DNA of 57,284 nt from an uncultured Lachnospiraceae bacterium (GTDB taxonomy: Bacteria > Bacillota > Clostridia > Lachnospirales > Lachnospiraceae): NCBI GenBank assembly GCA_902801415.1, contig CADCIK010000005.1, positions 1-57,284 on the forward strand. Direction: 5' to 3'. The position numbers and the translations under genes are program-made. Positions 1 through 57,284 of the stretch are shown here, piece after piece. The first letter of the stretch is position 1, and every line of letters begins with the position of its first letter. The notes below the pieces were generated by a model. It was not told the DNA's origin. It searched no databases and was given only the letters and a program-made list of their open reading frames with translations.

Positions 1-1
1 T

Positions 2-676
2 GATAAGTTAGACAGGGTAAAACAGATTATAAGCCTTAGAGAGAAAGAAGTTCAGGCCCTTGATGACCTCATCAAAGCCCGATTTGTCGAGATGTTTGGG
101 GATCCGGTAGCTAATCCGAAAGGTTGGGAAACATATCAACTTAATGATTGTTTAAAATGGATAGATAATGGAAAGAGTTTTGTTTGTTCAGATAAACCAA
201 GGGGTGGAGATTATCCGGCAGTTCTGAAGCTCAGTGCGGCGACTTATGGTGATTATAGGCCGGAAGAAAACAAGGCGTTACTTGATGAGAATCAGTTTGT
301 GGAAGGAGCAGAAGTCCATGCCGGCGACTTACTCTTTACAAGGAAGAATACTCCTGAGCTCGTTGGAATGGCAGCCTATGTTCATGAAACGCCTGAAAGA
401 CTTATGATGCCAGATCTGATTTTCAGGCTTGTAACAAATGATAGAATGAATCCCGTATTCTTGTGGCAACTTATTAATTGCAAAGAGTTTCGCCCAATAA
501 TACAAGGAATTTCTGGAGGATCCGCGAAGTCGATGTCCAATATTTCCAAGGAACGACTTGGGAGAATCAATGTGATTTGTCCACCAAGGCAGATACAGGA
601 TCAGCTGGTTCCATTTGCACATCAAGTCGACAAATCAAAACAAGCACGTGAGTATTCTGGTAAATTAGCAGCCTAA
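2..676 (+). CDS. hsdS: Type I restriction enzyme specificity subunit HsdS, C-terminal part (5' truncated by window edge)
   Basis: The reading frame is open from the first bases, so the gene starts outside the window; the first in-frame ATG (92) is internal. The fragment begins with a basic, Leu-rich helix ending in KARFVEMFGDP, typical of the spacer between the two target-recognition domains of HsdS, followed by one complete recognition domain (NPKGWETYQL onward) with the characteristic PPRQIQDQLVPFAHQVDKSK end. HsdS sets the DNA sequence recognised by the HsdM/HsdR complex. hsdM is expected to the left and is not visible. The stretch is noticeably more AT-rich than the genes after 5 kb, as is common for exchanged specificity genes. 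Confidence 0.9.
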   Translation, partial: DKLDRVKQIISLREKEVQALDDLIKARFVEMFGDPVANPKGWETYQLNDCLKWIDNGKSFVCSDKPRGGDYPAVLKLSAATYGDYRPEENKALLDENQFVEGAEVHAGDLLFTRKNTPELVGMAAYVHETPERLMMPDLIFRLVTNDRMNPVFLWQLINCKEFRPIIQGISGGSAKSMSNISKERLGRINVICPPRQIQDQLVPFAHQVDKSKQAREYSGKLAA

Positions 677-737
677 AGCAGCTATGATATAGACAACTGT
701 TCACAAGAGCATTAACACGAAGAATGGATAAAGAAGC

Positions 738-1061
738 ATGTTTGAGATATCAAAAGCAGATTGGAAGTTGTTCCGCGCAAGGCTTCCTGAGTGGCAAGAG
801 AAGTATATGGAACGATTGACTAAGGAGTATATTGAGCTGTTGAGCTCGTCCGAGCCTGCATCTACTCGTTTCTGGGAATTAGAAAAGCGGATTAAGGAAG
901 ACCGAAGGCATCCGGGAGTCATTCTGGAAATGAGAAAATCTACTGCTGCATGGAACATCGCCAATTTGGTGGCAGGAGACGTAATTACTTTAGAGGATCT
1001 GGATGGATTCAGCCAGGATTTGATAGATGGCGTGAAATTAATGCTTAAACGATATTCTTGA
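738..1061 (+). CDS. Hypothetical protein between hsdS and hsdR (107 aa)
   Basis: I do not recognise a named family. It is a soluble, charged, probably all-helical protein starting MFEISKADWK with a KEYIELLSSSEPAS segment and a C-terminal part with Asp-rich turns (VITLEDLDGFSQDL). It has no signal peptide, membrane segment or Cys cluster. It sits 61 nt after hsdS and 53 nt before hsdR in the same direction, so it is probably co-transcribed with the restriction locus. A role as a small accessory or control factor is only suggested by position. Confidence 0.75.
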   Translation: MFEISKADWKLFRARLPEWQEKYMERLTKEYIELLSSSEPASTRFWELEKRIKEDRRHPGVILEMRKSTAAWNIANLVAGDVITLEDLDGFSQDLIDGVKLMLKRYS

Positions 1062-1114
1062 TAGTGAGGAAGTATTAAGCTGCCTTCGCACAGTCTTTTG
1101 ACAGGTGAATAAGC

Positions 1115-4100
1115 ATGACCAACTTTGATTTCTTACAAGCAGAGCCAAAATTTCAATCTTTTGCCGACGTTGCAGTATCTGCGGAGAAAATTCTTCCGAT
1201 CGATCCGGCGACATCGGTTATTAACTGCCGGCGTGCTATGGAATTCGCTGTCAAATGGATGTACTCCGTTGACAGCTCACTTCGCATGCCCTGGGATGAT
1301 AAGCTGGTCAGCCTGCTCAGCACCGATGACTTTCGCGGAATTGTAGACGCAGATCTTCTGCAGAGACTGGATCTGATCCGCAAGCTGGGCAATCAGGCTG
1401 CTCATACGGGCAAACAGATTACAAAAGATGATGCGAGCGTTTGTCTGGAGAATCTATTTTACTTCCTGGATTTTGTGGCGTATTGCTATGCGGACCATTA
1501 TGAAGAGGGAGAATTCGACCCCAAGCTCCTTGACCAGGAGGAGAAGACGCCGGTCCTGATCGTGAATCCGGAGACAGAGATCAAACTGCAAGAGCTGATC
1601 AAGGAAAATGAAGCGCTGCGGGAGAAGCTGACGGCTCGCCGTGAGGAGCAGCAGGAGACGTATGTTCCCAAGCCGCTCGATATATCGGAGTATACGACGC
1701 GCAAGGTCTATATTGATGCAATGCTGCGTGATGCCGGATGGATTGAGGGCAAGAACTGGATCAATGAATATAAGATTCCGGGAATGCCCAACAAATCGGA
1801 GGTAGGGTATGCAGACTATGTCCTGCTCGGTGATGATGGTCGCATATTGGCGGTGATCGAGGCGAAGCGCACATGCGTCGATGTGTCCAAAGCCAGACAG
1901 CAGGCCAGCTTGTATGCGGATCTGATTGGAAAACAGCAAGGCAGACGTCCAGTTGTCTTCCTGACAAACGGATTCGATACGCGCATTGTGGACAACCAGT
2001 ATCCGGAGAGAAAAGTATCCTCTATCTACTCTAAGCGGGATCTGGAGAAGCTGTTTAATCTGCAGAAGATGCGCAGCTGCTTGCAATACATTAATGTCGA
2101 TAAGGATATAGCCGGACGCTATTATCAGGAGGCCGCAATCAAGGCTGTATGTGACAGCTTTGGCAGCAGGAACCGGCGGAAGGCGCTGCTGGTCATGGCG
2201 ACCGGATCGGGAAAAACACGCACGGTCATCGCACTCTGCAAAGTCCTTCTGGAACAGGGATGGGTGCGAAATATTCTGTTTCTGGCAGATAGAAATTCTC
2301 TGGTCACGCAGGCAAAGAGAAGCTTCGTCAACCTGCTTCCGGATTTGTCGGTTGCCAATCTCTGCGAGGAGAAGGACAATTATCAGGCGCACGGCGTTTT
2401 TTCAACGTATCAGACGATGATGCACTGTATTGACGACGTGCAGGATGAGGAGGGAAAACTGTTCTCCTGCGGGCACTTTGATCTTCTAATCTGTGATGAG
2501 GCGCACCGCTCTATTTATAACAAATACCGTGACATTTTTAACTATTTTGACGCACCACTTGTGGGCCTGACAGCGACGCCGAAGGATGAAATCGATAAGA
2601 ATACATACGAAGTGTTTGAACTGGAAAACGGTGTTCCGACCTATGGCTATGACCTCGCCCAGGCGGTCAAGGACGGCTACCTTGTCGATTACATGTCGGT
2701 AGAAACGACGCTTAAGTTTATTCAGCAAGGGATTACCTACGACGAGTTGTCTGATGAGGAAAAGCTGGAGTATGAGAGTAAGTTCACTGATGAAGACGGC
2801 GAGATGCCGGAGAGTATTGCCTCAAGTGCACTGAACGAGTGGCTTTTCAACGCAGATACCATCCGCCAGGTGCTGAGTGTCCTTATGGAAAATGGGCTGA
2901 AGGTTGATTACGGAAACAAGATCGGGAAGACAATCATCTTTGCCAAGAACCACAAGCATGCAGAAAAAATCCTTGAAATATTTAATAAAGAGTATCCGCA
3001 TTTGAATGGATATGCCAAGGTTATCGACAATTACACGAAGTATGCGCAGAGTGCGATTGACGAATTTTCCGATGCTAAAAAACTGCCGCAGATTGCCATT
3101 TCCGTAGATATGCTGGATACCGGCATCGACGTGCCGGAAGTGTTGAATCTTGTATTCTTTAAAAAGGTCATGAGCAAGGCCAAGTTCTGGCAGATGATCG
3201 GAAGAGGAACCCGCCTGTGTCCCGGACTTATGGATGGGGAGGACAAAAAAGGCTTTTATATTTTCGATTTCTGCGGAAACTTCGAGTTCTTCCGAATGAA
3301 TCCCGGCAAGTCTACTGCTAATATGATCGCTCTTCAAGGGGCGATTTTCGGACTGCAATTTGATATTGTCTACAAGCTGCAGGATCTCCAATATCAGACG
3401 GACCACCTGATCGCCTATAGGAAGCTCTTAGTGGACAACATGGTATACAAAGTGCAGGAGCTGGAAAGAGATAGCTTTGCAGTGCGTCAGCACATTCGCT
3501 ATGTGGATCAGTATTCAAATAGCGATAATTACAATGCGCTCACGTATGGCGATACTTTGGCTGTTCGTGAAGAATTGGCCCCGTTGATCCTGCCGGAGAA
3601 GGATGACGCCAAGGCACTTCGTTTCGATGCGCTGATGTATGGGATTGAGCTAGCATATCTTGCTGGCAAAACATACAACCGTGCCAAAAACGATCTAATG
3701 AAAAAGGTGTCTGCGGTAGCTGGTGTTGCAGCGAATATTCCTCAGATTATGGCACAGAAGGAACTTATTGAAAAGATTCTGCACACAAACTATGTGGAAA
3801 ATGCGGGTATCAATGAGTTTGAGTATATCAGAGAAAAGCTGCGAGATCTGATGAAATACATACCCACTCAGGTCAGTAGGTACGATACGGATTTTGGCGA
3901 TGAGATCCTTTCCATGGAGTGGAAGGAATCGGAACTGGAAAACGATGATCTCAAGAATTATAAAGCAAAGGCTGAGTATTATGTGCGGCAGCATCAGGAC
4001 AACATTGTCATTGCCAAGCTTAAGAGCAATAAGCCACTGACAAGCTCGGATGTGAAAGTGCTGGAAGATATTCTCTGGGGTAAAATCGGAACGAAGCAGG

Positions 4101-4414
4101 AATATGAAGCCGAATATGGTGAGAAACCACTGGGCGAATTCGTTCGGGAAATCGTCGGACTGGATATGAACGCCGCGAAGGAAGCCTTCTCCGAGTATCT
4201 GGATGAAACGAATCTGGACAGCAGACAGATCTATTTTGTCAATCAGATCGTGGAGTATATCGTTCACAACGGTATGATGAAAGATCTGTCTGTATTACAG
4301 GAGACACCTTTTACAGATCAGGGGAGCATTGTCGAGATATTCACGGACCTGTCGGTATGGATGGGTATTCGCAAAGCAATTGAGCAGATTAATGCGAATG
4401 CGGTCGCAGCATAA
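1115..4414 (+). CDS. hsdR: Type I restriction enzyme HsdR: endonuclease and DNA translocase subunit (1099 aa)
   Basis: HsdR cuts unmodified DNA after ATP-driven translocation. The N-terminal ~150 residues resemble the DUF4145 domain common in this HsdR subtype, followed by a coiled-coil-like charged segment (~150-180). The PD-(D/E)xK nuclease core is visible as GYADYVLLGD...VIEAKR (~232-251). The helicase motor follows: Walker A ATGSGKT (~361-367), DEAH box ICDEAHR (~459-465), LTATP, and later motif VI IGRGTRLCPG. The C-terminal ~350 residues are the helical region that docks on the methylase. Length is normal and the frame intact, so the enzyme looks functional. The ribosome binding site is weak. 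It ends just before a strong terminator. Confidence 0.96.
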   Translation: MTNFDFLQAEPKFQSFADVAVSAEKILPIDPATSVINCRRAMEFAVKWMYSVDSSLRMPWDDKLVSLLSTDDFRGIVDADLLQRLDLIRKLGNQAAHTGKQITKDDASVCLENLFYFLDFVAYCYADHYEEGEFDPKLLDQEEKTPVLIVNPETEIKLQELIKENEALREKLTARREEQQETYVPKPLDISEYTTRKVYIDAMLRDAGWIEGKNWINEYKIPGMPNKSEVGYADYVLLGDDGRILAVIEAKRTCVDVSKARQQASLYADLIGKQQGRRPVVFLTNGFDTRIVDNQYPERKVSSIYSKRDLEKLFNLQKMRSCLQYINVDKDIAGRYYQEAAIKAVCDSFGSRNRRKALLVMATGSGKTRTVIALCKVLLEQGWVRNILFLADRNSLVTQAKRSFVNLLPDLSVANLCEEKDNYQAHGVFSTYQTMMHCIDDVQDEEGKLFSCGHFDLLICDEAHRSIYNKYRDIFNYFDAPLVGLTATPKDEIDKNTYEVFELENGVPTYGYDLAQAVKDGYLVDYMSVETTLKFIQQGITYDELSDEEKLEYESKFTDEDGEMPESIASSALNEWLFNADTIRQVLSVLMENGLKVDYGNKIGKTIIFAKNHKHAEKILEIFNKEYPHLNGYAKVIDNYTKYAQSAIDEFSDAKKLPQIAISVDMLDTGIDVPEVLNLVFFKKVMSKAKFWQMIGRGTRLCPGLMDGEDKKGFYIFDFCGNFEFFRMNPGKSTANMIALQGAIFGLQFDIVYKLQDLQYQTDHLIAYRKLLVDNMVYKVQELERDSFAVRQHIRYVDQYSNSDNYNALTYGDTLAVREELAPLILPEKDDAKALRFDALMYGIELAYLAGKTYNRAKNDLMKKVSAVAGVAANIPQIMAQKELIEKILHTNYVENAGINEFEYIREKLRDLMKYIPTQVSRYDTDFGDEILSMEWKESELENDDLKNYKAKAEYYVRQHQDNIVIAKLKSNKPLTSSDVKVLEDILWGKIGTKQEYEAEYGEKPLGEFVREIVGLDMNAAKEAFSEYLDETNLDSRQIYFVNQIVEYIVHNGMMKDLSVLQETPFTDQGSIVEIFTDLSVWMGIRKAIEQINANAVAA

Positions 4415-4444
4415 TAGTGAATTGTGCCCATTGCTGAAAACAAT

Positions 4445-4484
4445 AAAAGAGGAAAGGATGTGGTGACATCTTTTCCTCTTTTTT
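4445..4484 (+). terminator. Terminator between convergent hsdR and hflX
   Basis: A 17-bp hairpin (AAAAGAGGAAAGGATGT, loop GGTG, ACATCTTTTCCTCTTTT) ends in a T run on the plus strand and has an A run on its left, so it can stop transcription in both directions. Confidence 0.9.
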
Positions 4485-4511
4485 ACACACAATTCATCTT
4501 CACAATTCAGC

Positions 4512-5894
4512 TCATCGCCTTAGCGCTTTCTCCACCTGGTCCGCCGTCGCCTGATCGCATTCCGCAGTGATCTTCGTTCCCTCTGCCGTATACTCTGTCT
4601 GCAGCACAACCGACTGCTCCATCAGCAGTGATACCAGACTTCCGCGGTCATACGGAATGAGAAAAGTTCGGACGGCGCGCTTGGCGTGGAGAATGTCAAA
4701 GATCGTTTTGCACAGGCAATCGATCGAACTGCTCTCCTTGGCGCAGAGATAGAGGTTTACATTGGTTATTCCGTCGACAGTCTGCTCTACGGCGCCAACG
4801 ACGGGGTGAGCGGCAGGCGGATCGCACAGATCCGCTTTGTTGTAGACCGTGATCATGGGAACATGCCCCGCACCGATTTCTGTGATGATCCTCTTTGTAA
4901 CTTCTATGTGCTTGCGGCAATGCGGGTCGGATCCGTCAACGACCTGCACGAGAAGATCTGCCTGCGTGGTCTCTTCGAGCGTCGATTTAAATGCCTCGAC
5001 AAGAGAGGTGGGGAGCTTATGAATGAAACCGACTGTGTCGGACAGCAGGAATTCCTGTCCTCTGGACACAGTGATGCGCCGCACGGTCGTATCCAGGGTG
5101 GCAAAGAGCATATCTGCTTCAAAAACCTGCCGTTTATCCGGCTCGCCTTCCGGCGCCATATCGGATGAGTACTGTGCCAGCATTGCATTCATGATCGTGG
5201 ACTTGCCGGCGTTGGTATATCCCACAAGAGATACCAGGGGAAGTCCGGATCCCTGTCTTTTCTTGCGTTGCGTAGCACGCTCACGGCTGACACCCTTGAG
5301 TTCTTTGGCCAGCTCGCTGATGCGGTGGTCAATCGTCCTGCGGTCGATCTCCAGCTGGGTCTCACCTTCACCCTTGGCAGACATGGAACCTGAGGCGCCG
5401 CCCTGACGGTTCTGGGTCTCCCACATGCCGATCAGCCTGGGCTTTAAGTAGCGCAGCTTGGCAAGTTCCACCTGCAGTCTCGCCTCTCTTGTCCTGGCCC
5501 TGCGCTCGAAGATCTCCAGGATCAGCGCTGTCCGGTCCATCACCGGCAGTTTCAGGAGTTTCTGCAGATTTCGGATCTGGGACGGGGACAGTGTGTCATT
5601 GAAGATGACCCGCTCCGCTTCGAACATTTCCGCGCAGACCCGGATCTCATCGGCCTTTCCGGCGCCTACATACAGACCGGTATTGATATGGGCGAGCGGC
5701 TGCGTAATGGTATCCACAGGATTCATTTCACAAGCCTTGGCAAGCTCCGCGAGTTCTGACAGGGAGTGCCGGAATTCTTCTTCCGAAACCGGCTCCTTTG
5801 CATCCAACTCGCGTACGCCCACCAGGATCACGGGCTCCCTGCCGTCTCCCTCATACGTTTTCCATATTTCATTTGCTCCAAAAAAGGCTGCCAT
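4512..5894 (-). CDS. hflX: Ribosome-associated GTPase HflX (460 aa)
   Basis: HflX is a translational GTPase that binds and splits stalled or hibernating ribosomes. The N-terminal glycine-rich HflX domain (to ~200) includes RYLKPRLIGMW and the SGSMSAKGEGETQLEIDRR linker. The G domain follows with G1 GYTNAGKST (~222), G3 DTVGFIHKLP and G4 NKAD. The C-terminal ~100 residues are the small HflX tail. At 460 aa it is slightly longer than usual. The ATG is preceded by GGAGG about 11 nt upstream. It stands alone, with its own promoter to the right and a shared terminator to the left. Confidence 0.95.
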   Translation of the reverse strand: MAAFFGANEIWKTYEGDGREPVILVGVRELDAKEPVSEEEFRHSLSELAELAKACEMNPVDTITQPLAHINTGLYVGAGKADEIRVCAEMFEAERVIFNDTLSPSQIRNLQKLLKLPVMDRTALILEIFERRARTREARLQVELAKLRYLKPRLIGMWETQNRQGGASGSMSAKGEGETQLEIDRRTIDHRISELAKELKGVSRERATQRKKRQGSGLPLVSLVGYTNAGKSTIMNAMLAQYSSDMAPEGEPDKRQVFEADMLFATLDTTVRRITVSRGQEFLLSDTVGFIHKLPTSLVEAFKSTLEETTQADLLVQVVDGSDPHCRKHIEVTKRIITEIGAGHVPMITVYNKADLCDPPAAHPVVGAVEQTVDGITNVNLYLCAKESSSIDCLCKTIFDILHAKRAVRTFLIPYDRGSLVSLLMEQSVVLQTEYTAEGTKITAECDQATADQVEKALRR

Positions 5895-5941
5895 GCAGTA
5901 AAGACCTCCTACGTGTGCTTTCCAGATACTATATGATAGGT

Positions 5942-5968
5942 ATTATAGCAGATTTTGGGAAAAGACAA
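5942..5968 (-). promoter_or_regulatory. Promoter for hflX
   Basis: On the minus strand: TTGTCT (5968-5963), 15-nt spacer, TATAAT (5947-5942), about 48 nt upstream of the hflX start. The perfect -10 is convincing; the spacer is short. Confidence 0.5.
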
Positions 5969-6045
5969 GCTTACTCTGTCTTTTGACCCCATCGCTTCGC
6001 ATTTCTCTTCCGGGGCAGATATGATATACTTTTCATGGCATTCTT

Positions 6046-6074
6046 TTGACAAAAGCGCAAGAGAGTGCTATGTT
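6046..6074 (+). promoter_or_regulatory. Sigma-70 type promoter for the HAD hydrolase gene
   Basis: TTGACA (6046-6051), 17-nt spacer, TATGTT (6069-6074), leaving an untranslated leader of roughly 75 nt before the ATG at 6155. Confidence 0.7.
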
Positions 6075-6154
6075 TTCCTCTTGCCGGCATGGATGTATAC
6101 CGGGAAGAACGTAAACATAGAAAGATCAATCAATGAAAGGATAAGAGCGAGAAA

Positions 6155-7468
6155 ATGGAAACAAACGAAGTCAAAAAATGGAAAACCATAGCGATCGCGG
6201 CGATCCTGGTCGCAGTGATCGGCATTTCTTCTGTTGCTGTCATGGCAGGCAGAGGCGGTAAGACCGCAGCTGCAGGCAGTGAGCAGAATGCGGCAGCGGT
6301 TACGGAGACAGAGACCGGCACAGCGGAGGCTGAAGCAGGCGCGGAAGTGACAGAGACCGAAGCAGTGGAGACGGAAACAGTTGCACCGGCAGTTGACGCC
6401 AATGAGATGTTGTCTCTCTGGAATGAAGACGCAGAGGCAAGAAAGCAGCTGATCGCCTATATGGAGACGATCACAGACGAGACAAGTCCTGATTTTATTC
6501 CTGTAGAGAACCGTATTGCTGTCTTCGATTTTGACGGAACACTGTTCTGCGAGACAGACCCCAACTACTTTGACTATACATTACTGGTATACAGAGTCCT
6601 GGAGGATCCCGAATACAAAGAGATCGCTTCTGAGTTTGAGAAAATGGTCGCAAACAAGATCGTAGACCAGAACACAAACGGCACCAAGTATGAAGAGCTT
6701 CCCGTGGAGCACGGCCAGGCGGTCGCATCCGCTTTCAAGGGAATGACGATCGATGAGTTCTACGATTACATCCAGGAGTTCAAGAAGCTCCCCATGCCCA
6801 GCTATGAAGGCATGACACGCGGCGGCGGTTTCTACGAGCCCATGCTGCAGGTGGTCAAGTATCTTGAAGCGAATGATTTTACAGTTTATGTCATCAGCGG
6901 AACAGACCGTTTCATCTGCCGCGGTCTCATGTTAAACAGCCCGCTGGAACTTCCTGCCAACCAGATCATCGGTTCCGATGAGACGGTTGTATCCACACAG
7001 CAGAACGGTGCGGACGGCCTGAACTACACCTTCGTGCAGGGCGACGACCTGCATCTGGGCGGCGAGTTCATTATCAAGAACCTCAAGATGAACAAAGTCA
7101 CCGTGATCAACAAGGAGATCGGAATTCAGCCGGTGCTGTCTTTTGGCAACACGACAGGCGACGCTGCTATGGCAAACTACACCATCGGCAAGAACCCCTA
7201 TAAGAGCCTTGCATTCATGCTGTGCTGCGACGATCTCGAGCGCGAGAACGGAAAACTATCCAAGGCACAGGATATGTATAACCTCTGCGAGGAGTTCAAC
7301 TGGATCCCGGTTTCCATGAAGAACGACTGGAAGACCATCTATGCAGACGGTGTTACATACATCGGCAAGAAGGCGGCGGAGCCCGCAGCGGAAGAGGCTG
7401 AAGAGCCCGCGGCTGAGCAGGTTGAAGAGCCTGCAGAAGAGGAAGAAGAGCTGGACAACGCAGCGTAA
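6155..7468 (+). CDS. Membrane-tethered HAD-superfamily phosphatase-like protein (437 aa)
   Basis: A single hydrophobic segment near the N terminus (about residues 11-29, IAIAAILVAVIGISSVAVMA) is followed by an Ala/Glu/Thr-rich linker to ~75, so the enzyme is probably displayed outside the cell on an N-terminal anchor. The catalytic domain has HAD motif I FDFDGTL (D125 and D127 as nucleophile and acid/base), motif II in YVISGTDRF, a downstream Lys (KNLKMNK) and a motif IV-like GNTTGDAAM. This resembles phosphoserine-phosphatase-like HAD hydrolases. The substrate is unknown. The C terminus is a ~35-residue Ala/Pro/Glu tail. It is followed by a 20-bp inverted repeat. Confidence 0.85.
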   Translation: METNEVKKWKTIAIAAILVAVIGISSVAVMAGRGGKTAAAGSEQNAAAVTETETGTAEAEAGAEVTETEAVETETVAPAVDANEMLSLWNEDAEARKQLIAYMETITDETSPDFIPVENRIAVFDFDGTLFCETDPNYFDYTLLVYRVLEDPEYKEIASEFEKMVANKIVDQNTNGTKYEELPVEHGQAVASAFKGMTIDEFYDYIQEFKKLPMPSYEGMTRGGGFYEPMLQVVKYLEANDFTVYVISGTDRFICRGLMLNSPLELPANQIIGSDETVVSTQQNGADGLNYTFVQGDDLHLGGEFIIKNLKMNKVTVINKEIGIQPVLSFGNTTGDAAMANYTIGKNPYKSLAFMLCCDDLERENGKLSKAQDMYNLCEEFNWIPVSMKNDWKTIYADGVTYIGKKAAEPAAEEAEEPAAEQVEEPAEEEEELDNAA

Positions 7469-7473
7469 TATCT

Positions 7474-7535
7474 GGGGTCTGACCCCATTACGAAGTTGTT
7501 AAGAAAGAAACATAATCGTAATGGGGTCAGACCCC
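7474..7535. repeat. Perfect 20-bp inverted repeat with GGGGTCTGACCCC arms
   Basis: Arms at 7474-7493 and 7516-7535 are perfect reverse complements separated by 22 nt. Each arm contains the self-complementary GGGGTC-T/A-GACCCC. There is no T run after it, so it is not a standard terminator. It lies between the HAD gene and the ManA-ROK gene, where it could slow RNA decay or be a dispersed palindromic repeat. Confidence 0.8.
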
Positions 7536-7563
7536 TTGTATACATGTATATGGAGGTTGACGA

Positions 7564-9414
7564 ATGAGCATTTTGAAACTGAAACCTGCCTGCAAAGACT
7601 ATCTGTGGGGCGGCCACAGACTGGTCGACGAGTACAACGTGGATTATGACGGCGAGATCCTGGCGGAGGCGTGGGAGCTGTCCTGCCACCCCGACGGCCC
7701 GTCCATGATCATGAACGGCCCTTACGAGGGCAAATCGCTCCGGGAATATCTCGACATCGTGGGTATGGAAGCCTTGGGCACGCACTGCCGGAGATTCCGC
7801 GAGTTCCCGATCCTGACCAAGTTCATCGACGCCAGGGACAACTTATCGATCCAGGTCCACCCCAATAACGGGTTCGCGCTGCAGAATGAAGGCCAGTATG
7901 GCAAAACAGAGATGTGGTATGTCCTCGACGCGGAGGAAGGCGCATTTCTTTATTATGGGTTCAAAAGAGAGATCACAAGGGAGGAATTTGCCCGCCGGAT
8001 CGAGGAGAATACCCTTCTTGAGGTGCTCAACGCGGTGCCGGTCAAGAAAGGCGACGTTCTGTTCATCGAGTCCGGGACGCTCCACGCGATCGGAAAGGGC
8101 ATCCTGATCGCTGAGATCCAGCAGAATTCCAATGTCACTTACCGCGTCTATGATTACGGAAGAGTCGGCAAGGACGGCAAGAAGCGCGACCTGCATATTG
8201 AAAAGGCATTGGCTGTGACCAGCCGGGTCCCGATCATCCGGAGCGGCAGCGAATATCCGCATGTAGCAGACTGCGATTATTTCACAGTGGATAAGCTCAA
8301 CCTGGACGGAAACCTTACCTACAGGATGCAGGGAACCGTAAGTGAAGCTTCGTTCCTGAGCATTCTGATCCTGGACGGCGAAGGGACGATCAGCTGCAAG
8401 GGAGAGTCTGTAACCTATAGAAAGGGCGACAGCTTTTTCCTGGCAGCCGGCAGCGGCGACTGGCAGATCGAGGGCAAATGTGACGCGCTCCTGACAACGA
8501 TCCGCGAGAAGGCGAGTCCCATCCGTGTGGGTATTACGATCGGCAGCTCCGAGACGCAGATCGGTCTTGTAAATGACCGCCAGCAGATCATCGCGATGCG
8601 CAAATTCCCGACCGATACAGAGAAAGAAGCGGAAGTATTCGCCGGCGAGGTCGCGCAGGCCACACTGGATCTTCTGGTGGAACAGAATGTGCCGCTGGAC
8701 CAGTGCATCGGCGTTGGCGCGGGTGTTCCCGGAACCATCGACAGGCGCAAAGGCAAGGTCCTCTATTCCAACAACCTCCGGTGGGAGGATGTGGATCTGG
8801 TGAAAGAACTGGGACGTGTCATCCCCTGCCCGGTCCGCATTGCCAATGACGCAGACTGTGCAGCGCTGGGAGAAGCGGTCGCAGGCGCCGGCAAGGACTA
8901 TTCGGACGTCGTTATGTTCACACTCGGAGGCGGAGTCGGAGGCGGCATTATCCTGAACGGCCAGGTCTTCGAGGGCGGCATTATGGGCGGCAGTGAAGTC
9001 GGCCATCAGGTCGTGCGCGTGAACGGGAGGCGCTGCACCTGCGGCAGAAAGGGATGCCTGGAAGCTTATGTATCCGTACCGGCATTGATCCGCGCGGCCA
9101 GAGAGGCCACGGAGCGCGAACTGACGCCGGAAGAGATCTTCCGCGACGCGGAAAAGGGAAACATCGATCTGCAGGAGGTCGTGCAGCAGTATGAGGAGAT
9201 GCTGGGATGCGGCATTGTCAACATCGTCAATATGTTCCGTCCGCAGCTGATCCTTCTGGGCGGCGCCATGTCTGAATACGCACAGGATATGATCGGACCC
9301 ATCCGGGAGATGATGGAGCGAGACTGCTTCGGCGGCGAGCACGGGATGATCCCGGAAATCGCGGCAGCGGAACTGGGCAGCAGCGCGGGTATGATCGGTG
9401 CAGCGAATCTGTGA
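7564..9414 (+). CDS. Fusion of class I mannose-6-phosphate isomerase (ManA) and ROK-family sugar kinase-like domain (616 aa)
   Basis: Residues 1 to ~315 are a type I phosphomannose isomerase, which interconverts mannose-6-P and fructose-6-P. Its metal ligands are visible: Q97 and H99 in IQVHPNNG, E116 in KTEMWYVLD and H174 in ESGTLHAIGKG. From ~320 a ROK domain runs to the end: catalytic-type N428-D429 (IANDADCAALGE), the zinc signature H481 with C491-T-C-G-R-K-G-C498-L-E, and GGAMSEYA near the C terminus. There is no HTH, so it is a kinase-type ROK rather than a repressor. Its phosphate loops are altered (GITIGSS where DxGGT is expected at ~325; LGGGVGGG instead of LGTGVGGG), so kinase activity is uncertain. 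No internal stop or start signal separates the halves. Confidence 0.93.
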   Translation: MSILKLKPACKDYLWGGHRLVDEYNVDYDGEILAEAWELSCHPDGPSMIMNGPYEGKSLREYLDIVGMEALGTHCRRFREFPILTKFIDARDNLSIQVHPNNGFALQNEGQYGKTEMWYVLDAEEGAFLYYGFKREITREEFARRIEENTLLEVLNAVPVKKGDVLFIESGTLHAIGKGILIAEIQQNSNVTYRVYDYGRVGKDGKKRDLHIEKALAVTSRVPIIRSGSEYPHVADCDYFTVDKLNLDGNLTYRMQGTVSEASFLSILILDGEGTISCKGESVTYRKGDSFFLAAGSGDWQIEGKCDALLTTIREKASPIRVGITIGSSETQIGLVNDRQQIIAMRKFPTDTEKEAEVFAGEVAQATLDLLVEQNVPLDQCIGVGAGVPGTIDRRKGKVLYSNNLRWEDVDLVKELGRVIPCPVRIANDADCAALGEAVAGAGKDYSDVVMFTLGGGVGGGIILNGQVFEGGIMGGSEVGHQVVRVNGRRCTCGRKGCLEAYVSVPALIRAAREATERELTPEEIFRDAEKGNIDLQEVVQQYEEMLGCGIVNIVNMFRPQLILLGGAMSEYAQDMIGPIREMMERDCFGGEHGMIPEIAAAELGSSAGMIGAANL

Positions 9415-9496
9415 GGCTTCAAAACTTCCGGATGCGGCCCCTGAACAATTCACAGACATGATTTTTCAATCTTTTTACTTCGGTTTTACAGCAATG

Positions 9497-9530
9497 ACAG
9501 TCAGAGGGAATACCCCTTTGACTGTTTTTT
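9497..9530 (+). terminator. Terminator after the ManA-ROK gene
   Basis: Hairpin ACAGTCAGAGGG (9497-9508) with CCCTTTGACTGT (9514-9525), followed by TTTTTT. Confidence 0.85.
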
Positions 9531-9569
9531 GCTATAATGAAGGGCAGCAGGCGGAAAGGAGCAGGCGCG

Positions 9570-10199
9570 ATGAAAAGGGCATTTTTCTACGGCGATTCCA
9601 ATACATACGGATACGATCCCGCAGGATACTGGGGAGGGAGATATCCGCGCGCGCAGAGGTGGACGACGATCCTTGCGGAAGGGCTCGCCGGCGAGTGGGA
9701 GATCGAGGCGGACGGCATGCCCGGCAGAGTGATCCCCGCGCAGGGGCGCCCGCTTTTCTATCTGCAGGATCAGCTTCGGGCGGAGATGCCCATTGATCTC
9801 TTCGCCGTCATGCTGGGCACCAATGATCTTCTGGGGACTCTGAGGCCTGACGCGGAAAAGACGACGAAGGATATGGACGCGCTGATCACCGGCGTGAAAG
9901 AGCTCGGCGTTCCTCAGATCCTTCTCATTGCACCTCCCGAGATCAAACTGACAGACCTGTCCTTTGAAGCGTCCTACGTGCGCGGAGACCGCTCCTATGC
10001 GCAGCGCTATCAGGAAGAGGGCAGGGAACTCACGCGTCGCTACAGGGAACTGGCATCCCGGAGGGGGGTCCTGTTTGCGGATGCGTCCTCCTGGGATCTG
10101 GATTTTGCCTTCGATGCGGTGCATCTGTCGGAAACAGGACACGCGGTATTCGGCAGGGAAATGATCCGGGTCATGCAGGCAGCTTACAAAGACCGGTGA
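9570..10199 (+). CDS. SGNH/GDSL-family esterase or lipase-like hydrolase (209 aa)
   Basis: A cytoplasmic SGNH hydrolase of the arylesterase/acyl-CoA thioesterase type, with block I YGDSNTYG (Ser10 nucleophile), block III GTNDLLG and block V DAVHLSETGH (Asp and His of the triad). There is no signal peptide. The start at 9570 is preferred over an upstream in-frame codon at 9537 because GGAAAGGAG lies just before it and MKRAFFYGDS is the usual family start. The natural substrate cannot be read from the sequence. It follows a terminator and precedes the antiporter with a 111-nt gap. Confidence 0.88.
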   Translation: MKRAFFYGDSNTYGYDPAGYWGGRYPRAQRWTTILAEGLAGEWEIEADGMPGRVIPAQGRPLFYLQDQLRAEMPIDLFAVMLGTNDLLGTLRPDAEKTTKDMDALITGVKELGVPQILLIAPPEIKLTDLSFEASYVRGDRSYAQRYQEEGRELTRRYRELASRRGVLFADASSWDLDFAFDAVHLSETGHAVFGREMIRVMQAAYKDR

Positions 10200-10310
10200 T
10201 GCGGAAACGGTATGAAAAGGTTGAAGATTGTAATATACAGAATCCCTCCCCGCCGATATAATGGAAACTGGTCCGGCTGTAAAAGCCGCGGCACAAATCA
10301 TACATAGAAA

Positions 10311-11294
10311 GTGTGGCAAAATATGCTCAAAGCAGTATTGTTGTTTATTGTCGGCCTTGCCTGCCTGATCAAGGGCGGCGACTGGTTCGTAGACGGAGCC
10401 AGCGCTTTGGCAAGAAAATTCAAGCTCCCGGAGCTTCTGATCGGCGCGACGGTCGTCTCGATCGGCACAACGCTCCCGGAGGTCATGGTCTCCACCATGT
10501 CTGCCCTGTCCGGACACGGCGAGATCGCTTATGGAAACGCAATCGGATCCGTTATCTGTAATACGGCTCTCATCGCGGCCATCACGATCGCGGTAAAGCC
10601 GGGTCCCGCGGATCCCAAGACATTGAAAGTGCCGGTGGCCTTCTTCTATATCGCGGCCGCGATCTATTGCGTAGCCGCCTATCTGATGGGCCGCTTCACA
10701 AGACCTATGGGACTGATCATGCTGGCAGTATTCATCGCCTATATGATCGTCAATGTGCGCTCTATGAAAAACAGCCCTGTGCCTGAGAAAAAGCACGATG
10801 AGGAAGAAGCGGAAGAGGATTTGCCCATGGGCAAGATCCTGCTTTTCCTGGTAGCCGGTTCGGCGCTGATCGCAGTAGGCGCGAATCTTCTTGTCGAGAA
10901 CGGGACCCTGATCGCGCAGACGCTCGGCGTGCCGGAGTCAGTCATAGCGCTGACCTTCGTGGCGCTGGGAACGAGCCTTCCGGAACTGGTCACAGCGATC
11001 ACGTCTCTGCTCAAAGGACACGGTGCGCTTTCCCTGGGCAATGTCATCGGCGCGAACGTCTTCAACCTGGTGCTTGTCAGCGGCGTTTCTGTTACGCTTG
11101 CCCCCTTCCAGGTTCCGCAGAGCGCTGTGTTTATGGGACATAACGCAAGTCTGGTGCTGGAGATCCCCGTCATGATGCTGGTCATGTCGCTCCTGACCAT
11201 TCCCACGCTGATCCGCGGAAAGCTCACAAGAAGCCAGGGAATTCTCCTTCTGGCCATCTACGCGGTGTTCTGTATTATTCAGTTTACAATGTGA
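10311..11294 (+). CDS. Calcium/sodium antiporter, CaCA family, YrbG type (about 327 aa)
   Basis: An inner-membrane cation exchanger with about ten hydrophobic segments and both alpha repeats: GTTLPEVMVSTMS with GNAIGSVICN in the first half and GTSLPELVTAITS with GNVIGANVFN in the second. The acidic Glu of each TxPE motif is the expected ion-binding residue. The halves are joined by a charged cytoplasmic loop (EKKHDEEEAEEDL). The GTG at 10311 gives the longest frame; the ATG at 10323 is an equally plausible start, and neither has a strong ribosome binding site. A hairpin terminator follows. Confidence 0.93.
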   Translation: MWQNMLKAVLLFIVGLACLIKGGDWFVDGASALARKFKLPELLIGATVVSIGTTLPEVMVSTMSALSGHGEIAYGNAIGSVICNTALIAAITIAVKPGPADPKTLKVPVAFFYIAAAIYCVAAYLMGRFTRPMGLIMLAVFIAYMIVNVRSMKNSPVPEKKHDEEEAEEDLPMGKILLFLVAGSALIAVGANLLVENGTLIAQTLGVPESVIALTFVALGTSLPELVTAITSLLKGHGALSLGNVIGANVFNLVLVSGVSVTLAPFQVPQSAVFMGHNASLVLEIPVMMLVMSLLTIPTLIRGKLTRSQGILLLAIYAVFCIIQFTM

Positions 11295-11337
11295 TGATCA
11301 ATCGGCCGGGAAACCGGCTTTGATGTAAGGAGGCGGA

Positions 11338-11370
11338 CGCACCGGGGACACTTCCCGGTGCGTTTGTTTT
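11338..11370 (+). terminator. Terminator after the antiporter
   Basis: Stem CGCACCGGG (11338-11346) with CCCGGTGCG (11354-11362), followed by TTTGTTTT, lying in the 97-nt gap before the chromate transporter pair. Confidence 0.8.
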
Positions 11371-11391
11371 GGGAAAGGATAAAAGATACGT

Positions 11392-11991
11392 ATGAATGAA
11401 CTGTTGGATCTGTATATCACATTCGTGAAGATCGGCTGCGTCAATTTCGGGGGCGGATACGCGATGCTTCCGCTTCTTGAACGCGAGCTCGTCGACAAGC
11501 GGCACTGGACGACGATGGATGACCTGCGGGACTATTTCTCGATCGGGCAATGCACGCCCGGCATCATCGCGCTGAACGTCTCCACCTTTATCGGCGAGAA
11601 GAAGGCGGGCGTGATCGGAGCCCTCTGCGCGACGACCGGATTTCTCACCGGCCCTATTGCGATCATCCTTGCGATCGCCGCGTTTCTGTCCAATTTTGCG
11701 GATCTTGAGATCGTGCAGCATGCGTTTGCCGGCATCCGCGTGTGCGTCTGCGTGCTGATCCTGCAGGCTGTGATGCGTCTGTGGAAAAAATCAGTAGTAG
11801 ACAGATTTACGCTCTTCCTCTATCTTGTGATCTTCGCGCTGCATGCCTTCTCAGGCGTCCTCCCGGTCAAAATACCGGCAGCCGTGCTGGTCATCTGCGC
11901 CGGTGTGATCGGCGTCCTTGTCTCGATGCGAAACAGGAAAGCGGCGTCCGCGAAAGCGAATGCTGACACAGGAAAGGAGGCGGACAGATGA
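11392..11991 (+). CDS. Chromate transporter-type protein, first half of a two-gene CHR pair (199 aa)
   Basis: One CHR domain of the short-chain chromate ion transporter family, with NFGGGYAMLP near residue 20 and IGQCTPGIIALN, four to six membrane segments and a basic C-terminal tail. Short CHR proteins work as pairs of homologous genes of opposite membrane topology. Here the partner starts inside this gene's stop (ATGA overlap at 11988). Members of the family move chromate or sulfate-like anions; which anion applies here is not visible. GGAAAGGA precedes the ATG. Confidence 0.9.
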   Translation: MNELLDLYITFVKIGCVNFGGGYAMLPLLERELVDKRHWTTMDDLRDYFSIGQCTPGIIALNVSTFIGEKKAGVIGALCATTGFLTGPIAIILAIAAFLSNFADLEIVQHAFAGIRVCVCVLILQAVMRLWKKSVVDRFTLFLYLVIFALHAFSGVLPVKIPAAVLVICAGVIGVLVSMRNRKAASAKANADTGKEADR

Positions 11992-12554
11992 CAACGATCC
12001 TTCGTCTCATGCTTGAATTCTTTAAGACCGGACTGTTTTCCGTAGGCGGCGGCCTTGCGACACTTCCTTTCCTCTATGAGATGTCGGACAAAACGGGATG
12101 GTTTTCCCATGCCGATATCGCGGATATGATCGCGATCTCGGAGTCCACACCGGGTGCCATCGGCATTAATATGTCCACCTATGCGGGCTTTAAGACAGCC
12201 GGTTTTCCGGGAGGAATTCTGGCAACTCTTTCACTCGCTGCGCCGTCGGTGATCATTATTCTGATCATCGCGAAGTTCCTGAACAAGTTCCGGGAGAATC
12301 CCAATGTGGAAGGCGCTTTTTACGGTCTTCGCCCCGCGTCTATCGCTATGATCACAGCGGCCGGACTCAACGTGGCCAAGGTCGCGCTGGTGAACCTGTC
12401 AGCTTATGAAGCGAGCGGAAATCCTGCCGATCTGTTCCTGCCCAAAGCGATCGTGCTCGCCATTCTGATCTTTATCGGGCAGAAGAAGCTGAAGTGGAGT
12501 CCCATTGTGTTTATCCTGATCTCAGCGGTCGTTGGAATAATACTCAGATTCTGA
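11988..12554 (+). CDS. Chromate transporter-type protein, second half of the CHR pair (188 aa)
   Basis: Homologous to the preceding gene, with matching motifs at the same positions (SVGGGLATLP and ISESTPGAIGIN). The 4-nt overlap implies translational coupling and a heterodimeric transporter. It has hydrophobic segments throughout, ends with a membrane segment and lies directly before a strong bidirectional terminator. Confidence 0.9.
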   Translation: MTTILRLMLEFFKTGLFSVGGGLATLPFLYEMSDKTGWFSHADIADMIAISESTPGAIGINMSTYAGFKTAGFPGGILATLSLAAPSVIIILIIAKFLNKFRENPNVEGAFYGLRPASIAMITAAGLNVAKVALVNLSAYEASGNPADLFLPKAIVLAILIFIGQKKLKWSPIVFILISAVVGIILRF

Positions 12555-12560
12555 TAATTG

Positions 12561-12604
12561 AAAGAGCCGTGCTTCCCGTCTATAAACGGGAAGCACGGCT
12601 CTTT
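12561..12604. terminator. Bidirectional terminator between the chromate pair and the Na/Pi transporter
   Basis: A perfect 19-bp stem (12561-12579 with 12586-12604), six-base loop, AAAG on the left and CTTTCTTT on the right. It serves convergent transcription units. Confidence 0.92.
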
Positions 12605-12638
12605 CTTTAAAAGCATTGGAAAATGTGTGGGAACAAGA

Positions 12639-14276
12639 TCAGGCTGCCTGATCCGCTGTATCTCTGGCTGCCTCTGCCATGTTGATGGCGTGGTCGGAGC
12701 AGCGCTCCATATCGATACAGAAGTCTGTAAACAGGATACCTCCCTGCGGGTCGCAGGCTTTCTTGGTCATGCGGTCGATGTGAGCTGCCTCGATCTGCTC
12801 TTTGGTCAGGTCTACAAGGTCCTCCATGGCCTGTGCATCATCAAAGCGGTCCAGCAGTTCCTGTTCGAAGACGATCATGGAGACATTCAGTGACCGCATG
12901 GTGATATTGGCGAGCGTGCGAAGATCGTCCAGCGCTTCCTGATGCATGGAAGCCTTGCCGGAGCGCATCAGTTCTTCGTATCCGATGATGTTTTCCGCGT
13001 GATCGGAGATTCTCTCAAGGTCATCAACGACCTGGATCAGCCTGTAGAGCTTGTTCAGATGCTTGGAAGAAAGATCCAGGGAGCGCAGTTCAACGAGCTT
13101 GTTCAGGATGGCGCCGGTCAGGTAATCGACGGTCTCTTCACCCTGCATGGCGCGCTTGCCCTTGTTGGCATCGTGCTCAAAGAAGCAGTCAATAGCATTC
13201 TGAAGGTTATCGACCGCGAAATGCGCCATTCTGCAGACTTCGCGGTGAGCCTGGTCCATTGCGATTACAGCGGGGATCTGCGAAGTATTGTTGAGGTAGA
13301 CAAGTCTCTGGTCTTCGCCCTTGCGGGTCTCTTCCTCGGAAAGAGGGATCAGACGCTGTGCAAGCTTGACAATAAAATTGGAGACAGGAGCGAGGACCAG
13401 TACGGCAATGATCGCGAAGCATGTGTGCGTATTCGCGATCTGTCTGGCAACGTTGTTGGGCGACAGATTCTGGATAAAGGTCAGGATCTGCGGGAACACC
13501 GTGATCAGGATCAGGATCAGGATCGCGCGGAAAGTGTTGAACAGAAGGTTCAGGACCGCGCAGCGCTTACCGTTCCTGTTCGCCGTCAGCCCTGCGAGAA
13601 GGTTGGGCGTTACCGAACCTACCGCGGCACCGATAATGAGGTACACGGCGGTCGAATAGGTAATGATATTCTGCATTGCGAAGGCCTGGAAGATGACCGT
13701 CGCAGAGGAAGAACTCTGCAGAAGCGCGGTGAATGCCACACCGAACAGTACAGTCAGGATCGGATTCTCAAGAGAAGTCAGGAGCGCACGGAAAGCAGCT
13801 GTCTCGGCGAGAGGCGCGATGGCGGACTTCATCAGAGTGATGCCCTGGAAGAGCATACCGAATCCGAGAATGACGGAACCGACTTCTTTAAGCGTTCTCT
13901 TTTTGAGAAACAGGTTCATGACAGCGCCGATGAACAGGATCATAGGTGCGTAAGCGCCAATGTTGAACGCAGTGATCTGCGCCGTCACGGTCGTACCGAT
14001 ATTAGCGCCCATTATGACGCCGATTGCCTGAGCCAGCGTCATGAGGCCGGACGTAACGAAACCGATGACCATGACATCGGTGGCAGAGGAACTCTGCACG
14101 AAGATCGTCACGGCAATACCCGCGAGGATCGAGGTGACTTTGTTTGTGGTTGCTTTGCCCAGGATTACCTTGAGATTGTCTCCGCAGGCGTTCTTAAGCC
14201 CGCTCGACATGATCGTCATGCCGTACAGGAACAATCCCACTCCTCCGAGCAGAATGAATACATCATAGATAGACAT
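12639..14276 (-). CDS. Na+/phosphate cotransporter with C-terminal PhoU-like domain (NptA type, 545 aa)
   Basis: The N-terminal ~320 residues carry two inverted Na_Pi_cotrans repeats with the hallmark QSSSATDVMVIGF and LLQSSSSATVIFQ motifs. The C-terminal ~200 residues are helical and PhoU-like (AIDCFFEHD..., LVDLTKEQIEAAHIDRM). It imports inorganic phosphate with sodium. The start at 14276 (MSIYDVFILLGG) is chosen over longer in-frame starts because GAAAGGGG lies just upstream and the first helix then begins immediately. It follows a PhoR/PhoB-like pair on the same strand, and TGTAAA repeats lie 56-100 nt upstream, so phosphate control is likely. Confidence 0.93.
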   Translation of the reverse strand: MSIYDVFILLGGVGLFLYGMTIMSSGLKNACGDNLKVILGKATTNKVTSILAGIAVTIFVQSSSATDVMVIGFVTSGLMTLAQAIGVIMGANIGTTVTAQITAFNIGAYAPMILFIGAVMNLFLKKRTLKEVGSVILGFGMLFQGITLMKSAIAPLAETAAFRALLTSLENPILTVLFGVAFTALLQSSSSATVIFQAFAMQNIITYSTAVYLIIGAAVGSVTPNLLAGLTANRNGKRCAVLNLLFNTFRAILILILITVFPQILTFIQNLSPNNVARQIANTHTCFAIIAVLVLAPVSNFIVKLAQRLIPLSEEETRKGEDQRLVYLNNTSQIPAVIAMDQAHREVCRMAHFAVDNLQNAIDCFFEHDANKGKRAMQGEETVDYLTGAILNKLVELRSLDLSSKHLNKLYRLIQVVDDLERISDHAENIIGYEELMRSGKASMHQEALDDLRTLANITMRSLNVSMIVFEQELLDRFDDAQAMEDLVDLTKEQIEAAHIDRMTKKACDPQGGILFTDFCIDMERCSDHAINMAEAARDTADQAA

Positions 14277-14331
14277 GGAAACCCCTTTCTCAGATGTACA
14301 ATGGTGATATACTCTCAAATCTATATTACGC

Positions 14332-14376
14332 TGTAAAGGTCAAAAGCAGGCACACTTATTGTAAAGTTTTTGTAAA
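14332..14376 (-). promoter_or_regulatory. Candidate Pho box upstream of the Na/Pi transporter
   Basis: Plus-strand TGTAAA occurs at 14360-14365 and 14371-14376, exactly 11 bp apart, with a third copy at 14332-14337. On the transporter's strand these read TTTACA repeats with 5-nt gaps, the layout of PhoP/PhoB boxes in Gram-positive bacteria. The pair overlaps the 3' end of the kinase gene, allowing separate control of the transporter. Confidence 0.55.
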
Positions 14377-15726
14377 ACCATCCTGTTTGGGAAACAGAAC
14401 CGTAAAGACAGACCCCTTGCCCAGTTTACTGGTCACCCGGATCTCGGCGTCATGGATCTCCGCCGCGTGTTTGACGATGGAAAGACCGAGGCCGGTGCCG
14501 CCCACTTCCTTGGAATGGCTCTTATCCACTCTGTAGAAGCGTTCGAAGATCCGGTCCAGATCCTCTGCCGGAATACCGATTCCTTTATCGGAAACAGTGA
14601 GCTGCGCTTTACCGGGCAGATCGCGCACGGTCACGAGGACCTGTCCGCCCTTATTGCTGTAATTGATCGCATTGCTGCAGAGGTTATAGACAATGCTGTA
14701 CAGAACAAGGGGCACGCCATAAAGGATCGTCGGGCTGCCTTCGACATTCACGGTCACATCCGCGCTTTCCGCTTCGATCTGCAGCGCCTCGGCTGCGTTG
14801 AGAGCGATCCGGTACAGGTCGGTCAGTTCGCGGGGCATACCGATCCCTCCGCTGTCAAGACGGGAGAGGTCAATGATATCTCCGACCAGCTTGGACATAC
14901 GCTGGGACTCAGCCCGGATTTTGCCCGCGAAGAGCCGGCGCGCCTCTTCCGTTGTGACCATGCCGCTCTCGAGAAGCTCCGCGTATCCCGATATGACGTG
15001 AAGGGGCGTCTTGAGCTCGTGGGAAGCGTTTGCAGTGAATTCCTGCCGGATCTGGGACGTCTTCTCCAGCTCCTCGCGGTCGCTGGCAAGCTGGCGGTGC
15101 TGATCGTCAAGACGGCGCAGGAGAGGAAGGATCTCTGTGTAGGCTGTGTGGTCCGCGTTCTTCAGAGGATGATCCAGATCGAGCGTATTGAGCGGCTCGA
15201 CGATCCTCCTGGAAAGGCTGAACGCCAGAAAGAGCGAGGTTAAGAGTGCAGCGACCAGAATGCCCGCCATCGGAAGAAGAAAGTGCAGAAGAAGGTTCCA
15301 GATCGTGGCCTGTGTGATGGAAAGCCTGAGAACTGTGCCGTCCGGCAGTCTCTGGGCTGTGTAGAGCTGTCTCTCGAAAAGGGTGGAGGAATAGCGGCTG
15401 CTCTCGCCGTAACCTTCGCGCAGCGCGTCGCGGATCTCCTCGCGCTCCAGGTGGTTTTCCATGACGGACGTATCGGCTTCATTATCATAGATGATGGTCC
15501 CGTCCGCCGTGATCCATGTGATCCTGAAATCCGCCGCGCCTAATGTGTCAAAATAGTGCGTTCCGTCAAGCGCAAGAGACTGCGCAACGAGTCTGGTCTC
15601 GCTGCGCAGCTGGTCAAGCTGTTCATTTGTGAAATGGCTGTATAGAAGCGCTGTGATCAGTATGAAGCTGAGCGTCAATACTGATGACAGCGCGAGCCAG
15701 ATTGATCTGAATATTTTGCCGCGCAT
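14356..15726 (-). CDS. phoR: PhoR-like sensor histidine kinase (456 aa)
   Basis: A two-pass membrane kinase: first helix about residues 12-32, an extracytoplasmic sensing region to ~160, a second helix about 168-190, then the kinase core. The phosphoacceptor is H236 in SHELKTPLHV. N and G boxes follow (NLCSNAINYS, DKGIGIPAED, GGTGLGLSIVKH). It starts 18 nt after the response regulator stop and is almost certainly co-transcribed. The neighbouring Na/Pi transporter supports a phosphate-sensing role by context; the sensor domain itself is not diagnostic. Confidence 0.9.
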   Translation of the reverse strand: MRGKIFRSIWLALSSVLTLSFILITALLYSHFTNEQLDQLRSETRLVAQSLALDGTHYFDTLGAADFRITWITADGTIIYDNEADTSVMENHLEREEIRDALREGYGESSRYSSTLFERQLYTAQRLPDGTVLRLSITQATIWNLLLHFLLPMAGILVAALLTSLFLAFSLSRRIVEPLNTLDLDHPLKNADHTAYTEILPLLRRLDDQHRQLASDREELEKTSQIRQEFTANASHELKTPLHVISGYAELLESGMVTTEEARRLFAGKIRAESQRMSKLVGDIIDLSRLDSGGIGMPRELTDLYRIALNAAEALQIEAESADVTVNVEGSPTILYGVPLVLYSIVYNLCSNAINYSNKGGQVLVTVRDLPGKAQLTVSDKGIGIPAEDLDRIFERFYRVDKSHSKEVGGTGLGLSIVKHAAEIHDAEIRVTSKLGKGSVFTVLFPKQDGFTKTLQ

Positions 15727-15744
15727 ATAGTCGTCCTGTACTGA

Positions 15745-16410
15745 TTATCCCAAACGGTACCCCACGCCGCGCACTGTGCGGATCGCCTCGCCGCTCTCAC
15801 CCAGTTTGGTGCGGAGCGTGCCGATGTGCACGTCGACCGTCCTCGTCTCGCCGGAGTAATCCTGGTCCCAGACGGAGGAGAGAAGCTGGTCGCGCGTGAA
15901 GACAAGGCCGATATGTTCCATAAAGAGTTTAAGAAGATCGTATTCTTTGAGCGTCAGCGGGACCTCCCGGCCGTCTACCATGGCGACATGTCTGGAAAGA
16001 TCCATGGTGATGGCGCCATAGGACAGGAAAGTGCGCTTGTCCGCATATGTCGTGCGGCGAAGGACGGCTTTGATCCTGGACACCATTTCCATCATGCCGA
16101 AAGGCTTGCACAGATAGTCATCAGCACCCAGGTCGAGACCGATCACGCGGTCATATTCGCTTCCCTTGGCGGTGGCCATGATCACAGGAATCGCAGCCGT
16201 GGCAGGCGCGCTGCGGAGCTTTTTGAGGATGGAGATCCCGTCCTCACCAGGCAGCATGATATCCAGAAGGATCAGCTCAGGTATAGTTATATTCATTTCC
16301 TCCCAGAATTGTCTGCTGTCCGCAAACCCTCTGGCCTCAAAACCGGCGATCGTGAGCGTATAGATCATCAGGTCCCGGATGCTGTTGTCGTCTTCCACAC
16401 AGTAGATCAT
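15745..16410 (-). CDS. phoB: PhoB/PhoP-like OmpR-family response regulator (221 aa)
   Basis: The receiver domain (1-~118) has the acidic pocket E6-D7-D8, phosphorylation site D50 in LLDIMLPGEDG and the switch Lys in YLCKPFG. The winged-helix DNA-binding domain covers ~125-220 (LTLKEYDLLKLF, RTVDVHIGTLR, VRGVGYRL). The start at 16410 is chosen because GGGAGA lies 8 nt upstream and the receiver strand begins at once; longer in-frame starts reach into the promoter region. It heads the operon with the PhoR-like kinase. TGTAAA-type repeats upstream suggest autoregulation. Confidence 0.92.
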   Translation of the reverse strand: MIYCVEDDNSIRDLMIYTLTIAGFEARGFADSRQFWEEMNITIPELILLDIMLPGEDGISILKKLRSAPATAAIPVIMATAKGSEYDRVIGLDLGADDYLCKPFGMMEMVSRIKAVLRRTTYADKRTFLSYGAITMDLSRHVAMVDGREVPLTLKEYDLLKLFMEHIGLVFTRDQLLSSVWDQDYSGETRTVDVHIGTLRTKLGESGEAIRTVRGVGYRLG

Positions 16411-16476
16411 GTCGTATTCTCCCATAAGTGCAGGGTTGATAGTCTTCCTGATATTATGACCATTATGATGCCGGTT

Positions 16477-16516
16477 TGTAATCGATGTTATCAAAAACGC
16501 GTAAAATCCATGTAAA
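16477..16516 (-). promoter_or_regulatory. Candidate Pho box upstream of the response regulator
   Basis: CGTAAA (16500-16505) and TGTAAA (16511-16516) are exactly 11 bp apart, with a further TGTAAT at 16477-16482 (23 bp away). Orientation and spacing match the repeat pair before the Na/Pi transporter. It lies 67-106 nt upstream of the regulator start. Confidence 0.55.
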
Positions 16517-16652
16517 GCGCAGGCGGCGGCAGCTGTATGCATTATAGCATGCCGGAAGGCAAAAAAACCGCTCTTTCGTATCATGGCGCTTTCGTATTAC
16601 AATAGTAGGCAGAATGAGCCATTGCGCAGACAAAGGGGCGTACTGTTAAGAT

Positions 16653-19600
16653 ATGAGAGATACCGGAAATTATAATCTGAATCAGAATAAAAAACTGAAC
16701 CGGCAGGCCGGCGCGGCCGGAGCGGAAGAGCGGATCAGAAAGCTGCAGAGAAGGCAGAACCGTCTTCGCAGAAAGGCGCTGACAGCTGTTCTTCTGGCAG
16801 CGGCCATCCTGATCGCGGCCATAGCCGGCAGCAATGTGGCTGCGGATAATGAGCAGGCGATCCGCCTGGCGCTGGGGGAGAAAAATTACCAGTTGGAAGG
16901 CAAGGAGGGGCCTCAGTATTTTGAGGCGGACTACAAGGATTCGGAGGAACTGCGGGAAGACAGTGAAGAGCTGACGGCGGAGATCCTTCGGGAGGGCATT
17001 GTACTTCTGAAAAATGAGGAGAATGTGCTTCCTCTCAGAAAAGGGGCATCCGTCAGCGTCTTTGGAAAGGCGGCTGCCGATCCGGTCTGCAGCAGCTCGG
17101 CACAGGTGAGCGGCGCCGCGGACCTTCGGACAGCTCTGGAAGCGGAGAAGATCAGGGTCAACGATAAGCTATGGGATTTCATCAGCCGCGGCGGCGGAAA
17201 TTCATTCTCCAAGAAAGTGGAGAAGAGCTTTGAGGAGTATTCGGAAGCAGCGATCGTCGTGATCGGAAGAAGCGGATCCGATGAGGATCTTTATGAGCCT
17301 GCATTCGCAGAGGCAGAGGAACAGGAAGAAGCGAGGCCGGAAGAATCTGCGGACAGCGTCTCCGCCATGGGCAGTACCACAGCGATAGAAGTGCCTGCGG
17401 AAGAAGAGCAGGCACCTGCAGAACCGCAGGTGACAGGCGCCAAGGAGCTGCAGCTGACGGAACAGGAGAGAGATCTGCTCGCGTATGTCACAGACTGTTT
17501 TGACCGGGTGATCGTCGTGCTCAACACAGAGAATCCGATGGAAATGGGGTTCCTGCGTGAATATCCGATTGATGGATGCCTGTGGACGGGATCCTGGGGA
17601 CAGAAAGGCGTCACAGCGCTGGCGGAAGTGCTCAGCGGCAAAGTCAATCCGTCCGGCGGACTTCCGGACACTTATGTTTATAACAGTTTCAGTGCGCCTG
17701 CGGCAGCAAACCTCGGCGATTTCACGATCAAAAACAGCAAAGAGGACTACGGCACCAGGTATATGGCTTACGCCGAAGGGATCTATGTCGGCTACCGGTA
17801 TTACGAGACCCGGTATGAGGACGCGGTGCTGGGCACCTCCGGCAGAAAAGGCTTCGACTATGCAAATGAAGTGGCGTTTCCGTTCGGATACGGCCTCTCC
17901 TATACAGAATTCGAGCTCCGTAACATGAAGATGGAAATGGGCAAGAAAGGGTATGAGGTCACGGTCGACGTCTATAATACGGGAGACCGGGCGGGAAAAG
18001 AAATTGTACAGCTCTATCTGCAGAAACCTTATACCGCCTATGCGGAGAAGAACGGTCTGGAAGTCCCTTCCGTGGAACTGGCCGGTTTCTACAAGACCAA
18101 GGTGATCGAGCCGGGAGAACACGAGTGCATCAAGATCGTGATGAGCGAAGAGGCGCTCAAATCCTTCGACGCGTCCGGAAAGGGAACCTACATCATCGAT
18201 GAGGGGACTTACCTGGTTACAGTCGCGCAGGACGCGCATACTGCCGTCAACAATATCCTGATGTATAAAGGAAAAGCGAGATCTGCGCTTCTTAGCGGGA
18301 CCGGAGACGGCGGTCTGGTGGAAGTGATCGAGAGAAAGCGGGACAACAAGAAATACGCTGTGACCGCGCAGACAGGCGCGAAGGTGCGGCGCCGCTTTAC
18401 AGAAGCGGATCCATCTGAATACGATCCCGATTTCCACGGACTGAGCAGAAGCCTGTGGACCAGCACATGGCCTTCCACATGGCAGGACGGATCTTTTGCG
18501 GCATCGTCTTCGTTTCTGGGGCTCCTGCGGGTTTCAGCGGGAGAAGACAGCAACGCGTCATCACCGGTCTATAACACGGCGCACGGCGAGAAGAATGCGG
18601 CGCTCGCGGAACTGCGGGAAGTGGACTTTGGCGATTACAGATGGGGATCCCTTCTGGACCAGCTTACATGGAGAGAGACTTATTCACTGGTGCGCAAGGG
18701 AGGCGGGCTGGTCAACGACGTGATGTCCTGCAGTTCTCCGCAGGCGTGGGTCAGCAGATATGAAGCGGGCCTTGCATACAAATACAATGACAGCCGGGGC
18801 ACTGTCTACCCCTCCGCGACTGTTTTGGCGGCGACGTGGAATACGGAGCTCATCAATCAGACGGCACAGATGATCGGAGAGGAAGCGCTCATGGCGGAAG
18901 TCTCTTTCCTGCAGATCCCTTCCCTGAACCTGCACCGTACTGCGATGGGAGGAAGAAACTGCGACAGCTTCTCCGAAGACAGCTGTCTGACAGGAAAAAT
19001 GGCAGCAGCCTTCTGCAAAGGTCTTGCCAAAAAAGGAGTGATCCCGGTTCTTGGCAGGATGGTACTTGCCGATCAGCAGACCAATTACACGGGACTGGTG
19101 GTCCTTGCGGGCGAACAGGCGATCCGCGAACTGTATCTGCGGCCGTTTGAGATCGCGCTCAGAGAAGGCGGCTCCGGAATGAAGGCAGTCATGGCAGGCA
19201 TGAACCGCGTTGGCCCCAGATGGTGCGGAGGGCATATCGGTCTTTTGACAGAGGTGCTGCGTAATGAATGGGGATTTGAGGGATTTGTCATGACCGATTC
19301 GATCACCTCCGGGATCGACGCGTACGCGGATATCCTGGAAGGGCTCGAGGCCGGAACGGATATGTGGCAAAATACCTCCAACAGTCGCTACAAGCTTAAA
19401 GGCGGTCAGCTCACATACGGAGTCCGCGCGCGATTCCGCACTGCGGCAGAGCGGATCCTGCGGACTGTTTCCCGCAGTAATGCTATGAACGGTATAGGCA
19501 AGGATACGACGATGAAATATGTGTCCCCTGCATGGAGACTGCTGAGGATCGCGGTCATCCTTCTGAGCGTCCTGATAAGCCTCCTGTGTCTTCTCTACGC

Positions 19601-19688
19601 AGTGAAAAAGGCCAGGAGCGAAGCGCTTGTCAGAGACAAACTCACGCAGCTCAAACGCGAATATAAGAGAAATCGAAGAGGATCATGA
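16653..19688 (+). CDS. Membrane-anchored, domain-permuted GH3-like protein with altered active site (1011 aa)
   Basis: A hydrophobic helix (about 44-66) and a second near the C terminus (about 965-985) bracket a large external region. Domain order is reversed relative to most GH3 enzymes: a GH3 C-terminal-type domain first (ILREGIVLLKNEENVLPL, ~110-340), a fibronectin-III-like domain (FPFGYGLSYTEFEL to ~560), then the TIM-barrel domain (~660-920). Reversed order is known in some rumen Clostridia beta-glucosidases. The nucleophile is retained as D882 (VMTDS), and GGRNCDSFSED matches the family. The usual Lys-His pair is replaced by G801-R802, with nearby NQETNR read as DQQTNY, so hydrolytic activity is doubtful. 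It is monocistronic, ending at a terminator. Confidence 0.85.
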   Translation: MRDTGNYNLNQNKKLNRQAGAAGAEERIRKLQRRQNRLRRKALTAVLLAAAILIAAIAGSNVAADNEQAIRLALGEKNYQLEGKEGPQYFEADYKDSEELREDSEELTAEILREGIVLLKNEENVLPLRKGASVSVFGKAAADPVCSSSAQVSGAADLRTALEAEKIRVNDKLWDFISRGGGNSFSKKVEKSFEEYSEAAIVVIGRSGSDEDLYEPAFAEAEEQEEARPEESADSVSAMGSTTAIEVPAEEEQAPAEPQVTGAKELQLTEQERDLLAYVTDCFDRVIVVLNTENPMEMGFLREYPIDGCLWTGSWGQKGVTALAEVLSGKVNPSGGLPDTYVYNSFSAPAAANLGDFTIKNSKEDYGTRYMAYAEGIYVGYRYYETRYEDAVLGTSGRKGFDYANEVAFPFGYGLSYTEFELRNMKMEMGKKGYEVTVDVYNTGDRAGKEIVQLYLQKPYTAYAEKNGLEVPSVELAGFYKTKVIEPGEHECIKIVMSEEALKSFDASGKGTYIIDEGTYLVTVAQDAHTAVNNILMYKGKARSALLSGTGDGGLVEVIERKRDNKKYAVTAQTGAKVRRRFTEADPSEYDPDFHGLSRSLWTSTWPSTWQDGSFAASSSFLGLLRVSAGEDSNASSPVYNTAHGEKNAALAELREVDFGDYRWGSLLDQLTWRETYSLVRKGGGLVNDVMSCSSPQAWVSRYEAGLAYKYNDSRGTVYPSATVLAATWNTELINQTAQMIGEEALMAEVSFLQIPSLNLHRTAMGGRNCDSFSEDSCLTGKMAAAFCKGLAKKGVIPVLGRMVLADQQTNYTGLVVLAGEQAIRELYLRPFEIALREGGSGMKAVMAGMNRVGPRWCGGHIGLLTEVLRNEWGFEGFVMTDSITSGIDAYADILEGLEAGTDMWQNTSNSRYKLKGGQLTYGVRARFRTAAERILRTVSRSNAMNGIGKDTTMKYVSPAWRLLRIAVILLSVLISLLCLLYAVKKARSEALVRDKLTQLKREYKRNRRGS

Positions 19689-19694
19689 GTGAAG

Positions 19695-19740
19695 AAAGCC
19701 CGGAATCCGCAGAACAGAACTGCCGGATGCCGGGCTTTTT
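19695..19740 (+). terminator. Terminator after the GH3-like gene
   Basis: Stem AAAGCCCGGAATCCG with CGGATGCCGGGCTTT (one bulge), followed by TT. Confidence 0.85.
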
Positions 19741-19778
19741 GAACGATTGAATTCAATATGGATCGGGGATCATTTCCA

Positions 19779-20279
19779 TTATTCCTGCGGCGTGAAGAGT
19801 CTGCCCCGGAAAGGCAGCAGCGCGCTCAGAAGGATCTGTCCCAATAACATGCAGGAGATCACTTCGCCTGCCCCTACGGTCAGCATGAAATAAGGAATGC
19901 CGCCGGGGATATGGTAGGCGTAGGAGAGAACGAAAGGAATGATCAGCGCGTTGGAAACGACAGGAGGGACGGAGCAGAGGAAACGGTTCCTGCGAAGAGC
20001 GTAAGAGCCGATCGCGCCGATGAAGGTCGCCAGAGTTCCGAAAATGATATCCGGCAGCGCACAGCCCGTCACTATGTTGCTGATCAGGCAGCCCAGCGTC
20101 AGTCCGGGAACAGCGGCTGACGTAAAGAACGGCAGGATGGTAAGCGCCTCGGAGAAGCGGACCTGAATGGCGCCGCTCGCCAGGTCAAAGCCCGCTGCGA
20201 TCATGGTAAGTACGGTATAGATTGCGGCGATCACGGCCGCTTGTGCGATATAAAAAGTCTTATTGTCCTTTGTGTTCAA
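19779..20279 (-). CDS. queT: QueT-family transporter, probable queuosine-precursor uptake (166 aa)
   Basis: A small, highly hydrophobic protein with five to six membrane helices. It carries the QueT family pattern: AIYTVLTM, GAIQVRFSEALTILPFF and GLTLGCLISNIV near the N terminus. Members are substrate-specificity components of ECF-type transporters, which share a separate energising module not present here; the family is linked to uptake of queuine or preQ1-type bases. The start is a TTG at 20279 with AGAAGG about 7 nt upstream. I found no recognisable preQ1 riboswitch in the 159-nt leader. Confidence 0.85.
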   Translation of the reverse strand: MNTKDNKTFYIAQAAVIAAIYTVLTMIAAGFDLASGAIQVRFSEALTILPFFTSAAVPGLTLGCLISNIVTGCALPDIIFGTLATFIGAIGSYALRRNRFLCSVPPVVSNALIIPFVLSYAYHIPGGIPYFMLTVGAGEVISCMLLGQILLSALLPFRGRLFTPQE

Positions 20280-20438
20280 AAAAATGCCTTCTTTCTATTA
20301 AATATGATCATCTGTTTTACGACTTAGTAACATACCATAATGAAACGCAAATAACAAGAAAAAAGCGATCAACCCATTGTCCTTTTGCTATAATAAAATG
20401 CGAAAACAACAGAATTATCTTCTCAGAGGTATACAGAG
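20280..20438. other. Divergent intergenic region queT / LacI regulator
   Basis: AT-rich. It contains TATAAT at 20389-20394, a likely -10 for the LacI-family gene, without a good -35. No riboswitch or clear operator was seen. Confidence 0.4.
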
Positions 20439-21464
20439 ATGATCACTATTAAAGAAATCGCATCCAGACTGGGACTCAGCACAACGACGGTATCCAACGT
20501 CATTCACGGCAAGACCAGAGAAGTGTCCGCAGAGACTATCGAGCGTGTACAGAAATTTCTCGAGGAAGTGGAGTATGTGCCCAATATAAACGCCCGCAAT
20601 CTCGCGCAGGGGCAGTCCAAGATCATCGGGGTGGTCCTGAAATCGCTGGAGTTTCGTCTCTGGCACAGCGACAATATCCTGAGTGATCCGTTTGTATCCG
20701 AGATGATCGGCGGTATTGAAAAGGCTGTTCGTGAGGCCGGCTACTATATGATGCTGTATATTTCCGATGATATCGCGGAGATCATTCAGCACATCTCGAC
20801 CTGGAACGTGGACGGACTGATCCTGTTCTGTATGATGGACGACGACGCGAACCGTGTCGCGGCCAAATATCATAAGCCCATGGTCTGCATCGATACATAC
20901 AGCTCTGAGAAGAGCGATGATTTCATCAATGTCGGTCTCGACGATGAGCGCGGCGCTTATGAGGCTGTGCGCTATCTGACTGACAACGGACACAGGAAGA
21001 TCGGCTTCCTCACAGACAACCGCGTGGGCGTCGACAGGGCGAGATTCTGGGGTTTTCGAAGAGCGCTCAGGGAGGCCGGCATTGAGTACAGCGACCGCAG
21101 TTTCTTCTTATTAAAACCGGACAGAGAGAATATAGAGGGAAACACGGAAAAGCTCTGCCGGAAAGCGCGGGACTATACGGCGCTCTTTTGCTGTTCAGAT
21201 ATCTATGCGATCATGATGATGGCAGCACTCAAGGATCGGGGATTCCGGATTCCCGAGGATATCTCGATCATTGGATTTGACGATAATCTCTACTCACGCA
21301 TATGCACGCCGCGCCTCACCACTGTTCATCAGGACGCGGCGGAAAAGGGGAGAGTCGCGGCAGGGATCCTGTTTGACCTGATCCGCGGCAAAAAGCCCGC
21401 TTCGAGGGAAATACGGCTGGAGACACGTCTGGAGATCCGGGATACAGTGAAAAAAATCGATTGA
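20439..21464 (+). CDS. LacI-family transcriptional regulator of the adjacent sugar operon (341 aa)
   Basis: The N-terminal LacI helix-turn-helix and hinge (ITIKEIASRLGLSTTTVSNVIHG, YVPNINARNLAQGQS) lead into a periplasmic-binding-protein-like sensor domain (~60-335) with the conserved NGHRKIGFLTD and DISIIGFDDN segments. It lies immediately upstream of, and parallel to, an alpha-glucan ABC importer and glycosidase genes, so it most likely represses or tunes that operon in response to a malto- or isomalto-oligosaccharide. An operator-like palindrome overlaps the promoter of the next gene. The effector is not deducible. Confidence 0.93.
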   Translation: MITIKEIASRLGLSTTTVSNVIHGKTREVSAETIERVQKFLEEVEYVPNINARNLAQGQSKIIGVVLKSLEFRLWHSDNILSDPFVSEMIGGIEKAVREAGYYMMLYISDDIAEIIQHISTWNVDGLILFCMMDDDANRVAAKYHKPMVCIDTYSSEKSDDFINVGLDDERGAYEAVRYLTDNGHRKIGFLTDNRVGVDRARFWGFRRALREAGIEYSDRSFFLLKPDRENIEGNTEKLCRKARDYTALFCCSDIYAIMMMAALKDRGFRIPEDISIIGFDDNLYSRICTPRLTTVHQDAAEKGRVAAGILFDLIRGKKPASREIRLETRLEIRDTVKKID

Positions 21465-21555
21465 GTTAAGCGCACAGTAATTGCAAAATCCGTTGTACAA
21501 AATGACGAAAATTAGTAATCATAATGTGATTTATGCGAAAATGTAGAAAAAATAC

Positions 21556-21583
21556 TTGTCAATATTTTTAGAAATGATACAAT
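21556..21583 (+). promoter_or_regulatory. Promoter of the sugar importer operon
   Basis: TTGTCA (21556-21561), 16-nt spacer, TACAAT (21578-21583), about 85 nt before the binding-protein ATG. Confidence 0.65.
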
Positions 21584-21593
21584 TCTACTGTAA

Positions 21594-21609
21594 ACTTATG
21601 CGCTAAAGT
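21594..21609. promoter_or_regulatory. Candidate LacI-family operator
   Basis: ACTTATGCGCTAAAGT is an imperfect palindrome (12 of 16 positions symmetric) with a central GCGC, positioned just downstream of the expected transcription start, a classic repressor site for the regulator encoded upstream. Confidence 0.4.
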
Positions 21610-21666
21610 ATCTAAGAAAGGTATTTTGGCACAGAAACTGTAGTTTATTTTAACAAGGAGGAAACT

Positions 21667-23007
21667 ATGAAAAAGAAACTTATGGCACTGGCATTGGTTT
21701 CTGCTATGGTGCTCGGCCTGACAGCTTGCGGCGGCGGTGCAAGCAGCAGCGCACCTGCAGGCGACGCAGGAACAGGCGAGGCAGCTGCTCCCGCAGCTAC
21801 TGCTTCCACTGATGGCGACATCCGTCTTGTCAACGGCAAGATCGAAGTTGATGCAGCTCTTAAGGCAGCAGCTGCTGCTTACAAAGAGGAGACAGGCGTC
21901 AGCGTAGCCATCGAGTCCATGGGCGGCGGCGTTAACATTCAGGATACCCTGAAAGGTTATTATCAGGCAGACAATATGCCCGACATCTTCGTTTGCGGTT
22001 CCGACGCAGACTTCGGCAACTGGACAGGCCTCCTGGCTGACCTCAGCAATGAGCCTTGGGCAGCTGACACAGATGCAGGCTACAAGGATGCAGACGGCAA
22101 GATCATCGGCTTCCCTTACACAACAGAAGCGATCGGCCTTGCTTACAACGCGGATATCCTTGAGAAGGCAGGCATCGATCCCGCTTCCATCACAGGCCCC
22201 GAGAGCATGAAGGCAGCTTTCGAGACTCTGGATGCCAAGAAGGATGAGCTTGGTCTTACAGCTGTTATCGGCTGGTGCTGCGAGGCGAAGGATCTGTACT
22301 GGTCCACCGGTTCTCACAGCTTTGCTAACTACCTCGACGCAGGTCTCGACAGAGACGACACCACATACAGCGATATGCTCGCTGACGGCGGCAAGATCGA
22401 CGCAGAGCGTTTCCAGCACTATGCTGAGATGGTAGCTCTGTTCAATCAGTATTCCGATCCCGCTCTTCTTACTTCCGGCACATATGATCAGCAGATCCTC
22501 GGATTTGCTTCCGGCAAGTACGCATTCGTAACCCAGGGTTCCTGGATCGGCGCTACAATGACAAGCGACGACAAGGCAGAGTATGAGGCAGCAGGCAACT
22601 TCAAGGTTGGTATGATCCCTTACGCATTCGAGGAAGGCATCGACACCATCCTGACCAACTCCCCTTCCTGGTGGGCAGTATTCGAGAGCGACAACACTCA
22701 GAAGGCCAAGGATTTCCTTACATGGCTGGCAGGCGATGCAGGCCAGAAGTTCCTGGTAGAAGATGCCGGCTTCATCAGCCCCTTCAAGAGCTGCGCATAT
22801 GTCGCGGACGATCCTTTCGCACAGACCATCACAGATTACACAGCAGCAGGCAAGACCTCCTCTTGGCACTGGCTCAAGAATAAGGCTTCCCTGGACCAGA
22901 ACGTCCTCGGCCAGCTCTATCTTGACTATGCTCTGGGCAGCATCCCGGATGCAGCTACATTCACACAGGTTGTTTCTGACCAGGTTGCAAATTACTACGC
23001 TCAGTAA
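21667..23007 (+). CDS. Sugar ABC transporter substrate-binding lipoprotein, probably for alpha-glucans (446 aa)
   Basis: A lipoprotein signal ends at LTAC (Cys21), followed by a Gly/Ser/Ala-rich linker and a family 1 (MalE-type) solute-binding domain: VNIQDTLKGYYQADNMPDIF near the N lobe and FASGKYAFVTQGSWIG in the C lobe. It captures an oligosaccharide outside the membrane for the two permeases that follow. The neighbouring MalQ and oligo-1,6-glucosidase point to malto/isomalto-oligosaccharides. AAGGAGG precedes the ATG. A terminator-like hairpin after it should allow much more binding protein than permease. Confidence 0.94.
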   Translation: MKKKLMALALVSAMVLGLTACGGGASSSAPAGDAGTGEAAAPAATASTDGDIRLVNGKIEVDAALKAAAAAYKEETGVSVAIESMGGGVNIQDTLKGYYQADNMPDIFVCGSDADFGNWTGLLADLSNEPWAADTDAGYKDADGKIIGFPYTTEAIGLAYNADILEKAGIDPASITGPESMKAAFETLDAKKDELGLTAVIGWCCEAKDLYWSTGSHSFANYLDAGLDRDDTTYSDMLADGGKIDAERFQHYAEMVALFNQYSDPALLTSGTYDQQILGFASGKYAFVTQGSWIGATMTSDDKAEYEAAGNFKVGMIPYAFEEGIDTILTNSPSWWAVFESDNTQKAKDFLTWLAGDAGQKFLVEDAGFISPFKSCAYVADDPFAQTITDYTAAGKTSSWHWLKNKASLDQNVLGQLYLDYALGSIPDAATFTQVVSDQVANYYAQ

Positions 23008-23018
23008 TTGAGAGGATC

Positions 23019-23074
23019 TCTGAATCCATTCTGTAAAGCCGATCCTGTATCAGGCCGGAAGACTATGGATTCAA
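23019..23074 (+). other. Stem enclosing a GC-rich segment in the binding-protein 3' region
   Basis: CTGAATCCAT (about 23019) pairs with ATGGATTCA (about 23066), enclosing a smaller GCCGATCCTG / CAGGCCGG fold. It probably protects the abundant binding-protein mRNA from 3' decay. Confidence 0.45.
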
Positions 23075-23090
23075 GCAGGTAAACAAATGC

Positions 23091-23120
23091 AGGGGCGGCG
23101 CTTGTCGCCGCCCCTTTATT
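23091..23120 (+). terminator. Internal (leaky) terminator between binding protein and permeases
   Basis: A perfect 10-bp GC stem AGGGGCGGCG / CGCCGCCCCT with loop CTTGT, followed by TTATTG. The poor T run and operon position suggest partial termination. Confidence 0.75.
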
Positions 23121-23143
23121 GTTATCAATAGGGGGATTTACTA

Positions 23144-24193
23144 ATGAAAACGAAAACAGCAGGTTCTAAGGGATTATCCCTGATCCTGATGATCGCAGGC
23201 GCAGTCATGACTGTTGCCGCGCTCGCGCTCGATTTCATGGGCAATAAGGCTTCCTTCAGGGGACCGCTCCTTGTAATCGGCGTAATCGCGTTCTTCCTCG
23301 GACTCTATCTGTTTCCGACACTGGCGCACCACAGAAAGATCGTCTACGTGATTTTCCTGCTCCCGCTGCTCTTTACATTCGCTGTAACGGTTATCATCCC
23401 GCTGGTCCTTGGTATCTTTTATTCCATGACAGACTGGACGGGTATCAAGTTCACACATTTCGTCGGACTTGCCAACTATGCGGCCATGTTTAAGGACCCG
23501 GCGTTCATCTGGTCCGTACTGATGACATTCCTGTTCGTTGTCATCAACATGGTGCTGGTCAACCTTGTCGCATTCCTTCTGGCTCTTCTGTGCACATCGG
23601 GCCTCAAGGGCGACGGATTCTTCAGAGCGGCTTATTTCCTGCCCAACCTGATCGGCGGTATCGTCCTGGGTTACATCTGGCAGTTCGTATTCAACAACGT
23701 TCTGATCAATGTCACGAAAATCTCCTGGCTGGTCCAGACCAAGACGGCGATGCTGGCCATCGTCATCGTATACGTCTGGCAGTACGCCGGTTATATCATG
23801 CTGATCTACATCACGGGACTGACACAGGTTCCCAAGGATGTGCTGGAAGCAGCTTCCATCGACGGAGCAGACGCCAAGCAGACCCTGTTCCAGATCAAGA
23901 TCCCTATGATCGCGTCCACGATCACGATCTGCACATTCCTGACCCTGACATCCGCGTTCAAGCAGTTCGACGTCAACCTGGCGTTGACGGGCGGCACAGG
24001 TTCTGTCCCGAACTTCATGGGCGCCTACCTGACAAACGGTACGCAGATGCTGGCATTGAACATCTACAATACCGCGGTATCCAAGAACAACTATTCTCTT
24101 GGTCAGGCCAAGGCCGTGCTGTTCTTCATCATCCTGGCATGCGTATCCCTGATCCAGGTGCGTATCTCTAACTCGAAGGAGGTGGAACTGTAA
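23144..24193 (+). CDS. Sugar ABC transporter permease, MalF type (349 aa)
   Basis: A binding-protein-dependent permease with two extra N-terminal hydrophobic helices (about 9-28 and 39-58) before the six-helix core. The EAA loop that contacts the ATPase reads EAASIDGADAKQTLFQIKIP. It forms a heterodimer with the next gene, whose ATG shares one base with this stop codon. AGGGGG lies upstream of the ATG. No ATPase gene is present in the cluster, so a shared MsmK-type ATPase encoded elsewhere is expected. Confidence 0.94.
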   Translation: MKTKTAGSKGLSLILMIAGAVMTVAALALDFMGNKASFRGPLLVIGVIAFFLGLYLFPTLAHHRKIVYVIFLLPLLFTFAVTVIIPLVLGIFYSMTDWTGIKFTHFVGLANYAAMFKDPAFIWSVLMTFLFVVINMVLVNLVAFLLALLCTSGLKGDGFFRAAYFLPNLIGGIVLGYIWQFVFNNVLINVTKISWLVQTKTAMLAIVIVYVWQYAGYIMLIYITGLTQVPKDVLEAASIDGADAKQTLFQIKIPMIASTITICTFLTLTSAFKQFDVNLALTGGTGSVPNFMGAYLTNGTQMLALNIYNTAVSKNNYSLGQAKAVLFFIILACVSLIQVRISNSKEVEL

Positions 24194-25065
24194 TGGTAGG
24201 AAAGGAAAAAAGAACAAGATCCTATATTCTGACAGCAGTCGGCGTATTGATCGCGCTGTATGTCCTGTTCCCGTTCTTCCTGGTCGTTCTCAACTCCTTC
24301 AAGGCGCAGTCCTCGATCGTCGCGAGCCCCGTGGCCTTCAAGGGCGCATCCTTCGGACAGCTGATGACTAACCTGAACGCGGTCATCAACAACTCGAACT
24401 TCCAGTTCTGGTACGCATTCGGAACATCTGCAGTCATCACGATCATCTCGCTGGTGCTGCTGGCGCTGCTGGGCTCCATGGCAGCATGGGTCATCAGCCG
24501 CAACAACAAGACCAAATGGGCATATGCGATCTATATGATCTTCATCGCTTCGATGATCATCCCTTTCCAGGTCGTCATGCTGCCCCTGATCTCCACATTC
24601 AGAGATGTGGGTAAATTCGTCGGCATCAGCATGCTGCAGTCCATCCCCGGCATCGTATTCGCGTACTGCGGATTCGGCGGCGCCATGACTGTATTCATCC
24701 TGACCGGTTTCATCAAGGGCGTTCCCTATGACCTTGAGGAAGCGGCGGCGATCGACGGATGCTCCCCTGAGGGAACATTCTTCCGCATCATCCTGCCTCT
24801 TCTGACCCCCGTCATCACGACCGTCACGATCCTGAACGGCATGTGGATCTGGAACGACTACCTGCTTCCTTCCCTGATGCTGGGACAGAACGGCAAGGTC
24901 AAGACCCTGCCCGTAGCAGTGCAGGCGTTCGTAGGTTCCTACGTCAAGCAGTGGGATCTGATCCTGACAGCAGCGCTGCTGGCGATCATCCCCATGGTCG
25001 TCATCTTCCTGATCGGCCAGAAGCAGATCATGAACGGAATGGTAGAAGGCGCAGTCAAGGGCTGA
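24193..25065 (+). CDS. Sugar ABC transporter permease, MalG type (290 aa)
   Basis: Six membrane helices with the EAA loop EEAAAIDGCSPEGTFFRIIL and the MalG-like WNDYLLPSLML near the C terminus. It is translationally coupled to the preceding permease (1-nt overlap) and completes the transmembrane pore. Confidence 0.95.
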   Translation: MVGKEKRTRSYILTAVGVLIALYVLFPFFLVVLNSFKAQSSIVASPVAFKGASFGQLMTNLNAVINNSNFQFWYAFGTSAVITIISLVLLALLGSMAAWVISRNNKTKWAYAIYMIFIASMIIPFQVVMLPLISTFRDVGKFVGISMLQSIPGIVFAYCGFGGAMTVFILTGFIKGVPYDLEEAAAIDGCSPEGTFFRIILPLLTPVITTVTILNGMWIWNDYLLPSLMLGQNGKVKTLPVAVQAFVGSYVKQWDLILTAALLAIIPMVVIFLIGQKQIMNGMVEGAVKG

Positions 25066-25087
25066 TATAGGACTACATTGCAATTGG

Positions 25088-25122
25088 GAGAGAGGCTGTG
25101 CCGGAACCGGTGCAGCCTCTCG
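25088..25122 (+). other. Intercistronic hairpin without T run
   Basis: GAGAGGCTGTGCCGG pairs with CCGGTGCAGCCTCTC (two wobble pairs), loop AA. The absence of a T tract argues for an mRNA processing or stability element between malG-type permease and yesL rather than a terminator. Confidence 0.6.
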
Positions 25123-25163
25123 ATTCGTATAACTTGTGTTGCTGCAAAAACAAGAGGAAAAGT

Positions 25164-25841
25164 ATGAAGAATCTGTTTGGCCAGGATGGGCCGGTGATGC
25201 GTGCGCTCACGGATCTGAGCACACTCATGTTTCTCAATATTTTGACAGTCATTTTCTGCATCCCGGTGGTAACGGCAGGCGCCTCTCTGGCAGCCATGCA
25301 TTATATATTCATGGAGATGATCGAGGAGAGGGGAGGGCCGCTTGTAACGGAATTCTGGAAGCGCTTTAAAGAGAACCTTAAGAACGCTACGCCGATCTGG
25401 CTGATCATGCTGGCTGCTGCAGTGTTCCTTTATGTGGATTACAGGATCATTTCCTCCGGGCAGGCAGGCCTGCCGAGAGCGATGCTGATCCCGATCTATG
25501 CGGCGGCGTTCGCAGCTGCTTCGATCTATGTATATGTCATACCGCTGACAGCCCGTTTTGTGTATAAAACCGGCGCGGCTTTTAAGAATGCAGGGATCCT
25601 GGCGATCGCTTATTTTCCAAGGACGATTCTGATGGTCATCATCAGCGCGGCGGTCCCTTATCTGCTTTATAATGTGACACGTCTGCTTCCGCTGTTCTTC
25701 TTACTCGGTTTATCACTTCCCGGCTACTTCTGCGCACTGATCTATATGCCGGTTTTTGATAAACTGATGGGGAAACCGGAAGTGGAAGAAGAGAAACCCT
25801 GGATACTGGAGGATGAAAACACGGAAGGAAAGGAAGGATAA
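25164..25841 (+). CDS. YesL family (DUF624) membrane protein (225 aa)
   Basis: A DUF624 protein with four to five membrane segments, starting MKNLFGQDGPVMRALTDLSTLMFLN, the usual family opening. The start at 25164 is supported by AGAGGAAA just upstream; an in-frame extension to 25098 would translate the hairpin. YesL proteins are routinely encoded with carbohydrate ABC importers in Bacillota, but their function is not established. It ends three bases before malQ. Confidence 0.88.
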   Translation: MKNLFGQDGPVMRALTDLSTLMFLNILTVIFCIPVVTAGASLAAMHYIFMEMIEERGGPLVTEFWKRFKENLKNATPIWLIMLAAAVFLYVDYRIISSGQAGLPRAMLIPIYAAAFAAASIYVYVIPLTARFVYKTGAAFKNAGILAIAYFPRTILMVIISAAVPYLLYNVTRLLPLFFLLGLSLPGYFCALIYMPVFDKLMGKPEVEEEKPWILEDENTEGKEG

Positions 25842-25843
25842 AG

Positions 25844-27343
25844 ATGCGTACAAGCGGAATTCTGTTCCCGATCTTCAGTCTTCCCGGCAAATACGGGATC
25901 GGCTGTTTTTCGGAGGAGGCGTATAAGTTTGTAGATTTTCTGAAAGAAGCGGGTCAGACCTATTGGCAGATCCTGCCGCTGGGCCCTACCGGATACGGGG
26001 ATTCGCCCTACCAGTCTTTCTCGACCTTCGCGGGGAATCCGTATCTGATCAGTCTGGAAGACCTGATCGCACAGGGACTTCTGACAGAGGAAGAGTGTGA
26101 CGCGGAGGATTTCGGGGACGGCAGGGAAGTCGACTACGGCAAGCTCTATAACAGCCGCTGGGACATGCTCAGGAAAGCGTATAAGAGAAGCGGGTATAAG
26201 GAAACCGCAGAGTTTGCGGCGTTCGTGAAGGACAATGCATTCTGGCTGACCGATTACTCCCTCTTTATGGCGGTCAAGGATGTCCACGGAGGTGCGGGAA
26301 TGGATGACTGGGAGCCGGCCATCCGGGATCACAAGGAGAAAGCAGTTGCCGAGTGGTCTGAGAAACTTCGGGAAGAGACCGGTTTCTATGAGTACCTGCA
26401 GTTTGAGTTCGCGAGGCAGTGGAAGAAGCTCAGGGATTACGCGACAGAGAAAGGAATCCGGATCATTGGTGACATTCCGATCTATGTGTCGGCCGACAGC
26501 TCGGACTTCTGGGCTCACAGAGAGCTCTTCCAGCTTGACGCCAGGGGCCGCATCCGCATGATCGCGGGCGTCCCTCCGGACGGCTTCTCTGCAACCGGGC
26601 AGGTCTGGGGCAATCCGCTGTACAACTGGGATAAGCACAAGGAGACCGGATATGACTGGTGGATCCGCCGCATCGCCAAGTGCAGAGAACTCTATGACGT
26701 CATCAGGATCGATCATTTCCGCGGGTTTGATGAGTATTTTGCCATTCCGGCAGAATCGGATACGGCAGCGACCGGCCATTGGGAGAAGGGCCCCGGCACA
26801 GACCTGTTCGACGCCATCAAGGCCAGCCTTGGTGAGACGCCGATCATTGCGGAGGATCTGGGCTATGTGACGGAGACGGTGCGTCAGCTGGTCCGCGATA
26901 CGGGCTTCCCCAACATGAAGGTCCTGGAATTTGCGTTTGACTCGAGAGACTCGTCCGGCGCTATGGAGTACCTGCCCTATCGCTATCAGCGCAACTGTGT
27001 GGTCTACACGGGAACGCATGATAACGAGACCTTGCGCGGATGGATCGACAGCATTCTCCCTGTGGAGAGAAAGCAGGTCTGCGAGTATCTGGACGTCAGG
27101 ACCAAAGACCCGCAGGAGATCGTGGAAAAGATGATCATCGCGGCGTTTGGTTCCGTTGCGGATTACTGCATCATTCCGCTGCAGGACTACCTGGGGCTGG
27201 ACAACAGCGCGCGCATTAACCAGCCGTCCACGAACGGCAAGAACTGGAAGTGGCGCGTGAACAAAAAGGATCTGTCCGCCAAGCTGGCCGGCCGGATCGC
27301 AGCTCTGACAGCTCTATATGGCAGAATGCCGGAAGAGAACTGA
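25844..27343 (+). CDS. malQ: 4-alpha-glucanotransferase, GH77 (499 aa)
   Basis: A cytoplasmic disproportionating enzyme that transfers alpha-1,4-glucan segments and so processes imported maltodextrins. GH77 catalytic motifs are present: the nucleophile Asp in VIRIDHFRGFDEY, the acid/base Glu in IIAEDLGYV and the stabilising Asp in TGTHDNETLRGW. Length and frame are normal. GGAAAGGAAGG lies upstream of the ATG, and the gene is tightly linked to yesL (2-nt gap). Confidence 0.97.
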   Translation: MRTSGILFPIFSLPGKYGIGCFSEEAYKFVDFLKEAGQTYWQILPLGPTGYGDSPYQSFSTFAGNPYLISLEDLIAQGLLTEEECDAEDFGDGREVDYGKLYNSRWDMLRKAYKRSGYKETAEFAAFVKDNAFWLTDYSLFMAVKDVHGGAGMDDWEPAIRDHKEKAVAEWSEKLREETGFYEYLQFEFARQWKKLRDYATEKGIRIIGDIPIYVSADSSDFWAHRELFQLDARGRIRMIAGVPPDGFSATGQVWGNPLYNWDKHKETGYDWWIRRIAKCRELYDVIRIDHFRGFDEYFAIPAESDTAATGHWEKGPGTDLFDAIKASLGETPIIAEDLGYVTETVRQLVRDTGFPNMKVLEFAFDSRDSSGAMEYLPYRYQRNCVVYTGTHDNETLRGWIDSILPVERKQVCEYLDVRTKDPQEIVEKMIIAAFGSVADYCIIPLQDYLGLDNSARINQPSTNGKNWKWRVNKKDLSAKLAGRIAALTALYGRMPEEN

Positions 27344-27415
27344 CCGGAGGAGAAGGTACCGAAACCAAGGATTAACCGTGAGACAATAGGCAGGCTCTTT
27401 GATTTGGAGGTAAGT

Positions 27416-29080
27416 ATGAAAAAGACCTGGTGGAAAGAAAGTGTAGTATATCAGATCTATCCCCGAAGCTACGCGGACAGCAACGGCGACGGAATCGGCG
27501 ACATTAACGGGATCACGTCCAAACTGGATTACTTAAAGCTGCTCGGTATTGACGTCATCTGGCTCTCCCCCGTCTATAAATCGCCCAACGATGACAACGG
27601 CTATGACATCAGCGATTATGAGGCGATCATGGATGAGTTCGGCACCATGGAGGATTTTGACCGGATGCTGAGTGAGGCGCATGCCCGCGGGATCAAGATC
27701 GTGATGGACCTCGTTGTCAACCACACGTCCGACGAGCATGAGTGGTTCCTGGAGAGCCGCAGCAGCAAGGACAATCCCAAGAGAGATTATTACTTCTGGA
27801 GAGAAGGCAGGGACGGCAAAGAGCCCAACAACTGGGGCTCCTGGTTCTCCGGTTCCGCGTGGAAGTACGATGAGACGACGGATATGTACTACCTGCATCT
27901 GTTCTCTCCCAAACAGCCCGACCTCAACTGGGACAATCCCGCTGTCAGAAAGGAAGTTTTCGATATGATGACCCGCTGGTGCGAGAAGGGAATCGACGGC
28001 TTCCGCATGGACGTCATCAGCCTGATCTCCAAGCCGGCCGGCCTGCCCGACGCGCCGCTCATGAACGAGCTCTACGGTGACTGCGGATGCACGGCCAACG
28101 GGCCTCACGTCCACGAGTACCTGCAGGAGATGAACGAGAAAGTTCTCTCCAAATTTGACATTATGACCGTCGGCGAGACGGCGTGCGTCACGCTCGAAGA
28201 GGCCAAAAAATACGCCAACAGCGAAGGCACCGAGCTCAACATGGTCTTCCAGTTCGAGCATGTAGGTCTCGACGGAGACGCGGAGTTCAAATGGTCCACC
28301 AGAAAGATGCCGCTCGTGCCGCTCAAGGAGAACCTTACCAAGTGGCAGAAGGGTCTGGATGAAGTGGCCTGGAACAGCATTTTCTTCTGCAACCACGATC
28401 AGCCCCGTGTGGTCAACCGTCTGGGTGATCCTTCCGACGAATATCGCGAAGTATCTGCCAAGTGTATCGCGACCTGCCTGCATATGATGCAGGGAACGCC
28501 ATACGTATACCAGGGCGAAGAACTGGGCATGACCAACTATCCCTTCCAGTCTGTAAAGGACTTCAACGACCTTGAGTCGATCAACGCTTACTATGAGCTG
28601 ACGGAGAAGATGGGGTGGAAACCCAGTGAGATCTTCCCCAAGATCGCCAACAAGAGCCGCGACAACGCCCGCACACCGATGCAGTGGGACGATTCGCCCA
28701 ACGCAGGTTTCACTACAGGAAAGCCCTGGCTGGCCGTCAATCCCAACTACAAGAAGGTTAACGCCGCCGAGCAGGTTGCGCGCGCGGATTCCGTCTTCAA
28801 CTACTACAAGAAGCTGATCGAGCTGCGCCACAAGTACGAGATCATCGTCTATGGCCACTACGATCTGCAGCTTGCGGAGGACCCCGAGCTCTATGTCTAT
28901 ACGAGAGAGCTGGATGGGAAAAAGCTTCTGGTCGTCTGCAATTTCTCTGACAATGAGAGAGAGTTCATGCCGGATGAGGAGTTCAGGAACGGCGAAGTGC
29001 TGATCCAGAACTATGAGGGAAGCGACGTCTTTGACGGAATACTTTCGCCTTATGAAGCGTATGTCATTTATACTGAATGA
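27416..29080 (+). CDS. malL: Oligo-1,6-glucosidase / dextran glucosidase, GH13_31 (554 aa)
   Basis: A cytoplasmic alpha-glucosidase cleaving short isomalto-oligosaccharides. The catalytic triad aligns closely with Bacillus oligo-1,6-glucosidase: D199 (GFRMDV), E254 (TVGETA) and D328 (CNHDQPR). The residue after the nucleophile is Val (V200), which in this subfamily favours alpha-1,6 over alpha-1,4 bonds. The ATG at 27416 is chosen over the in-frame TTG at 27404 because GGAGG lies at 27406-27410. It is the last gene of the alpha-glucan operon, followed by a terminator. Confidence 0.94.
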   Translation: MKKTWWKESVVYQIYPRSYADSNGDGIGDINGITSKLDYLKLLGIDVIWLSPVYKSPNDDNGYDISDYEAIMDEFGTMEDFDRMLSEAHARGIKIVMDLVVNHTSDEHEWFLESRSSKDNPKRDYYFWREGRDGKEPNNWGSWFSGSAWKYDETTDMYYLHLFSPKQPDLNWDNPAVRKEVFDMMTRWCEKGIDGFRMDVISLISKPAGLPDAPLMNELYGDCGCTANGPHVHEYLQEMNEKVLSKFDIMTVGETACVTLEEAKKYANSEGTELNMVFQFEHVGLDGDAEFKWSTRKMPLVPLKENLTKWQKGLDEVAWNSIFFCNHDQPRVVNRLGDPSDEYREVSAKCIATCLHMMQGTPYVYQGEELGMTNYPFQSVKDFNDLESINAYYELTEKMGWKPSEIFPKIANKSRDNARTPMQWDDSPNAGFTTGKPWLAVNPNYKKVNAAEQVARADSVFNYYKKLIELRHKYEIIVYGHYDLQLAEDPELYVYTRELDGKKLLVVCNFSDNEREFMPDEEFRNGEVLIQNYEGSDVFDGILSPYEAYVIYTE

Positions 29081-29094
29081 ATTTGAATAAGCGG

Positions 29095-29140
29095 AAGGAC
29101 TGCTGTATCAGGAAGCGATTCCTGATGCGGCAGTCCTTTT
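29095..29140 (+). terminator. Terminator of the alpha-glucan operon
   Basis: A long hairpin, AAGGACTGC...ATCAGGA with TCCTGAT...GCAGTCCTTTT, ending in a T run. Confidence 0.88.
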
Positions 29141-29208
29141 GTTGTGAGGAAAGACTGTCCCGCATAGCATCTAAATCCTTTCAGTCCGTTTTGTGCAGGA
29201 AAATCTGC

Positions 29209-29214
29209 TATAAT
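29209..29214 (+). promoter_or_regulatory. -10 element upstream of the deaminase-like gene
   Basis: A perfect TATAAT 53 nt before the GTG start. No convincing -35 at 16-18 nt. Confidence 0.4.
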
Positions 29215-29267
29215 GTACTAAATGTGCCTGTAATAAAAAGCTGCGAGAAAGAGGAGATCCGAAAGCC

Positions 29268-31646
29268 GTGATATGGTTTCAGCGCTTTTACCTGGATAAA
29301 GAAAAGGATGTGATCGTGGATCTGTACAGAGAGCGCGGGGGGATTATGCGCTTTGTCCTTTCTACGCCTAACCACGGGACCGGGAATCTGATCCGGAACC
29401 TGGCTGCGCTCTGCGGGCTGCCGCTCTCAGAGGGAAGCGACGGACTCCTGGTCATCCGGGGAACCGTTCCCAGTTATATCGACGGCTATAACAGACAGCT
29501 TTATATATTCCGGCTCGGAGATACGAAGGTGGCCAACATCTACCCGGACGGGCGCGTTGAGATCAAGGCGCAGATCCCGGCGATCTCCAAGACGCTGATG
29601 AGCCAGACCAAGGACTACCGCCTCGACGAAAAGAGGACCATCGTCAAGACATATATCCGCACCGAACTCAAATTCCGCACGGATCTCCATACACATATGA
29701 ACGCCAATCTCCACCCCGATCTTCTGATCGCGCTGGGGATCTGTCATCAGATCCGCTATCCGCTCTACTATATCAAAAAGCTCGGCCTGCGCTGTACCAA
29801 GGCGCAGCAGGAAAAGCTCGCAGAGCGGCGCAGTCTGTCGGAGGCGCAGTACAAGGACTGCGGTCTGACCGGCAAGTATCTGACCCGAAGGATCGATGAC
29901 AATACATTTCTGAATTTTGCCGACCTGATCCTGAATGATCCGGAGGACGCGGCCTGCAATATCCCAAGGATCCGGAGATCGCTTGCCATCCTCAAGGACG
30001 GGCAGGCCGTATTCACCAATCTGGAAAAGGTATATCTCTACCGTTATGTTTTTGCCAAGGGCGTGAAAGCTGACGACCCTATGCCGCTTGACCGCGAAAG
30101 TATCGATCAGATTCCGGACGCGGACATCAGGGCCGCTGTGATCCAGATCCTGGAGGACCGGAAATCTCCGGCCTACCGGGACAATACGCTGTTTCAGGAC
30201 AAGCTCCTATGGATCGCGCGCAGCTACGCGAAGCAGGGAGTCTGCTATGCGGAAATCTCGGACACGACCCTGGTCAAAAAACAGGGAGCAGCCCAAATGC
30301 TCTCTCAGGTACACGCCGTCATGCCTGCCATTACAAAGGAGACCGGCGTGCTGCTCCGTTTTCTGGCAGCGATCCGCCGCATTCCGCTGACGATCGTCAA
30401 AGACCAGGTGGAGACGGGAGACTATTTCCGGGAGAATCTGGAGACATTGGAAGAGGTGATCACCGATCCCTATGTGGCGGGAAGCGATATCATCGGAGAG
30501 GAACTCAACGATATAAGGGATATCGCACCGGTAATCCACGAGATCGTGCGGATCGCGCAGGCAGATCCAGGATTTGTGATAAGGGTCCATGCCGGTGAGA
30601 ATGACGGGCTGCGCGACAATATCGCCAACAGTCTCCGATGCATAAAAGAAGCGCTGGCTCCGGGGCAGAAGATGCCTGTAGTCAGGATCGGGCACGGTCT
30701 GTACACGCCGGACCTGCGCCGCGGCAAGGGAAAGGCGCTGATCAAAGAACTTACGGAGAGCGGCGCTGTTCTTGAGTTTCAGATCACCTCCAATGTGCGG
30801 CTGAACAACCTGAGCGGCATGAGGAACCATCCGCTTCGCCAGTATCTGGCCTATGGAATCCGATGCGTGCAGGGGACAGACGGAGGCGCGATCTACGGGA
30901 GTGACTCGATCGACGAACAGCTCTCGCTGGAGAAGATGCTGGGCCTGTCCGATGAGGAGATGCTCCGGATGCGGAAGGCGGAGGACGCCGTTCTTGAGGC
31001 GAGCCTTCACACTTTTGAAAGAAAAGTCGCGGAATTCGATGAGAAGAACCGGACTGAAATGCACGAGATCGATCACAGGATCTCCCTGATCGGAAAGCGC
31101 TCCCTGCGGGCGGCGGACGCTCTGGCGGAGCAGATCCGCGAGCTGCCATTGGACGGTGAACCGATCGTGATCATCGGCGGAAGTTTCAGCCATGATAATC
31201 ACAGGGTCAGGATGACAGAAGAGAATAAGAGGAGGATCGACCGGCTGCTTGAGAGGGAAGATCCGGAGAAGGTGTTTTTTGTCATCGGTCACGCGCTGCG
31301 CGGCTACGAACAGTACCTGGTCAGGAAGAACCGCGGCCGGTTCCGCATCTTCGCAATGGTGCCGTCTATGATCACGGAGGCGGAGTGCCGGAAGCTGCGC
31401 GGAAGCAAGGCAGGTATCCGCGTCTCCATTGAGCCGGTTCCAATGGGCACGTATAAGAGCTTCGCCTATGAGATCTTTAAGAGGAGACCGTCCAGGCTGA
31501 TCGCGTTTGACGGAAACATTGCCGGCGCCAACATGATCCAGGAGGCGAGAAACAGCAAGTATCCCTGCACCATCTATGTGAGCGCGGGATGCAGAGCGCT
31601 GAAAGTGAAAGCCGATTCCCTCGAGGGATATGTGAGATTGTTCTGA
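29268..31646 (+). CDS. Large adenosine/AMP deaminase-like protein with unknown N-terminal and Rossmann-like C-terminal domains (792 aa)
   Basis: The middle of the protein is an adenosine-deaminase-like metal-dependent hydrolase: H141-T-H143 (DLHTHMN), H441-A-G-E444, H476 (RIGHG) and D538 (QGTDGG), the metal ligands and catalytic Glu of that fold. The second Asp of the usual TDD is Gly, and the HxH-to-HAGE interval is far longer than in standard deaminases. Residues 1-~125 match nothing I know. Residues ~625-792 look like a separate alpha/beta domain starting IVIIGGSFSHDN, possibly SLOG-like. GTG at 29268 has GAGGAG 11 nt upstream; ATG at 29346, behind a G-rich stretch, is an alternative start. 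It is monocistronic. The substrate is unknown; a nucleotide-signalling or defence role is speculation. Confidence 0.7.
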   Translation: MIWFQRFYLDKEKDVIVDLYRERGGIMRFVLSTPNHGTGNLIRNLAALCGLPLSEGSDGLLVIRGTVPSYIDGYNRQLYIFRLGDTKVANIYPDGRVEIKAQIPAISKTLMSQTKDYRLDEKRTIVKTYIRTELKFRTDLHTHMNANLHPDLLIALGICHQIRYPLYYIKKLGLRCTKAQQEKLAERRSLSEAQYKDCGLTGKYLTRRIDDNTFLNFADLILNDPEDAACNIPRIRRSLAILKDGQAVFTNLEKVYLYRYVFAKGVKADDPMPLDRESIDQIPDADIRAAVIQILEDRKSPAYRDNTLFQDKLLWIARSYAKQGVCYAEISDTTLVKKQGAAQMLSQVHAVMPAITKETGVLLRFLAAIRRIPLTIVKDQVETGDYFRENLETLEEVITDPYVAGSDIIGEELNDIRDIAPVIHEIVRIAQADPGFVIRVHAGENDGLRDNIANSLRCIKEALAPGQKMPVVRIGHGLYTPDLRRGKGKALIKELTESGAVLEFQITSNVRLNNLSGMRNHPLRQYLAYGIRCVQGTDGGAIYGSDSIDEQLSLEKMLGLSDEEMLRMRKAEDAVLEASLHTFERKVAEFDEKNRTEMHEIDHRISLIGKRSLRAADALAEQIRELPLDGEPIVIIGGSFSHDNHRVRMTEENKRRIDRLLEREDPEKVFFVIGHALRGYEQYLVRKNRGRFRIFAMVPSMITEAECRKLRGSKAGIRVSIEPVPMGTYKSFAYEIFKRRPSRLIAFDGNIAGANMIQEARNSKYPCTIYVSAGCRALKVKADSLEGYVRLF

Positions 31647-31688
31647 CGAAAGTGACAGCTGTTAATGTCGATTTTTAGGAAATAAATC

Positions 31689-31714
31689 TGTAAGAAACGG
31701 AGTATCGCGCCGTC
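31689..31714 (+). promoter_or_regulatory. Candidate ECF-type promoter
   Basis: TGTAAG (31689-31694), exactly 16 nt, CGTC (31711-31714), close to the TGTAAC-N16-CGTC pattern recognised by many ECF sigma factors. It lies 49 nt before the sigma factor ATG, so autoregulation is likely. Confidence 0.5.
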
Positions 31715-31762
31715 AATACAAGTATAAGCGGTGCATAAAGCCCAAATAAAAAAGGAAAATCC

Positions 31763-32326
31763 ATGGAAGATACCGCAATCATCGATCTGTACTGGAAGAG
31801 GGACGAAAGAGCCATCGAAGAGACAGACCGCAAATATGGAAATTATTGTTACACAGTAGCGGACAACATATTGAGAAGCCGCGAGGACTCGGAGGAATGT
31901 GTCAGCGACACATGGCTGCGGGCCTGGAATTCGATGCCTCCTCAGAGGCCTTCTATTCTGCGCGCTTTTTTGGCCAAGATCACGAGAAATCTGGCTTTTG
32001 ACCGCTACAGAGCAAGAAGCGCCGCCAAGCGTGGAAACGGCACGATGGAGGCGGTGCTCGACGAGCTGGCAGAGTGCGCGGATACGTCCGGCAATTGGGA
32101 CGCGGTGGAAGCGTACGAGGCCAAAGAACTGGGAGAGGCGATCGGAAGATTCGCGAGAGAACTCCCGGACAAGGAGGCAAGGCTGTTTGTGAGGAGATAC
32201 TTCTTTTCTGAGGCGACTTCTGACATTGCCCGGCGTTATCAGATGACGGAGAACAATGTCACGGTGAGCCTTAGCAGGATCAGAAAGAAACTCCGCAAGT
32301 ACCTGACAGAGGGGGGATTTATGTAA
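31763..32326 (+). CDS. ECF-type RNA polymerase sigma factor (187 aa)
   Basis: Region 2 spans about residues 15-80 (DRKYGNYCYTVADNIL, SDTWLRAWNS, ARSAAKRG after RNLAFDRYR) and region 4 about 130-185 (DIARRYQMTENNVTVSLSRIRKKL helix-turn-helix). There is no region 1 or 3, as in ECF factors. Its stop overlaps the start of a membrane anti-sigma-like protein by one base. It should direct polymerase to a small set of envelope-stress-like promoters, including its own. Confidence 0.93.
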   Translation: MEDTAIIDLYWKRDERAIEETDRKYGNYCYTVADNILRSREDSEECVSDTWLRAWNSMPPQRPSILRAFLAKITRNLAFDRYRARSAAKRGNGTMEAVLDELAECADTSGNWDAVEAYEAKELGEAIGRFARELPDKEARLFVRRYFFSEATSDIARRYQMTENNVTVSLSRIRKKLRKYLTEGGFM

Positions 32327-33153
32327 TGAAAGCGGAGGACCTTTACAAAGCAATGGAAGGGATCGACGATGAGTTGATCCTGCGAAGCGAACACAGAATA
32401 GAGACTGCCCGGGAAGAGGAAGAAGAGGCGGAACGCAGGAAAAAACGCAAAGCGAAGAACAGCAGAGCGAGATTTCACCGGTACTTTACGATCGCCGCGA
32501 CGACAGCGGCTGCCGTTTTCCTGCTGCTTATGGCCAGAGAACTGGCAGGCGCCCGCGGTCTAAAGAGCGCAAAGAGCAGCAATCTGACCTCCGGTACGGT
32601 GGCGCAGAGCCAGGATGACCAGTATATGGCGGAGGCAATGGAAGAAGCGGCGGCAGAGGAAGAAGCGATGCCGGAGACTTTCTCCGAAAGCGCCGAAGAT
32701 ACTGTACAGGATAACGATTCTGTACAGAGCGAAGAAGCGGCCGCTCCCGTCGAGGCAGAAGTGCCTGCTGAAGAGAGCGTGCAGGATAAGTCGCTGGCAG
32801 AAGATGCCGGAAAGACTGCAGTGGACCTGCTGGGAGAGATGGCGGATGAATATGTCGCCCTCGAGTATATCTCGGCAGAGGATGAAGCCAAGGGCGGAGC
32901 CAGGACCGTGCCCGACTATACCAAAGCCGGTGAGGCGGCGCTGTCAGCCGCATTTGAGAGCGGCAGGGCCGAGCCTTCTTTCCTGGCCAAGAAAGGAAAA
33001 CCTGTCTACTATGTTTATCTGACCCGAAAAGGCGGGCAAGTGAACAAGGCTACATTCTATGAGAATGAATATATCAGTCTGGACAGTATTCCCGGCGTGG
33101 TCATGAAGATTTCACATGCGGAATATGAGGCGGTGATGCAGCTGTTCCGCTGA
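32326..33153 (+). CDS. Membrane protein, probable anti-sigma factor partner (275 aa)
   Basis: The N-terminal ~45 residues are cytoplasmic, highly charged and begin MKAEDLYKAMEGIDDELIL, the pattern of short sigma-binding segments encoded next to ECF factors in Clostridia. One membrane helix follows (about 49-67, TIAATTAAAVFLLLMARE), then a Glu/Ala-rich external linker (~95-165) and a small folded C-terminal domain. The 1-nt overlap with the sigma gene implies coupled, stoichiometric synthesis. The anti-sigma role is inferred from context and topology. Confidence 0.75.
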   Translation: MKAEDLYKAMEGIDDELILRSEHRIETAREEEEEAERRKKRKAKNSRARFHRYFTIAATTAAAVFLLLMARELAGARGLKSAKSSNLTSGTVAQSQDDQYMAEAMEEAAAEEEAMPETFSESAEDTVQDNDSVQSEEAAAPVEAEVPAEESVQDKSLAEDAGKTAVDLLGEMADEYVALEYISAEDEAKGGARTVPDYTKAGEAALSAAFESGRAEPSFLAKKGKPVYYVYLTRKGGQVNKATFYENEYISLDSIPGVVMKISHAEYEAVMQLFR

Positions 33154-33166
33154 AGGGAGGAGTAGC

Positions 33167-34339
33167 ATGAAAAAGAGATTTGTGGTGCCTGCGGTTCTTG
33201 TAATGGCGATGTGCCTTTCCGGATGCGGCCATTCCGCTTCCTACAGCGAGGCACCGTCTGCATCGTATATGAAGGAAGACATGGAATACGCGGCGGAGGA
33301 AGCGGCGTATGATGTGGCGGATGGCACATACATGGCCGATGCTGAAGCTGCCATGGAAGCGGGCGGCGCCATGAAAGACAGCGGCTCGAACGGCGAGGAG
33401 ACGTCCGCGCTGCGGGCGCAGGACGGCCAAAAGATCGTCTACACGGGAAACCTCAGTATTCAGACACTGGAATATGACAAGTCCGCGGCGAGCATCCGCA
33501 AAAAGATCCGGGAAGCCGGCGGCTTTTCCGAGTCGGAAAGCGAAAGCGACAGAGACTATAACTGGTACAGATATTCTACCGGATCAAGCAGTACCAGAAG
33601 CCTGAGCATTACGGCAAGGATACCTTCCGAGAAGTTCGAGTCCTTCATGGACTCCCTCAGCGGTGACGGAAAGATCATGAACCGCTCTATGAACGCGGAG
33701 AATATCAGCCAGGTCTATGCCAACAAGGAGACCTACAAAAAGGCGCTCGAGAAGGAGCAGGAGAGACTGCTGGCTATGATGGACAAGGCGGAGACGATCG
33801 AGGATATGATCGCCGTGGAGTCCAGACTTTCGGATGTGGAGCGTCAGCTCAACGCGTACAAGACCGATCTCTCGGCTATGGACAAAGATGTCCAGTATTC
33901 CACCATCTATATTGACCTGCAGGAAGTCAAGCGTTACTCCGATGAAACGCCTACGACAACATTCCCGGAAAAGGTCAAATATGCCTTTGAAGACGCGATC
34001 AGCACCTTCAGGGATTTCTGCGAGGGCATTATTCTGTTCGTCGTCAGATCCTTCCCCTTCCTGATCCTTCTGGGAATCGTGATCGCACTCCTCATCAGGC
34101 AGGCTAAAAAGAGCCAGGCTAAGAAGATCGCCATGATGTCCGATCCGGAATACGCGAAGATGATGAACGAGAAGGCGCGCGCAAAAGCGGAAGCGGATGC
34201 AAGAAAACGGGCTGCCAGAGAGGCAAAGCGCCGGAACAGAGGCGGACTTTTCGGAAAGAAGAAGGAGACAGACCCGGTTCTTCCCGCGCAGGAAGCGCCG
34301 AAGGACAAGCCTGATACAAACCCGGATGAAAATGAGTAA
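33167..34339 (+). CDS. DUF4349 lipoprotein with C-terminal membrane helix (390 aa)
   Basis: The lipobox CLSGC places the acylated Cys at position 20. A DUF4349 domain follows (KIVYTGNLSIQTLEYDKS, ARIPSEKFESFMDSL, with a coiled-coil-like AYKTDLSAMDKDVQYSTI stretch). A single membrane helix (about 283-305) precedes a basic, Lys/Arg-rich cytoplasmic tail. The protein is therefore held at both ends of its external domain. It sits 13 nt after the anti-sigma-like gene with a GGGAGGAG site. DUF4349 proteins are frequent companions of ECF sigma/anti-sigma pairs; their function is not established. Confidence 0.88.
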   Translation: MKKRFVVPAVLVMAMCLSGCGHSASYSEAPSASYMKEDMEYAAEEAAYDVADGTYMADAEAAMEAGGAMKDSGSNGEETSALRAQDGQKIVYTGNLSIQTLEYDKSAASIRKKIREAGGFSESESESDRDYNWYRYSTGSSSTRSLSITARIPSEKFESFMDSLSGDGKIMNRSMNAENISQVYANKETYKKALEKEQERLLAMMDKAETIEDMIAVESRLSDVERQLNAYKTDLSAMDKDVQYSTIYIDLQEVKRYSDETPTTTFPEKVKYAFEDAISTFRDFCEGIILFVVRSFPFLILLGIVIALLIRQAKKSQAKKIAMMSDPEYAKMMNEKARAKAEADARKRAAREAKRRNRGGLFGKKKETDPVLPAQEAPKDKPDTNPDENE

Positions 34340-34362
34340 TAAGTGATCCAAATGATATTAGG

Positions 34363-34390
34363 GCTGCCGCATTTTTGCGGCAGCTTTTTT
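34363..34390 (+). terminator. Terminator of the sigma/anti-sigma/DUF4349 operon
   Basis: GCTGCCGC, loop ATTTTT, GCGGCAGC, then TTTTTT. Confidence 0.92.
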
Positions 34391-34410
34391 GATGCAGTCT
34401 GCTACCGCGC

Positions 34411-34622
34411 CTTTCGCCGCAATTAGGCACAGATGTGGGTTTTTCTGAATTCAGATCCCATGGATTTCCTGCCTTTCGCCGCGATTAGGTACAGATGTGG
34501 GTTTTTCTGAATTCAGATCCCATGGATTTCCTGCCTTTCGCCCCGATTAGGTACAGGCAGGAGTTTCTCTGAATTCAGATCCCATGGATTTCCTGCCTTT
34601 TCCTCACGGTTGGGCACAGAAG
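34411..34622. repeat. Tandem repeat array, 62-bp unit, three copies plus a partial
   Basis: Units start at 34411, 34473, 34535 and (partial) 34597, with an exact 62-bp period. Each full copy contains the 12-bp palindrome TCTGAATTCAGA flanked by TGGG and CCCATGG. The first two copies are nearly identical and the third has drifted. No unique spacers exist, so this is not CRISPR. Confidence 0.9.
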
Positions 34623-34744
34623 CATCTTTGTCGGTATAAAGTTCCACAAATCGCAGCTTGCTTTGGAGACTTTTTTACGTAAAGACTTGTATATGCCCAA
34701 AATAGCTTTAATATCACTCAAGCATTGGATGCTGAATTGTCAAA

Positions 34745-34896
34745 ATACAGTCTGTGTACCCAAACAATCAAAATCCATGTGGTTCCATTTTAAGAAAATA
34801 GGACTTCTGTACCCAACCCATCAGACCATGTGGTTCCAATTTAAAGAAACAGGGCTTCTGTGCCCAACGCATTATCCATGCGGGCCAATTTTACAG
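34745..34896. repeat. Imperfect tandem repeat array, about 50-bp unit, three copies
   Basis: The element CCATG(T)GG recurs at 34775, 34826 and 34876 (51 and 50 bp apart), each with CTGTACCCAA-like sequence before it and TTTTAAGAAA-like sequence after it. Read on the opposite strand, the 62-bp array shows the same order (AAATCCATG, AGAAAA, TCTGTGCCTAA), suggesting an inverted common ancestor. It overlaps the very end of yitT. Confidence 0.65.
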
Positions 34897-35838
34897 CTCT
34901 TCCCTGCTGTATCCAAGGAAGCCCTCTCCGCGGATCTCCTGTGCATCGGTGAGGATCATGAACGCGTCCGGATCGATTTCCGCGACCAGCTCCCGCAGGA
35001 TGACAGCCTGCTTCTTGGAGACGGCGACCAGAAGAACCGGTCTGTCCTTGCCGGTATACATGCCCGTTCCGGATAGCCTTGTGGCGCCCCGGTTGAGTTC
35101 GTGCATAATGCGGTTGGCGATTTCCTGGTGGCGGGGCGAAATGATAAACGCCGAGTAAGCGTTGCGGAAACCGCTGGTGATGCCATCTGCAATCCGGCTT
35201 GACAGGACTACAGAAATGACAGCGTACATGGAAATCTGCACGCCAAAAATCCAAACGGAGAGAAGGATCACGGCCGCATCCAAAAGCTGCATCAGTTTTG
35301 CCGTGCTCATGTGCGGAAAGGCTCGTTGGATGAGGGCGCCCAGCGTATCTGTGCCGCCCGTAGTGGCTTTGCCTAAGAATACAAAGCCCAGTCCGGCGCC
35401 CATCAGCGCACCGCCTACAATTGTTGTAAGAAAGAGGTCATCGCCCATCAGGGCATATTCGGGAACGACCAGAAGCCAGAGGGAGAAGATGATGGACGCG
35501 GCGAAGGTGCGCCGCATGAATTTCCATCCCCGGACATAGATCGCCGCCAGGATCAACGGCACGTTGAGCATTGCGTTGGAGAGCCATGTGGGAAGCCCAT
35601 CGGAGAACTCCGCCGGCATCCAGGCAGGCATGATCGGTGCGGTTGCATATTTGATAATGATGGCAAGACCCGTAAAGCCGCCGGGCACCATTTTGGCCGG
35701 CGTGAAGCACAGGTTGGCGGATAACGCCATGAGAAGAGTACCTGTCAGTACCCAGAAATAATCTCTACGCCTCTCGTATTTGCTGCCGATCTCCATTCTT
35801 GTAAGACCGGCTTGCAGCCTCCGCAATCTGCTGTTCAT
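34891..35838 (-). CDS. YitT family membrane protein with DUF2179 domain (315 aa)
   Basis: The N-terminal ~215 residues hold five to six membrane helices with the family's NLCFTPAKMVPGGFTGLAII and GKATTGGTDTLG motifs. The C-terminal ~80 residues are the soluble DUF2179 domain (SRRIADGIT-like region to EEL). Function of YitT proteins is unresolved. The start at 35838 follows GAGGAGG; a longer in-frame GTG start (35898) would run through the leader hairpin and is rejected. The gene has its own promoter and a terminator-like hairpin in its leader. Confidence 0.9.
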   Translation of the reverse strand: MNSRLRRLQAGLTRMEIGSKYERRRDYFWVLTGTLLMALSANLCFTPAKMVPGGFTGLAIIIKYATAPIMPAWMPAEFSDGLPTWLSNAMLNVPLILAAIYVRGWKFMRRTFAASIIFSLWLLVVPEYALMGDDLFLTTIVGGALMGAGLGFVFLGKATTGGTDTLGALIQRAFPHMSTAKLMQLLDAAVILLSVWIFGVQISMYAVISVVLSSRIADGITSGFRNAYSAFIISPRHQEIANRIMHELNRGATRLSGTGMYTGKDRPVLLVAVSKKQAVILRELVAEIDPDAFMILTDAQEIRGEGFLGYSREEL

Positions 35839-35886
35839 CGACTTTACCTCCTCACAATTTGACTTCAAAACTCTTTTTATCGAAAG

Positions 35887-35921
35887 AAAAACGGGCACAT
35901 TCCCAAAGGAAGTACCCGTTT
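35887..35921 (-). terminator. Terminator-like hairpin in the yitT leader (possible attenuator)
   Basis: On the minus strand AAACGGGTAC pairs with GTGCCCGTTT, extended by TTCC/GGAA, and is followed by TTTTT. It lies between the yitT promoter and its ribosome binding site, so it could control read-through. Confidence 0.7.
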
Positions 35922-35972
35922 AATCATCGCATATGGATTCTTTTCTCTGTCAGAACATTGCTGTCTGATAGT

Positions 35973-36000
35973 ATTATACCGCCGCACAAGTGGGCGTCAA
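35973..36000 (-). promoter_or_regulatory. Promoter of yitT
   Basis: On the minus strand TTGACG (36000-35995), 16-nt spacer, TATAAT (35978-35973), predicting a leader of roughly 130 nt. Confidence 0.75.
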
Positions 36001-36101
36001 GCCGGCGCATTAGCATGGCAGAGTACCAGTGCGGCCACAGTCAGATTCATACACAGATCCGTGCCCAACACTGCAGTCATGCAGATCATGCGTATAGCCG
36101 G

Positions 36102-36926
36102 TCAGTCGTGCCGCTGTGTGTAGTCGCTGTAGATATCGGTGAAAAGCGCCGAGTGGGGGAGTCTCTCAGGTTTGAGACCCGCCATTGTCAGATGTGTGGT
36201 GTCTCCGATCCTGGTGGCGCGGAAATGCGCGAAGCCCCGCTGTCTTTCCTCGGAAAAGCACTCTGTGACCGAGGAAGTGGGCATGCAGAGAGACTGCAGT
36301 GTCACAAAGGGCGAGACGTTCCACATGTGGGAGAGAAGGACGCAGGTGATGCCGAAATGGCAGAAGAAAGTGAGAGTCTCCCGGCTCTCTTTCTCCACGC
36401 GGTAATGGCGGTCCTCCCGGACATAACCGTGCTCAGCAAGCAGCGCGTCAAAAGAAGCAATGACGCGGTCATACACGGGCAGCATATCGGAATTGTGGGC
36501 GACCAGGGTTGTGCGCCATGCATCAAAATCGGAATAGGCGGGGTGTTCGACGTAATAGGAGGGATACATGTCCCATACGATCCTCTTTTTGTAAGTGCCA
36601 TCGGGGAGTGTCTTGAGGTAGTATGCCTCCTGCAGCAGAGGTACGTCATTGACATCAACCTGGGCCGGGAATTCCCGCAGCCAGTCCAGCGTCGTGAGGA
36701 CGTCGCCGCAGGCAGTGGCCGCTTGCGCGCCGCGCGCGCCCGGAATCGCTTTTCCCAGAGCGATAGCAGCTGTCTCCTGCGCCCTGCCGAGAGGAGAGGC
36801 GAAGCAGGTTCCCACATCCATTCTCGGAATGAGCGCCGCCAAGGCGCGGGCCTCCCTGAGCCCGATCTCATTGAGACGGTCGTTTGCATAATCCGGATCT
36901 CCGTGCCGGACAAAAAGTAATCTCAT
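36102..36926 (-). CDS. Histidine phosphatase superfamily protein, phosphoglycerate mutase-like (274 aa)
   Basis: The RHG motif (R7-H8-G9) opens the protein, with H8 as the phosphoacceptor. EIGLREARAL and ASPLGRAQETA follow as in broad-specificity phosphatases of the family. A second conserved His is in the HFGITCVLLSHM region. At 274 aa it is somewhat longer than the usual ~200, with extra sequence in the middle (YYVEHPAYSDFDAWRTT). The start at 36926 has GGAGACC just upstream; a longer in-frame start at 37013 lacks one. Substrate unknown. Confidence 0.88.
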   Translation of the reverse strand: MRLLFVRHGDPDYANDRLNEIGLREARALAALIPRMDVGTCFASPLGRAQETAAIALGKAIPGARGAQAATACGDVLTTLDWLREFPAQVDVNDVPLLQEAYYLKTLPDGTYKKRIVWDMYPSYYVEHPAYSDFDAWRTTLVAHNSDMLPVYDRVIASFDALLAEHGYVREDRHYRVEKESRETLTFFCHFGITCVLLSHMWNVSPFVTLQSLCMPTSSVTECFSEERQRGFAHFRATRIGDTTHLTMAGLKPERLPHSALFTDIYSDYTQRHD

Positions 36927-37028
36927 GTAAGGTCTCCATTCCGGAGCGCGATCTGCGCCCTCTTCATATGTCGTCCGCCGCCGGAAGGCGGCAAAGATAC
37001 GCTTTGTATGCATATCGCAATTGTGCGA

Positions 37029-37124
37029 TAATGAACTGGTAGAGTAATAAACTGGTAGAGTAATAAACTGGCAGGGTAATAAACTGGCAGGGTAATAAAC
37101 TGGCAGAATAATGAACTGATAATA
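37029..37124. repeat. Six tandem copies of a 16-bp repeat
   Basis: TAATAAACTGGCAGGG-type units run without interruption, differing at one to five positions. They lie between divergent phosphatase and channel genes. Confidence 0.92.
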
Positions 37125-37210
37125 TTATTTTACTTGATGCAGGCGGCAAATGCACTGCCTGTTTTGCTGCAAGTGATAATGAAGAGCAGATTATCGGAGA
37201 CAGATTTCAA

Positions 37211-38413
37211 ATGGGCAAAAAGGAATCAAACAGCTGGCCCGCACTAAGGGCCAGACTCTTCAAAATGGTCTCGGTCGGCGTGATCGACGACCCCATCAAC
37301 CAGAGCTATGACGTGATCAGTACAGGCGCGCTGATCATCAATCTGGCTGTCAGCGTGATGGCCACATTCGAGAACCTGAACGCGGTTTACGGGGATATTT
37401 TCATAATGGCGGAACAGATAACGGTGCTGTTTTTTGGCGTGGACTACGTCCTGCGTGTCCTCACCGCACCTGAACTCTATCCCGGAAAATCCCGGGCCAG
37501 GTCGGCGGCTCAGTACTGTCTCTCCGCGACGGGTATCATTGACCTTCTGTCCTTCCTGCCGTACTACCTGCCGGTGTTCTTCCCGTCGGGGATGGCGGCG
37601 TTCAGAATGTTCCGCGTCGTGAGGATCCTGCGTCTGTTCCGGATCAACGCCTATTACGACTCGCTCAACGTGATCACGGAAGTCCTCAACAGCAAAAAGC
37701 AGCAGCTCCTGTCATCGGTTTTCATCATTGCGACACTGATGCTGGGCTCGAGCCTCTGTATGTACAGTCTGGAGCATGAGGCGCAGCCGGAGGTCTTCGC
37801 CAACGCGTTCTCGGGAATCTGGTGGTCTGCCTCGACCCTTCTCACAGTCGGCTACGGGGACATTTACCCGATCACGCCGATGGGCAAATTTTTCTCGATC
37901 TGCATCACTTTCCTCGGCGTCGGAATGGTGGCTATTCCCACCGGTATCATCAGCGCCGGATTCGTGGAACAGTATACGCAGTTCAAGCAGATGGGAGAGC
38001 ACGGAAAGGAGAGAGACATCCAGTTTCTCAACTTCCTGCTGCTTCCGCAGGACGCGTGGACCGGGAAATGCATCCGGGATCTGGAGCTGCCAACCAATAC
38101 GCTGATCGCGGCTATTCGAAGGGGAACAGAGACCATCGTACCCAGAGGGGATGTGGTCCTGCTGGCCGGTGACAAGATCGTGCTCGGCGGGGAGCCCTTG
38201 CGGGGGTCAAAGCCGTTGGAGCTCAAGGAAATGGCCATTGGGAGAAAACACAGCTGGAACGGATACGCCATTCGCGAGCTGGACATCTCGCGCAGGGAGT
38301 TTATCGTTCTCGTCAAGCGGAACGGCAATATGATCGTTCCGCACGGGTCTCTGATCATCAGAGAGGGAGACACGGTATATCTTTACAAAGAACTGGACGC
38401 AAGAAAGGCGTGA
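37211..38413 (+). CDS. Kv-like potassium channel with two C-terminal TrkA-C domains (400 aa)
   Basis: A six-helix channel subunit: S1-S3 about 35-115, an S4-like arginine-bearing helix FRMFRVVRILRLFRI (~131-145), S5, the pore loop with selectivity filter V213-G-Y-G-D217 and S6 (FLGVGMVAIPTGIIS). The cytoplasmic end carries two TrkA-C-like modules (about 283-337 and 345-398) without the Rossmann RCK-N domain that normally accompanies them. TrkA-C domains bind small ligands such as cyclic dinucleotides in some channels. Tetrameric assembly is expected. A palindromic terminator overlaps the stop codon. Confidence 0.9.
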   Translation: MGKKESNSWPALRARLFKMVSVGVIDDPINQSYDVISTGALIINLAVSVMATFENLNAVYGDIFIMAEQITVLFFGVDYVLRVLTAPELYPGKSRARSAAQYCLSATGIIDLLSFLPYYLPVFFPSGMAAFRMFRVVRILRLFRINAYYDSLNVITEVLNSKKQQLLSSVFIIATLMLGSSLCMYSLEHEAQPEVFANAFSGIWWSASTLLTVGYGDIYPITPMGKFFSICITFLGVGMVAIPTGIISAGFVEQYTQFKQMGEHGKERDIQFLNFLLLPQDAWTGKCIRDLELPTNTLIAAIRRGTETIVPRGDVVLLAGDKIVLGGEPLRGSKPLELKEMAIGRKHSWNGYAIRELDISRREFIVLVKRNGNMIVPHGSLIIREGDTVYLYKELDARKA

Positions 38414-38440
38414 AGAGTACTCTTCACGCCTTTTGCTTTT
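38404..38440 (+). terminator. Terminator overlapping the channel stop codon
   Basis: AAAGGCGTGAAGAGT and ACTCTTCACGCCTTT form a perfect 15-bp inverted repeat with no spacer, followed by TGCTTTT. It includes the TGA stop. Confidence 0.85.
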
Positions 38441-38491
38441 ACCAAAAAATCGAGATTTTTATTGCACTGGGAGATCCGATACTGCAACAGT

Positions 38492-39727
38492 CTATGCGGC
38501 AGCCAGCAGGATCAGCAGCTCTGCGCATTTCTCCAGCTCCTGCACGGAGGCATATTCGAAACGGCCATGGAAATTGTAACCGCCGGTGCACAGATTGGGG
38601 CAGGGAATGCCCATATAGGTGAGTGCCGCGCCGTCAGTACCTCCGCGGATGGGAGAGACGACGGGCTCGATGCCGAGGGTCTGCAGCGCTTCTTTGGCGC
38701 GCGTGATCAGTTCCATGTGATCCTTCAGATGGATCGCCATGTTGTAATACTGGTCGCGGATCGAGATGGAGAGCACATCGCCTCCTGCAGCTAGGCGGTA
38801 CCTCGTGTTGATCAGCGCGGCGGCCGCTTTCATGAATTCTTTTCTCGCCGTGAACTTCTCACTGTCGTGGTCGCGAATGATATATTTGAGCTTGGCGCTG
38901 TCAACGCCGCCCTTCACTTCGCTCAGGTGATAAAAACCCTCATACCCCTCAGTGTACTCGGGACGCTCGTTGGCGGGCAGCAGCGCATTGAATTCCATGC
39001 CGATCAGGATCGCGTTGAGCATTGTGTTCTTGGCGTCGCCCGGGTGGACGCTTCTGCCGGTGATCTCTATTTTGGCAGCTGCGGCGTTGAAGCATTCGTA
39101 CTCCAGCTCGCCGAGTCCGCCGCCGTCCACGGTATAGGCTTCGCGGGCGCCGAACTGCTCGATGTCAAAATTCTCAGTGCCCCGGCCGACTTCCTCGTCC
39201 GGCGTGAAGGCCGCGCAGATCGTGCGGTGTTTCTGTTCAGGATGGGTCGTGTAGTATTCAAAGAGGTTCATGATCTCCGATATGCCGGATTTGTCATCCG
39301 AGCCGAGGAGGGTTGTTCCGTTCGTTACGATGAGATCCTCACCGACGTGATTTCTCAGTTCCGGGAAGTCGGACGGGCGGAGCAGGATGGCGTCAGCGCC
39401 GGGCGCGGCTTCGCGAAGTACAATATTGCCGCCCGGATAGTTCTCTACGATGTGCGGCGTCACACCGCAGCCGCTTGCGGCAGGGGAGGTGTCCATATGG
39501 GCGACAAAGCCGATCGCGGGCTCTTCGCCGGGTAACTTCGCGTAGACGTAGCAGTGCTCTTCGTCATAAACGGCCTGTACGCCCATCTCACACAGTTCGC
39601 TGTAAAGGAGCCCGGCGAGGTCGCGCTGTTTGGAAGTAGTAGGCTGTTCGGCGGATTCCTCGTTGGACTGGGTGTCGATCCCGACATATCTGATAAATCG
39701 GTTGATCAGGTTCTGGTTGGTTATCAT
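38492..39727 (-). CDS. pepT: Peptidase T, M20B tripeptidase (411 aa)
   Basis: A cytoplasmic dinuclear zinc aminotripeptidase. Metal-binding motifs are visible: AHMDTSPAASG (His and Asp), LLGSDDKSGISE (bridging Asp) and FTPDEEVGRG (Glu pair), with a dimerisation domain between. Length matches the family. Of two closely spaced ATGs (39733 and 39727), the inner one is preferred because GGAGAA then lies at a normal distance. It is monocistronic and divergent from the next gene. Confidence 0.95.
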   Translation of the reverse strand: MITNQNLINRFIRYVGIDTQSNEESAEQPTTSKQRDLAGLLYSELCEMGVQAVYDEEHCYVYAKLPGEEPAIGFVAHMDTSPAASGCGVTPHIVENYPGGNIVLREAAPGADAILLRPSDFPELRNHVGEDLIVTNGTTLLGSDDKSGISEIMNLFEYYTTHPEQKHRTICAAFTPDEEVGRGTENFDIEQFGAREAYTVDGGGLGELEYECFNAAAAKIEITGRSVHPGDAKNTMLNAILIGMEFNALLPANERPEYTEGYEGFYHLSEVKGGVDSAKLKYIIRDHDSEKFTARKEFMKAAAALINTRYRLAAGGDVLSISIRDQYYNMAIHLKDHMELITRAKEALQTLGIEPVVSPIRGGTDGAALTYMGIPCPNLCTGGYNFHGRFEYASVQELEKCAELLILLAAA

Positions 39728-39880
39728 TTGCATTTCTCCGGATGCTGTAAAAGTACCAAAGATCGATACGGGTTGATAGTGACAATTCTGTGATTCTTAT
39801 GATAGCACTGAAGTGGCTGACAGTGTTATACTTATTGACACTAAAAGGTGAATACGATTTAACAAAGCCGGAGAACAACA

Positions 39881-40480
39881 ATGACTCACAACTTTTTTGC
39901 GACTCTGTCGCGGATGAAATATATAGAGAGATGGGCGCTCATGAGAAATGCGCGCACAGAGACGCTCAGCGAGCACACACTGGATGTCGCGATGATCGCA
40001 CACGCGCTCTGTGTGATCGGAAATGTGCGCTACGGAAGGTCTCTGGACGCGGACAGAGCGGCGCTGATCGGACTCTACCATGACGCCTCCGAGATCATCA
40101 CCGGGGATATGCCGACGCCGGTCAAATACTACAACCGGGATATACGGGACGCCTACAGGGAAGTAGAGCATGTGGCGGAGATGCGCCTTCTGGAACAGCT
40201 TCCCGAGGACATTCGCGGCGTCTACGCGGAGATCTTTGACGGCACCGGCGCAGAGGAAGACAAATATATGCGAAGGCTTGTAAAGGCCGCGGACAAACTG
40301 TCGGCACTGATCAAGTGCATGGAAGAGTCGGGGGCCGGCAACGGCGAGTTCCGCTCCGCACAGATCTCCACGGAGAAGTCGGTGCAGAAGATGGCAGAGG
40401 AGCTGCCGGAGGTCAGGGTATTTCTGGATGAGTTCCTGCCTCCTTACGGAAGCACCCTGGATGAACTGTTGGGAAGATAG
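39881..40480 (+). CDS. HD-domain 5'-nucleotidase, YfbR family (199 aa)
   Basis: An HD-fold phosphohydrolase that removes phosphate from deoxyribonucleoside monophosphates. It has the family pattern RMKYIERWALMRN, EHTLDVAMIAHAL (first His), LYHDASEIITGD (HD dyad plus downstream Glu) and a later KAADKLSALIKC (Asp). GGAGAA precedes the ATG. It is slightly below the usual length but complete. It is divergent from pepT. Confidence 0.9.
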   Translation: MTHNFFATLSRMKYIERWALMRNARTETLSEHTLDVAMIAHALCVIGNVRYGRSLDADRAALIGLYHDASEIITGDMPTPVKYYNRDIRDAYREVEHVAEMRLLEQLPEDIRGVYAEIFDGTGAEEDKYMRRLVKAADKLSALIKCMEESGAGNGEFRSAQISTEKSVQKMAEELPEVRVFLDEFLPPYGSTLDELLGR

Positions 40481-40591
40481 CTGTTTGGGAGATGAACCTC
40501 CACTCCTATACGGTGCAGTGGCTCCTATGGATGAGGTGTTCTGCTGCTACGCTTTATAGAATTGCTTGTAACACATACCGGGAGGACTAGG

Positions 40592-41095
40592 ATGAAAGTT
40601 CTTGTAGTTAGTGATTCTCACGGAAGACATGACCTGCTGCGCAAGGCCATCGGACAGGAAGCGCCGATCGATATGCTGATCCACGCGGGTGATGTTGAAG
40701 GGAATCTGGAAAAGATACTGGGCCCCAAGAGGGAGTACAAGATCTACGCGGTGGCCGGGAACATGGACTGGGGAGACGGAATGGAGTCCGCGCTGACTTT
40801 TGACATGGGAGGCCACAAGGTGTTCCTGACCCACGGCCATCACTACGGCGTGTCCTGGACAGTCGCGAACCTGCGGGATGCCGCGGAGGATTGCGGCGCC
40901 GAGGTGGCGATTTTCGGGCATACACACAGGCCTTTTCTGGAGGAACAGAATGATATCCTTCTGCTCAATCCGGGAAGCGTCGCCAAGCCCAGGCAGGTGG
41001 GATACAAGAAAACCTATGCCGTCATCACGATCGATGACAAGAGCGGTGATATGAAAGTGCGGTTCAAGAGCCTGCGCGGCACGGGATGGTCCTGA
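40592..41095 (+). CDS. Metallophosphoesterase, YfcE/MJ0936 family (167 aa)
   Basis: A small calcineurin-like phosphodiesterase with all metal motifs: SDSHGRHD at the start, HAGDVEG, AGNMD, LTHGHHYG and FGHTHRP. Family members act on phosphodiesters, but the natural substrate is not deducible. The ATG at 40592 is chosen because GGGAGGA lies immediately upstream and the first strand begins at once. Confidence 0.93.
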   Translation: MKVLVVSDSHGRHDLLRKAIGQEAPIDMLIHAGDVEGNLEKILGPKREYKIYAVAGNMDWGDGMESALTFDMGGHKVFLTHGHHYGVSWTVANLRDAAEDCGAEVAIFGHTHRPFLEEQNDILLLNPGSVAKPRQVGYKKTYAVITIDDKSGDMKVRFKSLRGTGWS

Positions 41096-41153
41096 AAACG
41101 CACAAAGACAGTCCTTCTTCTGCGGTACAGAAGGAATAGTATGGTAAAGATAA

Positions 41154-41189
41154 GAAGAAGCACGGGGAAAAATCCCGTGCTTCTTTTTT
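41154..41189. terminator. Terminator between convergent phosphoesterase and YgiQ genes
   Basis: GAAGCACGGG with CCCGTGCTTC, loop GAAAAAT, then TTTTTT on the plus strand. Confidence 0.9.
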
Positions 41190-41205
41190 AATTGGATTGT
41201 CCGTC

Positions 41206-43146
41206 TCATTTGGAGCGCCTCTTTCCGGCACCTGTTCCGGCGCGCCTTACGCCTCTGTCGGTTTTCGCAGGTCTTCCCGCAGGCCGGACCGCTTTTTTTG
41301 TGCCGGGTTTTCCGGTCTTTCCGACCTGCCTTGGCGGGATCAGGAACTGGTCGCCGAATCCGATCAGGTCCTGCCGGCCCTCCCGCACCAGTGCTTCTTT
41401 GACCAGTGCGTAGTTCTTGGGATCGCGGTACTGAATCAGGGCTCTCTGCATAGCCTTTTCGTGGGGGTCGCGCGGCACATAGACGGTCTGCATGGTGGAG
41501 GGATCATCGTTCCGGAGCGTAGTCGGGTCAAGACCCGTGTAATACATGCAGGTGGAGATCGTGCCGGGCGTCGGGTAGAAGTCCTGCACCTGCTCGGGCA
41601 TGTAGCCGAGGTCGCGGATATATTCCGCCAGCGCGATCGCGTCCTTCATGGTGCTTCCCGGATGGGAGGACATCAGATAGGGCACTATGTACTGATCCTT
41701 GTGAAGCTTCTCGTTCATCTTTTCGAATTCACGGCAGAAGGCATTGTAGGTATTCACGTCGGGCTTGCCCATCTTGGAGAGCACGTTATCTGAGATGTGC
41801 TCAGGCGCCACACGGAGCTGCCCGCTGACATGGTACTGGCAGAGCTCGCGGAGAAAAGTTCTGTCCTTGTCGGCCAAAAGATAGTCAAATCGGAAACCGG
41901 AGCGGACAAACACTTTTTTGACGCCGGGCAAGGCGCGGAGCTTTCGAAGGAGCGCAAGGTAGTCGCTGTGGTCCACCTTGAGATTGGGGCAGGGCTTGGG
42001 ATAGAGGCAGCGGCGGTGCTTGCAGGCGCCCTTTGTCAGCTGCTTGTCGCAGGCGGGGCGGCGGAATTCCGCAGTGGGGCCGCCGACGTCGTGGATGTAG
42101 CCCTTGAAATCGGGATCTTTGAGGCAGGTCTCAGCCTCTGCCAGGATGGATTCGTGGCTTCGCGCCTGCACGATGCGCCCCTCGTGGAAGGTCAGCGCGC
42201 AGAAATTGCAGTCGCCAAAACATCCCCTGTTGGAAGTCAGACTGAACTTGATCTCGGAGAGCGCAGGGATCCCGCCGTCCTTCTCATAGGAGGGGTGGTA
42301 GGCGCGCATGAAAGGCAGCGCATAGACGTCGTCCATCTCTTGTGTGGTCAGGGGCTTTGCAGGAGGATTCTGCACGACAAATAACTTTCCGTCGTAGGCC
42401 TCATATAAGCGTTTGGCCTGGAAAGGATCAGTGTTCTGATGCTGAATGGCAAAGCTGTGGGCGTAAGAGCGCTTGTCCGCCTTAACCTGCTCAAAGTCGG
42501 GAAGGCGGATTGCATCATAGATGTTCTCTTCATCGCGGGTCTTGTAGACCGTTCCGTCAATGTAGGTGATGTCGCGGATATCAAGGCCGGAGGCCAGCGC
42601 GTCGGCGATCTCCGGAATGCTGTGTTCGCCCATTCCGTAGGAAATGAGGTCGGCGCCGGAATCGAGAAGGATGGATCGGCGCACTCTGTCGGACCAGTAG
42701 TCGTAGTGGCTGAGCCGCCGCAGACTGGCCTCAATACCGCCGATGATGATCGGTGTGTGTTTGTAAGTCTGCCGGATCAGGTTGCAGTAGACAATGACGG
42801 CGTAGTCCGGGCGCTTTCCGATGATGCCGCCGGGCGAATAGGCGTCCTGATGGCGGCGTTTCTTAGCAACCGTATAGTGGTTGACCATGGAGTCCATGTT
42901 GCCGGAAGAGACCAGAAAGCCAAGCCGTGGCTCGCCGTATTCCGTAACGCTCGCGGGATCGCGCCAATCGGGCTGGCAGATGAGCGCGACGCTATAACCG
43001 CGCGACTGCAGCAGGCGGCAGATAATTGCGGTGCCAAAGCTCGAATGGTCCACGTACGCGTCGCCGCTGACGTAGACGAAGTCGGGCTGTGTGATGCCTT
43101 CCGCTATGAGATCCTTTTTGGAAAGTGGTAAAAAGCCGTTGGACAT
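41206..43146 (-). CDS. ygiQ: YgiQ family radical SAM protein (646 aa)
   Basis: A large radical SAM protein with an N-terminal B12-binding-like part, the 4Fe-4S motif C309-x3-C313-x2-C316 (NRGCFGDCNFCAL) and a long C-terminal region containing YLMSSHPGSTMKDA. The C terminus is very basic (GRPAKTDRGVRRAGTGAGKRRSK). The family is widespread in anaerobes; its reaction is not established. AAGGAG lies upstream of the ATG. Confidence 0.94.
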   Translation of the reverse strand: MSNGFLPLSKKDLIAEGITQPDFVYVSGDAYVDHSSFGTAIICRLLQSRGYSVALICQPDWRDPASVTEYGEPRLGFLVSSGNMDSMVNHYTVAKKRRHQDAYSPGGIIGKRPDYAVIVYCNLIRQTYKHTPIIIGGIEASLRRLSHYDYWSDRVRRSILLDSGADLISYGMGEHSIPEIADALASGLDIRDITYIDGTVYKTRDEENIYDAIRLPDFEQVKADKRSYAHSFAIQHQNTDPFQAKRLYEAYDGKLFVVQNPPAKPLTTQEMDDVYALPFMRAYHPSYEKDGGIPALSEIKFSLTSNRGCFGDCNFCALTFHEGRIVQARSHESILAEAETCLKDPDFKGYIHDVGGPTAEFRRPACDKQLTKGACKHRRCLYPKPCPNLKVDHSDYLALLRKLRALPGVKKVFVRSGFRFDYLLADKDRTFLRELCQYHVSGQLRVAPEHISDNVLSKMGKPDVNTYNAFCREFEKMNEKLHKDQYIVPYLMSSHPGSTMKDAIALAEYIRDLGYMPEQVQDFYPTPGTISTCMYYTGLDPTTLRNDDPSTMQTVYVPRDPHEKAMQRALIQYRDPKNYALVKEALVREGRQDLIGFGDQFLIPPRQVGKTGKPGTKKAVRPAGRPAKTDRGVRRAGTGAGKRRSK

Positions 43147-43170
43147 GGGGGCTCCTTGGTGGTGTCAAAA

Positions 43171-43222
43171 GATTGCCGGGTTAAAGATTGCCGGGTTAAA
43201 GATTGCCAGGTCAAAAGATTGC
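43171..43222. repeat. Three to four copies of a 15-bp tandem repeat
   Basis: GATTGCCGGGTTAAA at 43171 and 43186, a variant at 43201 and the start of a fourth at 43217, in the gap between ygiQ and the HD hydrolase gene, just upstream of the ygiQ start. Confidence 0.85.
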
Positions 43223-43359
43223 TGATTGGGCAATCGTTCCGATGTATAATCATTACAGATACTTGTATTCTAACATATTTCAGAGCGTAGGGCTTCAGGG
43301 ATCAGTGCAGGCACGGAGTGTGATGCGTGATCTGCAAGAAATCCAAAAGGGAGATTGAA

Positions 43360-43791
43360 ATGACTGGAACAGAAATGGTGGCTGCGGCAAAGCTTATCGC
43401 GAAGCTTGCTCACAAGGGGCAGAAAGATAAAGCAGGAATGGATTACTTCACCCACCCTGAAGCAGTGGCGGCAATGTTGGACACGCCGGAAGAAAAGACA
43501 GTCGCTTATCTCCATGACACCGTAGAGGACACGGATGTCACAGTGGAAGAAATCCGGTCTGTGTTCGGAAATGAGATCGCAGACGCAGTCGCCCTTATGA
43601 CGCACGCAGACGGCGTGCCCTACTTGGACTATGTAAAAGAGATCGGGAAGAACCCTCTGGCCCGCAAAGTCAAACTGGCCGATCTGACCCACAACATGGA
43701 CATCAGCAGGATCCCGGATCCGACGCAGAAGGATTACAACCGGATCGAGAAGAAATATAAGCCTGCGTATGAGTGCCTGAAGGGGCTGTAG
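43360..43791 (+). CDS. Small RelA/SpoT-type HD hydrolase (143 aa)
   Basis: A stand-alone HD domain of the alarmone-hydrolase type, with the first His in KLAHKGQKD, the HDTVED signature (YLHDTVEDTDVTVEEI) and a downstream Asp in KLADLTHNMD. There is no synthetase, TGS or ACT domain. It may cleave (p)ppGpp or a related nucleotide; this is inferred from the motif only. AAAAGGGAG lies before the ATG at 43360, which is preferred over an in-frame start at 43327. Confidence 0.85.
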   Translation: MTGTEMVAAAKLIAKLAHKGQKDKAGMDYFTHPEAVAAMLDTPEEKTVAYLHDTVEDTDVTVEEIRSVFGNEIADAVALMTHADGVPYLDYVKEIGKNPLARKVKLADLTHNMDISRIPDPTQKDYNRIEKKYKPAYECLKGL

Positions 43792-43844
43792 GCCGTTTCA
43801 CGTCATATTCAGGCCATAATTATATCTTAAGAAAGGAACCCAAA

Positions 43845-44081
43845 ATGAAAGATATAGCGCGTGATTTAGAAGCACTTATAAAAGAGATGAACGCAGTAGA
43901 TCAGATGGATGATGACCTGTTCATTCAGTATTTTGAAAAGGAAGAGGCGATGCAGGAGAGGCTTGAAGCGCTGAAAGATTCAAACAAGCTGACGGCGGAA
44001 GAATACGAGGACTACTCGGGAAGGCTTGTGGAGGCTTTTGGCCGGCTCAAAGGGAAACTGTCATTCTGCAGCCTCGGCTGA
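43845..44081 (+). CDS. Small acidic helical protein of unknown function (78 aa)
   Basis: The ATG at 43845 has GAAAGGA upstream. The protein begins MKDIARDLEALIKEMN and is charged and predicted helical throughout, with no Cys or membrane segment. It follows the HD hydrolase by 53 nt in the same direction, so the two may be co-transcribed. I recognise no family. Confidence 0.65.
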   Translation: MKDIARDLEALIKEMNAVDQMDDDLFIQYFEKEEAMQERLEALKDSNKLTAEEYEDYSGRLVEAFGRLKGKLSFCSLG

Positions 44082-44113
44082 AGAAGAGGGCAATGAAGAA
44101 GGAGATTTTCCCT

Positions 44114-45019
44114 TCACACCTCCCGGATCTTGCGGCTGAGCGTGTTGAGAACCCGCTTCTTGTCGGCGCTCCAGAGAGGCGCGATAAGCAGCCGCTTGGG
44201 GCCATCTCCAGTGAGCCTGTGGACGACCGTCTCCGGCGGAAGCAGCTTCAGGCAGTCAACAATCAAATCGCAATAAGAATCCAATGTAAACAAAGGGAAC
44301 GGATCGGCCTCGTATTCGCGGGCCAGTTCGGTCCCTTTTAGTATGTGCAGAAGCTGGAGCTTGATGCCGTCCGGTGTCGGCGCCAAAGAAGAGAGATAGC
44401 GCACAGTATCCAACATATCCTCACGGGATTCTCCCGGGAGCCCCAGAATGACGTGGACGATGACTTCGAGACCATTTTCCTTCAGTTTCCGGTACGCATC
44501 TTCAAACACCGGAAGTTCATACCCTCTCCGGATGCGGCGGGCCGTCTCCTCATGAATGGTCTGCAGGCCCAGTTCCACCCAGACAGGCTTTCCGGATGAC
44601 AACTGTAGGTTTCGGAGCATCTCTACCATTTCAGGCGGCAGGCAGTCCGGTCTTGTACCGATGTCCAGAGCGACAATCTGCGGATGGGAGATTGCCTCGG
44701 TGTAGAGCGCGCGGAGACGGTCAACATTGCCATAGGTATTGGTGTAGGACTGGAAGTAGGCGATATAGCGGCGGTCCTCGGGGGCTATGGATGCAGGGAC
44801 CTTGGCGTCCACCCGCTTTCTGGCCTCTTTAATCTGCTTTTCAATGGGCACAAAAGGCGCGGCAAAATCACCGGAGCCGCCTTCGGAACAGAAGGTGCAG
44901 CCGCCGGTGCCTATGGTCCCGTCCCGATTGGGGCAGGTGCAGCCGCTCTGCAGAGAGAGCCTATATACTTTGGTGCCGAAGCGCGCGCGCATGGCGTCAT
45001 TAAAGGAAAGATAGTGCAT
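44114..45019 (-). CDS. TIGR01212 / YtqA family radical SAM protein (301 aa)
   Basis: An Elp3-like radical SAM protein with the cluster pattern C29-x11-C41-x2-C44 (CPNRDGTIGTGGCTFC), followed by EGGSGDF and the conserved VALDIGTRPDCLP and WVELGLQT segments. Reaction unknown. The start at 45019 has AGAGGA nearby; a 17-residue longer in-frame start lacks family support. It is monocistronic and convergent with the small 78-aa gene. Confidence 0.92.
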   Translation of the reverse strand: MHYLSFNDAMRARFGTKVYRLSLQSGCTCPNRDGTIGTGGCTFCSEGGSGDFAAPFVPIEKQIKEARKRVDAKVPASIAPEDRRYIAYFQSYTNTYGNVDRLRALYTEAISHPQIVALDIGTRPDCLPPEMVEMLRNLQLSSGKPVWVELGLQTIHEETARRIRRGYELPVFEDAYRKLKENGLEVIVHVILGLPGESREDMLDTVRYLSSLAPTPDGIKLQLLHILKGTELAREYEADPFPLFTLDSYCDLIVDCLKLLPPETVVHRLTGDGPKRLLIAPLWSADKKRVLNTLSRKIREV

Positions 45020-45167
45020 AATGAGTCCTCTCTGACGGTAATCATAGCACATTGGAGGATTGGACAGCAAAAAAGGAATACAGCGGAAGGATCTTCATCA
45101 GCGACATTGATGAGGAGCAGAGATGGCTTGACTGAAGCGCCCCATAATATGATTTTCAGCACTGTGG

Positions 45168-45196
45168 AGCAGGCGGCATAGCCGCCTGCTCTTTTT
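45168..45196 (+). terminator. Hairpin terminator upstream of the suf promoter
   Basis: GAGCAGGCGG / CCGCCTGCTC followed by TTTTT. It faces the suf operon and would insulate it from upstream read-through. Confidence 0.85.
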
Positions 45197-45210
45197 ACAC
45201 ATAAAACCCC

Positions 45211-45238
45211 TTGATTAAGTAGGATTATCTGCTATACT
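45211..45238 (+). promoter_or_regulatory. Promoter of the suf operon
   Basis: TTGATT (45211-45216), 16-nt spacer, TATACT (45233-45238), followed by a ~75-nt leader to the sufC ATG. Confidence 0.7.
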
Positions 45239-45313
45239 AATCATAGCATATCTGTAGGGTATGAAATAACAACAAAGATAAGAGATGATCAATAAAATTC
45301 TAAGGAGATATAC

Positions 45314-46063
45314 ATGAGCCAGAACATACTTGAAGTAAAGGACCTGCACGTCAGCGTACAGGATAAAGAAATCTTAAAGGGCGTGGACCTTACAATCGGC
45401 AGCGGCGAGACACACGTGCTGATGGGCCCCAACGGCGCCGGCAAGTCGACGCTTGGCTTTGCCCTGATGGGGAATCCCCGATACGAGGTCACAGAGGGAG
45501 AGATTCTCTTTAACGGACAGAATATAGAGGACGAGCCGGCGGACAAGCGCGCCAGGGCGGGCATGTTCATGTCCTTCCAGAATCCGGTGGAGGTGCCCGG
45601 ACTTTCCGTCTCCTCCTTTATCCGCAGCGCTATTGAGCAGCGAACCGGCAAGCGTCCGCTCCTGTTCAAGTTCCGCAAGGAACTGGATTCCAAGATGGAC
45701 GCACTTCACATTGAGCGGTCTTATGCGGAGCGCGACCTCAACGTCGGCTTCTCGGGCGGCGAGAAGAAAAAGGCGGAGATCCTGCAGCTCCATATGCTGG
45801 CTCCATCACTGGCCATCCTCGACGAGACGGACTCCGGCCTCGACGTTGACGCCGTGCGCATTGTCTCCGAGGGAATCCGCGCTTATCAGGAAGAGAAGAA
45901 GGGAAGCCTTCTGATCATCACTCACAATGCCAAAATACTGGAGTCCCTGCACGTGGATCACACATATGTCATTGTGGACGGAAAGATCGCAGCAGAAGGC
46001 GGTGCGGATCTGATCGAACAGATCGGCAGCGAGGGATTTGCTGCTTTTGAGGGATCGATATGA
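45314..46063 (+). CDS. sufC: Fe-S cluster assembly ATPase SufC (249 aa)
   Basis: The ABC-type ATPase of the SufBCD scaffold. It has Walker A GPNGAGKST, the Suf-type signature FSGGEKKKAEILQ and Walker B SLAILDETDSGLD with the H-loop ITHNAK. AAGGAGA precedes the ATG. It opens a five-gene operon and overlaps sufB by four bases. Confidence 0.97.
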   Translation: MSQNILEVKDLHVSVQDKEILKGVDLTIGSGETHVLMGPNGAGKSTLGFALMGNPRYEVTEGEILFNGQNIEDEPADKRARAGMFMSFQNPVEVPGLSVSSFIRSAIEQRTGKRPLLFKFRKELDSKMDALHIERSYAERDLNVGFSGGEKKKAEILQLHMLAPSLAILDETDSGLDVDAVRIVSEGIRAYQEEKKGSLLIITHNAKILESLHVDHTYVIVDGKIAAEGGADLIEQIGSEGFAAFEGSI

Positions 46064-47511
46064 GCGAACAGACAAACGATACAAACAAGAACAAAATGAA
46101 AAATATCGAAAAGACCCAGGTCGCGGACATAGACCGCAGTATCTATGATATCCGCAACGACGGCGCGGACGACTACCGCTTTGACGCGGGTCTGTCCGCA
46201 GAGATCGTTGAGCGCCTGTCCCGGGAGAAAAACGATCCCGACTGGATGCGGGAATTCCGGCTGCGTTCTCTGGAGATCTACAACCGTCTCGAAGTGCCGG
46301 ATTGGGGACCGGATATCTCGGGTCTCGACATGGATCACATTGCGACCTATGTCCGCCCCAAAAACAATAAAATGCAGAACAAGTGGGAGGATGTGCCGGA
46401 GGAGATCCGCGACACGTTCACCCAGCTGGGCATTCCGCAGGCGGAGCACAAGTATCTGGCCGGCGTCGGCGCCCAGTACGACTCCGAGCTTGTCTACCAC
46501 AATGTCCGCAAGGAAGTGGAGGGACAGGGCGTCGTCTACATGGACTTCGAAGGCGCTCTGCACTCGGAATACGAGCCCATGATCCGCGAGCACTTCATGC
46601 ACCTGGTTCCGCCGGAGGACCACAAATTCGCGGCGCTCCACGGCGCTGTCTGGTCCGGCGGTTCCTTCGTGTATGTGCCTAAGGGCGTCTCCGTGGAGAT
46701 CCCGCTCCAGTCCTACTTCCGCCTGAATGCGAAAGGGGCAGGCCAGTTCGAGCATACGCTGATCATCGTGGATGAAGGCGCAGACCTGCACTTCATCGAA
46801 GGCTGCTCCGCCCCGCGCTACAACGTGGCAAACCTTCACGCGGGATGCGTGGAGCTCTTCGTCAGAAAGAACGCGCGGCTCCGCTATTCGACCATCGAAA
46901 ACTGGTCCAAAAACATGTACAACCTCAATACCAAGCGCGCCATCGTCGAAGAGGGCGGCAAGATGGAATGGGTCTCGGGATCTTTTGGCTCCCATGTATC
47001 CTACCTGTATCCGATGACCATCCTCAAAGGAGCCAGCTCCCACATGGAGTTCACAGGTATCACATTCGCGGGCAATGGCCAAAATCTTGATACAGGCGCG
47101 AAAGTCGTGCACACGGGCGCAGATACGTCGTCGTATATTAACACCAAGTCCATCTCCAAGGATGGAGGCGTCAGCACTTTCCGCAGCTCGGTAGTCATCG
47201 GCCGGGAGGCGAAGCGCTCCAAGGCGTCGGTCTCCTGCGAGTCTCTGATGTTGGATTCCATCAGCCGCTCGGATACCATCCCTGCCATGGAGATCTACAC
47301 ATCGGACGCGGATGTGGGACACGAGGCACAGATCGGCAGGATCAGCGATGAGGCGGTGTTCTATCTGATGTCCCGCGGGATCAGCGAGGAAGAAGCCAGA
47401 GCCATGATCGTCAGCGGATTCGCGGACAACGTCTCCAAAGAGCTTCCGCTGGAATACGCGGTGGAGATGAACAACCTGATCAGGCTGGAGATGAAGGGAT
47501 CGATAGGCTGA
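46060..47511 (+). CDS. sufB: Fe-S cluster assembly scaffold protein SufB (483 aa)
   Basis: The scaffold subunit on which [Fe-S] clusters are built. It shows the SufB core of parallel beta-helix (VWSGGSFVYVPKGVSVEIPLQ, APRYNVANLHAGCVELFV) with conserved Cys and the C-terminal ISEEEARAMIVSGF segment. Normal length. A 12-bp palindrome GCTTCGCGAAGC lies between it and sufD. Confidence 0.97.
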   Translation: MSEQTNDTNKNKMKNIEKTQVADIDRSIYDIRNDGADDYRFDAGLSAEIVERLSREKNDPDWMREFRLRSLEIYNRLEVPDWGPDISGLDMDHIATYVRPKNNKMQNKWEDVPEEIRDTFTQLGIPQAEHKYLAGVGAQYDSELVYHNVRKEVEGQGVVYMDFEGALHSEYEPMIREHFMHLVPPEDHKFAALHGAVWSGGSFVYVPKGVSVEIPLQSYFRLNAKGAGQFEHTLIIVDEGADLHFIEGCSAPRYNVANLHAGCVELFVRKNARLRYSTIENWSKNMYNLNTKRAIVEEGGKMEWVSGSFGSHVSYLYPMTILKGASSHMEFTGITFAGNGQNLDTGAKVVHTGADTSSYINTKSISKDGGVSTFRSSVVIGREAKRSKASVSCESLMLDSISRSDTIPAMEIYTSDADVGHEAQIGRISDEAVFYLMSRGISEEEARAMIVSGFADNVSKELPLEYAVEMNNLIRLEMKGSIG

Positions 47512-47537
47512 GCGCTTCGCGAAGCCGGGAGGAAGAA

Positions 47538-48659
47538 ATGGCAATTGCAAATTCAAATACAGAAATGACAAGGATCAATCCTCTTGCCGCGCTGACCTGG
47601 CACAGGCTGAAGGTAAACGACACGTCTGTGCGACTGGAGAATCCCGCCAGTGTTAATCGGGCTGTGTGCCGGATTGAAGGCAATACCGGGGCCGTCCATC
47701 AGATGAGCGAACTGTCTGGCATTTTGCCCGGAGCACTATCTGACAATCTGTCCGGGGCGCTGTCTGAGATCCGGACCGGAGCAGGCGAGGCATTTGCGGA
47801 CTGGATCAGAAAAACAGAAATTGAGGCAGTGAGGATAAGCGCAGATGATAACAGTGAATCTGTGCGGATGCATATAGGACCTGCGGAAACGGTACATACG
47901 GCGGTCCTCCCTGTGGAGATCACCGTGGAAGATAATAAAGAACTGACCGTGATCATGAAACTGACCGATGCTGCAAAACCCTGCAGGGGAGCGCTGGCTG
48001 TGCAAACCCGGATCAAAGCAGGCGCCGGAGCGCGTGTGAAGCTGGTCCAGCTGCAGCTGACCAAGTACGCGGCGCAGGTGTATACCGACATCGGCGCGGA
48101 TGCAGGCGAGAATGCCCGTATCGAGATCGTACAGCTCTTCGCGGGCGGTGCGGATGTATATGCAGGCAGTGAGATTGCCCTGCGGGGAGACGGAAGCAGC
48201 AGCCAGGTATTCATCGGATACCAGGGGGCCGGCGAAGGAAAGCTGGATTTTAACTACAATGCAGTCCATATCGGAAAGAATACAGACAGCGGTATGACAG
48301 TCAACGGCGTTCTGCGTGACAGTTCTCAGAAGACTTTCCGGGGCACGATCGATTTCAAGACCGGCTCTTCCGGTGCGGTTGGCGCGGAGACTGAGGATGT
48401 CCTGCTCCTCGGAGAAACTGTCGTCAACAAGACTGTACCACTGATCCTCTGCGCGGAGGAAGACGTGAAGGGAAGCCACGGCGCAACGATCGGCCAGCTG
48501 GAGGAGGAGATGCTGTTTTATCTGGGCTCTCGAGGAATTTCCGAAGAAAAGGCAGTGGACCTGATGGCCGGAGCCAGAATCGGCAGGATCATCCGCGAGA
48601 TCGGCGACGAGACCGCTGAGCAGGAGGCGAAAGCATTTCTGGGGATCGAAGAGGAGTAG
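47538..48659 (+). CDS. sufD: Fe-S cluster assembly protein SufD (373 aa)
   Basis: The SufB paralogue completing the SufBC2D scaffold. The N-terminal half is divergent, while the C-terminal half keeps RGTIDFKTGSSGA and the SRGISEEKAVDLMAGA segment matching SufB. GGGAGGAAG precedes the ATG. It is two bases from sufS, implying coupled translation. Confidence 0.92.
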   Translation: MAIANSNTEMTRINPLAALTWHRLKVNDTSVRLENPASVNRAVCRIEGNTGAVHQMSELSGILPGALSDNLSGALSEIRTGAGEAFADWIRKTEIEAVRISADDNSESVRMHIGPAETVHTAVLPVEITVEDNKELTVIMKLTDAAKPCRGALAVQTRIKAGAGARVKLVQLQLTKYAAQVYTDIGADAGENARIEIVQLFAGGADVYAGSEIALRGDGSSSQVFIGYQGAGEGKLDFNYNAVHIGKNTDSGMTVNGVLRDSSQKTFRGTIDFKTGSSGAVGAETEDVLLLGETVVNKTVPLILCAEEDVKGSHGATIGQLEEEMLFYLGSRGISEEKAVDLMAGARIGRIIREIGDETAEQEAKAFLGIEEE

Positions 48660-48661
48660 CT

Positions 48662-49888
48662 ATGAACACGAAAATAACTGATTGCATCCGCTGTGATTTT
48701 CCGCTTCTTATACAGACGAATGAGGCCTATCTGGATAATGCGGCCACGTCCCAGAAGCCGTACTGCGTGATCAATGCGGTGGAGGACTTTTACAAACACT
48801 CTAACGCCAACCCTCTGCGCGGGCTCTATGAACTGAGCGTCAACGCGACGGACCGCTACGAGGACGCGAGGGAAGCCGTGGCAAAATTCATCCACGCCGG
48901 GGAGAGCGCGGAGATCATCTTTACCCGCAACACAACGGAGAGCCTGAATCTGATCGCCTACAGCTACGGGCTGTCCAATCTCCGCGAAGGGGATGAGATC
49001 GTGGTGTCGATCACTGAGCATCACAGCAATATTTTGCCCTGGCAGATGGTTGCTCGCAGCACAGGTGCGAAACTGAGCTATCTGGAATGTGAGCAGGACG
49101 GACGCATCACGGACGAGGCGATTGAGAAGACGATCACAGAGAAGACCCGCCTTGTGGCCGTGGGTGAAGTGTCCAATGTGACAGGGCGGCGGAATCCTGT
49201 GGAGAAGATTATTGAGAAGGCGCACAGCGTTGGTGCAGTCACGGTAGTGGACGGCGCGCAGAGCACGCCGCATATGGCAGTGGATGTGCAGGCTATGAAT
49301 ACGGATTTCTTCGCATTTTCAGGGCACAAGCTGCTGGGGCCCATGGGCATTGGCGTTCTGTATGGAAGGCGGGAACTCCTGGAGGCCATGCCTCCGTTCC
49401 TGACCGGAGGAGAGATGATCCAGACGGTCTCCAGAGAAGGCGCCGTCTGGGCGGAACTGCCGCACAAGTTTGAGGCGGGAACTGTCAATGCTGCTGATGC
49501 GGTAGGACTTCATGCGGCCATCGACTACATCACCGGACTTGGATTTGATGCGATCACGGAAAGGGAAGACGCATTGACTGCATATGCCATGGAGGGGATG
49601 AAGAAGATCCCCCATCTGCATCTGATCGGATCCGAAGACCCGGCAGAGCATAACGGCATTCTGAATTTTGTCATAGACGGCGTACATCCCCACGATATCA
49701 GCGCGATCCTGGACGCGGACGGAATCGATGTGAGAGCCGGTCATCACTGTGCGCAGCCGCTGCTGAATCATCTGGGCTTCCGCTCCACAACCCGCGCAAG
49801 CCTGATGTTCTACAACACAGAGGAGGAAGTCAGGCGGCTTCTCGGAAGTCTTGCATCGGTGCGCAGCAGAATGGGATACGAAGACTGA
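48662..49888 (+). CDS. sufS: Cysteine desulfurase SufS (408 aa)
   Basis: A PLP enzyme mobilising sulfur from cysteine. The PLP Lys is K223 (FSGHKLLGPMG). The catalytic Cys is C363 (RAGHHCAQPLL), and VDGAQSTPH carries the PLP-ring Asp and His. Fold type I, group II (SufS) by the ~408 length and motif. Its partner acceptor SufU follows directly. Confidence 0.96.
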   Translation: MNTKITDCIRCDFPLLIQTNEAYLDNAATSQKPYCVINAVEDFYKHSNANPLRGLYELSVNATDRYEDAREAVAKFIHAGESAEIIFTRNTTESLNLIAYSYGLSNLREGDEIVVSITEHHSNILPWQMVARSTGAKLSYLECEQDGRITDEAIEKTITEKTRLVAVGEVSNVTGRRNPVEKIIEKAHSVGAVTVVDGAQSTPHMAVDVQAMNTDFFAFSGHKLLGPMGIGVLYGRRELLEAMPPFLTGGEMIQTVSREGAVWAELPHKFEAGTVNAADAVGLHAAIDYITGLGFDAITEREDALTAYAMEGMKKIPHLHLIGSEDPAEHNGILNFVIDGVHPHDISAILDADGIDVRAGHHCAQPLLNHLGFRSTTRASLMFYNTEEEVRRLLGSLASVRSRMGYED

Positions 49889-49920
49889 TCAGCCAATATG
49901 ATATGGACACAGGAGAGAAT

Positions 49921-50397
49921 ATGAGCAACCGAAGTTTTTATAATGAGATCTTGACCGAACACAACATGCATCCCGATTTCAAGCACCCTCTGCCGGACGC
50001 GGACCTGGTGCTGGAGGGCATCAATCCGACCTGCGGAGATGACATTTTCCTGCGTCTGAAAGTGGATGAGAACGATAACATTGTCGACGGGGCTTATGAC
50101 GGAGACGGATGTGCCATATCCCAGGCCTCAGCTGATATCATGCTGGGGTTGATCGTCGGTCGTCCCAGAGAAGAGGCACTGCACCTGGCGGATATCTTTA
50201 TCCGCATGATCAAAAAGGACGCCTCGGAAGAGGAGATCGAAGAGCTTGAGGAGGCGTCAGCCCTGCGGGATATTTCCCATATGCCGAGCCGTGTCAAATG
50301 TGCGGTTCTGGGATGGCATACCTTGCAGGAGATCTTCAAGCCGGGCGGCAGAAAGACGGCGGAAGAGAACGCGGTCAGGATGAGACCCAGAAGATAA
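49921..50397 (+). CDS. sufU: Zinc-dependent sulfurtransferase SufU (158 aa)
   Basis: Accepts persulfide from SufS in Gram-positive bacteria. The ligand/acceptor Cys residues are C38 (NPTCGDD), C64 (GDGCAIS) and one in VKCAVLGWHTL, with a SufU-specific insertion between the second and third. The start at 49921 is chosen because ACAGGAGAG lies just before it. It closes the operon sufC-B-D-S-U, with no SufA, SufE or IscR gene nearby. Confidence 0.95.
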   Translation: MSNRSFYNEILTEHNMHPDFKHPLPDADLVLEGINPTCGDDIFLRLKVDENDNIVDGAYDGDGCAISQASADIMLGLIVGRPREEALHLADIFIRMIKKDASEEEIEELEEASALRDISHMPSRVKCAVLGWHTLQEIFKPGGRKTAEENAVRMRPRR

Positions 50398-50412
50398 ACA
50401 AATAAAAGCCGG

Positions 50413-50442
50413 AAGAGGCTGCCCGGAAGGGCAGCTCTTTTT
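50413..50442 (+). terminator. Terminator of the suf operon
   Basis: AGAGGCTGCCC, loop GGAA, GGGCAGCTCT, then TTTT. Confidence 0.88.
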
Positions 50443-50546
50443 GATGTAAAATAACGTGGATAAAGAGCAGCTATTTATTGCGCGGCTTTCTGCAATGGTG
50501 TATCTCCGTCCTTTTTCATGGCATCAGGTCTCCTTGTGGTATTTCT

Positions 50547-51473
50547 TTAATCTGTATATAAATGCCGAACCCGTGCAAATACTTTATGAAAGTCAATACG
50601 ACATGTTCCATTTGATATTGCGACAGGCACTTCATCCTCGAAGCTATAGGAGGTCGGAAGTACATCATGTTCAAAGTCAAAAACAAGGATTTTCCTGCCG
50701 TCCGGATCCACAATCCAGTACTCCCGCACTCCGCTGCGCCGGTATAGATTCTGTTTCAGCCAGAGATCATATTGAGGATTAGAAGGGGAGAGGACCTCTA
50801 ATACAAAATCAGGGGCTCCGTGATGCGGAGAACGCAGTTCTCTTTCCCTGCTGCAGTGAATATACAAGTCAGGTTGGACAACAGTGTTGTTATCGTCACC
50901 CAATTCGACGTCAGAAGGCGCGAGATAAAGAAAGCAGGTATCTCTGTGATTTTCAATACAGTTGTCAAGCTGTACGAAGATTCCCTGAAGGACTCCCTGA
51001 TGCAGCTTGGAGGGAGAGGCCATATTATAAAAAACACCGTCTATCAGTTCTACGCGCTGATTGTCGGGAAGGTCATAATAGTCGTCAAGAGTGTATTCTC
51101 CTGTCCGCCCCATTGCTAAATTCGAGTAACTGTAACCTGTTAATGCCTCTTTGACCATCCCTTTCATGCTATGATCCGGAAGGTCGTCATAGATGAAACC
51201 GGCATTCTCGGACAAATCTGCAGCGGAGGACTGCGCTTTCCTGCCCAAACTGTCTTCACAACAGCTTGAACCATACAGGCGAGGTTCCGCCCTGCGCTTC
51301 TCCTCCGAAAAAAGTGCTGATTCAATAGCCTCCAGAGTAAGCTTCCTCGGGGCCTTTGTAGCACCGCTCATGATCTTCTGCACTGTGCTCAGCGGAAGAT
51401 CAGCGGCTTTCGCGATCATTTCATTAGTGAGGCCTAAAGCGGTTTTCCTGTTCTTTAATTCTTCAATTGTCAT
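50547..51473 (-). CDS. Helix-turn-helix protein fused to a Uma2 (DUF820) nuclease-fold domain (308 aa)
   Basis: The first ~65 residues form a Cro/C1-type HTH (LGLTNEMIAKAADLPLSTVQKIMSG). A linker to ~120 leads to a Uma2 domain of the PD-(D/E)xK fold: ELIDGVFYNMASPS, QPDLYIHC, PDFVLEVLSPSN and KQNLYRRSGVREYWIVDPDG give the Asp, Glu and Lys of that fold. Members have no assigned biochemical role. The fusion suggests a DNA-targeted nuclease or a toxin/defence regulator, but this is inference. GGAGG precedes the ATG at 51473; the longer in-frame start enters the promoter. Confidence 0.88.
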   Translation of the reverse strand: MTIEELKNRKTALGLTNEMIAKAADLPLSTVQKIMSGATKAPRKLTLEAIESALFSEEKRRAEPRLYGSSCCEDSLGRKAQSSAADLSENAGFIYDDLPDHSMKGMVKEALTGYSYSNLAMGRTGEYTLDDYYDLPDNQRVELIDGVFYNMASPSKLHQGVLQGIFVQLDNCIENHRDTCFLYLAPSDVELGDDNNTVVQPDLYIHCSRERELRSPHHGAPDFVLEVLSPSNPQYDLWLKQNLYRRSGVREYWIVDPDGRKILVFDFEHDVLPTSYSFEDEVPVAISNGTCRIDFHKVFARVRHLYTD

Positions 51474-51514
51474 AACAGCCTCCAACAGAAAAAACAAACA
51501 AACGTTCTGCCTGT

Positions 51515-51543
51515 AATATAACTGCAAATCACACAAAAGTCAA
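51515..51543 (-). promoter_or_regulatory. Promoter of the HTH-Uma2 gene
   Basis: On the minus strand TTGACT (51543-51538), 17-nt spacer, TATATT (51520-51515), 42 nt before the ATG. Confidence 0.75.
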
Positions 51544-51645
51544 GGTGAATATTATTAATAGATCAAATAAAATGCAATAAAACAGCAAAATGGGCATATT
51601 ATGGTGCTCTGACATTCCACCCGGAACAATGCTTTTAAAGAACAT

Positions 51646-51674
51646 TTGACCATGTGCTGAGAACGGGGTACTAT
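51646..51674 (+). promoter_or_regulatory. Promoter of the alpha-galactoside locus
   Basis: TTGACC (51646-51651), 17-nt spacer, TACTAT (51669-51674), giving a ~70-nt leader to the binding-protein ATG. Confidence 0.7.
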
Positions 51675-51749
51675 CGTAGGAAAAGGACGCCGATGCTACC
51701 ATGAATACAACAAAGCAAACATTACTTGCACACTAATGGGAGGTAGCAC

Positions 51750-53111
51750 ATGAAAAGACTTATCGCACTTCTTCTGGCAGCAACAATGACAATTTCCCTT
51801 GCAGCCTGCGGCGGATCCGGAGCGGCATCCAGCGCGCCTGCACAGGGCGGTACAGCTGCAGCGGAAACAGAGGCAGAAGCACCTGCGGAGGCACCCGCAG
51901 ACAACACCGGCAAGACACTTGTAGTAAACATCTGGGACAACAACCAGCTCGAAGGACTTCGCGCCATCGCGGATGAGTGGTCCGCAAAGACCGGCGTCAA
52001 GGTTCAGATCAACGTCATCACCTGGGTTGAGTACTGGACACTTCTGGAAGCAGGCGCATCCGGCGGAGAAATGCCCGATGTATTCTGGATGCACATCAAT
52101 GAAGCACAGAAGTACATGAGAGCAGATATGCTCCTGAACCTCAACGATTACATCGCAAAGGACGACGCGATCGACCTGAGCAACTACTACGAAGGTATTG
52201 TTGATATCTACAGCCTGGACGGCAACCAGTACGCTCTGCCCAAGGATCACGACACGATCGCTTTGATCTACAACAAGGAGATCTTCGACAAGTACGGCGT
52301 AGAATATCCCAACGACACCTGGACATGGGATGATTATGCGGCAGCGGCTGCACAGATCAAAGCGGCCGGCGAGGCTGACGGCGTCTATGGCACAGCGATG
52401 AACACCAACGACGGCCAGGATGGCTGGTACAACCTGATCTACGGCTGGGGCGGCAAGATCATCTCCGACGACAACAAGACATCCGGCATGGATGATCCCA
52501 AGACTATCGAAGCGATGACATGGCTGGCTGACAATCTCTTCCCTTCCATGCCTGAGCAGAACCTGATGGCTGACACTGATCCCGACCTGATGTTCATGTC
52601 TGGTATCGTAGGCATGATGCTGCAGGGTTCCTGGATGGTCAACACCTTCTACAAAGCTGAGCAGAGCGCCAACTATGCATGGGCACAGATCCCTTATCAT
52701 GACACAAACGGCAACGGCCAGTGTGATGAAGGCGAGAGAGTTACGATGTACAACGGACTTGGATGGGCAGCAGCTGCCAATACCGAGTATCCCGATGAGG
52801 CATACAGCCTGATCTCCGCATTCTGCTCCGAAGAGGGACAGAAGAAGCAGGCAGAGCTCGGCGTTACTATGGCAGCTTACAAGGGATGCTCCGACGCATT
52901 CGTAGGTGCCTTCGAGGGAATGGACATCTCTCCTTTCCTCACTGTTGAAGAGAGCGGCACGCTGATCAAGCACCCCGCTTCCCGCTACACAACTACATGG
53001 GAAGGAAACTTCACAACCGGTTTTGTCGCTGCATGGCAGAATCCTTCCACAATGGCAGATGTCTGCAAGGAGATGGCCGCTATGATGAACGAGGTCCTCG
53101 CATCTGAGTGA
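51750..53111 (+). CDS. Sugar ABC transporter substrate-binding lipoprotein without adjacent permeases (453 aa)
   Basis: The lipoprotein signal ends at LAAC (Cys20), then an Ala/Glu-rich linker. The family 1 solute-binding fold follows (KVQINVITWVEYWTLLEAGASGGEMPDVFWMH, YALPKDHDTIALIYNKEIF). No permease or ATPase genes follow; instead come an AraC regulator and a GH27 alpha-galactosidase, so the ligand may be an alpha-galactoside such as melibiose or raffinose. It would need permeases encoded elsewhere. Confidence 0.93.
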   Translation: MKRLIALLLAATMTISLAACGGSGAASSAPAQGGTAAAETEAEAPAEAPADNTGKTLVVNIWDNNQLEGLRAIADEWSAKTGVKVQINVITWVEYWTLLEAGASGGEMPDVFWMHINEAQKYMRADMLLNLNDYIAKDDAIDLSNYYEGIVDIYSLDGNQYALPKDHDTIALIYNKEIFDKYGVEYPNDTWTWDDYAAAAAQIKAAGEADGVYGTAMNTNDGQDGWYNLIYGWGGKIISDDNKTSGMDDPKTIEAMTWLADNLFPSMPEQNLMADTDPDLMFMSGIVGMMLQGSWMVNTFYKAEQSANYAWAQIPYHDTNGNGQCDEGERVTMYNGLGWAAAANTEYPDEAYSLISAFCSEEGQKKQAELGVTMAAYKGCSDAFVGAFEGMDISPFLTVEESGTLIKHPASRYTTTWEGNFTTGFVAAWQNPSTMADVCKEMAAMMNEVLASE

Positions 53112-53279
53112 TCAACATAATCACAGACAATGACAACATGGAAGTTCCAAGGGCCTGGGCAAAATATTGCTCCGGCCCTGGAACAGTTTACAGGAATGGA
53201 AAGAGAACAAGGCCGAATAGAGCAGGGAAGCGGCAAGCTCCTGATGTCTGATGGACAGATTCCTGATCGGAGGGAAAAG
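53112..53279. other. Intergenic segment with imperfect inverted repeat
   Basis: TTCCAAGGGCC (about 53145-53155) and GGCCCTGGAA (about 53175-53184) can pair with a one-base bulge. No T run follows, so its function is unclear. Translation could in principle start at 53130, but there is no ribosome binding site. Confidence 0.4.
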
Positions 53280-54140
53280 ATGAAAGCAGTAGATACGGCG
53301 AAGAGAAACAAGCATTATCGCTGCCTCGAATATGATCACGACCAGACAGGTGATATATGTCTGGTTGCGTGCGGCATGGAACGCTGCGATCCCGGGGTGA
53401 ATTTTGGCCCGGAGGTGCGCGACTGCTATCATCTGCACGCCGTTCTTTCCGGAACAGGCACACTCTGGGCAGGAGGCAAGGTCTTTCACCCTCATTTCGG
53501 ACAGATGTTTCTGCTCAAGGACAACGAAGAAGTGCAATATACAGCGGATGTGGAAAATCCCTGGCGCTACTGCTGGGTGACTTATAACGGCACAGACGCT
53601 GCGCGGATCTCCGAGGAGATCGGGTTCACAGACGGAATCTACTGCATCGATACATCCGCGGACGCCCATGAATTCTTTGAACTGGTTGCCAGAATGCACG
53701 AAAAGCCGGAGATGAATTACATCAATGACCTGCGGCGCAGGGGTATACTGCTGGAGTTTCTGGCCCTGGCAATGGAAACATCTGAGGCCAGGCAGATTAA
53801 ACGGGTGGTACGCCGTGAATACAGCACAGAGGTCTACGTGCAGCGCGCGATCAATTTCATCGATATGAACTACGCCACGATCCGAGTGAGCGACGTGGTC
53901 GAGTATATCGGATTTACCAGAAGCTACTTTACGACGATCTTCCGAAAGCACACAGGCGTCTCCCCGCAGGAGTATCTGCTGCAGTGCAGATTTAAAAACG
54001 GCTGCAGGCTTTTGATCGAGACGGATCATCCGGTTCAAAAGATTGCCGAACAGGTGGGATATGAAGATCCCCTGGCTTTTTCCAAAGCCTTTAAGAAAAT
54101 GTATAAAATGAGCCCAACAGCATATAGGGAACAGAACTAA
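53280..54140 (+). CDS. AraC-family transcriptional regulator (286 aa)
   Basis: An N-terminal cupin-like sensing domain (CYHLHAVLSGTGTLWAGGKVFHPHFGQMFLL) precedes two C-terminal helix-turn-helix motifs (~185-285; IRVSDVVEYIGFTRSYFTTIFRKHTG and VQKIAEQVGYEDPLAFSKAFKKMYKMSPTAYR split across the domain). The ATG at 53280 is preferred to 53130 because GGAGGG sits just upstream. It lies between a sugar-binding protein and alpha-galactosidase, which it probably activates in response to the sugar. Confidence 0.93.
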   Translation: MKAVDTAKRNKHYRCLEYDHDQTGDICLVACGMERCDPGVNFGPEVRDCYHLHAVLSGTGTLWAGGKVFHPHFGQMFLLKDNEEVQYTADVENPWRYCWVTYNGTDAARISEEIGFTDGIYCIDTSADAHEFFELVARMHEKPEMNYINDLRRRGILLEFLALAMETSEARQIKRVVRREYSTEVYVQRAINFIDMNYATIRVSDVVEYIGFTRSYFTTIFRKHTGVSPQEYLLQCRFKNGCRLLIETDHPVQKIAEQVGYEDPLAFSKAFKKMYKMSPTAYREQN

Positions 54141-54161
54141 CGGATACAGGAGGCCGCACGT

Positions 54162-55322
54162 ATGCGAAGCGATTTTTACTTAACAGCCCCTCCCATGGGC
54201 TGGAATTCATGGAACACGTTTTACGATCAGGTCAGCGATGAACTGATCCGCTCCACAGCCGACGCAATCGTCGACAAGGGACTGGCGAAGGCGGGTTATG
54301 AATATGTCATTATGGATGACTGCTGGAGCCGGCGGACCAGAGATGAGAAGGGAAGACTGGTTCCGGACCCCGATAAGTTCCCGAACGGGATCAAGGCGGT
54401 AGCGGACTATGTCCATGAACGAGGTCTCAAGCTGGGAATCTACTCCTGCTGCGGCGTTCACACCTGCGCCGGCTATCCGGGCAGCTTTGAACATGAATTT
54501 GAGGACGCGAAGCAGTTCGCAGAGTGGGGCGTCGACTACCTCAAGTATGACAACTGCTACCATCCGGCGACGCTTTCCTCCGAAATGCTGTATCGCAGAA
54601 TGAATCTGGCGCTCAGAAGCAGCGGCCGGGATATTGTTCTCGCGGCCTGCCAGTGGGGACGCGATGAAGTGCATCAGTGGATCCGCTCCACGGGCGCCCA
54701 AACCTTCCGCTCCACGATCGATATTCAGGACGCGTGGAGGTCCATTGAGCAGATCGCACTCAGCCAGCTGGAGAAGCAGCAGTACTGCGGGGCGGGCTGC
54801 TATAACGATATGGATATTCTGGTAGTGGGCATGCACGGCAAGGGACTGAACCCCGAGACGTCCATCGGCGGCTGCAATGATACCGAGTATCAGACGCATT
54901 TCGCACTGTGGGCCATGATGAATTCTCCGCTGATCATCGGCTGTGACGTCCGCAATATGGACGATGCGACCTGTGCGATCCTGACCAATCCGGATCTCAT
55001 CGCGATCAACCAGGATCCGGAGTGCCGCAGCTGCCACAAGCTCAGCACCTATGGAAGTCCGGACGCATTCATTCTGGTCAAGCAGCTCTCCGGGGGAGAC
55101 ATGGCTGTCGGTTTCTTCAATTTCGGAGACAACAACGCGCATGTGGAACTGCATTTCTGGGATCTGGGTCTGCCGCTAAGAAGCGGATTCGGCCTGGATT
55201 TCCATGACTGCCTGACAGGCGAGGAACTCGGCGTGCAAAGAGAGAGTTTCGCACAGAAAGTGGAGCCCCATGGATGCAGAGTGTACCGGTGCAGGCTCAG
55301 TGCGCTGCGGAATGGAGACTGA
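54162..55322 (+). CDS. Alpha-galactosidase, GH27 (386 aa)
   Basis: A cytoplasmic retaining alpha-galactosidase releasing galactose from melibiose or raffinose-type sugars. It opens with the family's PPMGWNSWNTF and shows MDDCWS, nucleophile D130 (YLKYDNC) and acid/base D187 (STIDIQDAW). No signal peptide. It is 21 nt after the AraC gene in the same direction. The next, small gene begins one base after this stop codon. Confidence 0.95.
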   Translation: MRSDFYLTAPPMGWNSWNTFYDQVSDELIRSTADAIVDKGLAKAGYEYVIMDDCWSRRTRDEKGRLVPDPDKFPNGIKAVADYVHERGLKLGIYSCCGVHTCAGYPGSFEHEFEDAKQFAEWGVDYLKYDNCYHPATLSSEMLYRRMNLALRSSGRDIVLAACQWGRDEVHQWIRSTGAQTFRSTIDIQDAWRSIEQIALSQLEKQQYCGAGCYNDMDILVVGMHGKGLNPETSIGGCNDTEYQTHFALWAMMNSPLIIGCDVRNMDDATCAILTNPDLIAINQDPECRSCHKLSTYGSPDAFILVKQLSGGDMAVGFFNFGDNNAHVELHFWDLGLPLRSGFGLDFHDCLTGEELGVQRESFAQKVEPHGCRVYRCRLSALRNGD

Positions 55323-55323
55323 T

Positions 55324-55521
55324 ATGGACCGCTACTGCAAAAGATGCCAAAAACTTCTGGAAGGCGATGAGATCGCCCTCTACAGGAAACTGATCTGGCG
55401 GGAGGCGACGGAGTATTTGTGTCTGGAATGTCTCTCCAGGGACCTCTCCTCTACTCCGGAAAGACTGAGAGACCTGATCCATTACTACAGGACGAAACAG
55501 AAGTGCTGTCTGTTTGTGTGA
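55324..55521 (+). CDS. Small four-Cys zinc-ribbon-like protein (65 aa)
   Basis: Two CxxC pairs (C5-x2-C8 and C33-x2-C36) are typical of a zinc knuckle, with a KCCLFV C-terminal Cys pair. The start at 55324 has GGAG upstream. It begins one base after the alpha-galactosidase stop and is presumably co-expressed. Function unknown. Confidence 0.75.
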   Translation: MDRYCKRCQKLLEGDEIALYRKLIWREATEYLCLECLSRDLSSTPERLRDLIHYYRTKQKCCLFV

Positions 55522-55526
55522 ATTAC

Positions 55527-55561
55527 ACCCGCCTTAGCTTACTGCTAAAGGCGGGTTTTTT
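55527..55561 (+). terminator. Terminator after the alpha-galactosidase operon
   Basis: ACCCGCCTTAGC with GCTAAAGGCGGGT (one bulge), then TTTTT. Confidence 0.88.
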
Positions 55562-55651
55562 GCGGGAATCCGGACAAAATATGGATATTTAACTCCACAC
55601 TTATCAGAAAATGGTATAATGATTTAAATTTTTTTTGATAAGGAGATCTTT

Positions 55652-57130
55652 ATGGAAACCGATAAGGAAATAATGGAAGAAATGGAAAGAGAAGCCGCAC
55701 CGGCGCAGGAGCCGGTTCCGGAACCGGCCTCACCTGTTACACCGCCGGTAAGTGAGCCGCCCGTGGACGAGCCTCCTATACCGGAACCGCCGGCGGAGAT
55801 AAAAACTAAGAAGACCTTTCTCCGTGATTCAAGGAGCTGGACGGATATCATTCCGATCGCGGCAATGCTCTCATTACTGGTTTTAGAGTTAGGAGCATTA
55901 CTGAGTACGATCCTGATGAACAGATTCATTCCAGTGTACCGGATCGGACTGAGTCTGTTAGACGATATAGACAGCGTAGATTTCCTGCTCCAGTACTTTA
56001 GCTTTTTCGGAATCTGGATCTTCTTTCTGCTGGTCGCCCTTGTATTCAAAGACAACTGGCCTATGTTGAAGGCCTTTTTCTACAATAGGCACGGCAACAA
56101 CCTGAAGTCAATTCCGGCAGGTATTTTGCTTGGTTTTGGCATGAACGGTTTCTGCGTTCTCATGTCGTGCATTATGGGGGACATAAAACTCTCCTTTAGC
56201 GGTTTTAAGCCGGCAGCTTTCTTTGCCTTTTTGTTCTGCGTGATGATCCAGTCAGGCGCGGAGGAGATCGTGGACAGGTGTTACCTATACCAGAAACTGC
56301 GCAGGCGGTATCGCTGGCCGGTGATCGCTATAGCAGTAAACGCGCTGATCTTTATGGCGCTGCATATGGGAAATCCCGGCGTCACGAAGCTGGGTCTTCT
56401 GCAGGTATTCCTCTTCGGCGTCCTGGCTTCACTCCTCGTTTACTACTGGGACAGTCTCTGGGCAGCGATCTGGACCCACACAGCATGGAATTTCTCCCAG
56501 AGTATTGTGTTCGGCCTTCCCAACAGCGGAATTGTGTCCAAGTACTCTGTTTTCAAGCTCGAAGCAGCTTCCGCACGCGACGGTATCTTCTATAATACAA
56601 GCTTCGGCGTCGAGGGAAGCCTGGGCGCGAACGTGATCATCGGTATTATTATCCTGGTGATCCTGATCTACGCATTTGCGACAAAGCGGGGCGAGAAGAT
56701 GGACTACTGGGAGGAGATGGAGAAGCGCAATGCAGGTAAGAGCCACATCTGGGAAGCGGTTGTATTGACGATCATCATGGCGGCGGCTCTTGCGGCAGTT
56801 TACTTCGGTATACAGTGGGTCAACAATCATCAAGAGCAGATCATGCAGATAGAGCAGATGATCCAGGAGGAGCAGGCTGCGCAGGAACAGCAGGCGGGAG
56901 AGCCGGTTATTGAGGAACAGCCTGTAGTAGAACAGCCCGCAGCAGAAACGCCCGCGGCAGAAACACCTGCAGCAGAAACACCTGCAGCGGAAACACCTGC
57001 AGCGGAGAGTCCGGCAACAGAGAACTCTGTTACGGAAACTCCTGCAGCGGAAGCGCCCGCAGCAGAACAGCCTGCCTCAGAAGAACCGGCTGCGGAACAG
57101 CCGGTGAATGAGGGTCAAGGCGGATTATAA
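55652..57130 (+). CDS. CPBP-family intramembrane metalloprotease with low-complexity tails (492 aa)
   Basis: The core (~65-350) has about eight hydrophobic segments and all CPBP/Abi motifs: E204-E205-x3-R209 (EEIVDR), F234-x3-H238 (FMALH) and H276-x3-N280 (HTAWN), the expected zinc site. A Pro/Glu-rich cytoplasmic N terminus (~15-55) and, after a last helix (~365-385), a C-terminal tail made of PAAET-type 5-residue repeats (15-bp DNA repeats around 56935-57065) are unusual. Function could be prenyl-protein or bacteriocin-related processing as in the family; no specific partner is visible. TATAAT at 55615-55620 is a likely -10; AAGGAG precedes the ATG. Confidence 0.88.
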   Translation: METDKEIMEEMEREAAPAQEPVPEPASPVTPPVSEPPVDEPPIPEPPAEIKTKKTFLRDSRSWTDIIPIAAMLSLLVLELGALLSTILMNRFIPVYRIGLSLLDDIDSVDFLLQYFSFFGIWIFFLLVALVFKDNWPMLKAFFYNRHGNNLKSIPAGILLGFGMNGFCVLMSCIMGDIKLSFSGFKPAAFFAFLFCVMIQSGAEEIVDRCYLYQKLRRRYRWPVIAIAVNALIFMALHMGNPGVTKLGLLQVFLFGVLASLLVYYWDSLWAAIWTHTAWNFSQSIVFGLPNSGIVSKYSVFKLEAASARDGIFYNTSFGVEGSLGANVIIGIIILVILIYAFATKRGEKMDYWEEMEKRNAGKSHIWEAVVLTIIMAAALAAVYFGIQWVNNHQEQIMQIEQMIQEEQAAQEQQAGEPVIEEQPVVEQPAAETPAAETPAAETPAAETPAAESPATENSVTETPAAEAPAAEQPASEEPAAEQPVNEGQGGL

Positions 57131-57144
57131 CGAAGCGCTTTTCA

Positions 57145-57185
57145 AAAAAGGAGCAGTCGCAGTGAGCGATATGCTCCTTTTTTTG
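57145..57185 (+). terminator. Terminator after the CPBP gene
   Basis: AAAGGAGCA...TCGC with GCGA...TGCTCCTTT, then TTTTT. Confidence 0.85.
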
Positions 57186-57204
57186 ATTGTGTCACAGTAA
57201 AAAT

Positions 57205-57230
57205 AAACCACCTGCTATGCAGGTGGAGGG
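57205..57230. other. Short perfect hairpin near window end, possible IS200/IS605-type end
   Basis: CCACCTGC and GCAGGTGG flank TAT, preceded by AT-rich AAAATAAA and followed by AGGGAAGATC. Such subterminal hairpins mark IS200/IS605 ends, but no transposase lies within the window. Confidence 0.25.
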
Positions 57231-57284
57231 AAGATCTTTAGATTAAAGCAAACTCCCGTGTTAGATTAATTGTAGGTCTGCAAA

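Follow-up and report, generated by a model that had tools for sequence, protein, structure and literature searches.

A solitary fusion of a modified adenosine-deaminase barrel and a SLOG-like domain in scattered gut bacteria

A three-part gene and its setting

The window analyzed here is a stretch of 57,284 nucleotides from the genome of an uncultured Lachnospiraceae bacterium (2.39 Mb in 116 contigs, 86% complete). It carries a gene for a 792-amino-acid protein whose parts are listed in Table 1. The gene is confirmed as real. The sequence AGAGGAG is located 11 bases 5' of the GTG start of this open reading frame, and a start codon is at the same position in several close relatives.

Table 1. 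Parts of the deaminase gene, in window positions
Feature	Position	Strand	Remark or basis
Whole gene, 792 aa	29268..31646	+	GTG start, stop included
N-terminal domain, about residues 1-126, beta-rich (model), opens FYLDKEKD, no known relatives	29268..29645	+	
Adenosine-deaminase barrel, about residues 137-589 (H141, H143, H441, E444, H476, D538)	29676..31034	+	Pfam, Foldseek, alignments
Extra helical segment of window-type proteins, within about residues 177-309, limits approximate	29796..30194	+	model, intervals
Linker, about residues 590-625, poorly conserved	31035..31142	+	23% mean pairwise identity
C-terminal SLOG-like domain, about residues 626-792, GGSFSHDN and DGNIAGANMIQEA loops	31143..31643	+	model, Foldseek

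A maltose/amylase cluster is situated 5' of the gene (glucanotransferase, 25844-27343; alpha-amylase, 27404-29080). Directly 3', at 31763-34339 on the plus strand, are genes for an ECF sigma factor, a 275-amino-acid protein with no Pfam match over the cut-off, and a DUF4349 protein. The window shares this maltose/amylase-to-ECF-sigma setting with eight further loci (80-90% identity), nine in all, and the three genes on the 3' side stay with the deaminase gene in close kin only. Elsewhere in the window (50547-51536, minus strand), a Uma2-type putative restriction endonuclease domain is fused to a helix-turn-helix.

The N-terminal domain is beta-rich in a model of the whole protein, and 84 of 89 family proteins carry the motif FYLDKE[K/R]D. 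The original prediction regarded the first ∼125 residues as novel, and they indeed have no Pfam or PDB-sequence match above chance. As a guess, this domain might serve assembly or recognition.

A modified barrel followed by a SLOG-like domain

The central part of the protein is an adenosine deaminase (ADA) barrel. Pfam A_deaminase (PF00962) matches residues 317-570 (1.3e-17), and ADA structures rank first when the whole-protein model is searched with Foldseek (TM-scores of the top four, 0.69-0.70 by target length). The six metal-site residues, which were predicted to be kept in full, do not vary among the 32 aligned window-type proteins or among the 19 members of a more diverse aligned set.

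In contrast, the substrate side differs from that of ordinary ADAs at two sites. The change of TDD to TDG after the catalytic Asp had been predicted, and Gly occupies this second site in 89 of 89 family proteins; these open reading frames were chosen by requiring HAGE and TDG, and one such frame is present at all 89 loci examined. The change is larger than was claimed, as the position equivalent to mouse Asp19 is also altered in all 89, the window's protein included (Asn in 81, Ala in 4, Ser in 4). For comparison, a CARF_ADA search provided 28 control loci from the same class. Of these, 27 gave a protein matching the family profile, of which 3 are family members and 24 are other deaminase-family proteins; the remaining locus (L141) gave none and was left out. 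TDG occurs in none of the 24, which have D-D (10) or D-N (14) instead. The 17 ADA-type controls (L124-L140) carry Asp (16) or Glu (1) at the first site, and all 17 combine Asp/Glu after HxHx with Asp/Asn after the catalytic Asp, a combination found in 0 of 89 family proteins.

The other seven controls (L142 and L144-L149) lack Asp at the first site. They form a separate deaminase-fold group of 313-341 amino acids from several Clostridia genomes, in which HAGE is replaced by HVGE or HLGE and HxHx is not followed by Asp-Gly. Thus, loss of the first-site Asp is not unique to the family, whereas the second-site Gly is absent from every other protein examined. Because 7 of 24 other deaminase-family proteins share it, the first-site loss alone is no proof of a phosphorylated substrate. 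With both substrate-side aspartates changed, however, and by analogy with TaqCad1, discussed below, it is reasonable to infer that the barrel acts on a phosphorylated nucleotide.

The unusually long interval between HxH and HAGE, taken in the original prediction to imply a large insert, is also borne out. From the second His to HAGE there are 298 residues in the window protein and 214 and 240 in diverged ones, compared with 160-184 in 23 of the 24 other deaminase-family proteins (the 24th did not fit the pattern). The length is due to the extra helical segment in window-type proteins. The spacing from H476 to D538 is 62 residues, and the equivalent spacing is 58 in an ordinary ADA (L125).

Canonical bacterial ADAs share the PF00962 barrel and the metal site with the family, but the family has the insert, two additional domains and changes at both substrate-side aspartates. 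The window protein scores 48.7 bits against the canonical model TIGR01430, far under the cut-off of 216.55 bits. Although the HxH, HAGE, His and Asp motifs of the metal site are all present, identification as a canonical ADA was rejected because of this score and the two changed aspartates.

The C-terminal region was folded alone from 18 aligned sequences and models as a domain of its own rather than as an extension of the barrel (pLDDT 87.2, pTM 0.83), in agreement with the predicted separate SLOG-type domain. The top 14 Foldseek rows for this model are all DprA, molybdenum-cofactor carrier, TRPM or YgdH proteins, which we take to be members of the SLOG superfamily. The E-values are modest (best 1.8e-3, none ≤0.001), and unrelated proteins appear from rank 15. 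Pfam LSDAT_prok matches the C-termini of 3 of 18 relatives (best 3.4e-4), with the scores shown (16.1 and 19 bits) lying under the cut-off of 25.4, and a YspA-type SLOG model gives one match among the 18 sequences (0.079). The C-terminus of the window protein itself has no Pfam match, and when the C- and N-terminal alignments were used as profiles against the PDB, only chance-like matches came back. The structural model supports a domain that is SLOG-like by fold.

LOG-type nucleotide hydrolases carry the motif PGGxGTxxE. Neither this motif nor even GGxGT is found in any of the 89 family proteins, and therefore sensing is favored over catalysis by the SLOG domain. SLOG domains often sense signaling nucleotides. 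In Thoeris they are described as detecting signals of the cyclic ADP-ribose type (PMC9503650, PMC12948488), whereas SLOG proteins of the LOG clade are hydrolases (PMC9503650). The latter function raises the prospect of a bifunctional nucleotide destroyer, in which the barrel would deaminate an adenine nucleotide and the SLOG domain would cleave off the base in the manner of LOG/YgdH-type enzymes. The C-terminal domain does have YgdH among its best structural matches, but given the missing hydrolase motif we consider such an activity improbable.

Relatives, neighbors and transfer between phyla

A peptide pattern matched 396 genome-contig stretches, 344 of which encode relatives. For the best 80 of these 344, the best segments are 58-90% identical and cover essentially the whole 792-amino-acid query; the closest named relative among the matches listed (L024, 90%) is from an uncultured Lachnospiraceae bacterium. 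Mean pairwise identity among 32 aligned proteins is 69% in the N-terminal part, 66% in the barrel, 55% in the C-terminal domain and 23% in the linker. No characterized salvage deaminase, which would have spoken against the original prediction, appeared as a full-length homolog in the libraries searched.

Profile searches also identified full-length proteins with the same three-part order in another family of the Clostridia. Identity to the window protein is 25-27% for four of these (L116, L118, L119 and L120), or 24-26% in a second alignment that includes L117. In a profile comparison, L110, which is the same gene as L116, matched with a probability of 100 over 661 columns. One of them (L120:3686-6370, plus strand) is an 895-amino-acid subtype with a much longer barrel-to-SLOG linker and a long branch in the tree. 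Identities of 50-52% were found for three proteins (L121-L123) belonging to yet another, third family of the Clostridia. The diverged relative at L117:6064-8970 (minus strand) extends well over 100 residues beyond the SLOG domain, which suggests a putative additional C-terminal domain. In one genome, two full-length copies of the family gene are present on two contigs (L081 and L096), and the genome of L060 has an extra partial copy on a separate contig.

Carriers are uncommon. The gene is present in 18 of 299 genomes of the window's family (Lachnospiraceae), in 8 of 291 of its class (one with the diverged type) and, at a stricter threshold, in 2 of 398 of its phylum; diverged types occur in 5 of 197 genomes of their own family. 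For a comparison with rpoB, 27 genomes were chosen, rpoB was obtained from 23, and 21 were compared. Deaminase identity exceeds rpoB identity between the window and L078 ('Coriobacteriaceae'; 61.7 vs. 53.3), between the window and L041 ('Erysipelotrichaceae'; 64.5 vs. 52.8) and between L059 and L078 (71.0 vs. 56.5). Many pairs within the Clostridia show the reverse (e.g., 59.6 vs. 75.8 for the window and L092). In a quick tree, 11 Actinomycetota rows are nested inside Bacillota and Erysipelotrichaceae appear in about five places; the taxon labels are those of record titles, the tree carries long-branch warnings, and binning errors in metagenome-assembled genomes are possible. Because deaminase identity exceeds rpoB identity, horizontal transfer of the gene across phyla, as a solitary unit, is well supported by these comparisons. 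The Coriobacteria copies form one clade in the quick tree, suggesting that the gene may be stably retained there. Such a scattered cross-phylum distribution fits an accessory gene, but a metabolic role is possible.

Carriage on phages or plasmids was considered and rejected, because phage records gave no match to the window protein or to the diverged L110 protein and plasmid matches are partial and distant (12 for the window protein, 26-32% identical, none over 80% of the query; none for L110). Two scans of viral contigs, made with short peptide patterns that could miss divergent relatives, confirmed no relative. Nothing in a viral structure library matched at E ≤ 0.001, and PHROGs gave nothing for the window protein.

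The neighborhoods of the homologs were surveyed for a partner gene, and none recurs: outside the nine syntenic loci, no neighbor family is present in more than 7 of 89 loci. The largest recurring family is a transporter at scattered positions. A neighbor lies on the same strand within 60 bases upstream in 21 of 85 cases and downstream in 28 of 84; the family gene may thus be cotranscribed here and there, with differing genes. A set of 135 neighboring open reading frames from 62 loci was searched with PADLOC at 1e-5, which returned 19 families with 1 to 3 reading frames each (viperin-like, WYL, TIR, RmrA and others). By these raw counts, taken without a background rate, known defense genes are rare among the neighbors. 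The commonest Pfam families are MatE (the most common), HAD, radical SAM and patatin, and the neighbors are mostly ordinary chromosomal genes. As in the original prediction, which had set the protein apart from RADAR and Cad1, no RdrA-, CARF- or other partner gene recurs beside the family gene in the 89 loci or in the PADLOC search of the 135 neighbors. The latter includes no cas gene except one WYL regulator. Overall, a modified ADA barrel is joined in this family to an N-terminal domain and a SLOG-like domain, and the fusion gene stands alone and moves horizontally.

Ordinary neighbors would also be expected of a metabolic enzyme. Such a deaminase would act on adenosine, AMP or a related compound in purine salvage or catabolism and be regulated allosterically, the SLOG domain responding to nucleotide levels. 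Of the 299 genomes of the window's family, 82 encode a protein that scores over the TIGR01430 cut-off for canonical ADA; these are 1 of 18 carriers (G234) and 81 of 281 noncarriers (Fisher p 0.03). When sub-cut-off ADA matches are counted, the difference shrinks to 3 of 18 vs. 92 of 281 (p 0.20), and neither test is corrected for phylogeny. No other PF00962 gene is seen in the window genome at its 86% completeness. The scarcity of canonical ADA in carriers counts against a pure defense reading. Against a metabolic role stand the loss of both substrate-side aspartates of ordinary ADAs, the TIGR01430 score far under the cut-off, and the fact that purine genes do not recur beside the family gene in the 89 loci. 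We regard this explanation, the main rival to the reading favored below, as possible, though on the unlikely side. If it is true, the protein may explain how adenine compounds are handled in some gut bacteria without canonical ADA.

Possible functions and comparison with known systems

The reading that we favor, tentatively and with somewhat less than even confidence, is a purine deaminase that is encoded by one gene and gated by a ligand. A nucleotide-derived ligand would bind to the C-terminal SLOG domain and thereby switch on the barrel, which is predicted to be metal dependent from its conserved residues. The barrel would then convert an adenine nucleotide carrying phosphate into its inosine counterpart; ATP, dATP and AMP are the likeliest substrates. 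Alteration of the adenine-nucleotide pool would in turn arrest growth or phage replication, making the protein a possible growth-arrest or defense effector. The protein may be a self-contained switch that alters the adenine nucleotides of the cell, with relatives scattered across unrelated gut bacteria.

Several observations argue for a gated deaminase: the invariant metal site together with the two changed aspartates, which point to a phosphorylated nucleotide as substrate; the SLOG-like fold and the weak LSDAT_prok matches in diverged relatives; and a patchy distribution (18/299) with deaminase identity above that of rpoB across phyla. By analogy, TaqCad1 also lacks Asp19 and acts on ATP (PMC12669630). 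Other observations argue against it. No partner recurs in 89 loci, and known defense genes are rare among the 135 neighbors; carriers tend to be without canonical ADA, as would be expected of a metabolic replacement; the single Coriobacteria clade suggests stable retention; the SLOG matches have E-values no better than 1.8e-3, and the window's C-terminus lacks a Pfam match; and the second-site Gly differs from the Asn of Cad1.

Cad1 is one of the closest known systems, and the family most likely works like it, by sensor-gated deamination of a phosphorylated adenine nucleotide. Both fuse a deaminase barrel to a Rossmann-type nucleotide-sensor domain and have lost the Asp19 equivalent. TaqCad1, with Gly at the first site and Asn at the second, is described as converting ATP while leaving AMP and ADP untouched (PMC12669630). 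The Cad1 sensor is an N-terminal CARF domain, whereas that of the family is C-terminal and SLOG-like; the family also has an extra N-terminal domain and Gly rather than Asn at the second site, and its neighbors include no recurrent cas genes. A CARF identity was rejected, as the PADLOC CARF_ADA match covers the barrel only and the same model matches ordinary ADAs (up to 3.2e-54). Cad1 membership was likewise rejected, with no match for the N-terminus and, among the 135 neighbors searched with PADLOC, no cas gene save the one WYL regulator.

RADAR RdrB, like the family, has an ADA barrel whose core is split by a large insert and which is extended at the N terminus, and its residues H152, H154, H498, E501 and H530 parallel H141, H143, H441, E444 and H476 of the window protein (PMC9994260). 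Its substrates are given there as ATP and dATP, and further details of RADAR and Cad1 appear in PMC11645235. A dodecameric shell is a further hallmark of RdrB. That the family is a diverged RdrB is nevertheless very hard to credit. PADLOC returned no RdrB match up to E = 1, although its library may hold no RdrB model; no RdrA-like neighbor recurs, and no RdrA is among the PADLOC matches of the 135 neighbors. Moreover, the third insert of RdrB follows the final His, whereas the His-to-Asp interval of the window protein (62 residues) is close to that of the ordinary ADA L125 (58), and the relevant sections of PMC9994260 do not mention a SLOG domain for RdrB. The family thus shows neither an RdrA partner nor an insert separating the final His from the Asp, and it has a SLOG domain.

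ATP-deamination immunity is known from these two systems, and neither works alone: RADAR requires RdrA, and Cad1 a signal made by CRISPR. In a single-gene protein with a built-in SLOG domain, signal-gated purine deamination could be tested by one gene and one ligand screen. A one-gene immune effector, in which a SLOG-gated ATP/dATP deaminase senses an infection-linked nucleotide signal, changes the pool of adenine nucleotides and has spread horizontally among gut Bacillota and Coriobacteria, is unlikely; if true, it would be a third route to ATP-deamination immunity beside RADAR and Cad1, with no partner gene needed. The original prediction had pointed to conflict systems and named the protein a candidate for an undescribed system. 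Its three-part architecture and suspected SLOG domain are borne out, but a role in conflict is conjectural, as no partner recurs and known defense genes are rare among the neighbors scanned.

In Thoeris ThsA (SIR2-SLOG), the enzyme domain precedes the SLOG domain. The family shares this order within one chain, but its enzyme is a deaminase rather than SIR2, for which the window protein has no Pfam match, and it has no recurrent TIR partner. Thoeris membership was rejected because SIR2 is not matched and a TIR gene was identified beside only one (L054) of 62 loci scanned. The family is therefore not a member of RADAR, Cad1 or Thoeris, nor is it a canonical ADA. With a SLOG-deaminase fusion, the range of enzymes known to be linked to SLOG sensors would extend to a deaminase; no description of a fusion of SLOG with an (adenosine) deaminase was found in open-licence literature, PMC12948488 and PMC7159879 included, although an earlier mention elsewhere is possible.

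A sensor and a deaminase in one chain, with an altered substrate side, could also make a signal remover: the SLOG domain would capture an adenine-containing second messenger and the barrel would deaminate the messenger, so that the signal ends. This idea is improbable in our judgment, as no messenger synthase recurs beside the gene and TIR is found at one locus only. There, a TIR gene (L054:2-634, plus strand; Pfam TIR_2, 4.2e-23) that is open at the start of its contig lies upstream with a gap of 55 bases to the family gene, and a gene for a HerA-like ATPase is located downstream. The TIR neighbor is a lead, not a pattern.
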